Source: an uncultured Clostridia bacterium
GTDB lineage: Bacteria; Bacillota; Clostridia; Oscillospirales; Ruminococcaceae
NCBI GenBank assembly: GCA_944382905.1
Contig: CALWNU010000022.1
Coordinates: forward strand, 1-64,000
Direction of reading: 5' to 3'
DNA: 64,000 nucleotides
Both the position numbers and the translations under genes were made by a program. A model generated the notes under the pieces. The model did not search any database, was not told where the DNA came from, and saw nothing but the letters and a program-made list of their open reading frames with translations. Shown in pieces: positions 1 to 64,000 of the stretch (the first letter of the stretch is position 1; each line of letters begins with the position of its first letter).

Positions 1-251
1 TGGCAGACCCCCGCAGCGATTTTGAAAACTCCATCATATCTGAAATGCAGATCGCTTCCTTTGCGGAAAGCACCATCACAGAGAAAGACCGGGAGATATT
101 GAAGCTGCGTATGGAGGGCTACACCGAACAAGAGATCGCAGACAAGATTGGCTACAAGACCGCCAGCGCAGTCCATAAGCGGATCGCCAAGATCGCAGAC
201 GCTTATGAGGACTATGTGACAGCGGAATATCAGAAGTATTTGGACAAGTGA
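1..251 (+). CDS. Sigma-70-region-4-like HTH protein, 5' end outside window
   Basis: The frame is open from base 3 up to the stop at 249-251, so the start codon is before the window and only the last ~82 residues are visible. The piece TITEKDREILKLRMEGYTEQ followed by EIADKIGYKTASAVHKRI reads as a helix-turn-helix of the sigma-70 region 4 type, used in many Firmicutes mobile elements as a small sigma-like regulator. The first internal ATG is at 45, but nothing resembling a ribosome binding site precedes it, which supports read-in from the left. It belongs to the mobile element that occupies positions 1-8274. Whether it acts as a true sigma factor or only as a DNA-binding regulator cannot be told from this part. 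Confidence 0.75.
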   Translation, partial: ADPRSDFENSIISEMQIASFAESTITEKDREILKLRMEGYTEQEIADKIGYKTASAVHKRIAKIADAYEDYVTAEYQKYLDK

Positions 252-266
252 ACAGACGCAGAAGCG

Positions 267-300
267 GCAGCAGTTACCGAAATGGTGACTGCTGCTTTTT
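267..300 (+). terminator. Rho-independent terminator after the sigma-like gene
   Basis: A 12-bp stem (267-278 with 284-295, one G-U pair) closes a five-base loop and is followed directly by five Ts (296-300). It separates the sigma-like gene from the excisionase-like gene. Confidence 0.8.
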
Positions 301-321
301 CATGCGGAAAAGGAGGATTTT

Positions 322-522
322 ATGAGTAGAGAACCGTTTGAAACCATGCCCGATGTGATGGATGCAAAGCAGCTTGCAGAAGCGTTGCAGATTTCAAAAG
401 CCGGGGCATACAACCTTTTGAATGACCCGGATTTTCCAACCTTGCGGATCGGAGGGCGCAAATTGGTGATGAAACATGAGCTTGTAGAATGGCTGAAAAG
501 CCGCACAACCCGAAAAGCGTGA
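322..522 (+). CDS. Excisionase-type helix-turn-helix protein
   Basis: A 66-residue protein starting at ATG 322, eight bases after a perfect AGGAGG. The central part (MDAKQLAEALQISKAGAYNL, then FPTLRIGGRKLVMKHELVEW) is the MerR/excisionase-like winged helix typical of Xis proteins and of 'helix-turn-helix domain-containing' proteins of Firmicutes conjugative elements. Family knowledge suggests a role as recombination directionality factor or as a small regulator; the recombinase it would serve is at 6616-8274. The distance from the recombinase (6 kb) is large for an Xis, so a purely regulatory role is a fair alternative. Confidence 0.75.
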   Translation: MSREPFETMPDVMDAKQLAEALQISKAGAYNLLNDPDFPTLRIGGRKLVMKHELVEWLKSRTTRKA

Positions 523-528
523 AAACAC

Positions 529-643
529 GGTCAAGAGCCGGAAAAGTAGCAATTCAGCCGATAGCGGAGTTCCGAAGCTACTTCCGTATCGTCTGAGGAC
601 TTTCCATCGAAAAATCGTATCACTTTCCCGGTTCAAGAGCCGG
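529..643. repeat. Spaced direct repeat GGT(T)CAAGAGCCGG
   Basis: GGTCAAGAGCCGG at 529-541 recurs as GGTTCAAGAGCCGG at 630-643. The non-coding stretch between the two also holds a short inverted pair AAGTAGC/GCTACTT. Purpose unknown; it could be a binding site for an element protein. Confidence 0.5.
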
Positions 644-652
644 GATATTTTT
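626..652 (+). terminator. Weak Rho-independent terminator
   Basis: A 6-bp stem (TCCCGG 626-631, CCGGGA 640-645) is followed by TATTTTTA. The stem is short and the T-run interrupted, so this may be an attenuating hairpin rather than a full terminator. Confidence 0.45.
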
Positions 653-671
653 ATAAAAATCAGGAGGATTT

Positions 672-962
672 ATGAAAACAGGACTTACCAAGAAGCAAAA
701 GACAACTGCCATCTATTTTGACGAATATAGCAACATTATCGAGGTGCAGACCCACAACACCGATCTGAAAAAGCGGCTGACGGCATTTGCGGCGAAATAC
801 CCGCAATGCTGCCACCAAATCGACGATGACGAGCAAGGCGGGTTGACCTTTGAAATTGAAAAAGGCAGATTGAGCATCCGGCTGACTGCGCCGTACAGCG
901 AGGAACGGAAACAGGCGGCGAGTAAGGTGGCAAAGGATTTATACAAGCAGAATTTTAGATGA
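672..962 (+). CDS. Conserved mobile-element protein of unknown function
   Basis: A 96-residue protein with ATG at 672 preceded by CAGGAGG. It is rich in Lys/Arg and Glu and contains YFDEYSNIIEVQTHN, then a Cys pair (PQCCHQ) and a C-terminal helix (ERKQAASKVAKDLYKQ). I recognise the general type from Firmicutes conjugative elements, where such small proteins accompany regulators and mobilization genes, but I cannot assign a function. No signal peptide or membrane segment is visible. It stands between the excisionase-like gene and the two-component pair and is read in the same direction. Confidence 0.65.
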   Translation: MKTGLTKKQKTTAIYFDEYSNIIEVQTHNTDLKKRLTAFAAKYPQCCHQIDDDEQGGLTFEIEKGRLSIRLTAPYSEERKQAASKVAKDLYKQNFR

Positions 963-1072
963 AATATTTGACCCGTATGCTATAATTGAGACAAAACATT
1001 GGATTTATATGTATTTGACACAAAGAATACAAATCAGTGTTGTACAGTAAGGGCGAAAGGAGGAAAAGCATT

Positions 1073-1744
1073 ATGAATAGTAAGATTTTGATTGTAGAAG
1101 ACGAAGCTAAGCTCCGGGAAATCCTTTGCGACTATTTCAGCAGCAAGGGCGAACTGCCCGTTGAAGCGAATGACGGGAGACAGGCACTTGAGCTGATCGA
1201 TGAGAACGAATTTGACGCTGTTTTGCTTGATATTATGATGCCGGAACTGGATGGACTTTCTGTATGTCGTGCTGTGCGCAGAACGAATGATGTCCCGATC
1301 ATTTTTCTCACCGCCCTGTCTGATGAAGAAGATAAACTGCTTGGCTATGAGCTAGGTGCAGATGATTATGTGACGAAACCATTCACCATGTCTGTTCTGT
1401 ATGCAAAAACGATGGCGCTCATCAAGCGCAACCAGCGAAATGTTCTTGCCGGTGACCGGATGGAGGTCAGCGGGATCACACTGGAACTGACTGCCGGAAG
1501 AGCGTATGCAGGGGGTAAAGAAGTCTTTTTGACGCCGAAGGAGTTTTCTCTCCTGCGCTGTCTGATGCAGAATAAAAACCTTGTCATGAGCCGTGAACAG
1601 CTTCTGGTTAAGTGCTGGGGTTATGATTACGAGGGCGAATCCCGAGCCGTGGATACCCATATTAAGCGTCTGAGAGAAAAGCTTGGCGATTATGCCGAAT
1701 GCATCAAGACAGTGATTAAGGCCGGATACAGATTGGAGGGATGA
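1073..1744 (+). CDS. OmpR/VanR-type response regulator
   Basis: A 223-residue two-component response regulator. Start chosen at ATG 1073 because AAAGGAGG lies 8 bases upstream; an in-frame GTG at 1037 has no such site. The receiver domain (about 1-115) shows the acidic pair ED at 9-10, the phosphoacceptor Asp53 in LLDIMMP, the Thr of FLTAL and the Lys of TKPF. The C-terminal half is an OmpR/PhoB winged helix (LTPKEFSLLRCLM, VDTHIKRLREKLG). It ends 2 bp before the start of the kinase gene, so the two are translationally coupled and form a cognate pair. It is cargo of the mobile element. TTGACA at 1015-1020 could be a -35 box but no good -10 follows. Confidence 0.92.
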   Translation: MNSKILIVEDEAKLREILCDYFSSKGELPVEANDGRQALELIDENEFDAVLLDIMMPELDGLSVCRAVRRTNDVPIIFLTALSDEEDKLLGYELGADDYVTKPFTMSVLYAKTMALIKRNQRNVLAGDRMEVSGITLELTAGRAYAGGKEVFLTPKEFSLLRCLMQNKNLVMSREQLLVKCWGYDYEGESRAVDTHIKRLREKLGDYAECIKTVIKAGYRLEG

Positions 1745-1746
1745 CG

Positions 1747-4029
1747 ATGAAGAAAATCTCCAAAGGGTACTATATAGCAGCGGCGTTACTTACCATTTGG
1801 GCTATTGTTGATTTTTATCACTATCTGGTAATCGGACAAGACATCGTAGACTATTACGATGGAGCAAATATAATCCGCAAATTGGTAGGGAATTCTTTGG
1901 TTCAGGCGCTTGTAAAAATATTGCTTGCAGATATAATCCTCATCATTGGACGGTGGCGGTCTAAAGAGAAAACTTCCATTCAATCCACAACTGTAATTTC
2001 TTTACTGCTGATCGTTTCCATCATGGGCACCTGGCTCGTTTCTATGTTCACGCTTACTGTTGTTACGGCGCAGGAAATCTATGATCAATTGTATAGCGCA
2101 AGTTATCGGTTACCTGAAAATGTAGACCTTAGCAGTGGGTTAAAAGATTATTACAATAAAAGCTCTGTCAGATACGGCAAACAGCATGAACGTCAGGATT
2201 GGTTTGAATATAGTATGCTTACTGCAATTTCCCGAAATAACGAGGCATCAATTCACAGTTCCGGAAATTATGATAACTATTATTCAGACAGGAGCAAGCT
2301 GATCCGTGATGTTCGCTATCCTATGGAAACCGCCGTTTTGTTCTATGATGCAAATGGTAATCTTCTGCACAGCAGTGAAGATGACATTATGTATTTCCAC
2401 TACTACACTCAGGAAGAGTGGGACGCCGGAATGGACAGCACCGCTGGACTGCATTATGGTTGGATCGATATCAGTGAAGGGAAAAATGCAGACAATTGGG
2501 AGGATGATCCCTACCTTCGTTTTCGTACCATGTATTCCGGCACTCACAGTTTATATGACATTAAAGCGATGCGTGTTACCGGCTATTTTGAAGGGACGAA
2601 GTTGGTACCTGTTGTGATGCACTATATTACCGAGACGCTGATTTGGCCTATCGTTGAAAATGATGATCAGTTTTCTACAGGGCCAAACAGTTATTCCTAT
2701 ATTGTCTCCGATGTGGACAGAACAGGCAAATTGGAATGGCAGCTTCAGTTTGACCGCAGCGCTGAATATAAAGATCGTGACCTTGTTACTGTATATCTTG
2801 ACTGTCCTGAAATGTGGGATTACAAAAGTTCTTCCTTAGTATATAACGGAGTTGAGTACGAAAGTCTTGCCGCACTGACCGAAAAACTTGATTTCCCTTC
2901 ATGGTCGGATGTATTTCTTTACTCGAATGAATTTCGCAGCATGGGAAGATTCAAGTTAAATGACCTTTTAGTTTTCGGTGGTTGGGAATATGCCGACTAC
3001 GAAGGATTTGATTATGCAACTGGTGGAGAGCCCGAAACAGAGTATATTCTGGTCACAGCTATCCGCAGCAATCCTCTCGCCTGCGCCATAAGTGCCCTGC
3101 GGAACATTTACATTGTGACCGGGATACTGGCTTTAGCGCTGTTTCTGGTCGTTTACAGCAATATCAAAAAACGCTTAGTGCAGCCTGTTGCAGATGTTGT
3201 TGCTGCTATGGAGGACGGGTGGAGAAATATTTACCATCCGGAAAACACCCTTGCAATGTGGTATGAGGCGGAAAAGCTGCACACAAATTTCGCCGCTGAG
3301 CAGGACCGCCGCAGGATGAAGGACAACGAGATCACCCGGTTGAACACCGCTTTGGAATATTCCAAGGTTGCCGAAGAAAACCGCCGTCGGATGACCTCTA
3401 ATATTGCCCACGAGTTGAAAACCCCGTTGGCGGTTATCCACAGTTACGCAGAAGGTTTGAAAGAACATATTGCCGAGGATAAGCGTGACAAGTACATTGA
3501 TGTCATTCTTTCCGAGACAGAGCGCACCGACAGTATGGTTTTGGAAATGCTCGACCTCTCTCGACTGGAAGCTGGCAAGGTGAAGTTGTCACGGGATGAC
3601 TTCTCTCTCGTTTCTCTGACACAGGCTATCTTTGAAAAGTTAGAAATGGCGGCACAGGCAAAGGAGCTTCAAATCGAGTTTTCTTTCCCGGATGACTTCA
3701 CGATGATTGCCGACGAAAGCCGGATCACACAGGTCATTGAAAACTTTGCTACAAATGCAGTCAAGTACACACCCGCTGGTGGTCATATCCTCGTAAAGAT
3801 ACAAACTGGGCACTCTGGTACAACCTTTAGCATCGAAAACGATAGTGAGCCGCTATCTGATGAAGCACTCAGTAAAGTATGGGACACTTTCTATCGGACA
3901 GACGAAGCTCGTTCTGGTGGCGGCACTGGACTTGGGCTTGCAATTGCGAAGAATATCGTGGAGCTGCACGGCGGCAAGTGCTCTGTGCGAAACACAAAAA
4001 CAGGCGTTGAATTTAGCTTTACAATTTGA
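1747..4029 (+). CDS. Membrane sensor histidine kinase with large extracellular domain
   Basis: A ~760-residue kinase. ATG 1741 overlaps the regulator stop, but ATG 1747 fits the TTGGAGGG at 1733-1740 better. The layout is three N-terminal membrane segments (about 6-30, 48-68, 82-106), an extracellular region of about 330 residues (110-440) rich in Tyr, Asp and Trp, a fourth membrane segment (about 445-467), HAMP-like linker, HisKA with the phosphoacceptor His555 in NIAHELKTPLAVIHSY, and a HATPase domain with VIENFATNAVKYT and GGGTGLGLAIAKN. This catalytic part resembles VanS/BaeS-type kinases. No transporter or resistance gene follows, so the signal and the output are unknown. The coding sequence is less GC-rich than the chromosome to its right, consistent with transfer. 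Confidence 0.92.
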   Translation: MKKISKGYYIAAALLTIWAIVDFYHYLVIGQDIVDYYDGANIIRKLVGNSLVQALVKILLADIILIIGRWRSKEKTSIQSTTVISLLLIVSIMGTWLVSMFTLTVVTAQEIYDQLYSASYRLPENVDLSSGLKDYYNKSSVRYGKQHERQDWFEYSMLTAISRNNEASIHSSGNYDNYYSDRSKLIRDVRYPMETAVLFYDANGNLLHSSEDDIMYFHYYTQEEWDAGMDSTAGLHYGWIDISEGKNADNWEDDPYLRFRTMYSGTHSLYDIKAMRVTGYFEGTKLVPVVMHYITETLIWPIVENDDQFSTGPNSYSYIVSDVDRTGKLEWQLQFDRSAEYKDRDLVTVYLDCPEMWDYKSSSLVYNGVEYESLAALTEKLDFPSWSDVFLYSNEFRSMGRFKLNDLLVFGGWEYADYEGFDYATGGEPETEYILVTAIRSNPLACAISALRNIYIVTGILALALFLVVYSNIKKRLVQPVADVVAAMEDGWRNIYHPENTLAMWYEAEKLHTNFAAEQDRRRMKDNEITRLNTALEYSKVAEENRRRMTSNIAHELKTPLAVIHSYAEGLKEHIAEDKRDKYIDVILSETERTDSMVLEMLDLSRLEAGKVKLSRDDFSLVSLTQAIFEKLEMAAQAKELQIEFSFPDDFTMIADESRITQVIENFATNAVKYTPAGGHILVKIQTGHSGTTFSIENDSEPLSDEALSKVWDTFYRTDEARSGGGTGLGLAIAKNIVELHGGKCSVRNTKTGVEFSFTI

Positions 4030-4104
4030 CGATGTTAAAATCCCTTTGGAACAAAGGGCGCACTTCTATACATGGGCAAGCCCTGTATGTGCGCTCTGCG
4101 AGGC

Positions 4105-4140
4105 AAACAGCCCGGACACTCCGAATGTCCGGGCTGTTTT
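4105..4140 (+). terminator. Terminator of the two-component operon
   Basis: A perfect 14-bp stem (4105-4118 with 4126-4139) ending in TTTT, 76 bases after the kinase stop codon. It is a standard Rho-independent terminator. Confidence 0.8.
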
Positions 4141-4276
4141 GCGTCACTGCGTTCCGAACAAGGGGCTGCACCCCTTGCGCTGCTTACGCAGCTATCCCAG
4201 CACACTTTGCGGCGGGAACAATCTGCTGACGCAGACAGTCCCCGCCGCAAAGTCTGATAATCCCATACCGTCAGCC

Positions 4277-4310
4277 AGACCGTCTACTGAAAATGTAGGC
4301 GGTCTTTTTT
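4277..4310 (+). terminator. Second terminator upstream of the mobilization genes
   Basis: An 11-bp stem (4277-4287 with 4295-4305, one G-U pair) followed by seven Ts. It insulates the mobilization genes from read-through. Confidence 0.75.
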
Positions 4311-4356
4311 CATCCCATCCATCCTATCCACCCCATCAAAAAGGAGGTCATGTACC

Positions 4357-4671
4357 ATGTCCAAACAGAAAACCATCCCGGAACTGAAAGCCGAAATCGC
4401 TGACAATGAGCGTCAGCTTGCCCAGCTCCGGCACAAACAGCAGCAGCTTGAAAACCGTATCACCTACTACGAAAAAGGAGATCGTCGCAAGCGGGCGCAC
4501 CACCTTATCACCCGTGGCGCAGCTATTGAAAGCGTTGCATCACTGACAAAGGTTTTGACCGAAACCGAGTTTTACGCCTTTGCGGAAAAAGCCTTCGCCT
4601 TGCCGGAAGTCAAGGACCTGCTCATGGAGGCCGTCAACGAGCACAATAAAAATGAGTTTGGGGGTGATTGA
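4357..4671 (+). CDS. DUF3847 family mobilization-associated protein
   Basis: A 104-residue protein beginning MSKQKTIPELKAEI at ATG 4357, ten bases after AAGGAGG. The first ~45 residues form a charged coiled coil (heptads of Leu/Gln in DNERQLAQLRHKQQQLENRI), followed by RAHHLITRGAAIESV, the conserved signature of the DUF3847 family. Members almost always sit just upstream of MobA/MobL relaxases in Firmicutes elements, as here, where the stop codon overlaps the relaxase start. This context suggests an accessory relaxosome or regulatory role resembling MobC-type proteins, but that is inference; no biochemical role is established from the sequence. Confidence 0.88.
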   Translation: MSKQKTIPELKAEIADNERQLAQLRHKQQQLENRITYYEKGDRRKRAHHLITRGAAIESVASLTKVLTETEFYAFAEKAFALPEVKDLLMEAVNEHNKNEFGGD

Positions 4672-6149
4672 CTATCGCACTGTATCATTTTCATGTGACC
4701 CAGATTAAGCGCAGCGCCGGACAGTCTGCTGTGGCTGCTGCCGCCTATCGCTCCGGCGAAAAGCTGCACAGCGAGTATTACGGTGAGGACAGCGACTACA
4801 CCCGCAAGGGAGGCGTGATCTGCTCTGAAATCCTACTGCCATCCTATGCTCCGCCAGAGTACGCAGACCGGGAAATCCTCTGGAACGCCGTTGAAAAAGC
4901 CGAGCGCGGAAAGAACGCACAGCTTGCATACAGCTTCGATATTGCCTTGCAGAATGAGTTTTCCATGGAGGAGAACATCGACATTGCAAGGCAATTTTTA
5001 TTGGAGCAGTTCGTGAGCCGGGGTATGGTGGTGGACTTCTCTGTTCATTCCCCTGACAAGGAGAACGGCGGCATTTCAAATCCCCATTTTCATGTCATGT
5101 GTCCCATCCGGCCTATTGAGCCGGACGGCAAATGGGGCAACAAACAGCGGCGGGAATATGTGCTGGACGAGGACGGCAACCGCATCCGGGACGAGGCTGG
5201 CAACTATGTGTTCAACGCTGTCCCCACCACCGACTGGGGCAGCCCGGAAACACTGGAAGCATGGCGGCAAACATGGGCTGACCTGTGCAACGCAAAGTTT
5301 GCCGAGAAGGGTTTGGATTGCCGCATCGACCACCGCAGCTATGAGCGTCAGGGTGTAGAGCAGATACCCACCCAGTATGAGGGGCCGACCGTCCGGGCAA
5401 TGGAGGCCAAGGGCATCCGTACAGACAAAGGCGATCTCAACCGCTGGATCAGGAAAACCAACGCCATGCTCCGGGAGGCGACACAGAAAATCGCCGCCCT
5501 GATCGACTGGCTGAAAGCTGTCAAAACCGAGCTGTCCAAGTCCCAGCCGCCTACGCTGGTGGAGCTGCTGTCCGCCTACTATGACAACCGCAATAAGGGC
5601 GCGTACAGCAACAAGGCCAGGATCGCCAATCTGAAAAAGCTGTCCGAGGCGGTCAGCTATCTGGAAGCCAAACGCCTCTACACCGCTGATGATCTGGACG
5701 AGGCTCTGCATACCATGCAGGGCAAAATCGACACGCTGAAAAAGCCCGCATCCGGGAAGCAGGTCCGCATCAAGGAATTGGACGAGCTGCTTCGCATGGC
5801 GGACTACTACAAGGCCGGAAAGCCCGTTGCCGACAAGCTGAAAACCATCCGCTTTGAGAAATCCCGTCAGAAGTACAAGGCCGAACACGACGATACGCTT
5901 CGCCTGTTCTACATGGCTGAGCGCAAACTGAAAGGACAGGCGGTGGACGGCAAGCTGCCCGCTGCCTCATGGCGTGCGGAAAAGGCCCGTCTGGAAACGG
6001 AGTACAGGGATTTGCAGACGGAGCTTACGCCCCTGTATGTCGACACAAAAAAGCTCTGGGCCATCCATTACAGCATCTATGAGGTGCAACATGAACAGGA
6101 TCGCCAGAACGCCGCTGTGCGGCAGAAAAAGCAAGAAATCGAACACTAA
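4668..6149 (+). CDS. mobA: MobA/MobL family (MOB_Q) relaxase
   Basis: A 493-residue relaxase that starts with TTG 4668, overlapping the preceding stop codon. Residues 1-230 are the MobA/MobL domain: YHFHVTQIKRS near the N-terminus, SAVAAAAYRSGE with the likely catalytic tyrosine, and the metal-binding triad motif NPHFHVM (His140, His142). It would nick one strand at oriT and lead it into the recipient. The C-terminal half (about 260-490) is long helical and Lys/Glu-rich and probably serves DNA or coupling-protein contacts. There is no helicase or primase domain, so this is the short form. Whether the element transfers by itself or is mobilized depends on genes outside the window. Confidence 0.93.
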   Translation: MTIALYHFHVTQIKRSAGQSAVAAAAYRSGEKLHSEYYGEDSDYTRKGGVICSEILLPSYAPPEYADREILWNAVEKAERGKNAQLAYSFDIALQNEFSMEENIDIARQFLLEQFVSRGMVVDFSVHSPDKENGGISNPHFHVMCPIRPIEPDGKWGNKQRREYVLDEDGNRIRDEAGNYVFNAVPTTDWGSPETLEAWRQTWADLCNAKFAEKGLDCRIDHRSYERQGVEQIPTQYEGPTVRAMEAKGIRTDKGDLNRWIRKTNAMLREATQKIAALIDWLKAVKTELSKSQPPTLVELLSAYYDNRNKGAYSNKARIANLKKLSEAVSYLEAKRLYTADDLDEALHTMQGKIDTLKKPASGKQVRIKELDELLRMADYYKAGKPVADKLKTIRFEKSRQKYKAEHDDTLRLFYMAERKLKGQAVDGKLPAASWRAEKARLETEYRDLQTELTPLYVDTKKLWAIHYSIYEVQHEQDRQNAAVRQKKQEIEH

Positions 6150-6175
6150 TCTTTACACAAAATCAGGAGGTACTT

Positions 6176-6538
6176 ATGAAACAGAAATCGCAATTTGAAC
6201 ACCTACTCGACCCGGAACTTTTGGAGGAAATCGAGGAATGGGAACAGCAGGAACACACCGAGCCGGAGGAATATTACTTCTCTAACCCCGATCCCTATTT
6301 CAAGCCCGCACCGTTGCCGCCCAACCATCCCAAACACAATTTCTGGTTTGATGAGGACGGACACATTTGCGTAAAAAATCCATCCGCTTTCTGGCTGCCG
6401 GAGTTCACTTTACAGAAAGAGATTGGTGGCACGATCTACTCCGTCACAGGCAGCTATGACGGGACAGAAACGCTGGACAGAAAAATGGAGCGCATTATGG
6501 CTGAAAAGTTTACAGAAAAGTTGGAGGATACCGAATGA
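6176..6538 (+). CDS. Small acidic element protein, function unknown
   Basis: A 120-residue protein (ATG 6176, perfect AGGAGG eight bases before). The first 60 residues are strongly acidic with runs such as EEIEEWEQQEHTEPEEYYF; the middle is Pro/Asn/His-rich (PPNHPKHNFWFDEDGHICV). The C-terminal half contains EIGGTIYSVTGSYDGTETLD, resembling the conserved 'transposon-encoded' or cysteine-poor accessory proteins placed between relaxase and recombinase in clostridial elements. No transmembrane segment or catalytic motif is seen. Its stop overlaps the longest possible start of the recombinase (ATGA at 6535), suggesting coupled expression. Confidence 0.7.
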   Translation: MKQKSQFEHLLDPELLEEIEEWEQQEHTEPEEYYFSNPDPYFKPAPLPPNHPKHNFWFDEDGHICVKNPSAFWLPEFTLQKEIGGTIYSVTGSYDGTETLDRKMERIMAEKFTEKLEDTE

Positions 6539-6615
6539 CAAATTCACAGACTCTTGGTAGAATAGAAGCAACCAATCCTGTACTGGCAGTTGCCCCTTTG
6601 AAGGAGGAAACAGAA

Positions 6616-8274
6616 ATGTTACGGGCAACTGATAAAATCACCGCACTCTACTGCCGTCTATCCGTGGAAGATATGAAAGAGGATAAAAAGGGCGGCAAGG
6701 AAGATGTGTCAAATTCCATCCAGAATCAAAAAATGATCCTGCTCCAGTATGCTAAGGAGAATCGCTTTCCTAACCCGACCTTTTTCGTGGATGATGGGTA
6801 CAGCGGCACGAACTATGACCGCCCCGGCTTCCAAGCAATGCTTGCGGAAATTGAAGCGGGACGGGTGGCAGTCTGTATCACCAAAGACCTATCCAGACTG
6901 GGAAGAAATTCCTCGCTGACCGGGCTTTATATCAACTTCACTTTCCCAAAGTATAATGTGCGATATATTGCCATCAATGACCACTTTGACACCATCGACC
7001 CCAACAGCACAGACAGCGATATTGCCGGTATCAAAAACTGGTTTAACGAATTTTTCGCCAAAGATACGAGCCGCAAAATCCGTGCTGTGCAAAAGGCAAA
7101 GGGTGAGCGTGGCGTACCGCTGACTACCAATGTTCCGTTTGGGTATCTCAAAGACCCGGAGGACAAAACCAAGTGGATCGTGGACGAAGCAGCGGCTATG
7201 GTAGTGAGGCGGATCTTCAAGCTGTGTATGGAGGGACGGGGACCGATGCAGATCGCAAAGCTCTTGCAGGAGGAAAAGGTGCTCAACCCCACCGCATATA
7301 AGCGCAGGGCGGGCATCAAAACCCCAAGCCCCGAAACCGATGATCCCTACCATTGGAATACCAACACCGTTGTTCACATTCTGGAACGGCGGGAGTACAC
7401 AGGCTGTACGGTCAACTTCAAAACCTACACCAATTCCATCTGGGATAAGAAGCAGCGGGAAACGCCCCTTGACAAACAGGCGATTTTCTACAACACCCAT
7501 CCGGCGATCATCGAGCAGGAAGTCTTTGACAAGGTGCAGGAGATCCGGCAGCAGCGTCACCGCAGGGCGAAAACAGGCAAAAGCAGTTTGTTCTCCGGCA
7601 TGGTTTACTGTGCCGACTGCGGAGCGAAAATGCGGTATTGCACCACCAATTACTTTGAGAAACGGCAGGATCACTTTGTATGCGCCAACTACCGAAGCAA
7701 TACGGGAAGCTGTTCGGCGCACTTTATCCGGGCGGTTGTTCTGGAAGATTTGGTCTGGATGCACATGAAAGCGGTCATCTTCTATGTGACACGGTATGAG
7801 AATCACTTCCGGGCAGTTATGGAACACAAGCTCCTGCTGTCCAGCGAGGAAAAAATCTGTGCAAGCATCAAGCGTCTGGAACAGGCGCAACGGCGCATGG
7901 GAGAGCTTGACCGCCTGTTTATCCGCATCTATGAGGACAATGTGGCGGGACGCATCAACGATGAACGATTTTCCATGATGAGCAGAAGCTACGAAACCGA
8001 GCAGGAACAGCTTAAAGAGGAAAGCCAGACCTTGCAGCAGGATATTGAAGTACAGGAACGACAGATTGAAAATTTGGAACAGTTTATTCAGAGGGTACAC
8101 AAGTACAAGGATTTGGACGAGCTTACCCCCTATGCTCTGCGGGAACTTGTTAAGGGAGTTTATATTGAAGCCCCCGACAAGAGCAGCGGCAAACGGCGGC
8201 AGAACATCCGCATTTCCTATGATCTTGTGGGCTTTATCCCGCTGAATGAACTGATGAAAGAAGGAACGGCATGA
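6616..8274 (+). CDS. Large serine recombinase (TnpX/TndX-like)
   Basis: A 552-residue site-specific recombinase. ATG 6616 is preferred because AAGGAGG lies nine bases before it; an ATG at 6535 overlapping the upstream stop gives a 27-residue longer form. The resolvase domain (1-150) shows Ser16 in YCRLSVED, ITKDLSRLGRNS, and the following IDPNSTDSDI region; then the recombinase domain (GVPLTTNVPFGY, RRIFKLCMEGRG) and a zinc ribbon with CADCGAKMRYC and a second Cys pair, followed by a coiled coil near 430-500. Such enzymes excise and integrate clostridial elements through a circular intermediate. Its position at the edge of the element, with chromosomal housekeeping DNA soon after, fits the usual layout. 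Confidence 0.95.
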   Translation: MLRATDKITALYCRLSVEDMKEDKKGGKEDVSNSIQNQKMILLQYAKENRFPNPTFFVDDGYSGTNYDRPGFQAMLAEIEAGRVAVCITKDLSRLGRNSSLTGLYINFTFPKYNVRYIAINDHFDTIDPNSTDSDIAGIKNWFNEFFAKDTSRKIRAVQKAKGERGVPLTTNVPFGYLKDPEDKTKWIVDEAAAMVVRRIFKLCMEGRGPMQIAKLLQEEKVLNPTAYKRRAGIKTPSPETDDPYHWNTNTVVHILERREYTGCTVNFKTYTNSIWDKKQRETPLDKQAIFYNTHPAIIEQEVFDKVQEIRQQRHRRAKTGKSSLFSGMVYCADCGAKMRYCTTNYFEKRQDHFVCANYRSNTGSCSAHFIRAVVLEDLVWMHMKAVIFYVTRYENHFRAVMEHKLLLSSEEKICASIKRLEQAQRRMGELDRLFIRIYEDNVAGRINDERFSMMSRSYETEQEQLKEESQTLQQDIEVQERQIENLEQFIQRVHKYKDLDELTPYALRELVKGVYIEAPDKSSGKRRQNIRISYDLVGFIPLNELMKEGTA

Positions 8275-8292
8275 CCGAAGCCATGCCGTTCC
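8263..8292. repeat. Perfect 11-bp inverted repeat over the recombinase stop codon
   Basis: GGAACGGCATG at 8263-8273 pairs with CATGCCGTTCC at 8282-8292, with the stop codon inside. No T-run follows, so it is not a classical terminator; it may stabilise the mRNA end or be part of the element end. Confidence 0.55.
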
Positions 8293-8402
8293 TGCAAAAA
8301 ACGATATTACTTTCTTACGACCCCCGCTCATTGCCGCCGGTATCTTTTTTTGAGGGCGCGCCGGGCAGGAAGAGCACGGCAAGAAAAATTTTTGGAATTT
8401 TC
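8275..8402. other. Probable junction of mobile element and chromosome
   Basis: Together with 8403-8581 this makes a gap of about 300 bases without a gene. In the part 8275-8402 I see only the end of the 11-bp inverted repeat and A/T-rich runs. Large serine recombinases of this type usually integrate a few dozen to a few hundred bases beyond their own stop codon, so the right end should be here. The left end is outside the window and the att core cannot be identified. Confidence 0.4.
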
Positions 8403-8431
8403 TTGGCTTTTTTTCGGAAGAATGGTACAAT
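8403..8431 (+). promoter_or_regulatory. Sigma-A promoter of the sortase gene
   Basis: TTGGCT (8403-8408), 17-base spacer, TACAAT (8426-8431) preceded by TGG, making an extended -10. The expected leader is about 145 nt. Confidence 0.7.
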
Positions 8432-8456
8432 AAAAAAGGTTTTGCCAGAATCATGA

Positions 8457-8477
8457 AAAATGATGACAAAATGATGA
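8457..8477 (+). repeat. 10-bp tandem direct repeat in the sortase leader
   Basis: AAAATGATGA occurs at 8457-8466 and again at 8468-8477, one base apart, about 20 bases downstream of the expected transcription start. It could be a regulator site or chance. Confidence 0.4.
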
Positions 8478-8581
8478 AAATTCAACGGCGCTTGCAACAA
8501 AATTTTGTCCCGCAGGTACTTATTATGCAGGGCTTATGTCAAAAAGCATAGGGCAATACAAACAAAGAAGGGGACGCAGGT

Positions 8582-10789
8582 ATGCTTCCGAATAATAGAA
8601 AACCTTACAGCAAAACAAAAAGAGCAGGGTCCCGGGGAGACGCCACGGCGGCCCAGATGGCTGTGCCGGCTTCCGGAACCCGGCGGAAAAAGAAAATTCC
8701 GTGGTATAAAAAACTGATCCGGATGATGGTGCCGACCAAAAAAGACAGCGTGGTGGATAAAGTCCGCAAGATCATTTTCGACGTTTCGATTTTGGTGTTT
8801 ATCGGATCCTGCGCTTATTTGATCAGCTATTATGGCGCGTCGGAGCACAACGCCAAATTTTACGACGGCATTGCCGGCATGCTGGGTACCGGGGAGGTCG
8901 ATGAAAACTATCCCCGCGCCTATTTGACCAAGTTTGCTTCCCTGTGGGAGATGAATGAGGATATCATTGGCTGGCTTTCCATCGACGGGACGAAGGTGAA
9001 CTATCCTGTGGTGCAGACCGATGACAACGACTATTATCTGCACAAGGACTTTTCCAAAGCGGACAACAAATATGGAATCCCGTTTGCCGACTGCCGGGTG
9101 GATATCAGTAAACCAAGCACCAATATCCCCATCTATAGCCATAACATGAAAGACGGGCAGATGTTCGGCGAACTGATCAACTACGAAAGCCTGGATTATT
9201 ACAAAGAACATCCGGTCATCAATTTTGACAGTTTGTACGAAGAGGGAAAATACAAAATCGTCAGCATCTTTATCGCTTCCACCCTGCCGGAACATGCGCC
9301 CAACTTCGAGTACCACAATTTTATCGAGGCGGATACCGATGAAGAGCTGATGGAATTCGCCAATGAAGTGCTGTCCCGCTCGCTGATCGTCACCGGAGTG
9401 GACATCCAGCCTGGCGACCATCTGATTACCTTATCGACCTGTACGTATGATTTCAAAGAGGCCCGTTTTGCCATTGTGGCCCGCCGGGTGCGGGAAGGCG
9501 AATCGGAAACGGTGGATACCTCCGCGGCTTATGTCAACCCCAACCCGGTGATGCCCAAAGCCTGGTATGAAGCCAAACAAATTGCGGCGCTGGTAGCCGG
9601 GGTCAGCATTTCGCCGGAAAACCTGTCGTTGAAGCCAGGGGAATCGGCGTCCTTGACGGCGACGGTATTGCCTAATACCGCAGTGAACCGCAACGTGAGC
9701 TGGTCTTCGTCCGATCCGTCGGTGGCCAGCGTGGACCAATCCGGTAATGTAACCGCGCATCAAAGCGGGACCGCGGTCATCACCGTGACGACGGAGGAAA
9801 GCGGGTTTACCGCTTCCGCCACCGTGACGGTAGGCGTCGGGCCGATTACACAAATGTATTTTGCTTCTGAAGGGATCAGCATCCCTGTCAATGGCAGCAC
9901 TGATCTATCCGGCTTGTTGGTGGTGGAACCGGAAGGGGCCAGCCTGGAAGGGCTGCAGTGGTCCTCGTCCGACCCATCGGTAGCCAGCGTTTCCGCAGGG
10001 TCGGTGAGCGGGAAAAAGGTCGGTACCGCCACGATTACCGTGACGGCGCCCAGCGGGGTGTCCGCATCCATTGCGGTGCAGGTCGGCACCTATATCCCCA
10101 TCGAAGGGATGGGGATCACCGCCAGCAGCCAGACGGTTGCAATCGGCAGTTCGGTCCAGCTGACGCTGGGCATCAGCCCGACCGACGCTACCAATCAGCA
10201 GCAGATTGAATGGGGCATTGACAGCGGCAAGCGAAACGTCTCGCTGAGCGGAAGTGGGAAATCCGCTACCGTAACGGGGCTCAAAGCAGGGTCGGCGACG
10301 ATTTATGCCGCGGTCAACGACAATGGGGAAATGAAATATGCCCAGATTACCATCACGGTAACCGAGAAGGTGCAAGCGCCGGAAAGCCTGGAATTCCAAT
10401 ACAGCCAGGCGTCGATTAAGGTGAACGACGGCGGGTCGTTGCAGGATATTTTGATCTTAAACCCGACGGGGGCAGCCACCGACCAGCTGGTTTGGAAATC
10501 GTCCAATAGTTCGATTGCACGGGTGGAAAACGGGATGGTAACCGGCGTCAGCGCCGGGGTTGTGACGATTACGGTCACGGCGCCAAATGGAGCGACGGCC
10601 ACAATCGAAGTGACGGTCATCGACCCCAACGCGTCTTCTTCCTCTTCTTCGGCGCCGGAGTCCTCCAGCTCCAGCGAAGAAGTGACTTCCTCTGAGGCGG
10701 AAGACGGTTCGGAACAAGGCGATGGACAGGAGGGCGGAGAAGAAGAAGAGGGGGGCGGAGAAACCCCGCCGCCCAGCATTTGGGGCTAG
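8582..10789 (+). CDS. Class B sortase fused to four Big_2 (Ig-like) domains
   Basis: A 735-residue membrane-anchored sortase (ATG 8582, AAGGGG upstream). Residues 1-60 are a basic cytoplasmic tail, about 62-86 a single membrane segment, and 100-315 a sortase B fold with WEMNEDIIGWLSIDGTKVNY, catalytic His187 (IYSHNM), Cys287 (TLSTC) and Arg295. After a short linker come four bacterial Ig-like repeats (about 337-420, 421-502, 504-597, 598-681) each carrying the WSSSDPSVASV-type or related core, then a Ser/Glu-rich tail ending PPPSIWG. Sortases normally end soon after the catalytic domain, so the C-terminal array is unusual and probably spans or holds the cell wall. No LPXTG-type substrate is encoded in the window. 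The gene is monocistronic, with its own promoter and terminator. Confidence 0.93.
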   Translation: MLPNNRKPYSKTKRAGSRGDATAAQMAVPASGTRRKKKIPWYKKLIRMMVPTKKDSVVDKVRKIIFDVSILVFIGSCAYLISYYGASEHNAKFYDGIAGMLGTGEVDENYPRAYLTKFASLWEMNEDIIGWLSIDGTKVNYPVVQTDDNDYYLHKDFSKADNKYGIPFADCRVDISKPSTNIPIYSHNMKDGQMFGELINYESLDYYKEHPVINFDSLYEEGKYKIVSIFIASTLPEHAPNFEYHNFIEADTDEELMEFANEVLSRSLIVTGVDIQPGDHLITLSTCTYDFKEARFAIVARRVREGESETVDTSAAYVNPNPVMPKAWYEAKQIAALVAGVSISPENLSLKPGESASLTATVLPNTAVNRNVSWSSSDPSVASVDQSGNVTAHQSGTAVITVTTEESGFTASATVTVGVGPITQMYFASEGISIPVNGSTDLSGLLVVEPEGASLEGLQWSSSDPSVASVSAGSVSGKKVGTATITVTAPSGVSASIAVQVGTYIPIEGMGITASSQTVAIGSSVQLTLGISPTDATNQQQIEWGIDSGKRNVSLSGSGKSATVTGLKAGSATIYAAVNDNGEMKYAQITITVTEKVQAPESLEFQYSQASIKVNDGGSLQDILILNPTGAATDQLVWKSSNSSIARVENGMVTGVSAGVVTITVTAPNGATATIEVTVIDPNASSSSSSAPESSSSSEEVTSSEAEDGSEQGDGQEGGEEEEGGGETPPPSIWG

Positions 10790-10825
10790 CCCTTTTAGTC
10801 GGCAGCCCGGCTCAACCGCATTTTC

Positions 10826-10858
10826 GCGCGGCGGACGATGGTCCGCCGCGCTTTTTTT
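10826..10858 (+). terminator. Terminator of the sortase gene
   Basis: An 11-bp GC-rich perfect stem (10826-10836 with 10841-10851), four-base loop, then seven Ts. Confidence 0.9.
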
Positions 10859-10900
10859 GCGTTCCTGCCCAGCCGCCGTGACGGCCCAGGACGGTTGTTT

Positions 10901-10941
10901 CCAAAAAGGCCGCAGAAAGCCTTTGAGACTTTCTGCGGCCT
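10901..10941 (-). terminator. Terminator of the minus-strand unknown gene
   Basis: A perfect 13-bp stem (10907-10919 with 10929-10941). Read on the minus strand it is followed by five Ts and lies about 55 bases after the stop codon of the gene at 10996-11511. On the plus strand a T-run also follows a few bases later, so it may work both ways. Confidence 0.8.
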
Positions 10942-10995
10942 TGGTTTTTTGGCGGGCAAAACGGGCGGCTTTGCGTTTCGAATGAAGCCGGCCTT

Positions 10996-11511
10996 TCAGC
11001 GGGAGGGGGTGCGTTTTGGCCGGGCAGGCAGCTTTTTCGGCGCTTTTTGGCTGGAACTTGCCGGATCGGCTTGGGCGGCGGCTTCGGGTTGGTCCCGGCC
11101 GGCGGGGGCGGCGTGCCGGGGATGCCTGCACTCTTGTTTTGGTGCGGGCTTGTCCTCTTTCCGGGCCGCCGGGCGGCGCTTGGTTGGGCGGTGGTCCGCC
11201 AAGAACAGCGGCGTCCAGCCCAGCAGCTCCCCGTCTGCATATTCTCCATCGGGCAGGACCCGGACCTCTGCTACTTCCGCCCAGCGCTGCTTGGGGTTGC
11301 CCAGCGTATGGTATTTTCCGTCCCCTACAACGGCCAGCCGGACGCCATTATCCAGCAGCACGCGGTCGTTGCCCAGATCCATCCCGTCGACGATGGAGAT
11401 GTCCCGGCGGTTGACCTCCCGCTGTTCCCCCGTAAAGCAATTGAGGACGAGGATTTTTTTTACGACTTTTTCTTTCGGTTTGCTTTTCTGCGAGGGGCCA
11501 TTCCATTTCAT
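10996..11511 (-). CDS. Protein of unknown function, Pro/Ala/Lys-rich tail
   Basis: A 171-residue protein beginning MKWNGPSQKSKPKEK. Start chosen at the ATG ending at 11511, eight bases after AGGAGA; a longer in-frame start exists at 11571 but lies upstream of the predicted promoter region. Residues ~18-115 look folded and beta-rich (VKKILVLNCFTGEQREV, ISIVDGMDLGNDRVLLDNG, VVGDGKYHTLG). The last ~55 residues are low-complexity and basic, probably disordered. No membrane segment or signal peptide. It has its own promoter (divergent from pepT) and terminator, which supports a real gene despite competing open frames on the other strand. I do not recognise the family. Confidence 0.65.
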   Translation of the reverse strand: MKWNGPSQKSKPKEKVVKKILVLNCFTGEQREVNRRDISIVDGMDLGNDRVLLDNGVRLAVVGDGKYHTLGNPKQRWAEVAEVRVLPDGEYADGELLGWTPLFLADHRPTKRRPAARKEDKPAPKQECRHPRHAAPAGRDQPEAAAQADPASSSQKAPKKLPARPKRTPSR

Positions 11512-11542
11512 ACCGCCATCTCTCCTTTTTTGTGCTGTCCTC

Positions 11543-11571
11543 ATCATACTCCCAAACAAAAAATTTGACAA
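11543..11571 (-). promoter_or_regulatory. Promoter of the minus-strand unknown gene
   Basis: On the minus strand: TTGTCA (complement of 11566-11571), 17-base spacer, TATGAT (complement of 11543-11548). It is 32 bases upstream of the chosen ATG and supports that start. Confidence 0.7.
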
Positions 11572-11597
11572 CCTGGGTTTTTTTATTTGCCAAGAAA

Positions 11598-11606
11598 TGG
11601 TATACT
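11598..11606 (+). promoter_or_regulatory. Extended -10 promoter of pepT
   Basis: TGGTATACT at 11598-11606 is an extended -10 element. The -35 position holds only a T-run, so the extended motif must carry recognition. The start of transcription is about 25 bases before the ATG. Confidence 0.55.
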
Positions 11607-11637
11607 AAAAACAAGAATTGCAATGAGGAGGATATCT

Positions 11638-12873
11638 ATGACCCCAGTATTAGACAGATTTTTGACCTATGTCAGCTTCGATACCCAATCTGAGCCGGAC
11701 GCGGATTGTTTTCCCAGCACGCCGAAGCAAAAGGTGTTCGCCCAGTACCTGGTGGACGAATTGAAAAAAATCGGCGTCGCCGACGCGCAGATGGACCAGT
11801 TTGGCTATGTCACCGGTACCCTGCCGTCCAACGTGGATTTTGATGTTCCGGTATTCGGCTTTATTTCTCATATGGATACTTCCCCGGACATGCCGGGCAA
11901 TGACATCAAACCCCAGGTGATCCGGAATTACGACGGCGGGGATATTGTGCTCAACCAGGAGCTGGGCATTGTACTGAGCCCGAAAAATTTCCCCAAGATG
12001 CTGATGTATGTGGGAAAGGACCTGGTCACCACCGACGGGACGACGCTGCTGGGCGCCGATAACAAGGCGGGGATCACGGCGATCATCGGCATGGCGGAAT
12101 ATTTGCTGGAGCATCCCGAGGTCAAACACGGCACCATTAAAATCGGGTTTACGCCGGACGAAGAGGTCGGGACCGGAGTGGATCACTTCGACGTGGAAAA
12201 ATTCGGCGCCCAATTTGCCTACACGGTGGATGGCGGGACCATCGGCAGCTTGGAATACGATAACTTTAACGCTTCTTCCGCTAAGGTCCATATCCATGGC
12301 CAAAGCGTGCATCCGGGCTCGGCCAAGGGAAAAATGGTCAGCGCGTTGCTGGTGGGCATGGAGTTCCAGGGGATGCTGCCGGTATTTGAAAGCCCGGCCT
12401 GCACTGAGGGCCACGAAGGATTTTCCCATCTGACGACCATGACAGGCAATGTGGAGACGGCGCAGATGCACTATATCCTGCGGGACCACGACGGCAACAA
12501 GTTGCAGCAGAAAAAAGACCGGTTCGGCAAAATCGCAGCTTACCTCAACGACAAATACGGCGAGGGTACGGTGGAGGTCACCATTTCCGATTCCTACCGC
12601 AACATGAAAGAGCAGATCCTCGACAATATGTATATTGTGGACGCGGCCAAAGAGGCCATTGAGCGGGTTGGAGTCGAGGTCATCAGCGGGCCTGTCCGCG
12701 GCGGGACCGACGGGGCCAGACTGTCGTTTATGGGCTTGCCCTGCCCCAACCTGGGCGCCGGGAGTCACAGCGCCCACGGCAAGTACGAATATGTCTGTGT
12801 ACAGGCGATGGAAAAAAACATCGAACTGCTGACCAGCATTGCCACGCGGATTTGTGAAATCCACGCAAAATAA
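11638..12873 (+). CDS. pepT: Peptidase T (aminotripeptidase)
   Basis: A 411-residue M20B metallopeptidase, close to the usual 408. It removes the N-terminal residue of tripeptides in the cytoplasm. ATG 11638 follows GAGGAGG at seven bases; longer in-frame starts lack this. Zinc ligands and catalytic residues are visible in FGFISHMDTSPD, LLGADNKAGI, TPDEEVGTG, AYTVDGG and the C-terminal GAGSHSAHGKYEY; the substrate-binding loop reads GPVRGGTDGARLS. It is a single-gene unit flanked by a divergent gene and a strong terminator. Confidence 0.96.
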   Translation: MTPVLDRFLTYVSFDTQSEPDADCFPSTPKQKVFAQYLVDELKKIGVADAQMDQFGYVTGTLPSNVDFDVPVFGFISHMDTSPDMPGNDIKPQVIRNYDGGDIVLNQELGIVLSPKNFPKMLMYVGKDLVTTDGTTLLGADNKAGITAIIGMAEYLLEHPEVKHGTIKIGFTPDEEVGTGVDHFDVEKFGAQFAYTVDGGTIGSLEYDNFNASSAKVHIHGQSVHPGSAKGKMVSALLVGMEFQGMLPVFESPACTEGHEGFSHLTTMTGNVETAQMHYILRDHDGNKLQQKKDRFGKIAAYLNDKYGEGTVEVTISDSYRNMKEQILDNMYIVDAAKEAIERVGVEVISGPVRGGTDGARLSFMGLPCPNLGAGSHSAHGKYEYVCVQAMEKNIELLTSIATRICEIHAK

Positions 12874-12892
12874 GAATGCTGTTTGCGCAAAA

Positions 12893-12924
12893 AACCGGGA
12901 CCGCCGCCGCGGTCCCGGTTTTTT
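12893..12924 (+). terminator. Terminator of pepT
   Basis: An 11-bp perfect stem (12893-12903 with 12910-12920) followed by a run of Ts to 12924. Confidence 0.9.
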
Positions 12925-12955
12925 CTTGGCTGGGAAGATTCTCGGATGGGTACCC

Positions 12956-12985
12956 TTGACCAATTGCAGCAGCGGGCGGTACAAT
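12956..12985 (+). promoter_or_regulatory. Promoter of the cation efflux gene
   Basis: TTGACC (12956-12961), 18-base spacer, TACAAT (12980-12985), 37 bases before the ATG. No obvious metal-regulator operator overlaps it. Confidence 0.7.
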
Positions 12986-13022
12986 AACACTGTTGTTTGA
13001 TCAGGAAAAGGGGAACGATAGT

Positions 13023-14189
13023 ATGACAGATCTTTTGGTACGGCTTTTTGTGCGGGACGCGGAAAAAACTTCCTCGCCGCAGGTGCGGGAAAAATATGGC
13101 TTGCTCAGCAGCTGGGTGGCCATTGTCTGCAACCTGTTTTTGTTTGGGGCAAAATTTATTCTGGGCTTGATTTCCAACTCCATTGCCATCACGGCGGATG
13201 CGTTTAATAATCTATCTGATGTGGGAAGCGGCGTGGTGACTTTTATCGGGTTTCGCGCGGCGTCTGCGCCAGCGGATGAGGACCACCCTTTTGGCCACGG
13301 GCGCATCGAGTATATCAGCGGGCTGGTGATTACTTTTTTGGTCCTGCTGGTGGGGTTTGACGTGGTAAAAAGCTCGGTGGAAAAGATCCTGCATCCAGAA
13401 CCGGTGGAGTTCAGCCTGTTTGTGATTTTAGGGCTGGTATTGTCTATCCTGGTCAAACTTTGGATGAGCGCTTTTAACCGGAAATTAAGCCGGAAAATTG
13501 ATTCCGGCACTTTGAAAGCCGCCGCGCAGGATAGCCTGAACGACTGCGTCTCCACTGGCGCGACCACCCTGGGGATCATCATCGCCCGGTTTTTGCCGTT
13601 TTCCATCGACGGCTTTCTGGGGCTGATGGTCGGCGGGTTTATCCTGTATTCCGGATACGGGCTGGCAAAAGACACGATCAGCCCTTTGCTGGGGCAGAAG
13701 CCGGATCCGGAACTGGTGCATGAGATCTACGATATCATCCTGAGCTATCCGGCTATTACCGGGGTGCATGATTTGGTTTTGCACGATTATGGGCCCGGCA
13801 GGATCATGGGCAGCGCCCACGTGGAGGTTTCCCGCACCATGGATGTGATGCAGGCGCACGACATGATTGACAATGCGGAAAAGCATGTTCAGTCTGTCTT
13901 GCATATGCCGTTTGTCCTGCACTACGATCCCATTGCCGATGATTGCGAAGAAACCCGGATGATGCGAAAAAAAGTGGAACAGATTGTCCGGGAAGTCAAT
14001 GGGGAAATGTCCATTCATGATTTTCGCATGGTGCCGGGCGAGACCCATACCAACCTGATTTTCGACGTCGTGGTACCCCGTGGCGAAACGCGCAAAAACA
14101 TGGAGCTGAAACAGGAGATTGACAACCGGCTCAAACAAGAGCAGCAAACCTATTTTACGGTTATTACCTTTGACCGGAATTATATTTAA
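13023..14189 (+). CDS. Cation diffusion facilitator family transporter
   Basis: A 388-residue inner-membrane metal/proton antiporter. ATG 13023 has AAGGGG upstream; an earlier TTG (12993) lacks one. About six membrane helices lie in residues 25-215. The transport site residues are in TADAFNNLSDVG and AAQDSLNDCVSTGATT (Asp pairs of helices 2 and 5), and the cytoplasmic loop has HPFGHGRIEYISG. The C-terminal ~170 residues form the cytoplasmic dimer domain with His-rich parts (VHDLVLHDYGPG, HVEVSRTMDVMQAHDMI) plus an extra ~85-residue tail beyond the standard domain. Zn, Mn or Fe are the usual substrates; the sequence does not settle which. Confidence 0.92.
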   Translation: MTDLLVRLFVRDAEKTSSPQVREKYGLLSSWVAIVCNLFLFGAKFILGLISNSIAITADAFNNLSDVGSGVVTFIGFRAASAPADEDHPFGHGRIEYISGLVITFLVLLVGFDVVKSSVEKILHPEPVEFSLFVILGLVLSILVKLWMSAFNRKLSRKIDSGTLKAAAQDSLNDCVSTGATTLGIIIARFLPFSIDGFLGLMVGGFILYSGYGLAKDTISPLLGQKPDPELVHEIYDIILSYPAITGVHDLVLHDYGPGRIMGSAHVEVSRTMDVMQAHDMIDNAEKHVQSVLHMPFVLHYDPIADDCEETRMMRKKVEQIVREVNGEMSIHDFRMVPGETHTNLIFDVVVPRGETRKNMELKQEIDNRLKQEQQTYFTVITFDRNYI

Positions 14190-14213
14190 GGATTCTTCCG
14201 CCTGTATGGCGCA

Positions 14214-14247
14214 AAAACCGCCTCCCGTATTTGCGGGAGGCGGTTTT
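14214..14247 (+). terminator. Terminator of the cation efflux gene
   Basis: A perfect 14-bp stem (14214-14227 with 14234-14247) whose arms end in four As and four Ts. Confidence 0.85.
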
Positions 14248-14418
14248 GCAAATTGCGGGCCTTTTCCAGGGGGACGAGGCCGTGGGAGAACGGCTGATCA
14301 AAGATGCTCGGAAAAGGACAACAGCCTGCGGCGAAGCCGGCTTTTTATGGGAAGCCGCCGGCCTGAACAGCGCCGGCAGACGGCAATTTCCATAGAAAAG
14401 GGAATTTCTTTTCTTATT
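14248..14418. other. Intergenic stretch without a recognised gene
   Basis: Between the terminator at 14247 and the operator at 14419 (the whole gap is 14190-14496) I find no supported gene, RNA motif or clear promoter. There are short GC-rich stems around 14325-14380 and a weak AATTTCC/GGAATT dyad near 14384-14406. Confidence 0.5.
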
Positions 14419-14463
14419 ATAGTAAAGATATTTACTAAAAGCAATAGTAAATATCTTTACTAT
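14419..14463. promoter_or_regulatory. Large inverted-repeat operator upstream of the XRE regulator
   Basis: A perfect 18-bp inverted repeat: 14419-14436 pairs with 14446-14463 around a 9-base centre. Each arm is itself nearly palindromic, with TAGTAAA and TTTACTA half-sites, so the block offers two adjacent dimer sites. It ends 33 bases before the regulator's ATG, and TATGCT at 14461-14466 could be the -10 box it covers. This arrangement is typical of autoregulation. Confidence 0.75.
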
Positions 14464-14496
14464 GCTAACATTTTGAAAAAAGTGTTGGTGAGAAAT

Positions 14497-14739
14497 ATGC
14501 CGTCTTATATGCAGCGTTTGAGAAATTTACGGGAGGACCACGACAAAACGCAGGAGCAGATCGCGCAGGTTTTGGGAACCTCCCAGACCATGTATGCCAG
14601 GTATGAGCGGGAAGCCAGCGAACTGCCCATCCGCCATCTGATCACCTTGTGTCGCTATTATCGGGTGTCCGCGGATTTTGTCCTGGGATTGGAGCCTTTG
14701 GATCACAGGGATGGCGGGAATGCGAAGGAAAAGAAATAA
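14497..14739 (+). CDS. XRE/Cro-CI family HTH regulator
   Basis: An 80-residue transcription factor starting MPSYMQRLRNLRED at ATG 14497. The helix-turn-helix is KTQEQIAQVLGTSQTMYARY, with the conserved YEREASELPIRHLITLCRYY that follows in SinR/XRE family members, and a short charged tail (NAKEKK). There is no sensor domain, so it probably acts as a constitutive or antagonist-controlled repressor. The 45-bp dyad operator just upstream suggests it controls itself. It is convergent with mnmA and shares a bidirectional terminator with it. No partner toxin or kinase gene adjoins it. Confidence 0.88.
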   Translation: MPSYMQRLRNLREDHDKTQEQIAQVLGTSQTMYARYEREASELPIRHLITLCRYYRVSADFVLGLEPLDHRDGGNAKEKK

Positions 14740-14741
14740 GG

Positions 14742-14779
14742 AAAAAACCCGGCGCAAATTAATTGGGCCGGGTTTCTTT
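14742..14779. terminator. Bidirectional terminator between XRE gene and mnmA
   Basis: AAACCCGGC (14745-14753) pairs with GCCGGGTTT (14767-14775), flanked by an A-run on the left and a T-rich run on the right. It overlaps the last codons of mnmA on the minus strand. Confidence 0.75.
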
Positions 14780-15820
14780 TGGAATTTGGCATTGGATATA
14801 GCCGCCGCCAAGGACGTATTCTCCTTGGTACAGTACGCAGGACTGCCCTGGCGCGGGAGCGCGCTGTGGCGTATCGAACAGGACCTTTACGCCGCCGTCG
14901 GGAAGCGGAAACACTTCACAGGGCGCCTCTTGGGCGGCGGAACGGATTTTCGCGCCAGCCCGCAGCGGGGCGCGCAGCTGGTCGAAGGCGATCCAGCTGC
15001 AATCCCGCAGCAGCACACCGCCGGCAAAGGCGTCCGCCGCGTCGCCGAGGTAGATGCGGTTGGAGACCGGATCCATGGCGCGGATGAAGACCGGCCGCCC
15101 CAAAGCGATGCCGAGCCCTTTGCGCTGGCCGATGGTGTAATGCAAAAGTCCTTGATGCCGGCCACAGACCTGGCCTTCGGGGGAAATGAAGTCGCCGGAC
15201 GGCATTTTGCCAAACCGCTGCTCCAGATAGGCGGGGTAATCGTGGTCCGGGATAAAGCAGATTTCCTGGCTGTCCGGGGCCTTGGCGCAGGGAAGGCCTG
15301 CTTTGGCCGCCATTTCCCGTACCTGGTCTTTGGACAGGGTTTCCAATGGCAGGCGCAACATGGACAGCTGCTCCTGGCTTAACCGGTACAGCATATAGGA
15401 CTGGTCCCGCGGCAGGCATTGGGCCTTTTTGAGCAGATAGCGCCCCTCCTGCTGGGCAATGCCCGCATAATGCCCGGTGACCACCGCGTCGAACCCATGC
15501 TTTTGCGCTTCTTGGCATAAAATCGCAAATTTGGTGGATGGGTTGCAGAAAATGCAGGGATTGGGCGTTTCCCCCCGCCGGTACGCCTGTGCCCAGGGGA
15601 GGATTACCTCCCGCTGGAACCATTCTTCTTCCCGGGCGACCATCAGCCGGATGCCCATGGCGTCCGCCACTTCCTGCGCGGCCTGGACAGTGCTTTCGTG
15701 GGCGGGGGAGAGATGAAGCACCAGGCCGGTCACCTCGTATCCCGCCTGCTGCATCAGATAGACGCAGACGGAGGAGTCCACCCCGCCGGAAAGCGCCACC
15801 AGGATTTTTTTACCGCGCAC
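14759..15820 (-). CDS. mnmA: tRNA-specific 2-thiouridylase
   Basis: A 353-residue enzyme that puts the 2-thio group on U34 of tRNA-Lys, -Glu and -Gln, using ATP and sulfur relayed from the cysteine desulfurase. The PP-loop is VALSGGVDSSV near the N-terminus; the catalytic cysteines are in PNPCIFCN and DSQEICFIPD; GHYAGI is the tRNA-binding His region. It begins with GTG at 15820 and overlaps the nifU-like gene by 11 bases, so the two are translationally coupled. Together with nifS and nifU it forms a dedicated sulfur-transfer operon, as in many clostridia. Confidence 0.96.
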   Translation of the reverse strand: MRGKKILVALSGGVDSSVCVYLMQQAGYEVTGLVLHLSPAHESTVQAAQEVADAMGIRLMVAREEEWFQREVILPWAQAYRRGETPNPCIFCNPSTKFAILCQEAQKHGFDAVVTGHYAGIAQQEGRYLLKKAQCLPRDQSYMLYRLSQEQLSMLRLPLETLSKDQVREMAAKAGLPCAKAPDSQEICFIPDHDYPAYLEQRFGKMPSGDFISPEGQVCGRHQGLLHYTIGQRKGLGIALGRPVFIRAMDPVSNRIYLGDAADAFAGGVLLRDCSWIAFDQLRAPLRAGAKIRSAAQEAPCEVFPLPDGGVKVLFDTPQRAPAPGQSCVLYQGEYVLGGGYIQCQIPKETRPN

Positions 15821-16247
15821 AGGCCAGATGCTCCTCGTCCAGGTCCGCCAGTTCGCCGACGAACGGCGTGGGATCGATTCCCTGACGGGTGTAATAATCC
15901 GCCAGCGCCGCTTTGATCGCCTGCTCCGCCAGTACGGAACAATGGATTTTGACAGGCGGCAATCCCTCCAGCGCTTCCACCACGGCGCTGTTGGTCAGCT
16001 TGAGCGCTTCGTCCACCGTCCGGCCTTTGACCATTTCCGTTGCCATGGAGCTGGTGGCGATGGCGGCGCCGCAGCCGAAGGTTTTGAATTTCACGTCTTC
16101 AATGACGCCGTTTTCAATTTTCAGATAGATTTTCATAATATCGCCGCACTTGGCGTTCCCCACTTCGCCCACGCCGTTGGCGTCGGCGATTTCCCCCACA
16201 TTGCGGGGATTGGTGAAATGATCCATCACTTTTTCCGAATATAACAT
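15810..16247 (-). CDS. nifU: NifU/IscU-type Fe-S scaffold protein
   Basis: A 145-residue scaffold of the IscU/NifU N-terminal family. The three cluster-ligating cysteines are visible in VGNAKCGDIMKIY, KTFGCGAAIATSS and PPVKIHCSVLAE, and the conserved Asp in CGD. It would assemble Fe-S clusters on sulfur delivered by the desulfurase encoded 12 bases upstream. The ATG ending at 16247 follows AAGGAGGG. Length is slightly above the IscU norm because of a short C-terminal tail (FVGELADLDEEHLACAR) containing an extra cysteine. Confidence 0.95.
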   Translation of the reverse strand: MLYSEKVMDHFTNPRNVGEIADANGVGEVGNAKCGDIMKIYLKIENGVIEDVKFKTFGCGAAIATSSMATEMVKGRTVDEALKLTNSAVVEALEGLPPVKIHCSVLAEQAIKAALADYYTRQGIDPTPFVGELADLDEEHLACAR

Positions 16248-16259
16248 GGATAACCCTCC

Positions 16260-17453
16260 TTATGCTTTGGACATCCGTTCCCACAGGGGGGACATGGCGC
16301 GCAGCCGTTCAATCACGCCGGGCAGCACGTCCAGGATGTAGTCGATCTCTTCCATGGTGTTTTCATCGCTGAAGGTCAGCCGCAGCGAGCCGTGCGCCAC
16401 TTCATGCGGCAGGCCGATGCCCAGCAGTACATGGCTCGGGTCCAGCGAGCCCGACGTGCAGGCGGAACCGGACGAAGCGCAGATGCCCAGCGCATCCAGC
16501 ATTAACAAAAGCGATTCGCCTTCTACCCCTTCGAACGAAAAATTCACGTTACCGGGCAGGCGCCGGACGGCGTCGCCGTTGAGGTGGACCCGGGGGATCT
16601 GCCCGATGGCGGCGATCAGCCGGTCCCGCATGGCAGACAGCCGCGCCGCCCGCCCGGCGATGTCGGCGCAGGCAGCTTCTACCGCTGCCCCCAGCCCCAC
16701 AATCGCCGCAATATTCTCGGTCCCGGCCCGATGGCCCCGCTCCTGGGCGCCGCCGTCGATGAGGTTGGGCAGCTTGATGCCTTTGCGGCAGTACAGCACG
16801 CCGATCCCTTTCTGGGCGTGGAGCTTGTGGCCGGACAGGGAAAGCAGGTCGATATTCTGTTCGGCGACCTGAATCGGCAGATTGCCCACCGCCTGCACCG
16901 CGTCGGTATGGAACAGGACGCCGTGCTGTTTGCAGATGGCGCCGATTTCCGGGATGGGCTGGATGGTGCCGATTTCATTGTTGGCATACATCACGCTAAC
17001 CAGCGCCGTGTCCGGCCGGATCGCCTGTTCGACCTGGGCGGGATCAATCAGCCCTTTGTCGCTGACCGGCAGGTAGGTGACGTCAAATCCTTCTTTTTCC
17101 AGCGCCGCACAGGTGTGGAGAACCGCGTGGTGCTCAAATACGGTGGTAATAATATGTTTTTTCCCTTGCTGCGCCATCAGATGGGCAACCCCTTTGATCG
17201 CCCAGTTGTCCGCCTCTGAGCCGCCGGAGGTAAAATAGACCTCCACCGGGAAATCCGGGCGGGATTCCGGCACGCCCAAGGCCCGTTCGATTTTATGCCG
17301 TGCTTCTTCCATGGCGATTCTGGCTTCCCGCCCTTTGCGGTAAATGCTGGACGCGTTGCCGTATCCGTCGGTGAGCCAGGGCATCATGGCGTCCAGAACC
17401 TGGGGGGAAATCCGGGTGGTCGCCGCATTGTCTGCGTAAACAAATCGTTTCAT
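16260..17453 (-). CDS. nifS: Cysteine desulfurase (NifS/IscS type)
   Basis: A 397-residue PLP enzyme that turns cysteine into alanine and a protein-bound persulfide. The PLP lysine is in [15 protein letters not shown], His in [10 protein letters not shown], and the persulfide cysteine in the group-I loop [16 protein letters not shown]. It heads the minus-strand operon nifS-nifU-mnmA; AAAGGA precedes the ATG at 17453. Unlike many clostridia, no Rrf2/IscR gene lies in front of it here. Confidence 0.96.
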
Positions 17454-17512
17454 TGTCGATCATCCTTTATTTTATGGTAATCAGACCGGACCCGCCATTG
17501 GGATCCGGTTTT

Positions 17513-17541
17513 ATAATATAGTAAACTACTAGGAAATGCAA
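17513..17541 (-). promoter_or_regulatory. Promoter of nifS-nifU-mnmA with a dyad in the spacer
   Basis: On the minus strand: TTGCAT (complement of 17536-17541), 17-base spacer, TATTAT (complement of 17513-17518). The spacer contains TAGTA-GTT-TACTA, a small inverted repeat well placed for a repressor. The expected transcription start is about 55 bases before the ATG. Confidence 0.7.
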
Positions 17542-17577
17542 CAGGAATTTCCTGCTGGGACGAAATCCCTCTTCGAG

Positions 17578-18015
17578 TCAAAAATGAGAGGTGTAATATT
17601 GCACCGCCAGCCGGTCGCACCGCTCGTTTTCCGGATGCCCGGCGTGCCCGCGTACCCAATGAAACGAAACGTCGTGGATGTCGCACAAATCCAGCAGCGC
17701 TTGCCATAAATCCGCGTTGAGCGCCGGGGTTTTGTCGCTTTTGCGCCAGCCGTTGGCCCGCCATTTTTTGGCCCACCCTTTTTGGATGCCGTTCACCACA
17801 TATTGTGAATCGGTGGTCAGCTGGACCCGGCAAGGCTGGTTGAGCGCCGACAAGGCGGCGATGGCCGCGGATAATTCCATCCGGTTGTTGGTCGTGTTTT
17901 CCTCGCCGCCGCAAAGCTCTTTTTCCACGCCCGCAAACCGCAGGATCGCCCCCCAGCCGCCGGGGCCTGGATTGCCCGAACATGCGCCGTCGGTAAAGAT
18001 TTCTACCTGTTTCAT
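17578..18015 (-). CDS. rnhA: Ribonuclease HI
   Basis: A 145-residue RNase H type 1, which cuts the RNA strand of RNA-DNA hybrids. It starts [20 protein letters not shown]; the four catalytic acids are in [24 protein letters not shown] and ERCDRLA. The basic protrusion [16 protein letters not shown] is present, as in the E. coli enzyme. A 61-residue upstream in-frame extension is rejected because it crosses the promoter at 18083-18111. The ribosome binding site is modest (AAGGA). Confidence 0.95.
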
Positions 18016-18082
18016 CGTTTTTTCATCCTTTTTCGTGCGGGAATACCGCATTTCCGGCCCTGTAGGCAGGTCCGGCAGCCTG

Positions 18083-18111
18083 ATTATACTATGAATCCGC
18101 GGCGGGTACAA
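18083..18111 (-). promoter_or_regulatory. Promoter of rnhA
   Basis: On the minus strand: TTGTAC (complement of 18106-18111), 17-base spacer, TATAAT (complement of 18083-18088), 68 bases before the ATG. Confidence 0.75.
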
Positions 18112-18206
18112 GAAAAAAATGCCGTTTCTCAGCTTAAATCCCGGCCTGCCGCGGCATACTAACTCCAGGGCGGCACGGGCCGGGCGCGGCCGCGGCACAG
18201 AAATGC

Positions 18207-18235
18207 TTGACAGTTGGGCAGACAGCGGTTACACT
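18207..18235 (+). promoter_or_regulatory. Promoter of the RNase J transcript
   Basis: TTGACA (18207-18212), 17-base spacer, TACACT (18230-18235), an almost consensus sigma-A promoter lying about 440 bases before the RNase J start codon. Confidence 0.8.
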
Positions 18236-18242
18236 AAACATA

Positions 18243-18672
18243 AGATTGTGTTCGTGTTTCCTTTGAAAAGTCTCTTCTCGAGGGAGGAGCAGGCCGCTCA
18301 CGATAATGTAGTTTATGGGCGGTTTTGTTTTTCGGCAGAATAAAACGGCTCCGCGTCCAGTTGATGCAGGCGGGGCGGCGGTTTGGCGGGCAGGACGGAA
18401 ATGGCCCGGCCAGACGCAACAAGAAAAACGGCCGGGTGGCGGATTTTGTCCCCCGCGGGGGTGCGACGGAGCAAGCCGGCAACGCAAACGTGGAGAGAAC
18501 GGTTCGGAAAACCGGATCTGGCCTGTCCTGCCGGGACAGGGCGGATTATTTTGCGTATTTTTCACAAGAAAGGCCAGATCACAACAATCGAATCCTGAAG
18601 CAGGAAAAGAAACCCGCGGGACTCGGAGCGCGGGCAATCCGAACAAGAGAGAAAGAATGCGGAGGTATTTGT
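18243..18672 (+). other. Long structured 5' leader of the RNase J gene
   Basis: About 430 nt between the promoter and the GTG start, with no convincing gene of its own. It holds a perfect 10-bp inverted repeat (18515-18524 with 18571-18580) enclosing a CCTGTCC/GGACAGG hairpin (18522-18528, 18534-18540), a self-complementary 12-mer at 18450-18461, and CCCGCG/CGCGGG (18613-18618, 18629-18634) close to the ribosome binding site. The arrangement suggests post-transcriptional control, possibly by RNase J itself, as long leaders do for RNase E; that is inference. Confidence 0.55.
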
Positions 18673-20730
18673 GTGGGAGTTCAGTTAGAAGAAAAAATCA
18701 AAAAAGAGAATGAAAAACTGGAAAAAAGCGAAAGCCTTTTGGAAAAAACAGTAAGAAAAGCCATGGGCATTGGGAAAAAAAGGAAAACCGCAGGGAAAAA
18801 AGCCGAGGGAACCCCTTCCGGCCAGCGGGAACCAGCCCAGAACCGGGGAAAATCCGCCTCGAAAAACGAGGCGAAAGCCCCGTCCCGGAAAACCAAGACC
18901 GCGGCGGATGCGACGAAAACTGCCGGGAAAGGGAATGCGGCCAAAGCGCAAAAGCAGGCTGCGACGAAAAAGAACGCGCAGCAGGAAAAAGAGGGCGGAA
19001 AGGGAAAAGCGGCCAATACGGCAGGCAGCCCACGTGGTAGGAAAACCGCCCCGAAAAAGGGCGTCAAGCAGCCGGTTCGCATCATTTCGCTGGGCGGACT
19101 TGGCGAGATCGGGAAAAACGTTACGGTATATGAGTGCGGAAACGACATGTTCGTGGTGGACTGCGGACTGGCGTTCCCGGAGGAGGATATGCCGGGGGTG
19201 GATTCGGTCATCCCGGATTTCACCTATCTGATTAAAAATAAGGACCGGCTGCGCGGCGTGGTCATCACCCATGGGCACGAAGACCACATCGGGTCGCTGC
19301 CCTACCTGCTTCGGGAAGTCAATGTGCCGCTGTACGGTACCCGCCTGACGTTGGGGCTGGTCGAGGGCAAGCTCAAAGAACACGGGCTGCTGTCCCGGGC
19401 AAAACTGAATATCATCGCGCCGGGGGATACGGTGAAAATGGGATGTATGACGGTGGAGGCGATCCGAGTCAACCACTCCATCCCGGATGCGGTGGCCTTT
19501 GCCATCCATACCCCGGCGGGGGTCATTGTCCATACCGGGGATTTTAAAATTGACTACAACCCCATCGAGGGGGAGGTCATCGACCTGGGCCGTTTCGGGG
19601 AATTGGGCAAACAGGGCGTTTTGGCGCTGCTGCAGGATTCTACCAATGCGGAAAAGCCGGGCAGCACCCCCAGCGAAAGCAAGGTAGGCGAGTCGTTCAG
19701 CACGCTGTTCGCCCGCGGGGAAAACAAACGGATCATCGTCGCCAGCTTTTCCTCCAATATCCACCGGATCCAGCAGATTGTGGATTTGTGCCACAAGCTG
19801 GGGCGCAAGGTGGCGGTTTCCGGGCGCAGCATGATCAATGTGGTGAGCAAAGCCATTGAATTGGGCTATCTGCATGTGCCGAAAGGGCTGTTAATTGATA
19901 TTGACGACATCAAACGGTACCCGGCCTCTAAAATGACCATTATTACCACCGGCAGCCAGGGCGAGCCCATGTCCGCTCTGACCCGGATGGCCGGCGGCGA
20001 CCACCGGCAGGTGCAGGTGACGGAAAACGATTTGATCATCATTTCCGCTACGCCGATCCCCGGCAATGAAAAGCTGGTGGGCCGAGTGGTCAACGAGCTT
20101 TTGAAGCTGGGCGCCGATGTGGTTTATGAAAAAATGTATGAGGTCCATGTGTCTGGGCACGCCTGCCAGGACGAGCTGAAATTGATGATGAATCTGGTCC
20201 GGCCCAAGTTCTTTATCCCGGTGCATGGCGAGTATAAGCATCTGCGCAAGCATGCGGATCTGGCCATCGCCATGGGGATCCCGGAAAAGAACGTGTATAT
20301 CAGCGACATCGGCCGGGTGATGGAGCTGGACGGCGAGACGCTGAAGGTGACCGGGACCGTCCCGGCGGGCCAGGTTTTGGTAGACGGGCTGGGTGTCGGC
20401 GACGTGGGCAGCATTGTCCTGCGGGACCGCAAGCACCTGGCGGAGGACGGGCTGATCATTCTGGTGGCCGCCATCGACGGGAACACCGGCGCGCTGTTGG
20501 CCGGGCCGGATATTGTTTCCCGCGGATTTGTTTATGTGCGGGAAGCGGAAGATTTGATGAACGATACCCGCCGGATTGCCAAAAAGGTGATTGACGATTG
20601 CCGGGAAGGAAATATCCGGGAATGGGGGACCATCAAAAATCGCCTGCGGGATGACGTGGGGAGCTTTTTGTTCCAAAAAACCCGACGTTCTCCCATGATT
20701 TTGCCGATTATCCAGGAAATTCGTCAGTAA
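18673..20730 (+). CDS. rnj: Ribonuclease J with a basic N-terminal extension
   Basis: A 685-residue RNase J, against ~555 for the classical enzyme. It is the main 5'-3' exo/endonuclease of mRNA decay in Gram-positives. GTG 18673 is chosen because GGAGGT lies six bases upstream; the frame stays open to 18325 but without start signals. Residues 1-134 are a Lys/Ala-rich, probably disordered extension. The metallo-beta-lactamase/beta-CASP core starts at about 135 (VRIISLGGLGEIGKN); metal ligands are in THGHEDHIGS (His200, His202, Asp204, His205), HTGDFKID and the beta-CASP motifs QDSTNAEKPG and TGSQGEPMSAL, with the C-terminal SGHACQDELKLM and PVHGEYKHL. It is transcribed alone. Confidence 0.95.
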   Translation: MGVQLEEKIKKENEKLEKSESLLEKTVRKAMGIGKKRKTAGKKAEGTPSGQREPAQNRGKSASKNEAKAPSRKTKTAADATKTAGKGNAAKAQKQAATKKNAQQEKEGGKGKAANTAGSPRGRKTAPKKGVKQPVRIISLGGLGEIGKNVTVYECGNDMFVVDCGLAFPEEDMPGVDSVIPDFTYLIKNKDRLRGVVITHGHEDHIGSLPYLLREVNVPLYGTRLTLGLVEGKLKEHGLLSRAKLNIIAPGDTVKMGCMTVEAIRVNHSIPDAVAFAIHTPAGVIVHTGDFKIDYNPIEGEVIDLGRFGELGKQGVLALLQDSTNAEKPGSTPSESKVGESFSTLFARGENKRIIVASFSSNIHRIQQIVDLCHKLGRKVAVSGRSMINVVSKAIELGYLHVPKGLLIDIDDIKRYPASKMTIITTGSQGEPMSALTRMAGGDHRQVQVTENDLIIISATPIPGNEKLVGRVVNELLKLGADVVYEKMYEVHVSGHACQDELKLMMNLVRPKFFIPVHGEYKHLRKHADLAIAMGIPEKNVYISDIGRVMELDGETLKVTGTVPAGQVLVDGLGVGDVGSIVLRDRKHLAEDGLIILVAAIDGNTGALLAGPDIVSRGFVYVREAEDLMNDTRRIAKKVIDDCREGNIREWGTIKNRLRDDVGSFLFQKTRRSPMILPIIQEIRQ

Positions 20731-20737
20731 AAAATGG

Positions 20738-20772
20738 GCCGCCCGCCTTGGCTGGGCGGCTTTGCTTTTTTG
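20738..20772 (+). terminator. Terminator of the RNase J gene
   Basis: GCCGCCC (20738-20744) pairs with GGGCGGC (20754-20760), followed by TTTGCTTTTTT. Confidence 0.8.
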
Positions 20773-20806
20773 GGTGAAAGTTCTGGGAGAAATCTTTTGC
20801 CAGCGG

Positions 20807-20835
20807 TTGGATTTCTCCCGCAGGTATGCTATAAT
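20807..20835 (+). promoter_or_regulatory. Promoter of the gdpP-rplI-dnaB-tilS-hpt-ftsH operon
   Basis: TTGGAT (20807-20812), 17-base spacer, TATAAT (20830-20835) with TGC before it (extended -10). It is the only strong promoter seen before the six-gene run. Confidence 0.75.
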
Positions 20836-20930
20836 GACGGAAAAGCAGGCTGCCGCCGGGCTGCAATGCCCGGAATGCAGAAAAACGGCCGGCGCCGCTT
20901 GGAATGCAACAGGGAAGGGGCAGGTGGAAC

Positions 20931-22919
20931 ATGGAGAACAAATATTGGTGGCTCAGGCCGGTGCTGGCGGCGCCATTGGCTCTTGGCGCGCTGCTGACGC
21001 TTTTATCTGCTTTTGTCAATATCTACCTGTTTTATTTGGAAGCGCTGCTTTTGATCTGCGTGACCATGTATGTTCTGTTTAAACTGCGGGGGTTCCAGCA
21101 GGACATGTATACGTTTTTGTCTTATTTGAGCGATAACCTGACGCTGACCCGCCAGGAAAGCATGGAAAACATCCCGTTCCCCATGCTGGTGGCGGATCAG
21201 AACGGGGAGATCGTCTGGTACAACCGCATGTGCAAAGACGACGTGTTTTTGGGGGAGGACCTGTTTGGCCTTCCGGTTTCCGATGTGGTTGCCGGGGCGG
21301 ACCCTTCGGAACCGGGCAAAAGCCAGGGGAAGGGAATCCGCTATAAGGATAAGTTTTATACGGTCCATGTGGCTTCGGTGGCGTCCAGCGAGGGGCAGCC
21401 GGTGACGGTGTATTTTCTGGTGGACGATACGACGCTCAAAAAGTATATGTTCGAATACAAGGAGTCCCGGCCGTCGGTGTGCATTGTGGTCATCGACAAC
21501 TACCAGGAAATCATGCAGGACGCCAAGGAAAGCGAAAAAGCCCAGGCCATCGGCCAGCTGGAGACCATCATTGAAAATTACATGTCGGAGGGCAACTGCC
21601 TGTTGCGGCGGCTGGACCAGGACCGCTTTTTGGCGGTGGTGGAAGAGCGGCAGTTGCGCAAAATGATCGAGCGCCGCTTTGACATCTTAGACCAGATCCG
21701 GCAGGTGTCGCTGAGCGACAATGTGCCATCGACCTTATCCATCGGCATTGGGCAGGGCGCTTCCAGCCTGCAGGAAAGCGACAAAATGGCCCGGCAGGCG
21801 CTGGAGATGGCGTTGGGCCGCGGCGGCGATCAGGTGGCGGTCAAATCCGGCAGCAGCTTTGCTTTTTACGGCGGCACCTCCAAAGGGGTGGAGAAACGCA
21901 CCAAGGTCAAGACTAGAATCATGGCTTCCGCTTTGGCGGAACTGATTGCGACGGCGGAGAATGTGCTGATTATGGGCCACCAGTTCGCGGATTTGGATTG
22001 CCTGGGTTCTGCCGTGGGGATGTACCGGGCGGTCCGGCAGATGGGCAAACCGGCGTCCATCGTGCTCAACCGGCAGCGGAATCTGGCGTTCCCCTTGTAC
22101 AACCGGTTGGCGCAGAACGGGTATGCGGACGCATTTGTCGAGCCGGATTTCGCTTTGGACCTGATTGGGAAAAAGACCCTGCTGATTGTGGTGGACACCC
22201 ACCTGCCCCATATCTTGGAATCCAAGCAGGTGTACCAGGCCTGTAAGACGGTGGTGGTGATCGACCATCACCGGAAAATGGTGGGGCATATCGACAACGC
22301 GGTGATTTTTTACCATGAGCCGTACGCTTCTTCCGCCTCCGAGATGGTGACCGAACTGGCCCAGTATTTCGGGGATCATGTGAAGATTGGAAAGATGGAA
22401 GCGGAAGCGCTTTTGTCCGGGATTATGCTGGATACGAAGAATTTCGTCATGAAAACCGGGGTCCGGACCTTTGAGGCAGCGGCGTATCTGCGCAAGCAGG
22501 GGGCGGATACCGTGGAGGTCCGCAAGCTGTTTTCCAACTCCATGAGCGATTACCAGAAAAAGACCCGGCTGGTGGCGTCGGCGGAAATTTACCGCGGATG
22601 CGCCATCGCCAGCGGGGAATACAGCGAGGATATCAAACTGATCGCGCCCCAGGCGGCGGATGAGCTGCTGGGGATTAACGATGTGGTGGCGTCCTTTGTC
22701 CTGTATGAGTATGACGGCGGGGTTTCCTTCTCTGCCAGAAGTATGGGGCTGATGAACGTCCAGGTGGTCATGGAGACCCTAGGCGGCGGCGGGCATATGA
22801 CCATGGCCGGGGCGCAGTTGAGCGATATCAATATGGAAAGCGCCCGCCAGAAATTGCTGCAGGCCATCGACCAGTATTTTGAGCAGCAGCCGAAAGACAA
22901 GGAAAGACAGCGTTCGTAG
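20931..22919 (+). CDS. gdpP: Cyclic-di-AMP phosphodiesterase (GdpP/YybT type)
   Basis: A 662-residue membrane enzyme that hydrolyses the second messenger c-di-AMP. Two N-terminal membrane helices (about 8-50) are followed by a PAS-like domain (about 75-165), a degenerate GGDEF domain (about 180-310; the GGDEF motif itself is lost) and a DHH/DHHA1 domain (about 335-655) with [18 protein letters not shown] (Asp445-His447), MLDTKNF and [12 protein letters not shown]. Start chosen at ATG 20931; an ATG at 20904 adds nine residues. It heads the same operon as rplI and dnaB, as in Bacillus and other Firmicutes. Confidence 0.95.
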
Positions 22920-22950
22920 CAGTCAGATTGGAAACAGGAGGAGAAGCAGG

Positions 22951-23397
22951 ATGAAAGTAATTTTGCAAGCAGACGTCAAAGGATCCGGGAAAAAGGGACA
23001 GCTGGTCAATGTATCCGACGGGTACGCCAGAAATTTCCTGCTGCCCAAAGGGCTGGCGATCGAAGCAACCGCCCAGGCGATGAATGATTTGAAAAACCGG
23101 GCGGCGGCGGCCCAGCACAAAGCGGATGTCGAAAAAGAGGCCGCGGTCCAGCTGGGCAAACAGATCGAGGGCAAAACCATCAAACGCACCGCAAAGGCGG
23201 GAACCGGCGGGCGCCTGTTCGGCGCGGTGACCACCAAGGAAATTGCCGAGGATCTGCAAAAGCAGTTTGGCGCTGCCATTGATAAAAAGAAAATTACGCT
23301 GGAGAGCGAAATCAAAGCGTATGGGACCTACAAAGCGGAAGTTCGCCTCCATCCCGACGTCAAAGCCAGCTTTTATGTGACGATTACGGAAGAATAA
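22951..23397 (+). CDS. rplI: Ribosomal protein L9
   Basis: A 148-residue large-subunit protein beginning [19 protein letters not shown], with the N-domain signature [16 protein letters not shown] and the long connecting helix (about 40-75) leading to the C-terminal rRNA-binding domain. ATG 22951 follows AGGAGGAG. It lies between gdpP and the replicative helicase, the common Firmicutes order. Confidence 0.97.
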
Positions 23398-23466
23398 ACC
23401 AAACAGCGGCCGCTTTTGATAGGCGGCCGCCGTTTTCCGGATTTCAGTGAAGAGGGGGAACAATAC

Positions 23467-24825
23467 ATGCCGCAGGCGCAGGAAATGACCTATTTGGAGC
23501 AGGGCGGGCCGCTGCCGTTTAGTCTGGAAGCGGAACAGTCGGTGCTGGGCGCCGTGCTGGTGGATTCCTCCTGCCTGACCACGGTGATGGAATACGTCAA
23601 GCCGGAGTGCTTTTATGACAAACGCCATCAGGGGATTTTCTCGGTGATGCTGCGTCTGTTCGGCGCAGGGCTGCCCATCGATTTTGTCACGGTGCTCGAC
23701 GGGGTGATTTCCGACGAGGTGTTTGCGGCGGAACAGGATGCGAAAATTTACCTGGCCCGCCTGGTGGAAGTGGTGCCCACCGTTTCCAATGTAGAGGCTT
23801 ATGCCAAGATCGTCCAGGAAAAGCATTATGTGCGCAGCCTGATTGGAACGGCGCAGCAGATTATCGAAAACGCCAAAGACCCGCAGAACGAGGCCAAAAA
23901 CCTGTTGGATGCGGCGGAACAGCGCATTTTTGAAATCCGGCAGGGACGGGAAAGCCGCGGCCTGCAGCGGATTGACGAGATCATCATTGATACTTATGAC
24001 CGTCTGCAAAAGCTTTCCAGCGCAGACCGGGAACGGTATCTGGGGATCCCCACCGGGTTTTCCATGCTGGATCAAATTACCACCGGGTTAAACAAAACGG
24101 ATCTGATTTTTATCGCGGCCCGGCCCGGCATGGGGAAAACCGCCTTTGCGTTGAATATTGCCACCTATGTGGCCAAACGGGGGAAAAAGGTCGCGATTTT
24201 CAATTTGGAAATGTCCAAGGAACAGCTGGTGGGGCGGATCCTTTCCAGCGAAGCCAGGATTCCGGGAAACGCCCTGCGGACGGGGAATCTGTCCGGAGAC
24301 GATTGGAACCGTCTGGCGGAAGCGGCGGGATACCTGTCCCAGGCACAGATTTATATCGACGACGCCACCGGCATTTCGCCGGGGGAAATGAAAGCCAGGC
24401 TGCGCAGGATGAAGGACCTGGATTTGGTCATCATCGACTATCTGCAGCTGATGACCAGCGGCCGGCGGATTGATAACCGGGTGCAGGAAGTTTCGGAAAT
24501 GACCCGCGCGCTGAAGGTCATGGCAAAAGAGCTGCAAGTTCCGGTCATCACGTTGTCCCAGCTCTCCCGCGGCCCGGAAAGCCGCAAGGACAACCACCGC
24601 CCTATGTTGTCTGACCTGCGTGAGTCCGGTTCCATCGAGCAGGACGCCGACGCGGTTTGGTTCTTGTACCGGGACGCATATTACAATAAGGAATCAGAAG
24701 AGCAAAATATTGCTGAATGTATTGTCGCCAAAAACCGACATGGAGAGACCGATACCGTCAAGCTGGCGTGGGACGGCGCGTATACCCGGTTTAGCAATTT
24801 GGAGATGTACCGCGATGAGGGATAA
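23467..24825 (+). CDS. dnaB: Replicative DNA helicase
   Basis: A 452-residue hexameric helicase of the DnaB family (called dnaC in Bacillus). The N-terminal primase-interacting domain has FSLEAEQSVLGAVLVD; the RecA-like domain has Walker A ARPGMGKTAFAL, NLEMSKEQLVGR, the Walker B IIDYLQLM, TLSQLSRGPE and the final ADAVWFLYRD. ATG 23467 follows a G-rich Shine-Dalgarno (GAGGGGGA). A GCGGCCGC-containing hairpin just upstream (23405-23432) may modulate read-through from rplI. The last 11 bases overlap tilS. Confidence 0.97.
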   Translation: MPQAQEMTYLEQGGPLPFSLEAEQSVLGAVLVDSSCLTTVMEYVKPECFYDKRHQGIFSVMLRLFGAGLPIDFVTVLDGVISDEVFAAEQDAKIYLARLVEVVPTVSNVEAYAKIVQEKHYVRSLIGTAQQIIENAKDPQNEAKNLLDAAEQRIFEIRQGRESRGLQRIDEIIIDTYDRLQKLSSADRERYLGIPTGFSMLDQITTGLNKTDLIFIAARPGMGKTAFALNIATYVAKRGKKVAIFNLEMSKEQLVGRILSSEARIPGNALRTGNLSGDDWNRLAEAAGYLSQAQIYIDDATGISPGEMKARLRRMKDLDLVIIDYLQLMTSGRRIDNRVQEVSEMTRALKVMAKELQVPVITLSQLSRGPESRKDNHRPMLSDLRESGSIEQDADAVWFLYRDAYYNKESEEQNIAECIVAKNRHGETDTVKLAWDGAYTRFSNLEMYRDEG

Positions 24826-26164
24826 GGTGCTGCTGGCGCTGGAACGGTACCAGATGCTGCCGCCGGGCAGCCGGGTGACGGTGGCGTTATCTGGCGGTGC
24901 GGATTCCACGGCGCTGCTGCATCTTTTGTGCGGGTTGGCAAAGCAGCGGGCACTGACGGTGCAGGCCTGCCACATCAACCACCTGCTGCGCGGCGAAGAA
25001 AGCCAGCGGGACGAGGCGTTTGTCCGGCAGATGTGCCGGGATTGGCAGGTGCCGCTGACCATCTTTCAGGAAGATGTGGAAAGCGGGGCGCGGCAGGTGG
25101 GAGAATCGGTGGAGCTGTTTGGGCGACGGGTTCGGTACCAGCGGCTGCTGGAGGCGGCGCAGGGAGGCTGGGTCGCCACCGCCCACACATTAAGCGACCG
25201 GGCGGAAACCATGATGCTGAACCTTTTGCGGGGCACCGGATTGAAGGGGATTTGCGCTATCCCGCCGGTCAATGGCCGGGTAATCCGCCCCTTGTTTTTG
25301 TGCACCCGGCAGGAGGTGGAAGCGTACTGCCGGGAAAACGGCCTGGCCTATGTGGAGGACAGCAGCAACCTTTCTAGCGCCTACACCCGCAACCGCGTCC
25401 GCATGGAGGTCATCCCGGCGCTGCGCAGCATCCAGCCGGCGTTTGAGTTGATTTGCGGGCGGGCGCTGGAGCATTTGGCGCAGGATGAGGATTTCCTGGA
25501 GCGAGAAGCGGAGAAGGCGTTTCGGGAGGCGGACTGCGGCGGCGCGCTGGCGGCGCAGGCGCTTGGTCAGCTGCACCCCGCTATCCGTTTTCGGGTGCTG
25601 CGGCGGTATTTGACGCAGCGCGGCCTGCCCTGCGATGCGGCGCATATCCAGGCGGTCGAGCAGATGCTGCAGGCCGGGAAAGGACAGGTCCAGATACAAA
25701 AAGGCTGGTGGCTGAAACTGCATCACGGCCGACTGTGGGCATCTGGCGAGCTCGATGCGGTGGAAATGGAGCCGGTTGCCGTCGGCCCTGGAGAATTGCC
25801 GCACAATCCCCTGACCAAGGGGCGTCTTCTTCTGGTAAATTGTGAACAATTTACAAATTTACAGAAACGCAAGTGTAACATCTTAAAAAAAGCGATTGAC
25901 TATGATAAAATATGCGGTAGACTTTTCTTGAGGCAAAAAAGGCAGGGGGATTATCTGCGCAGCGCGCAGCGCGGCGTGGGAAAACCGTTGCGAAAATGGT
26001 GGAACGAAGCCAAGGTTGCGCCGCATTTGCGCAGCAGGATCCCTGTGTTTTGTGACGAACGTTCTGTGGTCTGGGTGCCCGGCCTGGGCGCCGACGCGCG
26101 GGTGGTCCCGACGGCGCAGACCACGCGTTTTTTGGTGGTGGAACTTGAGGAGGAAGGGCAATGA
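24815..26164 (+). CDS. tilS: tRNA(Ile)-lysidine synthetase
   Basis: A 449-residue enzyme that changes C34 of tRNA-Ile(CAU) to lysidine so that it reads AUA. The PP-loop motif is VALSGGADSTA (Ser26-Ser31), followed by HINHLLRGEES and TAHTLSDRAETMMLNLLRGTG; the C-terminal domain (about 370-449) carries GDYLRSAQRGVGKPLRKWWN-like residues. It starts inside the end of dnaB and ends by an ATGA overlap with hpt, so all three are coupled. The tilS-hpt-ftsH order is an old Gram-positive arrangement. Note that the short AT-rich patch at about 25840-25910 lies within the coding sequence. Confidence 0.94.
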   Translation: MRDKVLLALERYQMLPPGSRVTVALSGGADSTALLHLLCGLAKQRALTVQACHINHLLRGEESQRDEAFVRQMCRDWQVPLTIFQEDVESGARQVGESVELFGRRVRYQRLLEAAQGGWVATAHTLSDRAETMMLNLLRGTGLKGICAIPPVNGRVIRPLFLCTRQEVEAYCRENGLAYVEDSSNLSSAYTRNRVRMEVIPALRSIQPAFELICGRALEHLAQDEDFLEREAEKAFREADCGGALAAQALGQLHPAIRFRVLRRYLTQRGLPCDAAHIQAVEQMLQAGKGQVQIQKGWWLKLHHGRLWASGELDAVEMEPVAVGPGELPHNPLTKGRLLLVNCEQFTNLQKRKCNILKKAIDYDKICGRLFLRQKRQGDYLRSAQRGVGKPLRKWWNEAKVAPHLRSRIPVFCDERSVVWVPGLGADARVVPTAQTTRFLVVELEEEGQ

Positions 26165-26700
26165 AACAAGACATCCAATCCATTTTGTACTCTCCGGAAC
26201 AGCTGGCCCAAAAGGTACAGGAGATGGGAAAGGCCATTTCCCGGGATTATGCGGGCAAAAACCCGCTGCTGGTCAGCGTGCTGAAGGGGTCGGTTGTGTT
26301 CATGAGCGATTTGATGCGCGCCATTGAAATTCCGTGTCAAATTGATTTTATGATGGTTTCCAGCTATGGTGCAGGGGTAAAAACCTCTGGCGTGGTTAAA
26401 ATAATGAAAGATTTGGATACTCCCCTGGAAGGGCGGGACCTGATCATCGTCGAGGATATCTTGGACAGCGGAAAAACGCTGCATTATTTGAAAGGGATGC
26501 TCAGCGAGCGGCATCCGAACAGCATCCGGATCGCTACGTTACTGGATAAGCCGGAACGCCGGGAGGCGCCGATTGCGGCGGATTACCGCGGGTTCGTGGT
26601 CCCGGACCAGTTCATCGTGGGGTATGGGCTGGATTACGCGGAAAAATATCGGAATTTACCTTTTATCGGGGTGTTAAAGCCTGAAATTTATATGAAATAA
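26161..26700 (+). CDS. hpt: Hypoxanthine(-guanine) phosphoribosyltransferase
   Basis: A 179-residue purine-salvage enzyme turning hypoxanthine or guanine plus PRPP into IMP or GMP. The PRPP-binding motif is [17 protein letters not shown]; the N-terminal [16 protein letters not shown] and C-terminal [20 protein letters not shown] are characteristic. It begins by ATGA overlap with tilS and lies 25 bases before ftsH. Confidence 0.96.
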
Positions 26701-26725
26701 TCCTTTCTGTCAGGAAGGACAAGGA

Positions 26726-28690
26726 GTGAAGCGCTTGAATAGAAAACCGTCCAGAGGAATCGGTATTTATATTATTTTGCTGGCGATGCTGATGATGAGC
26801 ATCTATTTTGCCGTTTCCATGATGTCGGATCCCCAGCAGCCGAAATATTATGAAATCCTTTCCTATTTCGAGCAAGAGCAGGTCCGGGAATTTACGCTGG
26901 ATGTCAGCAGCGGCGAAATGAGCATGAAAGTGGAAAATGACGCGGGGCAGACGTCGATCGTCAACTACCGGGTGGCCAGCGTCAGCATGTTTTATGAAGA
27001 CACCAAGGATTTGATCGATGCATACAACGAAAAACATCCGGACGCAGTGATGAAGACGGATTTTGTCCGGCCCAAAGACGCGCCCTGGTGGCTGAGTATG
27101 GTACCGTACCTGCTGTTGATCGGCGCGATGATCTTCTTGTGGTTTATGATGATGCGTCAGGCTGGCGGCGGTACCGGCAAGGCGATGAATTTTGCCAAAG
27201 CCAAGATCCGAACGGCGGAGGACGGCAAAAAGACCACCTTTGCGGATGTAGCCGGCGCGGATGAGGAAAAGGCCGAGCTGGTCGAGATCGTGGAATTTTT
27301 GAAAAACCCCAAGAAATTCAACGAATTGGGCGCGCGGATCCCCAAAGGCGTGATGCTGATGGGACCGCCCGGAACCGGGAAAACGCTGTTGGCCCGGGCG
27401 GTGGCCGGGGAAGCGGGCGTACCGTTCTTCTCCATCTCCGGTTCGGATTTTGTAGAAATGTTTGTAGGCGTCGGCGCGTCCCGTGTGCGGGATTTGTTCG
27501 AGCAGGCTAAGAAGAATGCGCCGTCCATTGTATTTATCGATGAGATCGACGCCGTTGGCCGGCACCGGGGCGCCGGGCTGGGCGGCGGCCATGACGAGAG
27601 GGAACAGACCCTCAACCAGTTGTTGGTGGAAATGGACGGGTTTGGCAACAATTCCGGCGTCATCATTATTGCGGCGACCAACCGGATCGATATTCTGGAT
27701 CCGGCGCTGCTGCGGCCGGGCCGGTTTGACCGCCAGATCGTGGTGGGGTACCCGGACGCCGCAGGCCGTGAGGCAATCTTAAAAGTACACACCCGGAACA
27801 AGCCCATTGGGCCGGATGTGGATTTGTCTGTCATTGCAAAAACCACGGTTGGATTTACCGGTGCGGATTTGGAAAACCTGATGAACGAGTCGGCGCTGCT
27901 GGCGGCGCGCCGCAATCGCAAGGCAATTACCATGCAGGAAATCGAGGAGGCCACCATCAAGGTGGTGGCTGGCCCGGAGAAGAAATCCCACAAGGTGTCC
28001 GACAAGGATAAAAAGCTGACCGCTTACCATGAAGCGGGGCATGCCATCTGCACCTATTACTGCCCGACCCAGGATCCGGTGCATATGGTTTCCATTATCC
28101 CCCGCGGGATGGCCGGCGGATTTACCGTGTCCCTGCCGGTGGAGGAAACCGGCTATGAAACCAAGCGGCATATGAGCGAGACGCTGATTGTGCTGCTGGG
28201 CGGCCGAATGGCGGAAAAGCTGGTTTTGGATGATATTTCTACTGGTGCGTCCAACGATTTGGAACGTGCTTCGAAAATCGCGCGCAACATGGTGACCCGT
28301 TATGGGTTCAGCGAGAAGCTGGGACCGGTGGTTTACGGGCAGGATGAAGGGGAAATCTTCTTGGGCCGGGATATTTCCCAAAACCGCAATTTCTCCGAAA
28401 ATGTGGCGGCGGAAATCGACGTGGAAGTCCGGGAATTGGTGGACAGCGCGTATGAATCGGCAAAAACCATTTTGACTGACCATATGGACCAGCTCCATCT
28501 GGTTGCCCGGTATGTGTTCCACCACGAAAAGATCGACGGAGAGGAATTTCGCAAGATTATGACCGGCGAAATGGAATGGAGCGAAGAGGATTTGGCTCCC
28601 ATGCCGGGTTCGGTAGAGGAAATGCCGCAGCCCCAGCGGGAAGCGCAATCCCCTAGCCAGACGGATGCCCCTGTCGACGAACAAGAATAA
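26726..28690 (+). CDS. ftsH: ATP-dependent zinc metalloprotease FtsH
   Basis: A 654-residue membrane-bound AAA+ protease that degrades misfolded and regulatory membrane and cytosolic proteins. Two membrane segments (about 12-33 and 115-136) flank a short extracytoplasmic region. The AAA domain has [23 protein letters not shown] and [20 protein letters not shown]; the protease site is YHEAGHAI (His435, Glu436, His439) with the third ligand in [12 protein letters not shown]. Start: GTG 26726, or TTG 26735, which would be better spaced from AAGGAG at 21-26; both keep the domains. The C-terminus is Gln/Pro-rich. Confidence 0.97.
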
Positions 28691-28695
28691 AACTG

Positions 28696-28728
28696 GATTC
28701 TCCGGGAATTCCCCGGAGAATCTTTTTT
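28696..28728 (+). terminator. Terminator at the end of the gdpP-ftsH operon
   Basis: A perfect 11-bp stem (28696-28706 with 28712-28722) followed by six Ts. Confidence 0.93.
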
Positions 28729-28755
28729 GCATTGCAGGGGCGGCGCAGGCCCTCT

Positions 28756-28784
28756 TTGCAATGGGGCGCAAAATATGGTATGAT
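28756..28784 (+). promoter_or_regulatory. Promoter of the topoisomerase operon
   Basis: TTGCAA (28756-28761), 17-base spacer, TATGAT (28779-28784) with a TGG extension before it. Confidence 0.75.
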
Positions 28785-28874
28785 GGTCGGCGGATGCTTG
28801 GCAAAAGCGCCGGCGGAACGGAGTGTTGCGCCGCGGGCAAGATGGATTTGCCAAAGGCAGAATAGGGAGGAACT

Positions 28875-30851
28875 ATGGCGAAAAAAGCTACCTATGACAA
28901 CGAGAGCATACAGTCGCTCAAAGGCGAAGACCGGGTGCGCAAACGCCCCGGCGTGATTTTTGGTTCCGACGGGATCGAAGGCTGCGAACATTCGGTTTTT
29001 GAGATCCTGTCCAACTCCATCGACGAAGCGCGGGAAGGGCGGGGCGACCGCATTATTGTGACCCGCTTTGCCGACAGTTCGGTGGAGGTGCAGGATTTTG
29101 GCGCCGGGATCCCGGTAGATTATAACAAGAACGAAGAGCGGTACAACTGGGAATTATGCTTTTGCGAGCTGTACGCCGGGGGAAAATATAAGACCAACGA
29201 AGGGGAAGGATATGAATATTCGCTGGGTTTGAATGGGCTGGGGCTGTGCGCTACCCAGTATGCGGCGGAATATATGGACGTGGAAATCTTCCGGGACGGA
29301 TACCGCTATACCCTCCGGTTTGAAAAGGGGAAAAATATCGGCGGGCTGCACAAAGAGCCGACTACCCAGAAAAAAACAGGGAGCCGGATTCGCTGGCGCC
29401 CGGACCTGGAGGTCTTTACGGATATCGATATCCCTGTAGAGTATTATACCGAGGTGCTCAAACGGCAGGCGGTAGTCAACGCGGGATTGGTGTTCTTGTT
29501 CCGCAACCAGGTGGGGACGGGCTTTGAAACCCAGCAGTTCTGCTATGAAAACGGGATTACCGATTATGTCAAAGAGCTTGCCGGTGAGCAGGCGATGACC
29601 GGCGTGCAATATTGGGAAGCGCAGCGCCGGGGTCGCGACCGGGAGGACAAGCCGGAATATAAGGTCAAAATGCAGGTGGCATGCTGTTTTTCCAATCAGG
29701 TGAAGGTTTTGGAATATTACCACAACTCCAGCCATCTGGAACACGGCGGCGCGCCGGAAAAAGCGGTCAAGGCGGCGTTTGTCTCCCAGATCGACGCGCT
29801 GTTAAAACAGCAGGGAAAATATCTGAAAAACGAAAGCAAGATTACCTTTCAAGACGTAGAGGACTGCCTGGTGCTGGTTTCCTCGTCCTTTTCGACCCAG
29901 ACCTCGTATGAAAACCAGACCAAAAAGAGCATCACCAACAAATTTATCTATGAGGCGATGACGGAATTTTTAAAGCATTCGCTGGAAGTGTACTTCATCG
30001 AGAACCCCATGGATGCGGCCAAGGTGGCCGAACAGGTACTGGTCAACAAGCGCAGCCGGGAAAACGCGGAAAAAACGCGGCTGAATTTGAAAAAAAAGCT
30101 GGCGGGATCGCTGGATATCGCCAACCGGGTGCAGAAATTCGTAGACTGCCGGACCAAAGACGTGAATCGGCGGGAGCTTTTTATCGTGGAAGGAGATTCT
30201 GCGCTGGGCGCCTGCAAGCTGTCGCGGGATGCGGAATTCCAGGCGATTATCCCGGTGCGGGGCAAAATTTTAAACTGCCTGAAGGCGGAGTATGATAAAA
30301 TTTTCAAAAACGATATTATTGTGGATATCCTCAAGGTGCTGGGCTGCGGGGTAGAGGTGCAGAGCAAATCCAACAAGGAGATTTCCAACTTCGACCTGGG
30401 AAACCTGCGCTGGAATAAGGTGATTATCTGTACCGATGCGGATGTGGACGGGTACCAGATCCGCACGCTGATTTTGACCATGCTGTACCGGCTGGTGCCC
30501 ACCCTGATCCAGGAAGGCTATGTTTATATTGCCGAGTCTCCGCTGTATGAGATCAACACCAAGGATAAGGCGTATTTTGCCTACAATGAAGCGGAAAAAA
30601 CGGAAATCCTGGGGCGGATCAAAGGAAAGTATACCATCCAGCGCTCCAAAGGGCTGGGGGAAAACGAGCCGGATATGATGTGGATGACCACCATGAACCC
30701 CGAAACCCGCCGATTGATTAAAATCAACCCGGAAGAGGCCCAGGCCACAGCGCAGATGTTTGATTTGCTGCTGGGGGAAAACCTGACGGGAAGAAAAGAA
30801 TATATTACGGAAAACGGTCATTTGTATCTGGATGCGGCGGACGTATCCTGA
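28875..30851 (+). CDS. parE: Type IIA topoisomerase subunit B (ParE/GyrB-like)
   Basis: A 658-residue ATPase subunit. The GHKL ATPase domain shows FEILSNSIDEAREG, VQDFGAGIPVD and GGKYKTNEGEGYEYSLGLNGLG; the TOPRIM part has ELFIVEGDSALGACK, ICTDADVDGYQIR and the C-terminal TIQRSKGLGENEPDMMW. It is clearly divergent from standard GyrB (for instance RPGVIFGSDGIEGCEH at the start) and matches the extra gyrase-like pair kept by many Clostridia, usually annotated as topoisomerase IV or as gyrase subunit. GGGAGG precedes the ATG. It is followed at 61 bases by the A subunit, with which it forms the heterotetramer. Confidence 0.9.
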   Translation: MAKKATYDNESIQSLKGEDRVRKRPGVIFGSDGIEGCEHSVFEILSNSIDEAREGRGDRIIVTRFADSSVEVQDFGAGIPVDYNKNEERYNWELCFCELYAGGKYKTNEGEGYEYSLGLNGLGLCATQYAAEYMDVEIFRDGYRYTLRFEKGKNIGGLHKEPTTQKKTGSRIRWRPDLEVFTDIDIPVEYYTEVLKRQAVVNAGLVFLFRNQVGTGFETQQFCYENGITDYVKELAGEQAMTGVQYWEAQRRGRDREDKPEYKVKMQVACCFSNQVKVLEYYHNSSHLEHGGAPEKAVKAAFVSQIDALLKQQGKYLKNESKITFQDVEDCLVLVSSSFSTQTSYENQTKKSITNKFIYEAMTEFLKHSLEVYFIENPMDAAKVAEQVLVNKRSRENAEKTRLNLKKKLAGSLDIANRVQKFVDCRTKDVNRRELFIVEGDSALGACKLSRDAEFQAIIPVRGKILNCLKAEYDKIFKNDIIVDILKVLGCGVEVQSKSNKEISNFDLGNLRWNKVIICTDADVDGYQIRTLILTMLYRLVPTLIQEGYVYIAESPLYEINTKDKAYFAYNEAEKTEILGRIKGKYTIQRSKGLGENEPDMMWMTTMNPETRRLIKINPEEAQATAQMFDLLLGENLTGRKEYITENGHLYLDAADVS

Positions 30852-30912
30852 CCGGAATAGAAAGCGCCGGCAACCCTGACAGGCCGGTGCAACAGCGAGA
30901 TGGAGGAAAGTT

Positions 30913-33180
30913 ATGGCGCCGAGAAAAAAGCAGAATCCGCAGCCGAAACGTGCGGCAACCGGAATCGCGGCGGAAATTGAAAATGCCGGCGTGGTAGTCG
31001 AACAGCCGATTACCCAAACGCTGGAAACCAACTATATGCCCTACGCCATGAGCGTGATCATCTCCCGGGCGATCCCGGAGATTGACGGGTTTAAGCCCGC
31101 GCACCGAAAACTGCTGTACACCATGTATAAAATGGGGCTGCTCACCGGCGCACGGACCAAATCGGCCAATATCGTGGGCCAGACCATGCGGCTGAACCCC
31201 CACGGCGACGCGGCCATCTATGAAACCATGGTTCGGCTGGCCCGGGGCAACCAGGCGTTGCTTCACCCGTATGTGGATTCCAAGGGAAATTTTGGCAAGG
31301 CCTATTCCCGGGATATGGCGTATGCGGCCTCCCGGTATACCGAGGCCAAGCTCGATCCCATCTGCAACGAGCTGTTTGCCGACATCGACAAGGATACGGT
31401 GGATTTCCAGGACAACTACGACGGGACGATGAAAGAGCCGGCTTTGCTGCCGGTGCGGTTTCCCAGCATCCTGCTCAATTCCAACATCGGCATCGCTGTA
31501 GGCATGGCCAGCTCCATCTGCCCGTTTAACCTGGAGGAATTGTGCGATACCACCATTGCGCTGATGCAGGACCCGGACCACGACCTTCTGACCACGCTGA
31601 CCGCGCCGGATTTTCCCGGCGGGGGGGATATCCTGTACGACGAGGCGCAGCTGCGCAAAATTTACGAAACCGGCCGCGGCAGCATCCGGGTACGGGCCCG
31701 CTACCAATACGACAAGGCGGCCAACTGCCTGGAAATTACCGAAATTCCGCCGACGACCACGGTAGAGGTGATTATCGACAAAATTGTGGAACTGGTCAAA
31801 AGCGGCAAGCTGCGGGAAGTGGCGGACATCCGGGATGAGACCGACCTGTCCGGCTTAAAAATCGCGGTGGACCTCAAACGTGGGACCGACCCGGAAAAGC
31901 TGGCGCAGAAGCTGTTCCGCATGACGCCGCTGGAAGACGCCATGTCCTGCAATTTTAACGTTTTAATCGGCGGGTATCCGCAGGTGCTGGGCGCCAGGGA
32001 CCTTTTGCAAGAATGGATCGCCTTCCGGGAAGAATGCGTCAAACGCCGGGTGTATTTTGACCTGAAGAAGAAAAAAGAAAAGCTGCACCTGCTGCAGGGG
32101 CTGGCGAAAATCCTGCTGGATATTGACAAGGCCATCCGGATCGTCCGGGAGACGGAGGAAGAAGCCGAAGTGGTCATGAACCTGATGATTGGCTTTGGAA
32201 TCGACGAAATCCAGGCCGAGTATGTAGCCGAGATCAAATTGCGGCATCTAAACCGGGAATATATCCTCAACCGAACCCAGGAGACCCAAAGCCTGAAAGA
32301 GGAAATCGCCCAGATGGAGGGGGTTTTGGGCGACCGGAAAAAAATCCGGGGCATCATCACCGAGGAGCTGCGGCAGATTAAGCGCAAATACGCCCAGCCG
32401 CGGCGGAGCATGATTTTGTACGACCTACCCCAGCAGCAGGACAAGGCCGAGGAAGAAATCCCGGATTATCCGGTCCATCTGTTCTTTACCAGGGAAGGGT
32501 ATTTCAAAAAGATTACGCCCCAATCCCTGCGCATGAGCTCGGAACAGAAATTGAAGGAAACCGATGCGGTGATTTTTAGCCAGGAGAGCACCAACCGCGC
32601 CCATCTGCTGTTTTTTACCGACCGGCAGCAGGTGTACAAATCCCATGCCAGCGATTTTGATGATACCAAGGCCAGCGTGCTGGGCGATTATGTGCCGGCA
32701 AAATTGGGGATGGAAGAAGGGGAGCGGATCGTCTGCTTTGTAGCGGTGCCAGAATATACCGGCTATATGCTGTTTTTTTTCCGGGGCGGCAAAGTCGCCA
32801 AGGTGGAAATGACCTCTTATCAGACCAAAACCAACCGGAAAAAACTGACCGGCGCTTATTCCGGAAAAGACGCGCTGGCCGCTGCTTTTTATGTGCCGGA
32901 GGACCGGGAGTTTTTGCTGAGAGCCACCGGCGGCCGGGCTTTGATCGTCCATACCGGCGCCATCAGCCCCAAACAGTCGCGGGATACTCAGGGCGTGGCC
33001 GTTATGAATCTGAAGAAAAATGCAGTGGTGGATACGGTGGTCCCGTTTGAGCCCCAAATGCTCGGCAATGCCCATCGATTCCGCACCAAATCGCTTCCGG
33101 CGGCAGGCGCGATCCCCAAAGCGGAGGACGTGGGCGAACAGCTGCAGCTGCTGGATGCGCCCGCGGCGGACAAACCGTAA
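30913..33180 (+). CDS. parC: Type IIA topoisomerase subunit A (ParC/GyrA-like)
   Basis: A 755-residue DNA-cleavage subunit. The winged-helix core has YMPYAMSVIISRAIPEIDGF, KPAHRKLLYTMYKM, NPHGDAAIYETMVRLARG and the catalytic Tyr142 in YAASRYTEAKL. The C-terminal third (about 510-745) is a beta-propeller of GyrA/ParC type, but I see no GyrA-box (QRRGGKG-like), which favours a decatenating, topoisomerase IV-like role. In the quinolone pocket the serine that most drug-sensitive enzymes carry is replaced by Ala100, while Glu104 fits ParC. A long helical stretch at about 370-480 is the coiled-coil exit gate. Confidence 0.9.
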   Translation: MAPRKKQNPQPKRAATGIAAEIENAGVVVEQPITQTLETNYMPYAMSVIISRAIPEIDGFKPAHRKLLYTMYKMGLLTGARTKSANIVGQTMRLNPHGDAAIYETMVRLARGNQALLHPYVDSKGNFGKAYSRDMAYAASRYTEAKLDPICNELFADIDKDTVDFQDNYDGTMKEPALLPVRFPSILLNSNIGIAVGMASSICPFNLEELCDTTIALMQDPDHDLLTTLTAPDFPGGGDILYDEAQLRKIYETGRGSIRVRARYQYDKAANCLEITEIPPTTTVEVIIDKIVELVKSGKLREVADIRDETDLSGLKIAVDLKRGTDPEKLAQKLFRMTPLEDAMSCNFNVLIGGYPQVLGARDLLQEWIAFREECVKRRVYFDLKKKKEKLHLLQGLAKILLDIDKAIRIVRETEEEAEVVMNLMIGFGIDEIQAEYVAEIKLRHLNREYILNRTQETQSLKEEIAQMEGVLGDRKKIRGIITEELRQIKRKYAQPRRSMILYDLPQQQDKAEEEIPDYPVHLFFTREGYFKKITPQSLRMSSEQKLKETDAVIFSQESTNRAHLLFFTDRQQVYKSHASDFDDTKASVLGDYVPAKLGMEEGERIVCFVAVPEYTGYMLFFFRGGKVAKVEMTSYQTKTNRKKLTGAYSGKDALAAAFYVPEDREFLLRATGGRALIVHTGAISPKQSRDTQGVAVMNLKKNAVVDTVVPFEPQMLGNAHRFRTKSLPAAGAIPKAEDVGEQLQLLDAPAADKP

Positions 33181-33225
33181 TAAAGCGGGCAGGCTTTTCG
33201 CATAAAAAAAGGCCGCCCGCACCCG

Positions 33226-33260
33226 AAAAGCGCCGGCAGCCGAATGGTTGTGCCGGCGCT
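33226..33260. repeat. 11-bp inverted repeat after parC
   Basis: AAGCGCCGGCA (about 33226-33236) pairs with TGCCGGCGCTT (about 33250-33260). There is no plus-strand T-run, so termination here would be weak; the minus-strand reading has TTTT directly after the stem. It lies between parC and secG in a 254-base gap that otherwise holds only the secG promoter. Confidence 0.55.
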
Positions 33261-33371
33261 TATCAAACGCAACAGGGATACCAAGCTCCTGCATAACCAC
33301 TAGCAGTATGCCCCGGCTGGAACGCGGTTATGCAGAGGGGAAAACTTTGGATGGGATTTTTCGAAAAAATA

Positions 33372-33400
33372 TTGCAAACCGGTACAAACTATGCTATGAT
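33372..33400 (+). promoter_or_regulatory. Promoter of secG
   Basis: TTGCAA (33372-33377), 17-base spacer, TATGAT (33395-33400). Confidence 0.75.
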
Positions 33401-33434
33401 AACAATGTTAAACAGAATTTCTCGGAGGTGCGTT

Positions 33435-33680
33435 ATGCAGGCTTTTGAAATAATCGGCGGTATTTTGCTGATTTTGATGGCTGCCGTGATTATCGTTATG
33501 GTGTTGATGCAGGAAGGAAAAGGCGGCGGCGCAGCGGCACTGGGCGGCGCGCAACCGCAAAGCTATGGCAGAAACAGAGCGAAAACGTTGGATGTACTCC
33601 TTTCCAAATATACCAAGGTGATCGGTGCGATCTTTATGGTCGTGACATTCCTCGTTTGGATTTTGAGCATTTATTTTTAG
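33435..33680 (+). CDS. secG: Protein translocase subunit SecG
   Basis: An 81-residue membrane protein with two hydrophobic helices (about 3-25 and 58-80) joined by a Gly/Ala/Gln-rich loop (EGKGGGAAALGGAQPQSYG), the typical SecG layout. It is the accessory subunit of the SecYEG channel. ATG 33435 follows GGAGGT. It stands before rnr, a frequent pairing in Firmicutes. Confidence 0.95.
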   Translation: MQAFEIIGGILLILMAAVIIVMVLMQEGKGGGAAALGGAQPQSYGRNRAKTLDVLLSKYTKVIGAIFMVVTFLVWILSIYF

Positions 33681-33691
33681 ATTGTGCGAAA

Positions 33692-33716
33692 AGCCCTGCC
33701 GTCGGCAGGGCTTTTT
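33692..33716 (+). terminator. Terminator of secG
   Basis: A 9-bp stem (33692-33700 with 33704-33712), three-base loop and a run of Ts. Confidence 0.88.
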
Positions 33717-33800
33717 CCTTGCCTGCAGTTGATCGAGGATGGAGATTTTGTTTTTTTAGGATATGATAAGGAAGAATAAAAAGAGAATGAGAGGAATTGC

Positions 33801-35978
33801 ATGAAAGACCAGAAAAATAGAAAAAAGCAGAACTTCCGTGCCAAACGGGCCGGGAGGAAACCCGGAAACAAACCGGATTTTGCCAGGGAGATCCGCCGCG
33901 TATTGGAGCGGGCGGGCAGCCGGGGTGCGTCAGTGAAATATTTGCAGGAACAAGCGGGGATCCGCCGCTATCAAAATGAGATGTTTTTGCTGGCACTGGC
34001 CGGGATGGTCCAAGATGGCGCCGTCGCGCAAAAAAAGGATCGGTATTACTGGAAAGGCGCCGCCGAGACGGCGGAAGCCGTGGTGGTCAAGGTCACGGAA
34101 GGGTTCGGCTTTGCCCGGCCGGAGGAAGCGACGGAAGATGTGTTTATCCCGGGCCGATTTTTGCAAGGCGCGTTGCCTGGCGACCGGGTGAAAATTGCGG
34201 TTCGCCGCGGGCGCGGGAACCTGCAGGAAGGAGAAGTACTTTCCTTTTTGGAACAGGCCGACTACCATTTTATCGGCACGTTCCATGTGGAAAACGGCAT
34301 TCCGGTGGTGTATCCGGATACGCAGATGAAAGGGCCGATCCAGGTGGCGAAGCAGCAGACCGGCGGCGCCAAAGAGGGCGACAAGGTTTCCGCCCGGATC
34401 GTTCGGCGGGGGAAACGCCATTTTGATCACCGCGCCGCAGTGACGGCGGTGTTCGGTTCCAGTCAGCTGGCCAGCGTTTGCTGCCAGGCGATTTTGGCGG
34501 ATAACGGCATTGCCCAAGCCTTTCCCGAAGAAGTGTTGCAGCAGGCGCAGCAGATGCAGCAGAAGGGGATCTCCCCCCAGGAGATGGAAGGGCGGCTGGA
34601 TTTGCGCGGGGAAATCATTTTTACCATTGACGGGGCGGATACCAAGGACATCGACGACGCCGTTTCTTTGACCCGCACCCCAACCGGGTGGGAGCTCGGC
34701 GTGCATATTGCCGACGTCAGCCATTACGTCCGGGCCCGGTCGCCTTTGGATGAAGAAGCGTTCCAGCGGGGTACATCGGTCTATTATGCCAATTCGGTGA
34801 TCCCCATGCTGCCCAAGCAACTGTCCAACGGCATTTGTTCGCTTAACCCCCAGGAAGACCGGCTCGCCTTTTCTGCATTGATGCGGTTGGATCAAGATGG
34901 TGGCCTGGTGGATTATCGGTTTTGCAAAACGGTGATCCGCTCCCGGGTGAAGGGCGTATACAGCGAGGTCAACCAGCTCCTGGACAAAACTGCGGACGAA
35001 GAGGTAAAACGCAAATATTATGGGCTGGAACCGACCTTGCAGGATATGAAAGAGTTGGCGTCCCGGCTGGCGCGCCGCCGGTCCGCCCGCGGGAGCCTGG
35101 ACCTGGAATCCACCGAGGCCAAATTCCAGATTGGCGAGGATGGGCGCGTCCAGCAGATCCTGCCGCGGAAAAGCGGGACGGCGGAGCGGATGATCGAAGA
35201 GTTTATGCTGGCGGCAAACGAGGCGGCCGCTTCGTTTGGCCTGACCAGAGCGCTGCCGTTTTTGTTCCGGGTCCATGAGGATCCGCCGGCAGAAAAGCTG
35301 GAGGCCCTGGCGGAAGTTTTGACCCTTTTGGGACTCGACGTTTCCGCGGTCAAACCCGGCGTCCAGCCGGGGCAGCTGCAGCAGATCCTCCAGGCGGTGA
35401 AGGGGACCGACCAGCAAATGCTGGTCAACAGCCAGCTGCTGCGCTCCATGGCCAAAGCAAAATATGAAACGGAAAACAAAGGGCATTTTGGCCTGGTACT
35501 CAAACAGTATGCTCACTTTACCTCGCCGATCCGCCGTTACCCGGATCTGGCGATCCACCGGATCATGAGCGCGTCTTTGGCGGGGATGAGCCAGCAGGAA
35601 GCGCAGCGGCGGTTTTCCACCTTTGCCCGGGAGGCCGCAGCCCATTCCAGCGCGGCGGAGCAGCGGGCCATGACGGTGGAGCGCAGATGCGAGGACGCGT
35701 ACAAAGCGGAGTTTATGGCGGGGCATCTGGGTGAGCGGTATCAGGGAATTGTTTCCGGCGTGATGGAGCGGGGCATTTTCGTCGAGCTGCCCAATACGGT
35801 GGAAGGGATGATCCGGCTTGCGGATATGCCGGGGGATTTCCAGTTCGATGGTAAAATCGAGGCGAAAGATTCCGTCAGCGGGCGCCGGTTCCGGATCGGG
35901 GACCAGGTGATGATCCAGGTGGCGCGGGCGGACGTCTCGTCCGGCGAGGTGGATTTTGTCCTGGCGGAAGAAGTTTGA
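33801..35978 (+). CDS. rnr: Ribonuclease R
   Basis: A 725-residue 3'-5' exoribonuclease of the RNB family that degrades structured RNA. In order: a basic N-terminal tail, winged-helix domain (about 28-75), two cold-shock domains (FGFARPEEATEDVFIPG, about 95-215), the RNB catalytic domain with TIDGADTKDIDDAVSL holding the metal-binding aspartates, FTSPIRRYPDLAIHR, and the C-terminal S1 domain (GIVSGVMERGIFVEL). ATG 33801 follows GAGGAA. In many Firmicutes smpB follows rnr; it does not here. Confidence 0.96.
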   Translation: MKDQKNRKKQNFRAKRAGRKPGNKPDFAREIRRVLERAGSRGASVKYLQEQAGIRRYQNEMFLLALAGMVQDGAVAQKKDRYYWKGAAETAEAVVVKVTEGFGFARPEEATEDVFIPGRFLQGALPGDRVKIAVRRGRGNLQEGEVLSFLEQADYHFIGTFHVENGIPVVYPDTQMKGPIQVAKQQTGGAKEGDKVSARIVRRGKRHFDHRAAVTAVFGSSQLASVCCQAILADNGIAQAFPEEVLQQAQQMQQKGISPQEMEGRLDLRGEIIFTIDGADTKDIDDAVSLTRTPTGWELGVHIADVSHYVRARSPLDEEAFQRGTSVYYANSVIPMLPKQLSNGICSLNPQEDRLAFSALMRLDQDGGLVDYRFCKTVIRSRVKGVYSEVNQLLDKTADEEVKRKYYGLEPTLQDMKELASRLARRRSARGSLDLESTEAKFQIGEDGRVQQILPRKSGTAERMIEEFMLAANEAAASFGLTRALPFLFRVHEDPPAEKLEALAEVLTLLGLDVSAVKPGVQPGQLQQILQAVKGTDQQMLVNSQLLRSMAKAKYETENKGHFGLVLKQYAHFTSPIRRYPDLAIHRIMSASLAGMSQQEAQRRFSTFAREAAAHSSAAEQRAMTVERRCEDAYKAEFMAGHLGERYQGIVSGVMERGIFVELPNTVEGMIRLADMPGDFQFDGKIEAKDSVSGRRFRIGDQVMIQVARADVSSGEVDFVLAEEV

Positions 35979-35987
35979 TCCAAAGAA

Positions 35988-36013
35988 AAAAGGCTGGGGG
36001 TTCCCAGCCTTTT
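35988..36013. terminator. Bidirectional terminator between rnr and the small minus-strand gene
   Basis: AAAAGGCTGGG pairs with CCCAGCCTTTT (about 35988-35998 and 36003-36013), with an A-run and T-run at the two sides. It serves rnr and the convergent small gene. Confidence 0.8.
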
Positions 36014-36215
36014 ACTGCATCAGGGGAGGATCCTGCCGGATTGCCGTGCCGCAGGGAGGGTTGGTGCTTCCCAGGAATCCTTCCTTGTGTGCGCATTGGT
36101 CGCTTTGCAGGCATTGTTCCCGGCGGACGCCGTCGTTGTCCCACCAGATTTCCACAGGCACGTTCTGCTGTTTGGCCGCGCAGTAGCGCTGCCCGATGGT
36201 GCCGAAGTTCTTCAT
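36012..36215 (-). CDS. Small Cys-containing protein, function unknown
   Basis: A 67-residue protein beginning MKNFGTIGQRYCAAKQQNV. The ATG ending at 36215 is preceded by GGGGGG at about seven bases; another ATG five codons earlier overlaps that run. It has four cysteines (RYCAA, EQCLQSDQC, NPPCG) that could hold a metal, and a WWDNDGVRREQ centre. Its convergent position and shared terminator with rnr support a real unit. I do not recognise a named family; similar short proteins occur as hypotheticals in clostridial genomes. Confidence 0.6.
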   Translation of the reverse strand: MKNFGTIGQRYCAAKQQNVPVEIWWDNDGVRREQCLQSDQCAHKEGFLGSTNPPCGTAIRQDPPLMQ

Positions 36216-36349
36216 ATCATTGCCCCCCATTGGATTTTGTCCCTAGTATGCGCAAAAATTTGCCGGATAACCGTGGGGCGGATCGTATAAAAAATGGCAT
36301 ATCCGACCAAGCTTTCTGCATAAACTTTTGTAGAAAGGCGGAAACGGCG

Positions 36350-36640
36350 ATGGAGGGAATCCGAAAAAATATCAAACGGCTGCTGGCCAAGGAAAACGAT
36401 CAGCAGGCAGCGGTGGAACAGTACCGCGGCCTCTTGCGGGATCTGGAACGGCTGCGTGCGCAGATCGAGCAGGTTGATTCCAATTTCAATATGGCGACGG
36501 ATGAGGACCTGGTGGAAAGCTATATCTATGAATCGAACGCGCTGGCGGCCCGCTATCGGTTCCTTCTGCGGGAAGCCAAAGAACGAAAATCCAGGCTGGA
36601 AAGCGATCTTCCTTCCCAGCCGGTATCGTTGTGGGAGTGA
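36350..36640 (+). CDS. yaaL: YaaL family (DUF2508) protein
   Basis: A 96-residue, largely helical protein. The family signature is the C-terminal ESYIYESNALAARYRFLLRE followed by AKERKSRLE, matching the KYFFLLREAKKR region of Bacillus YaaL. Function is unknown. In Bacillus subtilis yaaL lies directly before bofA, and the same pair is kept here, with overlapping or nearly overlapping ends. ATG 36350 has AAAGG some ten bases before it. Confidence 0.85.
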   Translation: MEGIRKNIKRLLAKENDQQAAVEQYRGLLRDLERLRAQIEQVDSNFNMATDEDLVESYIYESNALAARYRFLLREAKERKSRLESDLPSQPVSLWE

Positions 36641-36645
36641 AAGTA

Positions 36646-36891
36646 ATGCTGATGATCATTGCAGGCGGCTTGGCGCTGCTGATGTGTTTTGTGTTTCTTT
36701 GGACGGGAAAACCGGTCCGCAGCCTGCTGTCCAGCGCATTTGGCGGCGCAGCGGCCTTTTTCCTTTTGAATCTGGCGTCCGGGCTAACTGGCGTGGCGTT
36801 GTCGCTGAACCTTTTTTCCGCGGCGTCCGCATTGTTTCTGGGCGCGCCGGGCATCTGCTCGCTGTGGATTTTGCAATTTTTCTGGCGGTGA
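36646..36891 (+). CDS. bofA: BofA-like inhibitor of pro-sigma-K processing
   Basis: An ~81-residue membrane protein; Bacillus BofA has 87. ATG 36646 has GGGAG nine bases before it, but GTG 36631 or 36637 would also serve and would overlap yaaL. Two hydrophobic segments (about 2-22 and 36-80) are joined by GKPVRSLLSSAFGGAAAFF, and the C-terminal LNLFSAASALFLGAPGICSLW carries the family's small-residue, Gly-Pro-Gly motif. In sporulating cells BofA holds the SpoIVFB protease inactive until late mother-cell stages. Its presence beside yaaL suggests that the organism or its ancestor forms spores. Confidence 0.82.
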   Translation: MLMIIAGGLALLMCFVFLWTGKPVRSLLSSAFGGAAAFFLLNLASGLTGVALSLNLFSAASALFLGAPGICSLWILQFFWR

Positions 36892-36910
36892 CCAGAGATT
36901 GGCGCGCAAA

Positions 36911-36942
36911 AAAACCCTGTCTCATGATAGGCAGGGTTTTTT
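36911..36942 (+). terminator. Terminator of yaaL-bofA
   Basis: AAAACCCTGTC pairs with GGCAGGGTTTT (36911-36921 with 36930-36940, one G-U pair), ending in six Ts. It lies just before the 3' end of the convergent rnpB gene and may also end that transcript. Confidence 0.8.
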
Positions 36943-36951
36943 GATGTTTCA

Positions 36952-37300
36952 GCGACCAGGCGTGTAAGCCGAGTTCTGTTTCAAACAGCAATCTTTCTAG
37001 GCCTTTTGTCGCCAAAAGGCTCAAGCCACCTAGGTGAGGCCCGCCGGGCAAGCGGATTGGTGCCTCGTTGCGGTGTTGCTTCGGATAGGGTTTACATAGC
37101 CGCATAGTCTCCTATACGCTGGTGAGCTCTTACCTCGCCGTTCCATCCTTGCCGCCTAGTAAGACGGCGGTTTCTTTCTGTTGCACTTTCCCTAGAGTCG
37201 CCTCCGGCTGCCGTTAGCAGCTATCCTTGCCCTGTGAAGCCCGGACTTTCCTCATGCACGGCCTTTCGGCGCTGTACACGCTGCTGTTCCGCCTGCTCGC
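36952..37300 (-). ncRNA. rnpB: RNase P RNA (bacterial type A)
   Basis: The catalytic RNA that matures the 5' ends of tRNAs. Read on the minus strand it starts GCGAGCAGGCGG and ends GCCTGGTCGC, whose ends pair as P1. The conserved blocks are present: GAGGAAAGTCCGGGCTTCAC (37237-37256 region), the CR-II/III part AGGGTTTACATAG complement, GGCAACGAGGCACCAATCC-type P8-P10 region and the AACAGAACTCGGCTTACA 3' block with ACAGAA. The layout of P12/P13 and the GGCTT-AAGCC elements fits type A. Ends are inferred from P1 pairing and may shift by a few bases. Confidence 0.97.
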
Positions 37301-37319
37301 AAAGAAAAACCAATGTATT

Positions 37320-37835
37320 TTATTGCTGCAGCGGCATGCCGCGCCCGTCGACGCTGATGCTGCCGGTCAGCAGGAGGATGCCCTCAATGAATCCCCAGAT
37401 GCCCGAGACAAAGCTTAAAATGCCGCAGGACAGCAGCGTCAGGCACAGCTGGATGACCGCTTTGGTCGTGTAGCCGAGATAAAAATTATGTACCCCGAAC
37501 GCGCCGAGAAAAATCCCCAGCAGGCCGGCGGCCATTTTGGATTTGAGCGGAGCGCCCATCGGCGGGTAGGGCTGCTGCGGCTGCTGCTGCGCATACCCTT
37601 GGTTGGCCTGATAGTTTTGATCCGAGAACGAATAAGACGGCCCGGCATTTTGATAGGCCTGCTGCGACTGCTCCGGGGCGAACTGGCACCCGCAATTAGA
37701 ACAGAAAACCGCGCCGGGATGAGATTCTGCGCCGCAGTTGGCGCAGTAATTGCTGCCGGAACCGGCAGAAACGCCACAAGACGGACAAACTGGCGCATCG
37801 GAATTCATTTCCGCGCCGCATTGTCTACAATACAT
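37320..37835 (-). CDS. Zinc-ribbon and TM2 domain protein
   Basis: A 171-residue protein starting MYCRQCGAEMNSDAPVCPSC at the ATG ending at 37835, with AAGGAGGGG upstream. Two zinc ribbons lie in residues 1-60 (CRQCG...CPSCG and CANCG...CSNCG). A Gln/Pro/Tyr-rich linker (about 62-105) leads to a TM2 domain (about 108-165) with two membrane helices around LGAFGVHNFYLGYTTKAVIQL. The role is unknown; such proteins are common in clostridia. It lies 19 bases upstream of rnpB in the same direction, so the rnpB promoter must be near or within its last codons. Confidence 0.88.
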   Translation of the reverse strand: MYCRQCGAEMNSDAPVCPSCGVSAGSGSNYCANCGAESHPGAVFCSNCGCQFAPEQSQQAYQNAGPSYSFSDQNYQANQGYAQQQPQQPYPPMGAPLKSKMAAGLLGIFLGAFGVHNFYLGYTTKAVIQLCLTLLSCGILSFVSGIWGFIEGILLLTGSISVDGRGMPLQQ

Positions 37836-37900
37836 AGAAACCCCTCCTTCTACAGGTAAAACGACGAATAGGGCCATCCCCCTTCATCTGCTTTTACCAT

Positions 37901-37930
37901 ATCATATTTTTCCGCTTTTGACTAGCCCAA
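37901..37930 (-). promoter_or_regulatory. Probable promoter of the zinc-ribbon/TM2 gene
   Basis: On the minus strand: TTGGGC (complement of 37925-37930), 18-base spacer, TATGAT (complement of 37901-37906). Confidence 0.5.
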
Positions 37931-38012
37931 TTGAAAAGAAAAGCTTGGAAAGACCCTAAATCCGGCGAAAAAGGTTGGTTTGAAAGGATTTTTGAAACTC
38001 TTCAAAAAAAAC

Positions 38013-38040
38013 TTGCAAAATTTGACGGGAACGATATAAT
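38013..38040 (+). promoter_or_regulatory. Promoter of gdhA
   Basis: TTGCAA (38013-38018), 16-base spacer, TATAAT (38035-38040). The ATG follows 63 bases later. Confidence 0.75.
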
Positions 38041-38079
38041 GGATACATGAATATTGTTGTGCATGTGTTCAAAAAATGA

Positions 38080-39456
<1,377 letters not shown>

Positions 39457-39515
39457 GCAGGCATGCAAAAGGCGGCGCCGTACCTGCTTGTCCGGCAAGG
39501 GGATTCCCTTGCTTT

Positions 39516-39540
39516 GCAGGGCGGCGCCGCCCTGCTTTTG
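39516..39540 (+). terminator. Palindromic terminator after gdhA
   Basis: A perfect 20-bp palindrome at 39516-39535 followed by TTTT. The stretch before it repeats a related GGCGGCGCCG block (39472-39481) and a GCAAGGG/CCCTTGC hairpin (39495-39512), so alternative foldings are possible. Confidence 0.65.
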
Positions 39541-39600
39541 GCCGCGCGGCGGAATGGGCCGGAAAAGGGCGCCGGGGATTTTATTGGGAAAGCTCTTGTA

Positions 39601-39629
39601 TTGTGCGCGTTAAAGTGCTAAAATACAAT
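39601..39629 (+). promoter_or_regulatory. Promoter of ilvE
   Basis: TTGTGC (39601-39606), 17-base spacer, TACAAT (39624-39629). The leader is only about 48 nt, too short for a T-box. Confidence 0.7.
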
Positions 39630-39683
39630 TTATATTTAGGCCCTCGTAAAAAGGGAAAATCATCAAAAAAGGTGTGAATAAAA

Positions 39684-40757
39684 ATGAGCAACATTCAAGT
39701 GGTTCATACCACAACGCCGAAACAGAAACCTCAGGACGAAACCAAATTGGGATTTGGCGCCGTTACGACGGATCATATGTTTGTCATGGATTATACGGAA
39801 GGCAAGGGATGGCATGATCCGAGAATCGTACCATATGGCCCCATTGAACTGGATCCTTTTGCCAAATGCCTGCATTATGGCCAGGAAGTGTTTGAGGGGC
39901 TGAAGGCTTACCGCGGGGATCAAGGGCAGATCTTGCTGTTCCGGCCGGAAGAAAACTTTAAGCGGATCAATCGTTCCAATGACCGGATGTGCATCCCCAA
40001 ATTGGACGAGGAACTTTGCCTGGAAGCGCTCAAACAGCTGGTGGAGCTGGATAAGGATTGGGTGCCCCACACAGCGGGAACTTCGTTGTATATCCGTCCG
40101 TTTATCATTGCCACCGAACCGAAACTGGGGACGGATTCTTCTCAGACCTACCTGTTTTTGATTGTCCTGTCGCCGTCTGGCGCGTATTATCCCCAGGGGT
40201 TCAACCCGGTAAAAATTTATGTGGAAACGAAATACGTCCGCGCCGTCCGCGGCGGGATGGGCGAAGCCAAGACCGGCGGCAACTATGCCTGCTCGCTCAA
40301 AGGGCAGGAAGTGGCCCACGAACAAGGGTATTCCCAGGTTTTGTGGCTGGATGGCGTGGAACGCAAATACATTGAGGAAGTCGGCGCAATGAACGTCTTC
40401 TTCGTCATTGACGATGAGATTGTCACCCCCATGCTCACCGGTAGCATCCTGCCTGGGATCACCCGCAAATCCTGTATCGAACTGCTCAAACAGTGGGGAT
40501 ATCGGGTAAGCGAGCGGCGCCTGTCGGTGGATGAACTGCTGCAGGCCGGAAAAGACGGCCGGCTGAAAGAGGCGTTCGGAAGCGGTACGGCGGCGGTCAT
40601 CTCCCCCATCGGGGAATTGAAAATCGACGACCATGTCCTGGTGCTCAACGACGGGAAAATCGGTCCGATCTCGCAGAAACTCTACGATCAGCTGACCGGC
40701 ATTCAGTGGGGCCGCGTTCCCGGTCCTGCGGGCTGGAGCGTCAAGGTCTGCGATTAG
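39684..40757 (+). CDS. ilvE: Branched-chain amino acid aminotransferase
   Basis: A 357-residue fold-type IV PLP enzyme that interconverts Leu, Ile and Val with their 2-oxo acids using glutamate/2-oxoglutarate. The PLP-binding Lys196 is in GEAKTGGNYACS; other marks are LHYGQEVFEGLKAYRG, FRPEENFKRINRSNDRMCIP, the EVGAMNVFFVIDD region and FGSGTAAVISPIG. The subgroup is the long eukaryote-like (BCAT type II) form. It has its own promoter and terminator. Neighbouring gdhA supplies glutamate, the amino donor. Confidence 0.96.
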   Translation: MSNIQVVHTTTPKQKPQDETKLGFGAVTTDHMFVMDYTEGKGWHDPRIVPYGPIELDPFAKCLHYGQEVFEGLKAYRGDQGQILLFRPEENFKRINRSNDRMCIPKLDEELCLEALKQLVELDKDWVPHTAGTSLYIRPFIIATEPKLGTDSSQTYLFLIVLSPSGAYYPQGFNPVKIYVETKYVRAVRGGMGEAKTGGNYACSLKGQEVAHEQGYSQVLWLDGVERKYIEEVGAMNVFFVIDDEIVTPMLTGSILPGITRKSCIELLKQWGYRVSERRLSVDELLQAGKDGRLKEAFGSGTAAVISPIGELKIDDHVLVLNDGKIGPISQKLYDQLTGIQWGRVPGPAGWSVKVCD

Positions 40758-40780
40758 TTGCACTGGATCAAAACAGAGAA

Positions 40781-40808
40781 AAGGCGGCTGTTGTCAGCCG
40801 CCTTTTTT
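40781..40808 (+). terminator. Terminator of ilvE
   Basis: A 10-bp stem (40781-40790 with 40795-40804) and a T-run to 40808. Confidence 0.9.
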
Positions 40809-40844
40809 GCTCTGTTCTCTAGCAAAAGGAGGAGGGAATTTTTC

Positions 40845-41744
40845 TTGCGGGAACTTTCTTTTGTTGTGCCCGCGGCGTTTGACGGCTGCACGCTCAACGA
40901 TTTTCTCCGCCGGGGAAAAGGCGTATCCTACCGGATGATCAAAACTGCAAAGCAGCAAACGCCGCCGCTGGGCCTGTTTTGCAACGGGGCCCATATTCGT
41001 ACAGTCGATCCTGTCCGGCAAGGAGATGTGGTATCCCTGCGCTGGGAAGAAGAGGAAAACCAGATGTCCTTTTCTTCCGTACAGGTCCCGGTGCTATATG
41101 AGGATGCATCATTGGTGGTATTCAATAAGCCCTGGAATATGCCGTGCCATCCGTCCCGCCGGCACCAGGCCGATACGCTGGGCAATGTGTTTGCGGCACG
41201 TTGCGCACAACAGGGCCGTATGCTGCCGTTTCGTCCGGTGAACCGGCTGGACAAGGATACGACGGGGATTGTGGTAGTGGCGAAAGACCCGTATGTTGCC
41301 GGCTGCCTGGCCGGTAAAATCGAAAAGGAATATCTGGGAATCCTGTGCGGCTGCCCGCCGCAAACAAGCGGTACGGTAGACGCGCCTATCCGGCGGGTGG
41401 ACCCGGTCCGCATCCTGCGGCAGGTTTCTCCAGACGGCCAGCGGGCAGTGACGCACTATACGGTATTGGCCAGTGGGCAAGGGTACAGCCTGGCCAGATT
41501 CCGGTTGGAAACCGGCCGGACCCATCAAATCCGGGTGCATATGTCCTATCTGGGCTATCCGCTAGCAGGAGACGCCTGGTATGGCGGGTCTTGTGATTTG
41601 ATCGGCCATCAAGCGCTGCATTGCGCCAGCTGCACCTTTTCCCATCCGGTGACCGGAGCGGAAATCCGGCTTTCGGCCCCTTTGTGGGAATCGTTTAAAA
41701 ATACAATGGAAAATGCATATATATTCTACAAGAATGAACAATAA
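40845..41744 (+). CDS. RluA-family pseudouridine synthase
   Basis: A 299-residue enzyme that isomerises uridine in rRNA or tRNA. TTG 40845 is chosen because AAAGGAGGAGG lies ten bases upstream, after the ilvE terminator; the longer frame from 40758 runs through that terminator. An S4-like N-terminal part (about 5-80) precedes the catalytic domain with NRLDKDTTGIVVVAK (nucleophile Asp136), YLGILCG and RLETGRTHQIRVHMSYLGYP. The family members RluD, RluC and RluA cannot be told apart with certainty here; the S4 region favours the RluD/RluC group. Confidence 0.93.
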   Translation: MRELSFVVPAAFDGCTLNDFLRRGKGVSYRMIKTAKQQTPPLGLFCNGAHIRTVDPVRQGDVVSLRWEEEENQMSFSSVQVPVLYEDASLVVFNKPWNMPCHPSRRHQADTLGNVFAARCAQQGRMLPFRPVNRLDKDTTGIVVVAKDPYVAGCLAGKIEKEYLGILCGCPPQTSGTVDAPIRRVDPVRILRQVSPDGQRAVTHYTVLASGQGYSLARFRLETGRTHQIRVHMSYLGYPLAGDAWYGGSCDLIGHQALHCASCTFSHPVTGAEIRLSAPLWESFKNTMENAYIFYKNEQ

Positions 41745-41766
41745 TAAATAAAATTTCAAAAAATAC

Positions 41767-41795
41767 TTGATTTTCTGAAATTTTATGCATATAAT
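41767..41795 (+). promoter_or_regulatory. Promoter of the amino-acid ABC transporter
   Basis: TTGATT (41767-41772), 17-base spacer, TATAAT (41790-41795), in an AT-rich stretch, followed by a 38-base leader. Confidence 0.75.
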
Positions 41796-41833
41796 GGCAA
41801 CATACTGATTCACAAGATAGGAGGCGAAGTCAC

Positions 41834-42679
41834 ATGAAAAAAGTATGTTCCATTTTTTTGGCGGCGCTGATGCTGCTGAGCTTGGCAGCCTGTAACGGGA
41901 CGACCAATTCCTCCGCGCCTTCCGCATCCACTTCCAGCCAGGCGGATGCCTCTTCTTCCCAGGGATCTGATTCCACCTCCGAGGAAAAGCCGGAGCTGAC
42001 CACCGTGACCCCGGGTAAGCTGACTATGTCCACCGACGCGGGATTCGCCCCTTATGAATATGTCGAAGGGGAACAGGTCGTCGGGATTGACGCGGACATC
42101 GCCCAGGCCATTGCCGATTATTACGGGCTGGAGCTGGTGATCCAGGATATGGACTTTACCAATGCGCTGCTGGCGCCGCAAAACGGGACGGCGGATTTCG
42201 TAGCCGCCGGGGTGTCCATTACGGAAGAGCGTTTGGAGACCATGGATTTTACCATCGAGTATGCAGAATCCGACCAGGTGATTTTGGTCCGGAAAGGCTA
42301 TACTGACATTCAAAGCGAGGAAGATCTGGCCAACGTGAAAATTGGCGTGCAGCAGTCCACCACGGCGGACCTGTATTGCCAGGATATGGGCTATGAGCAG
42401 GTCAACGAGTATAAACAGAACCTGGTAGCGGCGGAAGATATGAAAAATGGGCAGATCGACTGCATGATTCTGGATAACATGCCGGCGGAGGCGATTTTAA
42501 ACCAGAATCAGGACGAATTGGAGATCCTGGACCTGGTGCTGTTCACCGACGTATACGCCATGGCGGTGAAAAAAGGCAACACGGAGATGGCAGAGGCGCT
42601 GAACGTGGTGCTGCAGCAGCTGATTGACGACGGAAAAATCGAGGAATTTACCCAAAAGCATATGGAAGCGTCGATGTAA
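41834..42679 (+). CDS. Amino-acid ABC transporter substrate-binding lipoprotein
   Basis: A 281-residue extracellular lipoprotein. The signal peptide ends with the lipobox SLAAC (Cys20 by position) and is followed by a Ser/Thr/Glu-rich linker (about 21-55). The mature part is an SBP_bac_3 fold with LTMSTDAGFAPYEYVEGEQV, GIDADIAQAIADYYG, the DFVAAGVSITEERLETMDFT loop and VGIQQST-like KIGVQQSTTADLY. It binds a polar amino acid for the permease and ATPase genes that follow. The exact substrate (Gln, His, Arg or Cys) cannot be settled by eye. Confidence 0.94.
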   Translation: MKKVCSIFLAALMLLSLAACNGTTNSSAPSASTSSQADASSSQGSDSTSEEKPELTTVTPGKLTMSTDAGFAPYEYVEGEQVVGIDADIAQAIADYYGLELVIQDMDFTNALLAPQNGTADFVAAGVSITEERLETMDFTIEYAESDQVILVRKGYTDIQSEEDLANVKIGVQQSTTADLYCQDMGYEQVNEYKQNLVAAEDMKNGQIDCMILDNMPAEAILNQNQDELEILDLVLFTDVYAMAVKKGNTEMAEALNVVLQQLIDDGKIEEFTQKHMEASM

Positions 42680-42754
42680 CCGAATCATCGCAGGATGCAA
42701 GGGGGCACTTGCTCCCTTGCATTGTCATATGGGAGCAAAAAGGGGAGTGACAGT

Positions 42755-43453
42755 TTGGATTGGCTGCAAAAGATCGGATATCATCTGTACCGCACCTTTG
42801 TGGAAAAGGATCGGTACATGGCGTTTCTCAAGGGGATTGGCACAACGTTGGAAATTTCGTTTTTCGCGGTGCTTTTGGGGACCGCCATCGGCATACTCGT
42901 CGCGGTGGTAAAGCATATGGCGAAAAACCATCGTTTTCTGCATCCGCTGGAATGGCTGCTGGACGCCTATGTGCTGGTGGTCCGGGGGACGCCGGTGTAT
43001 GTGCAACTGCTGATTTTGAATACGGTGGTGTTCGCATCGGTGCAAAACAAGATCCTAGTTGCCGTCATCACGTTTGGAATCAACTCCGGGGCCTATGTGG
43101 CGGAAATCATCCGCGCTGGAATTAACTCAGTGGACAAGGGCCAGTTTGAAGCGGGCAATTCGCTGGGCCTGCGCGACGGCACGGTGATGCGTTTGATCGT
43201 CCTGCCCCAGGCGGTACGCAATATTTTGCCGGCCTTGGGCAATGAGTTTGTCACGCTGGTGAAAGAAACTTCCATCGCCGGTACGATGGCGGTCAACGAT
43301 TTGACCAAAGCGGCGGAGCGGGTCGGCGGCGCGACCTACGATTTGTATACGCCGCTGCTGTCCATCGCCGTGATCTATTTTGTCATGGTATTCGGCATGA
43401 CACGGCTGCTCAACTGGTTCGAAAGGAGGCTGGCAAAGAGTGATAACCGTTAA
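42755..43453 (+). CDS. Amino-acid ABC transporter permease
   Basis: A 232-residue HisM/GlnP-type permease. TTG 42755 is chosen, with AAGGGGAG about eight bases before it; a longer open frame from 42695 lacks a site. Four to five hydrophobic helices occur (around 30-55, 70-95, 100-125, 165-190, 200-225). The cytoplasmic EAA loop is [20 protein letters not shown], which docks with the ATPase. It overlaps the ATPase gene by 14 bases. Only one permease is encoded, so it probably acts as a homodimer. Confidence 0.93.
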
Positions 43454-44162
43454 AAACCTGGAGAAGTCCTTTGGAATGCACCAGGTCCTGCGTGGGATCA
43501 ATGAAACCATCTCCCAGGGAGAAAAGGTGGTGGTGATCGGCCCGTCCGGGTCGGGCAAGTCCACCTTTCTGCGTTGTTTGAATCTGCTGGAACGACCCAC
43601 CGGCGGCGAGATCTGGTTCGAGGGCAAGCTGGTGACGGACCAGAAAACGGATATCAGCCTGCTGCGGCAGAAAATGGGGATGGTGTTCCAGCAGTTTAAT
43701 CTGTTTCCCCACTTGACCGTGTTGGAGAATATCACCCTGGCGCCGGTCACCTTGAAGCTGCAGACCAAGCAGCAGGCGCAGGACAATGCCAAGCGGCTGC
43801 TGGAGCGGATTGGCCTGTGGGAAAAGGCGCAGGCGTATCCCGGTCAGCTGTCCGGCGGGCAAAAGCAGCGGATCGCCATCATCCGCGCGCTGGCTATGAA
43901 CCCGGATGTCATGCTGTTTGACGAGCCGACTTCCGCACTGGATCCGGAAATGGTGGGCGAGGTGCTGGCGCTGATGAAAGAGTTGGCAAAAGAGGGGATG
44001 ACCATGGTAGTGGTCACCCACGAAATGGGGTTTGCCCGCGAAGTAGCCACCCGGGTGCTGTTTATGGATGAGGGGAAGGTACTGGAACAGGGGCCGCCGG
44101 ATTCCTTTTTTGGGCATCCGCAGCATCCGCGGCTTCAGGATTTTTTGTCCAAAGTGCTGTAA
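43440..44162 (+). CDS. glnQ: Amino-acid ABC transporter ATP-binding protein
   Basis: A 240-residue ABC ATPase of the polar amino-acid (GlnQ/HisP) group. Walker A is [10 protein letters not shown]-loop [16 protein letters not shown], signature LSGGQKQR, Walker [15 protein letters not shown], and H-loop [13 protein letters not shown]. It starts with GTG 43440 inside the end of the permease gene. It completes a three-gene uptake system with the lipoprotein and permease upstream. Confidence 0.95.
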
Positions 44163-44201
44163 AACGGATGATTCTGCCCGCTTGCCCCTCTCTTGTCCCC
44201 A

Positions 44202-44225
44202 AAAGCCGCAAGTGCGGCTTTTTTG
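44202..44225 (+). terminator. Terminator of the ABC transporter operon
   Basis: AAAGCCGCA (44202-44210) pairs with TGCGGCTTT (44213-44221), followed by further Ts. Confidence 0.85.
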
Positions 44226-44361
44226 TTTGGGACGTCAGGGCAAAAATGGCGTTTCGTCACAATTTCGACACACAAATAGAAAATTTAGATAAATTGAAAT
44301 GGAAAATATGCCCTTTTTTATTTATTTTGCCCACAATATTTTAACAATTCTGTGAATTCGG

Positions 44362-44389
44362 TTGATTAAAAAGTCAGAGTGTGTATAAT
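44362..44389 (+). promoter_or_regulatory. Promoter of the M23 peptidase gene
   Basis: TTGATT (44362-44367), 16-base spacer, TATAAT (44384-44389). The AT-rich 100 bases before it hold no other clear signal. Confidence 0.7.
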
Positions 44390-44439
44390 GGAAGAGGAAT
44401 AAAGCGGCTTATTTGCTGTGAAAGAAAGGAGAGGAATGC

Positions 44440-46215
44440 ATGGAAAGCAGCCAGAATGCCGGTAAAAAACCGCTGGGGCAAAAGCGGCGAAAATCGGAAA
44501 GCTTCTCGGTACAGGGATTGGCACAGGAAGCCGCCCGGCAAAGCTATCGGTTTTGTTATTATACCGGCGTCCAGCTGATTCGTTCTGTCAGACGATATAA
44601 AAAGCGGCTTTCCCGGTTTGTGGTGCGTACCCGGCTGAGCCTTCAGCTGAAGCTGAAAAAGCGGGCGACCCTGATCGGCAGAAAGTTCCGTTTTGCTGTA
44701 AACGACGCCATGCGTCCATACCGACAGCTACAGCGATTGCGGCAAAACCAGGAAGAACGTCTGATGCTGGCACAGGATCTCGGCCCCAAAGCGGTCCGGG
44801 AGGAGAAAAGCAAGATCTGGAAGGAAAGTCTGCGGCTTGTTTTTCGAGTGCTGGGAACGGTGTTCAACTACGTTGCGCCGGTTGTCAGCTTGATTATATT
44901 GGTAACGCTGATCCATCAAAACATCAATCTCCAGTTTGCGCTGGAAGTGGAGTACAACGACAAAATCATCGGGTATATCGAGAAGGAATCCGATTTTGAC
45001 GAATCGGAAAAGATCATGCAAAGCCGTATCGTCTATGAGGAGTACCAGCCGCCACTGGATACGGTACCCAAATATACGCTGAAAATCATCAACGAAGAGA
45101 CGCTGTCCACCGTGAATGAAATTGCCGACGAGCTGATTGCTGCTTCCGGCAACGAAATTACCGAAGCCAGCGGCCTGTATGTCGACGGCGTGTTTTACGG
45201 CGCGGTGGAAAATGCAGCGCCGATCCGCTCTTTGCTGGACGGCATGCTGGACCAGTACCGGACGGGCATTGAAAACGAGCGGGTGGATTTTGTACAGGAT
45301 GTGCAGTTGTCTGAAGGGCTTTATCTGCTCAGCAGTATCATTGAAACCGAAGAGATGGAGGCCATCCTGACTTCGGAGGTGGAAGGGGAGGTTACCTACA
45401 CGGTGGTGGAGGGAGACGCCCCGACCCTGATTTCCCAAAAGATGGACATCCCCTACTCCCAGCTCAAAGCGTTGAACCCTGGGATTGAGGAAAGTCTGCT
45501 GGTCGGGCAGGAAGTGCTGATTTCCAATCAGGTCAACTTCCTCACGGTCAAGCGGACGGTGACGGAAGTGTACGAAGAGGACATTCCCTTTGGGACTGAG
45601 GAAGTGGTCGACGCCAATTATGCCAAGGGCTACCAGGCGGTGCGCAGTTCCGGAGTGCTGGGAAAGCGGCTGGTCACGGCGGATGTGGTCTATGTCAACG
45701 GGCTGGAGCAGGATCGGACGGAAGTGGACTCGGTGGTGCTACAAGAGCCGGTGGATCAGGTGGTGACGGTGGGAACCGCGGAGCCGATCCAGGTGCTCAG
45801 CAGTTCCGGCGGGAATTATACCAGCAGTTCCGGCGGGTTTATCTGGCCGGTGGACGGCGGGTATGTTTCCTGCGGGCTCAACGGCTATTGGGGCCACACC
45901 GGAATGGATATTGCGGCGAATATGGGTACTGTGATCCGCGCGGCGGCCTCCGGCACGGTGGTCAAGGCGGTGCGGCAGTACTATGCGTACGGGATCCATG
46001 TCAAGATCAGCCACGGCAATGGCATTTACACCTTGTACGCCCATATGAGCCAGCTGGCCGTCTCCTACGGCGATTATGTCCAGCAAGGGCAGATCATCGG
46101 CTATGTAGGGATGACGGGGAATGCGTCGGGCAACCACTGCCATTTTGAAATCATCATCAACGGCAGGTTTATGGATCCGGCGAAATACATTGGTACTTAT
46201 TACCCTGGCAGGTAA
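44440..46215 (+). CDS. Membrane-anchored LysM-G5-M23 peptidoglycan peptidase
   Basis: A 591-residue protein. Residues 1-140 form an unusually long, very basic cytoplasmic region (KKRLSRFVVRTRLSLQLKLK). One membrane helix lies at about 144-165. The outer part has an uncharacterised region (170-320), a LysM domain (about 325-365; YTVVEGDAPTLISQKMDIPY), a G5 domain (about 367-445; FLTVKRTVTEVYEEDIPFGT), and an M23 domain (about 470-585) with the zinc and catalytic residues in GHTGMDIAANMG, GIYTLYAHMSQL and NHCHFEI. All M23 residues appear intact, so it should be an active endopeptidase. It follows AAAGGAG and has its own promoter and terminator. Confidence 0.93.
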   Translation: MESSQNAGKKPLGQKRRKSESFSVQGLAQEAARQSYRFCYYTGVQLIRSVRRYKKRLSRFVVRTRLSLQLKLKKRATLIGRKFRFAVNDAMRPYRQLQRLRQNQEERLMLAQDLGPKAVREEKSKIWKESLRLVFRVLGTVFNYVAPVVSLIILVTLIHQNINLQFALEVEYNDKIIGYIEKESDFDESEKIMQSRIVYEEYQPPLDTVPKYTLKIINEETLSTVNEIADELIAASGNEITEASGLYVDGVFYGAVENAAPIRSLLDGMLDQYRTGIENERVDFVQDVQLSEGLYLLSSIIETEEMEAILTSEVEGEVTYTVVEGDAPTLISQKMDIPYSQLKALNPGIEESLLVGQEVLISNQVNFLTVKRTVTEVYEEDIPFGTEEVVDANYAKGYQAVRSSGVLGKRLVTADVVYVNGLEQDRTEVDSVVLQEPVDQVVTVGTAEPIQVLSSSGGNYTSSSGGFIWPVDGGYVSCGLNGYWGHTGMDIAANMGTVIRAAASGTVVKAVRQYYAYGIHVKISHGNGIYTLYAHMSQLAVSYGDYVQQGQIIGYVGMTGNASGNHCHFEIIINGRFMDPAKYIGTYYPGR

Positions 46216-46224
46216 GGTTCGAAA

Positions 46225-46256
46225 AAAGCATCCGGGCAGCCCGGATGCTTTTTTTA
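46225..46256 (+). terminator. Terminator of the M23 peptidase gene
   Basis: A 12-bp stem (46225-46236 with 46240-46251) with a three-base loop and seven Ts. The next 160 bases, up to the murA promoter, contain only a weak CGCTTGC/GCAAGCG dyad (46338-46344, 46365-46371). Confidence 0.9.
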
Positions 46257-46417
46257 TGCAAAATTTTCCATTCTGTTAATTGGGAAAAAGAACCAATGCA
46301 TGCTGCCGGCAAATCGGGGGAAAATTTTGTAAGATCGCGCTTGCGGCGGCAAAAGAAAACGCGCGCAAGCGGCGGGATTATTTCTAGTAAATTTTGCTTT
46401 TCATTTATCGGCTGTTG

Positions 46418-46426
46418 TGTTATAAT
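46418..46426 (+). promoter_or_regulatory. Extended -10 promoter of murA
   Basis: TGTTATAAT at 46418-46426 is an extended -10 element; the -35 region has TTTTCA at 46398-46403. Confidence 0.6.
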
Positions 46427-46510
46427 ACTACTATTAAAAGTATGCCTAAAGAGTTTTTTGCGTGTTCTTTGGGAAAAGATAGAGAGAAAAGATGATAAGG
46501 AGAGGCTGAA

Positions 46511-47800
46511 ATGGAGAAGTTTTTCATTGACGGTCCCGGCCGATTAGAGGGCGAAGTGGTGATCAGCGGCGCAAAAAATGCTGCGGTGGCGATCATACCT
46601 GCGGTGCTGCTGGCAGAAGAGCCTTGTGTCCTGGAGAATATCCCGAATATCAACGACGTAAACATTTCTTTGCAGATTTTGCAAAATTTAGGCGCAAAAA
46701 TCAAAATGCGCAATAAAACCACCGTGGAAATCGACGCGACCCATATCATGTCTCCTTCGGTCCCGTTTGATATCGCGCGGAATATGCGCGCCTCCTATTA
46801 TTTTTTAGGCGCGCTGCTGGGTCGGTATTCCCAAGGTTCGGTCACCATGCCGGGTGGCTGTAATTTTGGCGGGGTGCGTCCCATTGACCAGCACATCAAG
46901 GGGTTTGAAGCGCTGGGGGCGGAGGTGTCCATCGACCACGGCATGATCGGCGCTCAGGCGCAACAGCTCACCGGAAGCCACATTTATTTCGACGGCGTTT
47001 CGGTCGGAGCGACCATCAATGTCATGCTGGCGGCGGTGCGGGCCCAGGGGCTGACCATTTTGGAAAATGTGGCGAAGGAACCGCATGTGGTGGATCTGGC
47101 CAACTTTTTAAACTCTATGGGCGCGGATGTGCGCGGCGCCGGGACAGACGTCATCAAGATCCGCGGGGTCGACCACATGCATGGCGCTTCTTATTCGATT
47201 ATCCCCGATCAGATCGAGGCGGGGACCTTTATGGTCGCGGCGGCGGCTACCAACGGCAATGTCCTGGTGAAAAACGTGATTCCAAAGCATTTGGAGTCCA
47301 TCACGGCAAAGCTGGTGGCGGCGGGCGCGGCGGTGGAGGAGTTTGACGATGCAGTTCGGGTCAGCAGAAGCGGACCGCTGAAAAAAATCAATCTGAAAAC
47401 CTTGCCCCATCCCGGGTTCCCCACCGATCTGCAGCCGCAGATGGCGGTAATGCTTTCCATTGCAGAAGGGACAAGCATTATCACCGAAGGGGTTTGGGAC
47501 AACCGTTATAAATACGTGGACGAGCTGCGCCGCATGGGGGCGAAAATCCAGGTGGACGGAAAGGTCGCCGTGGTGGAAGGCGTGGAAGGGCTGACAGGCG
47601 CCCCGGTTAAGGCGACGGATCTGCGGGCCGGCGCGGCGCTGGTGATTGCCGGGTTGATTGCCTGCGGCCGCACCGAAGTGGAGGAAATTTACCACATCGA
47701 GCGCGGGTATGAGGACGTGGTTGGCAAATTCCGGGGCTTGGGCGCCAAAATGGAAAAAGTGGACGTGCCGGATGCGGACATGCAGCGGGCAATCGGGTAA
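46511..47800 (+). CDS. murA: UDP-N-acetylglucosamine 1-carboxyvinyltransferase
   Basis: A 429-residue enzyme that transfers enolpyruvyl from PEP to UDP-GlcNAc, the first committed step of peptidoglycan synthesis. The catalytic, fosfomycin-reactive Cys117 is present in PGGCNFGGVRPID, so sensitivity is expected from this protein. Other marks: ISGAKNAAVAIIPAVLLAEE, HPGFPTDLQPQMAVML and ARSNDNTxE-like DNRYKYVDELRRMGA. ATG 46511 follows AAGGAG. Whether it is the MurA1 or MurA2 paralogue cannot be told from the window. Confidence 0.97.
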   Translation: MEKFFIDGPGRLEGEVVISGAKNAAVAIIPAVLLAEEPCVLENIPNINDVNISLQILQNLGAKIKMRNKTTVEIDATHIMSPSVPFDIARNMRASYYFLGALLGRYSQGSVTMPGGCNFGGVRPIDQHIKGFEALGAEVSIDHGMIGAQAQQLTGSHIYFDGVSVGATINVMLAAVRAQGLTILENVAKEPHVVDLANFLNSMGADVRGAGTDVIKIRGVDHMHGASYSIIPDQIEAGTFMVAAAATNGNVLVKNVIPKHLESITAKLVAAGAAVEEFDDAVRVSRSGPLKKINLKTLPHPGFPTDLQPQMAVMLSIAEGTSIITEGVWDNRYKYVDELRRMGAKIQVDGKVAVVEGVEGLTGAPVKATDLRAGAALVIAGLIACGRTEVEEIYHIERGYEDVVGKFRGLGAKMEKVDVPDADMQRAIG

Positions 47801-47911
47801 CAGAATCAACAGTTTCGGCTTTGGCGTTTGCCGGGGCCGATTTCTTTTGAAGGCAGGCGGGGCTTTTGCCCGCCCAGATGGGCGGAAGGCTTCGGGAAAG
47901 GATCGGACAGG

Positions 47912-48703
47912 ATGGCTTGTTTTTGCACTTTGGCCAGCGGCAGCAGCGGGAACAGCACCTATCTCGGCAGCGGCGTCGGCGGGGTTTTGATCGATGCGGG
48001 CGTGAGCTGCAAAGGGATTGTATCGGGGCTAAAAAGCCGCGGGATTGAGCCGGAAAAAATCCAAGCGGTTTTCATCAGCCACGAGCATACGGACCATATC
48101 AAGGGGCTGAAAGTGCTGCTCAAAAAGCTGATGGTCCCTGTATACGCCACCGACGAGGTGCTGGATTTTTTGGCGGACCGGGACTATTTGCCGGGCGGCG
48201 TGCGCGCCGTCCCCATGCCGGTGCAGGGGGTCTGCATCGGAGATTTGTACATAGGGGCGTTCGAGACGTCCCATGACAGCGCGCACAGCGTCGGGTATGT
48301 GGCGGTGAGCGGAAACGGCAAAAAAATGGCGGTTTCTACCGATCTTGGCGTGGTGACGCCGATGGTACGGCAGGCGGTGCGCAGCTGCGATTTGGTGCTG
48401 CTGGAATCCAACTATGACCGGAATATGCTGATGGCCGGCGCTTACCCTTACCCGCTCAAGCGCCGGATCGACGGCGAGCAAGGGCATCTTTCCAACGAAG
48501 CCTGCGCCGGATTTTTGCCGGAATTGGTGGAGGCGGGGGCGCGGCAGATTGTGCTGGGCCATTTGAGCCAGGAGAATAATCTGCCTGGCTTGGCCATGGA
48601 AACGGCGGTTGCTTCCTTGCAAAACGCAGGCATGTGCCGGGGGCAGGACTATGAGATTTCCGTGGCGCCCCGGTATGAGGCGGGCGAGATGATCGTCCTG
48701 TAA
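47912..48703 (+). CDS. walJ: MBL-fold hydrolase of the WalJ/YycJ family
   Basis: A 263-residue metallo-beta-lactamase-fold protein. It starts MACFCTLASGSSGNSTYLGS, the family's N-terminal signature, with ATG 47912 and AAAGGA upstream. Metal ligands are in FISHEHTDHIKG, ETSHDSAHSVGY and LGHLSQENN. In Bacillus the homologue YycJ/WalJ belongs to the walRK locus and has been linked to coordination of cell-wall synthesis with replication; it is thought to be a DNA-processing nuclease. The walK/walR genes are absent here, but rlmH, which usually closes that locus, follows. Confidence 0.9.
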   Translation: MACFCTLASGSSGNSTYLGSGVGGVLIDAGVSCKGIVSGLKSRGIEPEKIQAVFISHEHTDHIKGLKVLLKKLMVPVYATDEVLDFLADRDYLPGGVRAVPMPVQGVCIGDLYIGAFETSHDSAHSVGYVAVSGNGKKMAVSTDLGVVTPMVRQAVRSCDLVLLESNYDRNMLMAGAYPYPLKRRIDGEQGHLSNEACAGFLPELVEAGARQIVLGHLSQENNLPGLAMETAVASLQNAGMCRGQDYEISVAPRYEAGEMIVL

Positions 48704-48741
48704 AGCACGGCGAACAAAAAACGCGGACAGAGGGAGAAAAC

Positions 48742-49224
48742 ATGCAGACGGTGACGATTTTATGCGTGGGCAAGCTCAAAGAGTCCTACTGGCGGGAAGC
48801 GGCGGCGGAATATCAAAAACGGCTTGGCGCTTTTTGCAAAGTCGGGGTGGTGGAGGTGGAGGAAGCGCGGATTCCCTCCAACCCCTCCCAAGCGCAGATC
48901 GACGCGGCCCTTGTGGCAGAGGGGGAGCGGCTGCTTGCCAAAATCCCCGGAGACAGCCTGGCGGCGGCCTTGTGCATCGAGGGCAAGGAACAGACGTCGG
49001 AAGAATTGGCCCGATGGCTGGGAAAAGCAGCGGTGGATGGAAAGAGCAATATCGTGTTTTTGATCGGTGGCTCCTTTGGATTGTCCCCGCAGGTCAAACA
49101 GCGGGCGGACTGTCGGATTTCCATGTCCCGCATGACCTTTCCGCACCAGCTGGCGCGGGTGATGCTGTTGGAGCAGATCTACCGCGGCTATCAAATCCAA
49201 AACGGGGGAAAGTATCATAAGTGA
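48742..49224 (+). CDS. rlmH: 23S rRNA pseudouridine-1915 N3-methyltransferase
   Basis: A 160-residue SPOUT methyltransferase acting on pseudouridine 1915 of helix 69 in assembled ribosomes. The family signature is present: VTILCVGKLKESYWREAAAE, the knot region IVFLIGGSFGLSPQVKQRAD, and the C-terminal HQLARVMLLEQIYRGYQIQ with the final GGKYHK. ATG 48742 follows GGGAG. It lies 38 bases after walJ and ends before a bidirectional terminator. Confidence 0.97.
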   Translation: MQTVTILCVGKLKESYWREAAAEYQKRLGAFCKVGVVEVEEARIPSNPSQAQIDAALVAEGERLLAKIPGDSLAAALCIEGKEQTSEELARWLGKAAVDGKSNIVFLIGGSFGLSPQVKQRADCRISMSRMTFPHQLARVMLLEQIYRGYQIQNGGKYHK

Positions 49225-49240
49225 CCAAGGAGGTCATCGA

Positions 49241-49270
49241 AAAAGCCCTTGCCGTATGGCAAGGGCTTTT
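49241..49270. terminator. Bidirectional terminator between rlmH and the GNAT gene
   Basis: AAAAGCCCTTGCC pairs with the mirrored GGCAAGGGCTTTT (49241-49270), with T-runs available for both strands. Confidence 0.85.
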
Positions 49271-49289
49271 TGGGATTCGTCCAGGCGCT

Positions 49290-50177
49290 TTATGCACGGG
49301 AAATGTCAGGGAACTGCAAAGGGCGAGACGCAAAGGGGTTCCACGTTCCGCCCAGCAAAAACAAATGCTCGTCGCCGGGTTGGGCGCAAGCGTCGGGGAC
49401 GGGGCACTTGGGGGTAAAGCCCAGTACCGCCCGGCGCACCCCAGGGCCGGCGATGCCATTGAGCAGCGACTGCAGGTCGATGGAAGCTGAACCTAACAGC
49501 TCATGGCAGAATAATGTTTCGTTTTCCTCCCAGCAGATGACCACCATATGCTGGCGCGGCAGCACATAAAGCATATCCCGGAATGGGCCGAGCAAATAAA
49601 ACAAAAATAGCCCTTCGTTGTTTTCCATGGAGAAAGCGGAATAAGGGTTGGAACAGGCATAGGCCTCTAGCAGCAGCGCCCGGTCCGAACGGTTGGACGG
49701 GTCCAGCTTTCGGCGCAGCAGCGCCGGCCCCGGACGGACGGGGATGGTCAGCTGGCGTTCTTTGGCGGGGATAAACCCAAACTTGGGATAAAAATCCAAC
49801 ACGGAATCATTGGCGAACAGATATAGGCATTCGCAGCGGTCCTGCCAGCGCCGCAAAACCGTTTCCAGAAGGAAACGGGACAACCCCATGCCGCGATAGC
49901 GCGGATGGGTCATCACCGTTCCCAGCTGGATCCAAGAATGCAGCTTGCCGTCCAGCCGAAAGGTCATACGGTTGACCGAAACATTGGCGGCAATTTCGCC
50001 GTTGTGCACCAGTACATGGGGAAGATACCGGTCCTGCCAGCCGCCATTTTCATACCAGCAGGCCAAATCCAGGCCGAAGGTTTCCTGCGCCAGGGAGAAA
50101 AAAGACCGGCGAAGGGAAGGGGATTGTCGGATTTGATCGGTGAATAGGAACCCCGATCCGCAGCTATGGTATTCCAT
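49290..50177 (-). CDS. GNAT family N-acetyltransferase
   Basis: A 295-residue acetyltransferase. The acetyl-CoA loop is the classic Arg/Gln-x-x-Gly-x-Gly form in HPRYRGMGLSRFLLETVL (about residues 90-107), after the strand SWIQLGTVMTH. FYPKFGFIPAKE ends the fold. A second half of ~140 residues (LLEAYACSNPYSAF onwards) has no motif I know, as in Eis-like or two-domain GNATs. The substrate is unknown. ATG at 50177 follows AAGGAGG, and the gene begins 11 bases after the comM stop, so the two form an operon. Confidence 0.85.
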   Translation of the reverse strand: MEYHSCGSGFLFTDQIRQSPSLRRSFFSLAQETFGLDLACWYENGGWQDRYLPHVLVHNGEIAANVSVNRMTFRLDGKLHSWIQLGTVMTHPRYRGMGLSRFLLETVLRRWQDRCECLYLFANDSVLDFYPKFGFIPAKERQLTIPVRPGPALLRRKLDPSNRSDRALLLEAYACSNPYSAFSMENNEGLFLFYLLGPFRDMLYVLPRQHMVVICWEENETLFCHELLGSASIDLQSLLNGIAGPGVRRAVLGFTPKCPVPDACAQPGDEHLFLLGGTWNPFASRPLQFPDISRA

Positions 50178-50188
50178 ATGGATCCTCC

Positions 50189-51715
50189 TTATCGGGACCA
50201 GTATTTTCGATCTAGGCTACGGTATTGCACCGCTTCGGCAATATGGCGGCGCTGGATCGTCTCGGCGCCCTCCAGGTCGGCGATGGTGCGGGACACTTTT
50301 ACGATCCGCTCATATGCCCTGGCCGACAGACCCATGGATTCGAACACTTTTTCCAGCAAGGCCTTGGCCCCGTCGTCCATGGGGCAAAATTGCTGCAAGG
50401 CCCATGCGGGCAGCTTGGCGTTGCAGGAAATGCCGATGGCGCGGTAGCGCTCCTGCTGCCGTTTGCGCGCCTGATTGACCCGCTGGCGAATTGCGGCGGA
50501 AGATTCTTCCTGATGGGTGGAAACGAGATTTTCATAGGCCACCGGCGCGACTTCCACATGCAGGTCCAACCGGTCCAGCAATGGCCCGGATACCCGGGCA
50601 AGATACCGGCTTACCGCGGCGTCCGTACAGCTGCATGGGTGAGTCGGATGCCCAAAATACCCGCAGGGGCAGGGGTTCATGGCGGCGACAACCATCATAG
50701 AGCAGGGGTAGCTTAACGTGCCGGAAACCCGGGCAATGGTTACCTGGCCGTCCTCGATGGGCTGGCGCAGTGATTCCATCGCATCCCGGGAAAATTCCGG
50801 CAGTTCGTCCAAAAACAGCACGCCGTTGTGGGCCAGCGAGATTTCGCCGGGCCGCGGGATGCTCCCACCGCCGGCAAGGCCGGCTGACGAAATGGTGTGG
50901 TGGGGAGAACGAAACGGGCGGTTGGTGATCAGTACCCCGCGTTCCGGCAGCAACCCCGCCACCGAGTGGATTTTGGTGGCCTCCAGGGATTCGTCCAGCG
51001 TCATTTCCGGCAGAATCGACGGGATCCGCTTGGCCAGCATGGATTTGCCCGCGCCCGGCGGCCCGATCATCAGCACATTATGTCCGCCGGCCGCTGCCAC
51101 TTCCAGCGCCCGTTTGGCGCCGGCCTGCCCTTTGACGTCCGCAAAGTCCAATGGGAAATCAGCCGGGTCCTGGCAAGGGCCTTCCGGTTGGGCCGGGCTC
51201 AGGGGAAGGCCCTTGAGCAGCCAATCCATCAGCTGCTGCGCATGGGAAACGCCGTACACCTCGATCCCCTGCACCAGAGCGCCCTCTGCCGCGTTGGCCT
51301 GGGGCACAAATACCCGCCGCAGGCCCAGCTGTTTTGCCTGCATCACCATGGGCAAAACGCCGTTGACCCGCCGGACTTGGCCGGATAAGGACAATTCCCC
51401 CAAAAACGCACTGTCCGACAGATCCGCCTCTAAAAGACCGGCGGCCTTGACGACGCCCAGAAAGATGGGCAGGTCATACAGCGCCCCGTCTTTTTTCACG
51501 TCCGCCGGCGAGAGGTTGACGATGATTTTCCCGATGGGAAAGGTCAGCCCGCAGTTGCGGATGGCAGAACGCACCCGGTCCCGGGATTCTTTGACCGCGG
51601 CGCCAGGCAGGCCAACGATTTCAAATGCAGGCATGGATTTGGATAAATCCACCTCGGCTTGCACTGGGTACGCCTGGAGCCCGGTCAGCCCCATACTATT
51701 CACACAAATAACCAT
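50189..51715 (-). CDS. comM: ComM/YifB family Mg-chelatase-like AAA ATPase
   Basis: A 508-residue AAA+ protein. An N-terminal Lon-protease-like (ChlI) domain (about 1-165, with VEVDLSKSMPAFEIVGLPGA) is followed by the ATPase domain with Walker A GPPGAGKSMLAKRIP, GVLFLDELPEF and NPCPCGYFGHP (Cys-rich insertion), and a C-terminal Mg_chelatase_C domain. The homologue ComM is a hexameric helicase that promotes branch migration in natural transformation. No other competence gene is near. AGGTGG precedes the ATG. Confidence 0.94.
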   Translation of the reverse strand: MVICVNSMGLTGLQAYPVQAEVDLSKSMPAFEIVGLPGAAVKESRDRVRSAIRNCGLTFPIGKIIVNLSPADVKKDGALYDLPIFLGVVKAAGLLEADLSDSAFLGELSLSGQVRRVNGVLPMVMQAKQLGLRRVFVPQANAAEGALVQGIEVYGVSHAQQLMDWLLKGLPLSPAQPEGPCQDPADFPLDFADVKGQAGAKRALEVAAAGGHNVLMIGPPGAGKSMLAKRIPSILPEMTLDESLEATKIHSVAGLLPERGVLITNRPFRSPHHTISSAGLAGGGSIPRPGEISLAHNGVLFLDELPEFSRDAMESLRQPIEDGQVTIARVSGTLSYPCSMMVVAAMNPCPCGYFGHPTHPCSCTDAAVSRYLARVSGPLLDRLDLHVEVAPVAYENLVSTHQEESSAAIRQRVNQARKRQQERYRAIGISCNAKLPAWALQQFCPMDDGAKALLEKVFESMGLSARAYERIVKVSRTIADLEGAETIQRRHIAEAVQYRSLDRKYWSR

Positions 51716-51894
51716 CTCAGACCACCTGTCCTATTTTTTGCGTCATGCCAACAGTATACCGCATTTTTCCGCCTGTGGCCAGAGCGGAATTGGGTTTTTG
51801 GCCGTTTGGGGCAGCACGCCGGCGCAAAAGAGGCAACTTGTCGATCTTTGCCCTTTTTTGCAGGGAAGATTTGGGCAGTCCCGCCAAAAAACTA

Positions 51895-51924
51895 TTGAGA
51901 AAAGTTTTGCCTTGCGGTATACTA
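51895..51924 (+). promoter_or_regulatory. Promoter of the phosphoglucomutase gene
   Basis: TTGAGA (51895-51900), 18-base spacer, TATACT (51919-51924). A separate minus-strand TATACT for comM is at 51753-51758. Confidence 0.65.
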
Positions 51925-51972
51925 AAAAAAAGCGGACAACAGGTTTTTTCTGCGAAATGTGGAGGCGATATC

Positions 51973-53682
51973 ATGACAGAGAAGATGCAGTATCAACGGT
52001 GGCTGGATGCTCCGTTGGAGGACCCGGCATTACGGGAGGAATTGTTATCCATAAAAGGGCAGGAGGAAGAAATCTTCGACCGGTTCTATCAGGAACTGGC
52101 GTTTGGCACCGCGGGGCTGCGCGGTGTATTGGGGGCCGGTACCAACCGGATGAATATCTACACCGTGCGCAAGGCGACCCAGGGCATGGCGGATTATCTC
52201 AATGAAAAATATCCCCAGAGCAGCATTGCCATTTCTTATGATTCCAGAATCAATTCCCGGCTGTTTGCAGAAGAGACGGCGCGGGTTATGGCGGCCAATG
52301 GGATCACCGCCTATTTGTACGGCCAGCTGATGCCCACGCCGGCGCTGTCGTTTGCCGTCCGCGATCTGGGCTGCCAGGCGGGCGTAATGATCACCGCCAG
52401 CCACAACCCGGCCAAATACAACGGGTATAAGGCCTACGGGCCGGACGGCTGCCAGATGACGGACGAAGCGGCCAACGCGGTATTGGAAAAGATTGGCCAT
52501 ATTGATATTTTTGACGGCGTCAAGGTGGCGGATTTCGCCCAGGCGCTGGCTGCCGGCACGATCCAGTATATCAAGCAGGAGGTCATTGACCGGTATCTGG
52601 ATGCGGTGTATGCCCAGTCCATCCGCAAGGGGATCTGCGCGGACAGCGGCATGAAGGTGGTTTACACACCGCTCAACGGCGCCGGGAATATGTGCGTCCG
52701 GGCGATTTTGGACCGGATTGGCGTCAAGGACGTTATTCCGGTGAAAGAACAAGAACAGCCGGACGGCAATTTCCCCACCTGCCCATATCCCAATCCGGAG
52801 ATTCGTGAGGCGCTGCAAAAAGGGCTGGATTTGTGCGAACAGGAAAAGCCGGACCTGCTGCTGGCCACCGATCCGGACTGCGACCGGGTGGGGATTGCCG
52901 TACCGCATGAAGGCAGCTATCTGCTGCTGACCGGAAACGAAGTGGGCGTTTTGCTCACCGATTATATTGCCAAATCCCGGATGGAACTGGGGACGATGCC
53001 CAAAGACCCCATCGTCGTCAAGACCATTGTGACCACGTCGATGATCGACCGTTTGGCGGAAACCTACGGGTTCCAGGTGGTGAATATCCTCACGGGGTTC
53101 AAGTACATCGGCGAGCAGATCCTCCGCTTGGAGCAGAAAGGGCAGGCCGACCGGTATATTTTCGGGTTCGAGGAAAGCTACGGCTATTTGTCCGGCGGAT
53201 ATGTGCGGGATAAAGACGCGGTGGACGGTTCCATGCTGATCTGCGAGATGGCGGCGTATTACAAAAAACAGGGGAAGACCTTGGCCGACGTCCTGTTCTC
53301 GTTGTATGAAAAATATGGGATGCACTTAAACACCCAGGCCAGCTTTACCTGCGAAGGGGCCAGCGGCATGGAGCGGATGCGCGAAATCATGGAGCAGCTG
53401 CGCCAGGACGTGCCGGAGCAATTGTGCGGCAAAAAGGTGCTGTGGGTGTCCGATTACCAGACCTCGGTCAAGCGGTCCGCACAGGGCGAGGAACCCATCC
53501 ATCTGCCCCGTTCCAACGTAGTAGAATATGGGTTGGAAGGCAACAACGTCATTGTGGTGCGGCCTTCCGGCACCGAACCCAAAATCAAGGTCTACTTTAT
53601 GATCCAGGGCCGCGACCGCCAGCAGGCGCAGCAGTTGGAAGAGCAGCTGAAGGCGAAGATGACCCAGTTGATGGGCTTTTAG
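51973..53682 (+). CDS. pgcA: Phosphoglucomutase/phosphomannomutase (PgcA type)
   Basis: A 569-residue alpha-D-phosphohexomutase that interconverts glucose 1- and 6-phosphates (or the mannose pair). The phosphoserine loop is [13 protein letters not shown], the metal loop [12 protein letters not shown], the sugar-binding loop [12 protein letters not shown] and the phosphate-binding loop [10 protein letters not shown]. Length fits the long Bacillus PgcA family. ATG 51973 follows GGAGGC. It feeds nucleotide-sugar and glycogen synthesis. Confidence 0.95.
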
Positions 53683-53702
53683 CCGGTTGAATGAAAAAAG
53701 CT

Positions 53703-53730
53703 TGCATTTTTCGCAAGGGTGTGGTATGAT
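53703..53730 (+). promoter_or_regulatory. Promoter of rpmE
   Basis: TTGCAT (53703-53708), 16-base spacer, TATGAT (53725-53730) with a TGG extension. A small CTTGC/GCAAG dyad overlaps the -35 box. Confidence 0.65.
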
Positions 53731-53773
53731 TACCCTGTTAATCTTTGCAACGCGGAAAGAGGTGACTGACCCG

Positions 53774-53986
53774 ATGAAACAAGGAATCCATCCCAACTAC
53801 GAAAAAACGACCATCCGTTGCGCTTGCGGCGCGGAGTTTGAGACCCGGTCCACCAAAAAGGACATCAAGGTAGAAATTTGTTCCAAATGCCACCCGTTCT
53901 TTACCGGCAGACAGAAACTGGTAGATACCGGCGGCCGTGTTGACAGATTCAACAAACGTTTCAACAGAGGCACTAAAGCGGAGTAA
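53774..53986 (+). CDS. rpmE: Ribosomal protein L31 (zinc-binding form)
   Basis: A 70-residue protein beginning [20 protein letters not shown]. It has the four zinc cysteines in CACG and [13 protein letters not shown], so it is the C+ (zinc-replete) form. ATG 53774 follows GAGGTGAC. No Zur box is evident upstream. Confidence 0.97.
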
Positions 53987-54013
53987 GTCGCGCTTTCGTG
54001 GAATAAGGACGCT

Positions 54014-54046
54014 AGGGCGGTGCAGGAATGTGCCGCCCTTTCTTTT
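54014..54046 (+). terminator. Terminator of rpmE
   Basis: AGGGCGG (54014-54020) pairs with CCGCCCT (54033-54039), followed by TTCTTTT. Confidence 0.7.
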
Positions 54047-54072
54047 CCCTAAAACAGAAGGAGGTGGCCGGT

Positions 54073-54702
54073 TTGTTGCAGGCGTACCAGACAGTGGCGG
54101 GATATGCCAGCGATGAGTTTATCGAACGCAAATCCAGATTTATCGGACATATCGCGCCGGTTTGCAGTGAGGCGCAAGCGCTTGCTTTTTTAGAACAAAT
54201 CCGTGCCCAGCACCGAGAAGCGACCCATAATGTGTTTGCTTATATCCTGCGGGAAAGCGGGATCAAACGGATGAGCGACGACGGCGAACCCCAGGGGACC
54301 GGCGGAGTCCCGGTGCTGGAGGTCATTGAGCGGGAAGGGCTGACCGATGTGGCGGTGGTGGTGACCCGGTATTTCGGTGGAATCCTGCTGGGAACCGGCG
54401 GGCTGGTGCGGGCCTATTCCCACGGCGCCAAACTGGCGGTGGACGCCGCGGTGCGCCGGCATATGAATCCATGCACCGTGTTGGAGCTGACCTTTGGGTA
54501 TGACTGGTATGGGAAAATCAGCTATCTGCTGCCAAGGTACCATACCAAGGTGCTGGAATCGGATTTTGGCGCGGTGGTACAAATGCGGGTGATGATGACG
54601 TCGGACCAGGTGCCGGCGTTTTCCAAGGAGATGACGGAACTGACCGCTGCCACGGTGATCCCGCAAACAATCGAGGAAATTTGCGCGGATTTGGAAGCGT
54701 AG
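54073..54702 (+). CDS. YigZ/IMPACT family protein
   Basis: A 209-residue protein of the UPF0029/YigZ family, close to E. coli YigZ (204). TTG 54073 is chosen because GAAGGAGGT lies a few bases upstream. The N-terminal IMPACT domain has KSRFIGHIAPV, HREATHNVFAY, the signature SDDGEPQGTGGVPVLEVI, and VVVTRYFGGILLGTGGLVRAY; the C-terminal domain has the EF-G domain V-like fold. Its cellular role is not firmly known; links to translation control have been proposed from its eukaryotic relatives. Confidence 0.92.
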   Translation: MLQAYQTVAGYASDEFIERKSRFIGHIAPVCSEAQALAFLEQIRAQHREATHNVFAYILRESGIKRMSDDGEPQGTGGVPVLEVIEREGLTDVAVVVTRYFGGILLGTGGLVRAYSHGAKLAVDAAVRRHMNPCTVLELTFGYDWYGKISYLLPRYHTKVLESDFGAVVQMRVMMTSDQVPAFSKEMTELTAATVIPQTIEEICADLEA

Positions 54703-54831
54703 GCCTGGGTGGATTTTTCCAGCAGAATGGGGCAAAGCCAAAAAACAAAAAATTTTCACGGAAAAGCAGGATTTTTTTTCTTTGCTTCGTATTATAACAA
54801 TAGAAGGTTGTCTAAAAAAAGGAGGATGCGC

Positions 54832-55839
54832 ATGACCATCCGGGAGCGGATCCAACAGCAGGAACGGCAGACCCTGTGCCAGCAGGCGATGCTTTCCCAA
54901 CAGACGAAAGGGCGGGAACGCCCGGAAGAAGAAGACCCGATCCGCACCCCGTTTCAGCGCGACCGGGACCGGATCATCCACTGCAAGTCCTTCCGGAGGC
55001 TGATGCACAAGACCCAGGTCTTTTTGAGTCCGGAAGGGGACCATTACCGGACAAGGCTGACCCATACGTTGGAAGTATCCCAGATAGCTAGGACCATGGC
55101 CAGGGCGCTTCGGCTGAATGAAGATTTGACCGAGGCCATCGCCCTGGGGCATGATCTGGGGCATACCCCCTTCGGCCATGCGGGAGAGCGGGCGCTGAAC
55201 GAGGTTTGCCCATTGGGCTTTCAGCATTACCGGCAGAGCGTTCGGGTGGTGGAAAAATTAGAACGCGGCGGGCGGGGGCTGAATCTGTGCTGGGAAGTCC
55301 GGGACGGCATTGGCTGCCATACGACGGGAACGCAGGCGCAGACGCTGGAAGGCCGGCTGGTGCGCCTTTCGGATAAAATCGCCTATATGAACCATGACAT
55401 CGACGACGCGGTGCGGGCCGGCGTGCTGCAAGAAGACGATCTGCCCTGGCAGGTGAAATGCACCCTGGGCCGCACCAAAAGCCAACGGATTTCCACCTTG
55501 GTGGGTTCGGTGATCGAATCCAGCTCAGAGACCATCGAAATGGATCCCAAGATCTATGAAATTTTCCTGCAGCTGCAAAGGTTTTTGTTCCAAACGGTTT
55601 ATACCAACCCGGCGGCAAAAGGGGAAGAGAACAAGGCGGAAAACGTGGTCAAAAGCCTGTATGCATATTTTACGGCGCACAAGGAAAAACTCCCATCAGA
55701 GTACCGGGCGGTATGGGAGCAAGAGGGCGCGCACCGGGCGGCGTGCGACTATATTTCCGGGATGAGCGACCGGTTTGCCATCCATCTTTATACCGACTTG
55801 TTTGTCCCCGAAAGCTGGCAGGGAATACGGGAATCCTAG
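54832..55839 (+). CDS. dgt: Deoxyguanosinetriphosphate triphosphohydrolase-like protein
   Basis: A 335-residue HD-domain protein that would cleave dGTP (or other dNTPs) to the nucleoside and triphosphate. ATG 54832 follows AAAGGAGG. The metal-binding HD residues are in RTRLTHTLEVSQIAR and IALGHDLGHTPFGHAGE; GCHTTGTQAQTLEGRLVRLSD and KIAYMNHDIDDAVRAG complete the site. It is placed directly upstream of dnaG and rpoD, a common clostridial order that links nucleotide-pool control with replication initiation. Confidence 0.95.
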   Translation: MTIRERIQQQERQTLCQQAMLSQQTKGRERPEEEDPIRTPFQRDRDRIIHCKSFRRLMHKTQVFLSPEGDHYRTRLTHTLEVSQIARTMARALRLNEDLTEAIALGHDLGHTPFGHAGERALNEVCPLGFQHYRQSVRVVEKLERGGRGLNLCWEVRDGIGCHTTGTQAQTLEGRLVRLSDKIAYMNHDIDDAVRAGVLQEDDLPWQVKCTLGRTKSQRISTLVGSVIESSSETIEMDPKIYEIFLQLQRFLFQTVYTNPAAKGEENKAENVVKSLYAYFTAHKEKLPSEYRAVWEQEGAHRAACDYISGMSDRFAIHLYTDLFVPESWQGIRES

Positions 55840-55892
55840 CCAAAACGCCGGTTGCTGCCAGAAAGCCGAGCAAGAAAAAAGGGGGGAAGACG

Positions 55893-57647
55893 GTGCTGAG
55901 TGAATCGTTCCTGACCGAATTGAAAGCGCGAAACGACATTGAAGATATTGTGGGCGCCTATGTGCAGGTCAAGCGCAGGGGGCGCAATTTGGTGGGCCTT
56001 TGCCCGTTCCATTCGGAAAAAACGCCGTCTTTCACAGTGTATCCGGAAAGCCAGTCCTTTTACTGCTTTGGCTGCGGCGCCGGCGGGGATGTGATCACCT
56101 TTGTCCGCCGGATGGAAAATCTGGATTATATCGAAGCAGTGAAGTTTTTGGCCCAGCGGGCGGGAATGGCGATGCCGGAGGACGGGTATGATGACAGTTT
56201 GGCCCGGCTTAAGACCCGCATTCTGGAAATCAACCGGCAAGCCGCCCGCTTTTACCACCAGTGCCTGATTTCCCCTGTGGGGAAAAAGGGGCTGGATTAT
56301 TTGCGGGAACGGGGCCTGTCCGACCAGACCATCCGCCATTTTGGCCTGGGGTACGCGCCGGAACAGTGGGACGCGGCCATCCGGCATTTGCTGGGAAAGG
56401 GGTTCCGGATGGAGGAGCTGATCGCTGCGGCCATCGCCGTCAAAGGGTCCAGAGGCCAGAGCTACGACCAGTTCCGCGGTAGGGTGATCTTCCCGATTAT
56501 CGACATCCGGGGAAATGTGATCGCTTTTGGGGGGCGGGTCCTGGATGGAAAAGGGCCCAAATACCTCAATTCGCCGGATACGCCGGTGTTTAAGAAAAGC
56601 CGCAATTTGTTTGCGCTGAATTTCGCCAAGGCCGCCAAGCAGCCGGCGCTGATTTTGGCGGAAGGGTATATGGATGTGGTGGCGCTGCACCAGGCGGGGT
56701 TTGCCAATGCGGTGGCCACGCTGGGCACCTCGCTGACGGCGGAACAGGCGCGGATGATTTCCCAGTATGCGCAGGAAGTGGTAATTTCTTACGATTCAGA
56801 CGGCGCAGGGCAGAAAGCCACCAACCGCGCCATCAACATGTTTGGGGAGATCGGGATGAAGGTGCGGGTGCTGAAGGTGCACGACGCCAAGGACCCGGAC
56901 GAGTTCCTCAAAAAATTCGGGGCGGTGCGGTTTCGGATGCTGCTGGAAGGTGCGGACAGCGCCATGGCCTTTGAAATCCAGGCGCTGCGCCAAAAGCATG
57001 ATTTGGCGCAGCCGGAGGGGAAAGTAGGCTTTTTGAAAGAATTCGCCCAGTTTATGGCGGGGATCCGCAACCCCATCGAGCGGGATGTGTATGTGACTAG
57101 AACGGCGCAAGAGCTGGGCGTTTCTAAGGAGCCTTTGACCCAACAAATTGATTATATCATCCGCCAGCAGGCGAAACATGCCGAGAAAAAACAGGAACGC
57201 AATCTCACGGTATTTGCCGCCGACACCAAGGGCCGGCGGGATCCGCAGCGGAATGCCCATTTGAAAGAGGCTTTGGCGGAGGAACGGCTGATTGTGGTTT
57301 TGCTGAAAAATCCGGATTACCGGGAGTTTATTCTTGATCAAATCCAGCCGGAAGATTTTCTGACGGATTTTAACCGCGCCATTTTTCGCGTGATCTGCGA
57401 CCGGCTGGCGGAAAACCGCTCTATTGAGCCGATTTCCCTTTCCGAACAGCTGGATGTGGAGCAGATGGGCAAGGTCGCCGGGATCCTGGCGGACAGCGCC
57501 TGCAGCGGGGCGACGCGGAAAGAGGCCGCGGATTATATCGATACCATCCTGGCGGGAAAGGCGAAAAAAACGCCGGAGGAGCTGGGGAAAATGGACCGCC
57601 GCCAGCTGGAGGAGTACGTGGCCGGGCTGGCTGCAAAGAAAAAATAA
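55893..57647 (+). CDS. dnaG: DNA primase
   Basis: A 584-residue primase. GTG 55893 is chosen because GGGGGGAAG lies just upstream and [20 protein letters not shown] is the normal N-terminus. The zinc-binding domain has [11 protein letters not shown] and CFGCGAGGD; the RNA-polymerase core has [20 protein letters not shown], the [22 protein letters not shown] and [16 protein letters not shown]; the C-terminal ~150 residues bind the helicase. It synthesises RNA primers for the fork and works with the DnaB encoded at 23467-24825. Confidence 0.97.
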
Positions 57648-57763
57648 AAGCGGGTCCGCCGGCCAACCGGCAGGCGTACAGCTTTGATCAATGGGCGATC
57701 CGCCGGCTTCGCGGGGCGGAGGAAAAGCCAAGTTTTCCGCGGGGAGAAATGGGAGAGCATATC

Positions 57764-58861
57764 ATGGCAGCACAGGATAAAAAATCGGTCATCAAAGATT
57801 TGATTGAATTGGGCAAGTCGAAGGGGAAGCTGACCACCAAGGAGATCACTGATGCGCTGGAAGAACTGGATTTTGACGTGGAGAAGGTGGACAAGCTTTA
57901 CGACACGCTGGAAGGGCTGAACATCGAAATCATTGAAGATCTGGAACCGGATATGGATCTGGACTTGAATTCCATCCCCACCAATTCCGATGCGGAGGAT
58001 GAGGAATCGGATACGGCGCCGGCGGAAGGGGTCAACATCGACGACCCGGTGAAGGTCTACCTTAAGGAGATTGGCCGGGTGCCATTGTTAAGCTCGGAGG
58101 AAGAGATCGAGCTGGCCCAGCGAATGGCACAGGGCGACGAGTACGCCAAAAAGCGCCTGTCGGAAGCCAACTTGCGGCTGGTGGTCAGCATCGCCAAACG
58201 GTATGTGGGGCGTGGCATGCAGTTTTTGGATTTAATTCAAGAAGGCAACTTGGGCTTGATCAAGGCAGTGGAAAAATTTGACCACACCAAAGGGTTCAAA
58301 TTCTCCACCTATGCCACCTGGTGGATTCGCCAGGCGATTACCCGAGCTATCGCCGACCAGGCCAGGACCATCCGGATCCCGGTGCATATGGTGGAAACCA
58401 TCAACAAGGTGAAAAAAGTATCCAACCAGCTGCTGCATAAAAACGGGCATGAGCCGACGGCGGATGAAATCGCCAAAGAGCTGGATATGCCGGTGGACAA
58501 GGTGCGGGAAATCATGCGGGTTGCCCAGGAGCCGGTGAGCCTGGAAACCCCCATCGGCGAAGAGGAGGATAGCCATCTGGGCGATTTTATCCCCGACGAC
58601 GATGCCCCTGCGCCAGCGGAAGCCGCCTCCCATACGCTGCTGAAAGAGCAGCTGGGGGATGTGCTGCAGACTTTGACCCCGCGGGAGGAAAAGGTGCTGC
58701 GGCTGCGTTTTGGCCTGGAAGACGGCAGAAGCAGGACATTGGAAGAAGTGGGGAAAGAATTCAATGTCACCCGGGAGCGGATTCGCCAAATCGAAGCGAA
58801 AGCATTGAGAAAACTGCGCCACCCCAGCAGAAGCAAAAAACTCAAAGACTTTTTGGATTGA
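57764..58861 (+). CDS. rpoD: Primary sigma factor of RNA polymerase
   Basis: A 365-residue housekeeping sigma factor (SigA). ATG 57764 has GGGAG eight bases upstream; an ATG at 57749 is only three bases after its nearest purine run. Region 1.1 is present (about 8-60), then 1.2 ([17 protein letters not shown]), 2 ([54 protein letters not shown]), 3 ([14 protein letters not shown]) and 4 ([38 protein letters not shown]). It recognises the TTGACA/TATAAT-type promoters seen across the window. It follows dnaG, as in the classical macromolecular synthesis operon. Confidence 0.97.
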
Positions 58862-58886
58862 TCCGGTTACAAGGAGCGTGAAGAGA

Positions 58887-59309
58887 TTGCAGATAACAAT
58901 GGAGGCGGACTATGCCGTGCGCATTGTGTACGCGTTGGCTGCCAACGGGGAACGGATGGACGCGGGGATGCTGGCAGAGCGTTCCGGCGTGACCGTGCGG
59001 TTTTCCCTGAAGATCCTGCGCAAGCTTGTGGCGGCGGGGCTGGTCCGGTCGTTTAAAGGGGCGGCGGGAGGATACCAGCTGGCAAAAGAACCGGAGGAAA
59101 TTTCTTTATGCGACGTGCTGGAAGCCATCGAGGGCCCGATACATATTGCGCGCTGCGCAAAAGGGGATTATGTGTGTACCAGGGAAAAAGAAGGCCCGTG
59201 CCAATTCCAGTGCGTGTTTGAATCGCTGTCCCAGCAGCTGCGGGCCCGCTTGGGCAGCTATACCATGGACCAGTTTATCGCGAAACAGGAAAGGGAGAAC
59301 CAACAATGA
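58887..59309 (+). CDS. Rrf2 family regulator with a four-cysteine cluster
   Basis: A 140-residue transcription factor. TTG 58887 gives the usual Rrf2 N-terminus (MQITMEADYAVRIVYALAAN) at 11 bases from AAGGAG; GTG 58878 adds three residues but is too close to that site. The winged helix contains LAERSGVTVRFSLKILRKLV and GAAGGYQLAKEPEEI. The C-terminal part has Cys90-X6-Cys97-X7-Cys105-X3-Cys109, in the place where IscR and NsrR bind Fe-S clusters, so a redox or Fe-S sensor is plausible. It shares an ATGA overlap with the dehydrogenase gene and follows rpoD at 25 bases. Confidence 0.88.
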   Translation: MQITMEADYAVRIVYALAANGERMDAGMLAERSGVTVRFSLKILRKLVAAGLVRSFKGAAGGYQLAKEPEEISLCDVLEAIEGPIHIARCAKGDYVCTREKEGPCQFQCVFESLSQQLRARLGSYTMDQFIAKQERENQQ

Positions 59310-60265
59310 AAATTGTCATTTTAGATGGATTTGCCGCCAACCCGGGGGATCTGAGCTGGCAGGGGCTGGAGCGGTTCGGCCAGGTCGTCTGCTACCCGCG
59401 CACCGCGCCGGAGCAGGTGCTGGAGCGGGCGCAGGGCGCGCAGGTGCTGCTGACCAATAAGACGGTTTTGTCCCGGCAGATCATTGAGTCGCTGCCGCAG
59501 TTGCAGATGATCGGCGTATTGGCCACCGGCTACAACATTGTGGATATCGAGGCGGCCAAACAGCGGGGGATCCCCGTGTGCAATGTCCCAGCGTACAGCA
59601 CCGATTCGGTCGCCCAGCTGATTTTTGCTTTCCTGCTGCAGCACGCCAACCATGTCTTGGAACATACCCGCAGCGTCCAGCAGGGCGATTGGGTGCGGTC
59701 CCAGGACTTTTCCTATATGGTGGCGCCCCAGGTGGAGCTGGCGGGGAAAACCATTGGCTTTGTGGGGTTTGGACATGTGGCGCAGAAGACGGCGGATATC
59801 GCCCAGGCATTCGGCATGAAGGTCATCGCCTATTCCCGCACCATGAAAGGGCAGGAGCACCGGCCGGGATTCCAATGGGTGGACCTGGACCAGCTGTGCC
59901 GGCAATCGGATTATCTCAGCTTAAACTGCCCGCTGACGCCCCAGACCCAGGGGCTGGTGAACCGGGAATTTTTAGCGAAGATGAAACCGTCTGCCATGCT
60001 GATCAACACTTCCCGCGGGCCTGTTGTGGTAGAGCAGGATTTGGCGGACGCGCTCAACCAGGGGATCATCGCGGCAGCGGCTGTGGACGTGCTTTCCACC
60101 GAACCGCCGCGCGCGGACAACCCGCTGCTGCGGGCGCGGAACATCTACTTTACGCCCCATATCGGCTGGGCGACGCGGGAGGCCAGGATCCGGCTGCTCC
60201 AGATTACGCAAGAAAACCTGGAAGCGTTTTGCAACGGGCATCCGCAGAACGTGGTAAATGTATAA
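59306..60265 (+). CDS. D-2-hydroxyacid dehydrogenase (hydroxypyruvate reductase-like)
   Basis: A 319-residue NAD(P)-dependent dehydrogenase. The substrate domain begins MKIVILDGFAANPGDLSW, a start typical of glycerate dehydrogenase/hydroxypyruvate reductase annotations. The nucleotide loop is GFVGFGHVAQKTADIAQAFG; catalytic Arg is in NTSRGPVVVEQDL, Glu in VDVLSTEPP and His in TPHIGWATREARIRL. It starts inside the stop of the Rrf2 gene, so both are translated together. The exact substrate (hydroxypyruvate, glyoxylate, 2-ketoisocaproate) is not settled by the sequence. Confidence 0.92.
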   Translation: MKIVILDGFAANPGDLSWQGLERFGQVVCYPRTAPEQVLERAQGAQVLLTNKTVLSRQIIESLPQLQMIGVLATGYNIVDIEAAKQRGIPVCNVPAYSTDSVAQLIFAFLLQHANHVLEHTRSVQQGDWVRSQDFSYMVAPQVELAGKTIGFVGFGHVAQKTADIAQAFGMKVIAYSRTMKGQEHRPGFQWVDLDQLCRQSDYLSLNCPLTPQTQGLVNREFLAKMKPSAMLINTSRGPVVVEQDLADALNQGIIAAAAVDVLSTEPPRADNPLLRARNIYFTPHIGWATREARIRLLQITQENLEAFCNGHPQNVVNV

Positions 60266-60273
60266 ATACAAAA

Positions 60274-60309
60274 AAACAAGGAGGGGAATTGATTCCCCTC
60301 CTTGTTTTT
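60274..60309 (+). terminator. Terminator of the dehydrogenase gene
   Basis: A 16-bp perfect stem (60274-60289 with about 60292-60306), two-base loop and a T-run. The A-run on the left may let it act for the convergent GNAT gene as well. Confidence 0.9.
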
Positions 60310-60322
60310 GTTTGCCTTTGCG

Positions 60323-60838
60323 TTACTGTGCCCGCTTGACACAAAACAGATCGTGAGGCATGTCCACGCCCCGGTAATGCTTGACGGTAGAGTCTACAAT
60401 TTCCATGCCGTTTCGCCGGGCCACGTTTTGGGACGGAAGATTCGTGTCCCGGATGATGGAATATACCTCGCCGGCGCCCAGCACCTCAAACGCGTAGTTT
60501 TTGCAGGCGACGGCGGCTTCGGTGGCATAGCCGTGGTGCCAGAACGCTCTTTGAAATAAATACCCGATTTCCAGCACGCGGCCGTCTTTCCAGTTTTGCA
60601 TGGTCAGCCCGCACTGGCCGATCATTTCGCCGGTTTCTTTGAGGACAACGGCCCATAAGCCGAAATGAAGCTGCCGGTACCGGTTGAACTGTTCTTCTAA
60701 CCATGCATGTGCTTCCTCGTCGGAAAAAGCGCCTTCGTATGCGTACATGGTTTGCTCATCTTGCAAAATCCGGCACAAGGCTGGGTAATCTTCCGGCACC
60801 AGTTCTCGCAGGATCAGCCGTTGGGTTTCCAAGATCAT
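60323..60838 (-). CDS. GNAT acetyltransferase, RimJ/RimL-like
   Basis: A 171-residue acetyltransferase of the Acetyltransf_3 type. It starts MILETQRLILRELVPEDYPA (ATG ending at 60838, AAGGAGAG upstream), the normal start of this group. Further marks: GEMIGQCGLTMQNWKDGRVL, EIGYLFQRAFWHHGYATEA for the CoA loop, and YSIIRDTNLPSQNVARRNGM. The substrate could be a ribosomal-protein N-terminus or a small amine; the sequence does not tell. A longer frame to 61129 runs into the tRNA region and is rejected. Confidence 0.9.
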   Translation of the reverse strand: MILETQRLILRELVPEDYPALCRILQDEQTMYAYEGAFSDEEAHAWLEEQFNRYRQLHFGLWAVVLKETGEMIGQCGLTMQNWKDGRVLEIGYLFQRAFWHHGYATEAAVACKNYAFEVLGAGEVYSIIRDTNLPSQNVARRNGMEIVDSTVKHYRGVDMPHDLFCVKRAQ

Positions 60839-60911
60839 GTTGTCTCTCCTTTCCAAACACAAAGAGGATCGTCTACTTTTTAGCATATCACAAGGCCCGA
60901 TCGCCGGCAAC

Positions 60912-60937
60912 AAAAAAGGCCCCCGCGGGGCTTTTTT
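60912..60937. terminator. Symmetric hairpin with A- and T-runs
   Basis: A GCCCC/GGGGC stem flanked by six As and six Ts (60912-60937). It can terminate transcription on either strand; on the minus strand it lies beyond the tRNA terminator and before the GNAT gene. Confidence 0.7.
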
Positions 60938-61030
60938 GATTATGCCAGGGTCCGCCGGAAAAAACCTTCTTACCGTCGCCATCTTTGTTTCCAGTTCCCG
61001 GCTGATTCCGCCGGCCAACTTGCAACCGGC

Positions 61031-61069
61031 AAAAAAATCCGGTCTTTTCCCAAACGGGAAAAGACCGGA
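61031..61069 (-). terminator. Terminator of the tRNA operon
   Basis: A perfect 14-bp stem (61038-61051 with 61056-61069). On the minus strand it is followed by seven Ts and lies eight bases beyond the CCA end of tRNA-Val. Confidence 0.93.
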
Positions 61070-61076
61070 CCCATTT

Positions 61077-61153
61077 TGGTGGACACGCCGGGGCTCGAAC
61101 CCGGGACCTCCTGCGTGTGAAGCAGGCACTCTAACCAGCTGAGCTACGCCTCC
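61077..61153 (-). tRNA. tRNA-Val (anticodon CAC)
   Basis: Read on the minus strand this is a 77-base tRNA starting GGAGGCGTAGCTCAGC and ending with encoded CCA. The anticodon arm is CCTGC-TTCACAC-GCAGG, giving CAC, which reads GUG. The T arm has GGGTTCGAGCCCC. The acceptor stem pairs except at position 4-69, where G faces G. It decodes one valine codon and probably supplements a UAC isoacceptor elsewhere. Confidence 0.93.
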
Positions 61154-61210
61154 ATGGACGGGACCTGGAATGGAAAAACCTACGAATACCCCATCCGATA
61201 CCGCAGGTTT

Positions 61211-61286
61211 TGGTGGAGACGATGAGACTCGAACTCACGACTTCCACACTGCCAGTGTGACACTCTACCAACTGAGTTACGCCCCC
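61211..61286 (-). tRNA. tRNA-Ala (anticodon GGC)
   Basis: On the minus strand, a 76-base tRNA from GGGGGCGTAACTCAG to encoded CCA. The anticodon arm is TCACA-CTGGCAG-TGTGG, giving GGC, which reads GCC and GCU. The G3-U70 pair that marks alanine tRNAs is present in the acceptor stem, confirming identity. It is cotranscribed with tRNA-Val 57 bases downstream. Confidence 0.93.
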
Positions 61287-61307
61287 GTATTTGCTATTGC
61301 GGGATTT

Positions 61308-61336
61308 ATGATACCATATTTTGCGGACGGATGCAA
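61308..61336 (-). promoter_or_regulatory. Promoter of the tRNA-Ala/tRNA-Val operon
   Basis: On the minus strand: TTGCAT (complement of 61331-61336), 17-base spacer, TATCAT (complement of 61308-61313) with a TGG extension. Confidence 0.75.
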
Positions 61337-61445
61337 GCTTTTTTTCCAAAAATGAAAAATTTTTAAATGTTTTTGTAAACCTATGGAAAAATTTTCGGAA
61401 TATGTTATGATACGAATGAGAATGATTACGAAAGGACGATGCCAG

Positions 61446-62864
61446 ATGAAACGGAAGTTTGTGAAAGAATTCCAGGCGGCAGAAGCCTGCGACGTTTATA
61501 TCGCAGCGGTAAAGCCCGGAGAAAAAAACGTGGCAGATTGCCCGGCTGCCGGCGCGCTGTTAGGCGCGGTGGGGGAAGCCCAATTTAGCGGCAAGGAAGG
61601 CGAGCTGTTTTCGGCGCAGGTGATAGAACAAGGACGCCTGGTCCGCTTTGTTTTTGCGGGACTGGGAGAGACGGCGACGGAAAAATCTGTGGAAACCGCT
61701 TTTGCTTCTGCGGTACAAGAAGCAAAGAAGCAAAAACCCCGTTCCATCGGCGTTTTCGTCCATCAAGAGCATCCTGCAAAATGCGTGGAAGCGGTGCTGC
61801 TGGCGGACGACGCATTTGACGCGCACAAATCCGAACAGGAGGACGAAATCTCCTATGTCTTTTACGGCGTAGAAGAGGCGCAGGTCAAAGAAGGGATCGT
61901 ATTGGGCGAAGCGGTCCGGATGACCCGTCGTTTGGTCAATGAACCGTCCAACGTCATGACGCCGGCGCAGCTGGCCACCGAAGCGCTGTTGGCCGGCGCG
62001 GACAGCGGCTTTGCGGTAAAAATCTACGATCGGTCGGAAATTGAGGCGCTGGGGATGAAAGCCTTTTTGGAGGTTGCACGGGGCAGCGATCGGGAGCCGA
62101 AGGTAATCGCCATGTCTTACCGCGGCAACCCGGACAGCGAGGAAGTCCTGGGCCTGGTGGGCAAAGGCCTGTGCTATGACAGCGGCGGGTATTCTTTGAA
62201 GCCTTCCACCGGGATGGAGACCATGCATACCGACATGGGCGGCGCCGGCGCGGTCATCGGCGCCATCAGCGCCATTGCCAAGATGAAACTGAAGATCAAC
62301 GTCACCGCTGTGGTGGCGGCCTGTGAGAATATCCTCTCGGCCCATGCGTACCATCCGGGCGATATCATCGGCTCCATGGCGGGCAAGACCATCGAGGTCA
62401 ACAACACCGACGCCGAGGGCAGAATCACCCTGGCCGACGCGGTCACCTTTGCCATCCGGGAGCAGAAAGCGACCCAGATTATCGATATCGCCACCCTGAC
62501 CGGCGCGGCGATTACGGCTTTTGGCAAGGAGATCACGGCGGTGGTCAGCGACAGCGACGCGTTGTGGGAAATCACCCAGAAAGCGGCTGTCCCGGCGTGT
62601 GAAAAGGTTTGGCGCTTGCCGGTGGACGAGGTGCTGGGCAAGGCGCTGGATTCCAAGATCGCGGATATGCGCAACAGCAGCGGCCGCGGGGCGGGGACCA
62701 TCTGCGGCGGCATGTTTATCCAGAAGTTTGCGGAAGGGCTGCCCTGGCTGCATCTGGATATCGCGGGTACCAGCTATACCGACGGCACGGCGGTTTGCAA
62801 ATTCGGCGCTACCGGCGTGGGGGTACGGCTTTTGTACCACGTGGCGAAAAACGCGGCAAAATAA
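61446..62864 (+). CDS. pepA: Leucyl aminopeptidase family (M17) metallopeptidase
   Basis: A 472-residue cytosolic aminopeptidase. ATG 61446 (MKRKFVKEFQAAEACDV) is chosen with AAAGGA upstream; a longer start at 61383 has no site. The N-terminal macro-like domain spans about 1-165. The catalytic domain has NEPSNVMTPAQLA, the zinc-binding lysine and aspartate in VGKGLCYDSGGYSLKP (family norm GKGxTFDSGG), HTDMGGAGAVIGA, VNNTDAEGRITLADAV with the second acidic ligands, and the bicarbonate Arg region SGRGAGTICGGMFI. It releases N-terminal residues, preferably Leu, from peptides. Confidence 0.94.
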   Translation: MKRKFVKEFQAAEACDVYIAAVKPGEKNVADCPAAGALLGAVGEAQFSGKEGELFSAQVIEQGRLVRFVFAGLGETATEKSVETAFASAVQEAKKQKPRSIGVFVHQEHPAKCVEAVLLADDAFDAHKSEQEDEISYVFYGVEEAQVKEGIVLGEAVRMTRRLVNEPSNVMTPAQLATEALLAGADSGFAVKIYDRSEIEALGMKAFLEVARGSDREPKVIAMSYRGNPDSEEVLGLVGKGLCYDSGGYSLKPSTGMETMHTDMGGAGAVIGAISAIAKMKLKINVTAVVAACENILSAHAYHPGDIIGSMAGKTIEVNNTDAEGRITLADAVTFAIREQKATQIIDIATLTGAAITAFGKEITAVVSDSDALWEITQKAAVPACEKVWRLPVDEVLGKALDSKIADMRNSSGRGAGTICGGMFIQKFAEGLPWLHLDIAGTSYTDGTAVCKFGATGVGVRLLYHVAKNAAK

Positions 62865-62875
62865 AACCCATGGGT

Positions 62876-62899
62876 TCAAGGGGCGGTACCGCCCCTTGA
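62876..62899. repeat. Perfect 24-bp palindrome between the two peptidase genes
   Basis: TCAAGGGGCGGT at 62876-62887 is followed at once by its exact reverse complement to 62899. It could fold as a hairpin in the message or bind a dimeric protein. Only AAAAAT follows, so it is not a normal terminator. Confidence 0.7.
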
Positions 62900-62950
62900 A
62901 AAATACAGATGAGTAAGCAGAAACTAACTGAACGCAAAAGAGGTGCAAAA

Positions 62951-63907
62951 ATGAAAAAGACGCTCAGAATTGGAAACCTGGAGGCTGCGCCGGGGCAGAA
63001 AGTCCAGGGGGTTTACACGGTGGAAGGGACGCAGCTGACCATGCCGGTGACCCTGATCAACGGCGCCGAAGAGGGCAAGGTGCTGCTGTTGACAGCCGGC
63101 GTGCATCCGGACGAGTATCCAGGGATTGCGGCGGCGATCCAGCTGGCCCAAGAATTGCAGCCGGAACAGCTTTGCGGGGGCGTGGTCATTGTCCCTATGG
63201 TGAACTACAGCGGCTTTTTGGCCAAAAAGGGCCCCCATCTGCCGGCGGACGGGAAAAACCTCAACCGCCTGTTCCCAGGGAACGCCAACGGCACGGAAGG
63301 GGACCGGCTGGCCTATGCGATTGCCCGGGATTTTTACAGCGTCTGCGACTATAATATCGACCTGCATTCCGGCGGGATAGACGAAGAGATGACTCCGCTG
63401 ATTTTCTTTTCGGTCATGGGCGGGGCGGAAATCGAAGAAATTTCCCGGCGGATGGCAAAGTCCTGCAGCGTGCGCTACATCGTGCGCTCCACCGCCACCA
63501 ACGGGCTGTACAGCGCGGCGGTGCTGCAGGGGCTTCCGTCGATTCTGCTGGAGCGGGGCGGCAACGGCTACTGGTGCCAGGAGCAGACCCAGGCGGACAA
63601 GCGGGACGTTTGCGCGATGTTGCATACCCTGGGGATTTTAAAAGAGGCGGTGCCGCCGGCAAAGGAGCCGGAGGAAATCGAAACGACGAAATACTACGAA
63701 GCGGAAGCCACCGGATGCTGGTACCCCTGTTTTCGGCCGGGCGACAAGGTGAAACAAGGGGAGCTGCTGGGAGAAATCCGCAATGAGCGCGACGAGGTGC
63801 TTTCCCGGTGCGTGGCCGATTTTGACGGCGTGGTGCTGTATGAAACGTCCTCCCTTTCCATTTTGAAGGGGAAGGCGCTGGTGGCGTTCGGAAAGCAGGA
63901 ATCATGA
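62951..63907 (+). CDS. M14/AstE-AspA family metallo-amidase
   Basis: A 318-residue protein of the succinylglutamate desuccinylase/aspartoacylase family (a branch of the M14 carboxypeptidases). ATG 62951 follows AGAGGTG. The zinc ligands are His and Glu in TAGVHPDEYPG and His in YNIDLHSGG; the conserved Asn-Arg motif is in DGKNLNRLFPG, and the catalytic Glu is probably in ILLERGGNG. The C-terminal ~80 residues are a beta-rich, biotinyl-like domain (YPCFRPGDKVKQGELLGEI). Substrates in this family are N-acyl amino acids or short peptides. It follows pepA, which suggests related roles in peptide turnover. Confidence 0.88.
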   Translation: MKKTLRIGNLEAAPGQKVQGVYTVEGTQLTMPVTLINGAEEGKVLLLTAGVHPDEYPGIAAAIQLAQELQPEQLCGGVVIVPMVNYSGFLAKKGPHLPADGKNLNRLFPGNANGTEGDRLAYAIARDFYSVCDYNIDLHSGGIDEEMTPLIFFSVMGGAEIEEISRRMAKSCSVRYIVRSTATNGLYSAAVLQGLPSILLERGGNGYWCQEQTQADKRDVCAMLHTLGILKEAVPPAKEPEEIETTKYYEAEATGCWYPCFRPGDKVKQGELLGEIRNERDEVLSRCVADFDGVVLYETSSLSILKGKALVAFGKQES

Positions 63908-63930
63908 CCCCGCCGAAAACGGCAAAAGAA

Positions 63931-63960
63931 AAACAGCCCTGGAAACAGGGCTGTTTTTTT
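63931..63960 (+). terminator. Terminator of the M14-family gene
   Basis: AAACAGCCCTG (63931-63941) pairs with CAGGGCTGTTT (about 63945-63955), followed by Ts to 63960. The final 40 bases of the window show no further feature. Confidence 0.9.
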
Positions 63961-64000
63961 GATGAAACCGGCCGCCTTATCTGCGGCTTTTTTTGGCGCC

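Follow-up and report, generated by a model that had tools for sequence, protein, structure and literature searches.

A class B sortase with a C-terminal Big_2 array belongs to a widespread, apparently undescribed set of sortase fusions

To our knowledge, sortases are generally regarded as compact enzymes that stop at the catalytic barrel. The 64,000-nt stretch of DNA from an uncultured Clostridia bacterium analysed here (the window) contains a gene for a sortase that continues far beyond this point. A Pfam search of the deduced product (Table 1) identified a Sortase domain at residues 132–303 (31.6 bits against a cut-off of 26.6) and four stretches of Big_2 (146.7 bits against a cut-off of 22.8). 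Together with the predicted fold, these matches bear out an earlier note, made from the sequence alone, that described a sortase B with four Big_2 domains and an acidic tail, and the single N-terminal anchor proposed there corresponds to one membrane helix. Pfam found neither an adhesive domain, the Big_2 domains being of the stalk type, nor a CinA domain, for which only about 58 aa are available before the membrane helix.

The NCBIfam model for class B sortases, TIGR03064, gave the protein 151.5 bits, narrowly under a cut-off (153.75) that is a naming rule and not a biological feature, and that is passed by the CinA-fused relatives L047 and L107 described below; on its fold and its triad, the window protein is a class B sortase. 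Residues His187, Cys287 and Arg295, which the earlier note had correctly located, align with the triad of the relatives, and the sortase core reads TLSTC. The predicted structure (mean pLDDT 79.8, pTM 0.44) was most similar to sortase B among PDB entries, with a TM-score of 0.90, normalised to the target, for 2oqw, and shows the class B helix in the beta6/beta7 loop (strand 223–233, helix 253–266, strand 281–287). The likeness to SrtB from Bacillus anthracis (2oqw/1rz2), Staphylococcus aureus and Clostridioides difficile comprises the fold (TM-score about 0.9 to 2oqw), the His/Cys/Arg triad, the loop helix and the N-terminal anchor; whereas the solved chains stop close after the barrel, the window protein runs on for about 420 residues, through a conserved linker, four Big_2 domains and the acidic tail. 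The window protein itself is a new variant within a known enzyme class, and the unexpected part is the family of CinA and wall-domain fusions that surrounds it.

Table 1. Features of the sortase B-Big_2 locus, in window coordinates.
Feature	Coordinates	Strand	Details
Promoter TTGGCT-17-TACAAT, extended -10	8403..8431	+	consensus scan; sigma-70-like
Conserved 5' leader: invariant GGTACTTATTATG, possible two hairpins, ribosome-binding site AAGGGG	8490..8581	+	alignment of 5 congeners
Sortase B-Big_2 gene	8582..10789	+	single ORF from the ATG at 8582 to the stop at 10789; product of 735 aa
Cytoplasmic N-terminus, residues 1-58	8582..8755	+	basic; MLPNN start conserved
Membrane anchor helix, residues 59-88	8756..8845	+	sequence; long helix 57-100 in model
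Class B sortase domain, residues 114-311	8921..9514	+	His187 at 9140, Cys287 at 9440, Arg295 at 9464
Linker, residues 312-337	9515..9592	+	motif NPNPVMPxAWY
Big_2 domain 1, residues 338-417	9593..9832	+	strongly conserved in genus
Big_2 domain 2, residues 421-501	9842..10084	+	
Big_2 domain 3, residues 506-592	10097..10357	+	
Big_2 domain 4, residues 600-680	10379..10621	+	fast-evolving
Acidic Ser/Glu/Gly tail, residues 684-735	10631..10786	+	predicted disordered; PSIWG end
Intrinsic terminator	10826..10851	+	11-pair stem and T run; strong

The same domain order, with three to five copies of Big_2, occurs in four other genomes of the genus (57–79 % identity) and in two genomes of a second genus, so that it is due neither to chance nor to a mis-join; mapped across taxa, the architecture is genus-wide and not a one-off. 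A small convergent gene and pepT lie downstream of the sortase-Big_2 gene in L039–L041 and L044; the short contig L042 ends within pepT, still downstream of the gene, and contig L043 ends before that region. An assembly error that fused a sortase gene to a Big_2 gene, as might be suspected in a draft of 52 contigs that is 88.5 % complete, can safely be discounted, because the architecture recurs in the six other genomes, making seven with that of the window, and pepT is found downstream wherever the contig extends far enough.

Sequence variation is not evenly distributed along the protein. Identity to the three nearest congeners is 94–95 % in the sortase and 88–96 % in the linker plus Big_2 domain 1 (about 90 % in the latter), and then drops to 62–79 % in domain 2, 38–84 % in domain 3, 22–67 % in domain 4 and about 30 % in the tail. 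Among the nearest congeners, dN/dS is about 0.02–0.04 for the sortase and 0.04–0.08 for Big_2 domain 1. Both are under strong purifying selection and behave as one conserved unit bearing a variable stalk. Big_2 domains are common stalk modules, and distal repeats and a tail that diverge and vary in number are as expected of a stalk; the idea that the repeats hold or extend the enzyme is thus plausible and indirectly supported by the outward drop in identity and the varying number of repeats.

Outside both genera, the closest matches were not ordinary sortases but fusions of CinA (MoCF-KH-CinA), a transmembrane segment (TM) and a sortase B domain, ending in SpoIID, glucosaminidase (L107), Big_2 or Ser-rich tails. 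SpoIID occupies the C-terminal place in about 30 relatives, and Big_2 does so in several separate branches. The search covered 249 genomes of the family, 212 of them matching at 1e-40, not always with a fusion, and mainly long-frame matches were fetched; about 65 distinct fusion proteins were read, almost all from one family of Oscillospirales. Among 341 sampled genomes of the class, no long-frame match lay outside the family at E≤1e-80, and a shorter CinA-sortase fusion occurs elsewhere in the order (L018, G058). Since the isolate Acetanaerobacterium elongatum (L047) also has a CinA-sortase fusion, these proteins are not an artefact of metagenomes. Across a whole bacterial family, then, sortases reside within proteins of 700–1400 aa, mostly with added wall-facing modules, and many of the fusions also join a cytoplasmic CinA domain to them through the membrane.

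It is in CinA-fused proteins that the most similar sortase domains beyond both genera are found (44–58 % identity). With these proteins, exemplified by the CinA-TM-sortase B-SpoIID fusions of Oscillospirales such as that of A. elongatum, the window protein shares the juxtamembrane region and the NPxPLMPxxWY linker, but it lacks CinA and has Big_2 where SpoIID stands. Of 70 fusions, 51 have the linker motif after the sortase, compared with three of 25 stand-alone sortases, a group in which many chains stop too soon to contain it; the window protein has both its sortase branch and this motif in common with the CinA-sortase fusions. Support for the window clade in the sortase tree is high (99), but several weakly supported branches determine where exactly it falls among the CinA fusions. 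CinA-sortase-Big_2 fusions (L015, L076, L081, L086, L087, L020/L130) resemble the window protein in that Big_2 repeats follow the sortase but, unlike it, keep CinA; their positions elsewhere in the tree suggest repeated acquisition of the Big_2 tail. The sortase-Big_2 proteins form one branch of a widespread and apparently undescribed set of sortase fusions: a search of the open-access PMC literature for sortases combined with Big_2, CinA, SpoIID or extra domains yielded no account of these fusions, and the Filifactor sortase (PMC13257024) is an ordinary class A case. The earlier note had considered that the architecture might already be common and characterised; the fusion set is indeed common in the family, but apparently uncharacterised in open-access papers. 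Among individual members, L107:2592-5507 (-) encodes a CinA-sortase B fusion that ends in a glucosaminidase domain, and its counterpart in L109 is nearly identical. The CinA-sortase-Big_2 gene adjoins a second sortase gene on the opposite strand in L081 (G242) and L076 (G173), SpoIID-tailed in the former and untailed in the latter, and the CinA-sortase-Big_2 gene of G100 is immediately followed by a SpoIID gene.

The distribution of CinA genes suggests how the window protein came to be without this domain. In the seven genomes whose fused CinA scored at least 165 bits (L047, L017, L019, L092, L097, L109 and L132) it was the only CinA found; of the 14 genomes in which it was degenerate or undetected, 13 had a stand-alone CinA, that of the window included. 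In these related and partly incomplete genomes, this pattern suggests that fusion came first, followed by a separate CinA, the decay of the fused copy and, finally, its absence, as in the window protein. Intact fused CinA, being the only CinA found in its genome, appears to be a cytoplasmic enzyme held at the membrane by the sortase.

All five genomes of the genus contain, besides the sortase-Big_2 protein with an intact triad, a CinA-sortase-SpoIID paralogue in which the catalytic Cys has been replaced (TLSTE, TLSTA or TLSTP) and, wherever the site was read, the catalytic His has changed to Asn. The triad is intact in all of the Big_2-tailed members examined. The presence of dead sortases in each species of the genus examined suggests a non-catalytic use of the fold. 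These paralogues, with a degenerate CinA, are L061:4811-8242 (-) (G000:C27) and those in L133, L144, L145 and L146. Four further fusions outside the genus have the catalytic Cys changed to Pro (L026, L110), Gly (L124) or Ser (L125), so that, judging from these residues, sortases probably lost catalysis on more than one occasion. In the second genus, the partner from one genome has SpoIID and an intact triad, and the contig of the other genome ends before the tail. As a tentative and rather speculative scenario, an ancestral CinA-sortase-SpoIID protein could have duplicated and split its roles, the Big_2 copy keeping the transpeptidase and the other, with degenerate CinA and SpoIID, using the dead fold as a binding module, so that together they would couple anchoring to local glycan remodelling.

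None of the window ORFs of at least 80 aa, all of which were checked, ends in a C-terminal sorting signal, in agreement with the earlier claim that no sortase substrate is encoded in the window, and a search of the genome with TIGR03063 for srtB-type signals found none. Eight matches to sortase occur in the genome, of which seven exceed the Pfam cut-off. Profile searches of this genome, which is 88.5 % complete and may thus be missing substrates, and of fetched stretches identified convincing sorting signals in four proteins: three with LPXTG, encoded within other sortase clusters (contigs C10 and C38), and a truncated surface protein with NPGTG at a contig edge (L136:3-437, G000:C36). No other class-B-like candidate substrate was found, and the NPGTG protein is only a weak one, because the motif recognised by class B sortases in C. 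difficile is (S/P)PXTG (PMC5118464).

We favour, with moderate confidence, the reading of the window protein as a membrane-anchored class B transpeptidase that acts in trans on wall proteins, with the Big_2 stalk holding or positioning the enzyme or docking a partner. This reading is supported by the SrtB fold, by the triad aligned in the relatives and by the low dN/dS of the sortase and Big_2 domain 1, as well as by the mostly wall-facing nature of the modules found at the C-terminus (SpoIID, glucosaminidase or Big_2) and by the pairing, within the genus, of an active sortase-Big_2 protein with a dead CinA-sortase-SpoIID paralogue. Against it stand the lack of matches to the srtB-target model in the genome, the location of the NPGTG protein elsewhere, at a contig edge, the association of the LPXTG proteins with separate sortase clusters and the narrow miss with TIGR03064. 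As a putative type II (N-in) membrane protein, it would expose the sortase outside the membrane, with the Big_2 rod and acidic tail extending into or through the wall. The sortase, predicted to be catalytically competent, would cut the class B-type C-terminal sorting signal of a secreted protein, which would then be joined to a peptidoglycan precursor, while the stalk would hold or position the enzyme in the wall, or dock a partner. The protein would descend from CinA-sortase fusions, with a Big_2 stalk replacing the wall-enzyme module, and might have divided an ancestral role with the dead-sortase/SpoIID protein. Through domain deletion, such fusions make it possible to test, for example, what determines the position of a sortase in the wall and whether anchoring is coupled to glycan remodelling.

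The array and tail might instead serve primarily for adhesion or wall binding, the sortase being mainly a membrane-proximal base whose enzymatic activity is secondary. The rapid evolution of the distal repeats, as in surface-exposed adhesins, the frequent use of Big_2 in stalks and the retention of dead sortase domains by the paralogues, which indicates that the fold can persist without catalysis, are all compatible with this role; nevertheless, it is unlikely, given that the sortase is the most constrained part of the protein, that every Big_2-tailed member examined has an intact triad and that Pfam finds no adhesive domain. Less probable still is a sporulation-linked sortase working with the SpoIID paralogue in engulfment or spore-surface assembly and not in vegetative wall anchoring. 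The paralogues do bear a SpoIID domain and Spo0A-like genes were found in 10 of 10 genomes tested, but the match is only a diverged one in the window genome and in G004, SpoIID/LytB domains are also found in vegetative wall proteins, and the promoter of the sortase gene is sigma-70-like. Finally, it is very improbable that the enzyme is its own substrate, whether in cis or between copies, and uses its tail or the NPxPxMP linker to become cross-linked to the wall or to sister molecules. The NPNPVMP linker, conserved across the fusions, is loosely like an NP-type signal, but it has no Thr and is predicted to be fairly ordered (pLDDT 86, then 76), and the tail contains no PXT or other sorting motif, no hydrophobic segment and no hydrophobic/charged sorting signal, which makes self-anchoring unlikely and leaves the earlier suggestion that the enzyme might work on itself unsupported.

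The sortase gene has its own promoter and terminator, as the earlier note had proposed (Table 1), and the -10 core TACAAT is identical in the seven aligned genomes of the two genera. The start codon is preceded by the Shine-Dalgarno-like sequence AGAAGGGG. In the two possible hairpins of the 5' leader two pairs are changed on both sides among five sequences; the invariant block GGTACTTATTATG occurs only once in the genome, and comparison of the leader with Rfam gave nothing credible and no family match. Genes for a response regulator, a histidine kinase, a DUF3847 protein, a MobA/MobL protein and a serine recombinase occupy positions 1037–8274, likely a mobilisable element ending just 5' of the sortase gene. 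Comparison of the 5 kb upstream of the sortase-Big_2 gene in relatives led us to reject this gene as cargo of the element: it occurs there together with pepT and without similarity to the element, and is hence native. Between the sortase gene and pepT, the window contains a small convergent ORF (10996–11571, - strand) without a Pfam match, which is conserved across the genus and in L044.
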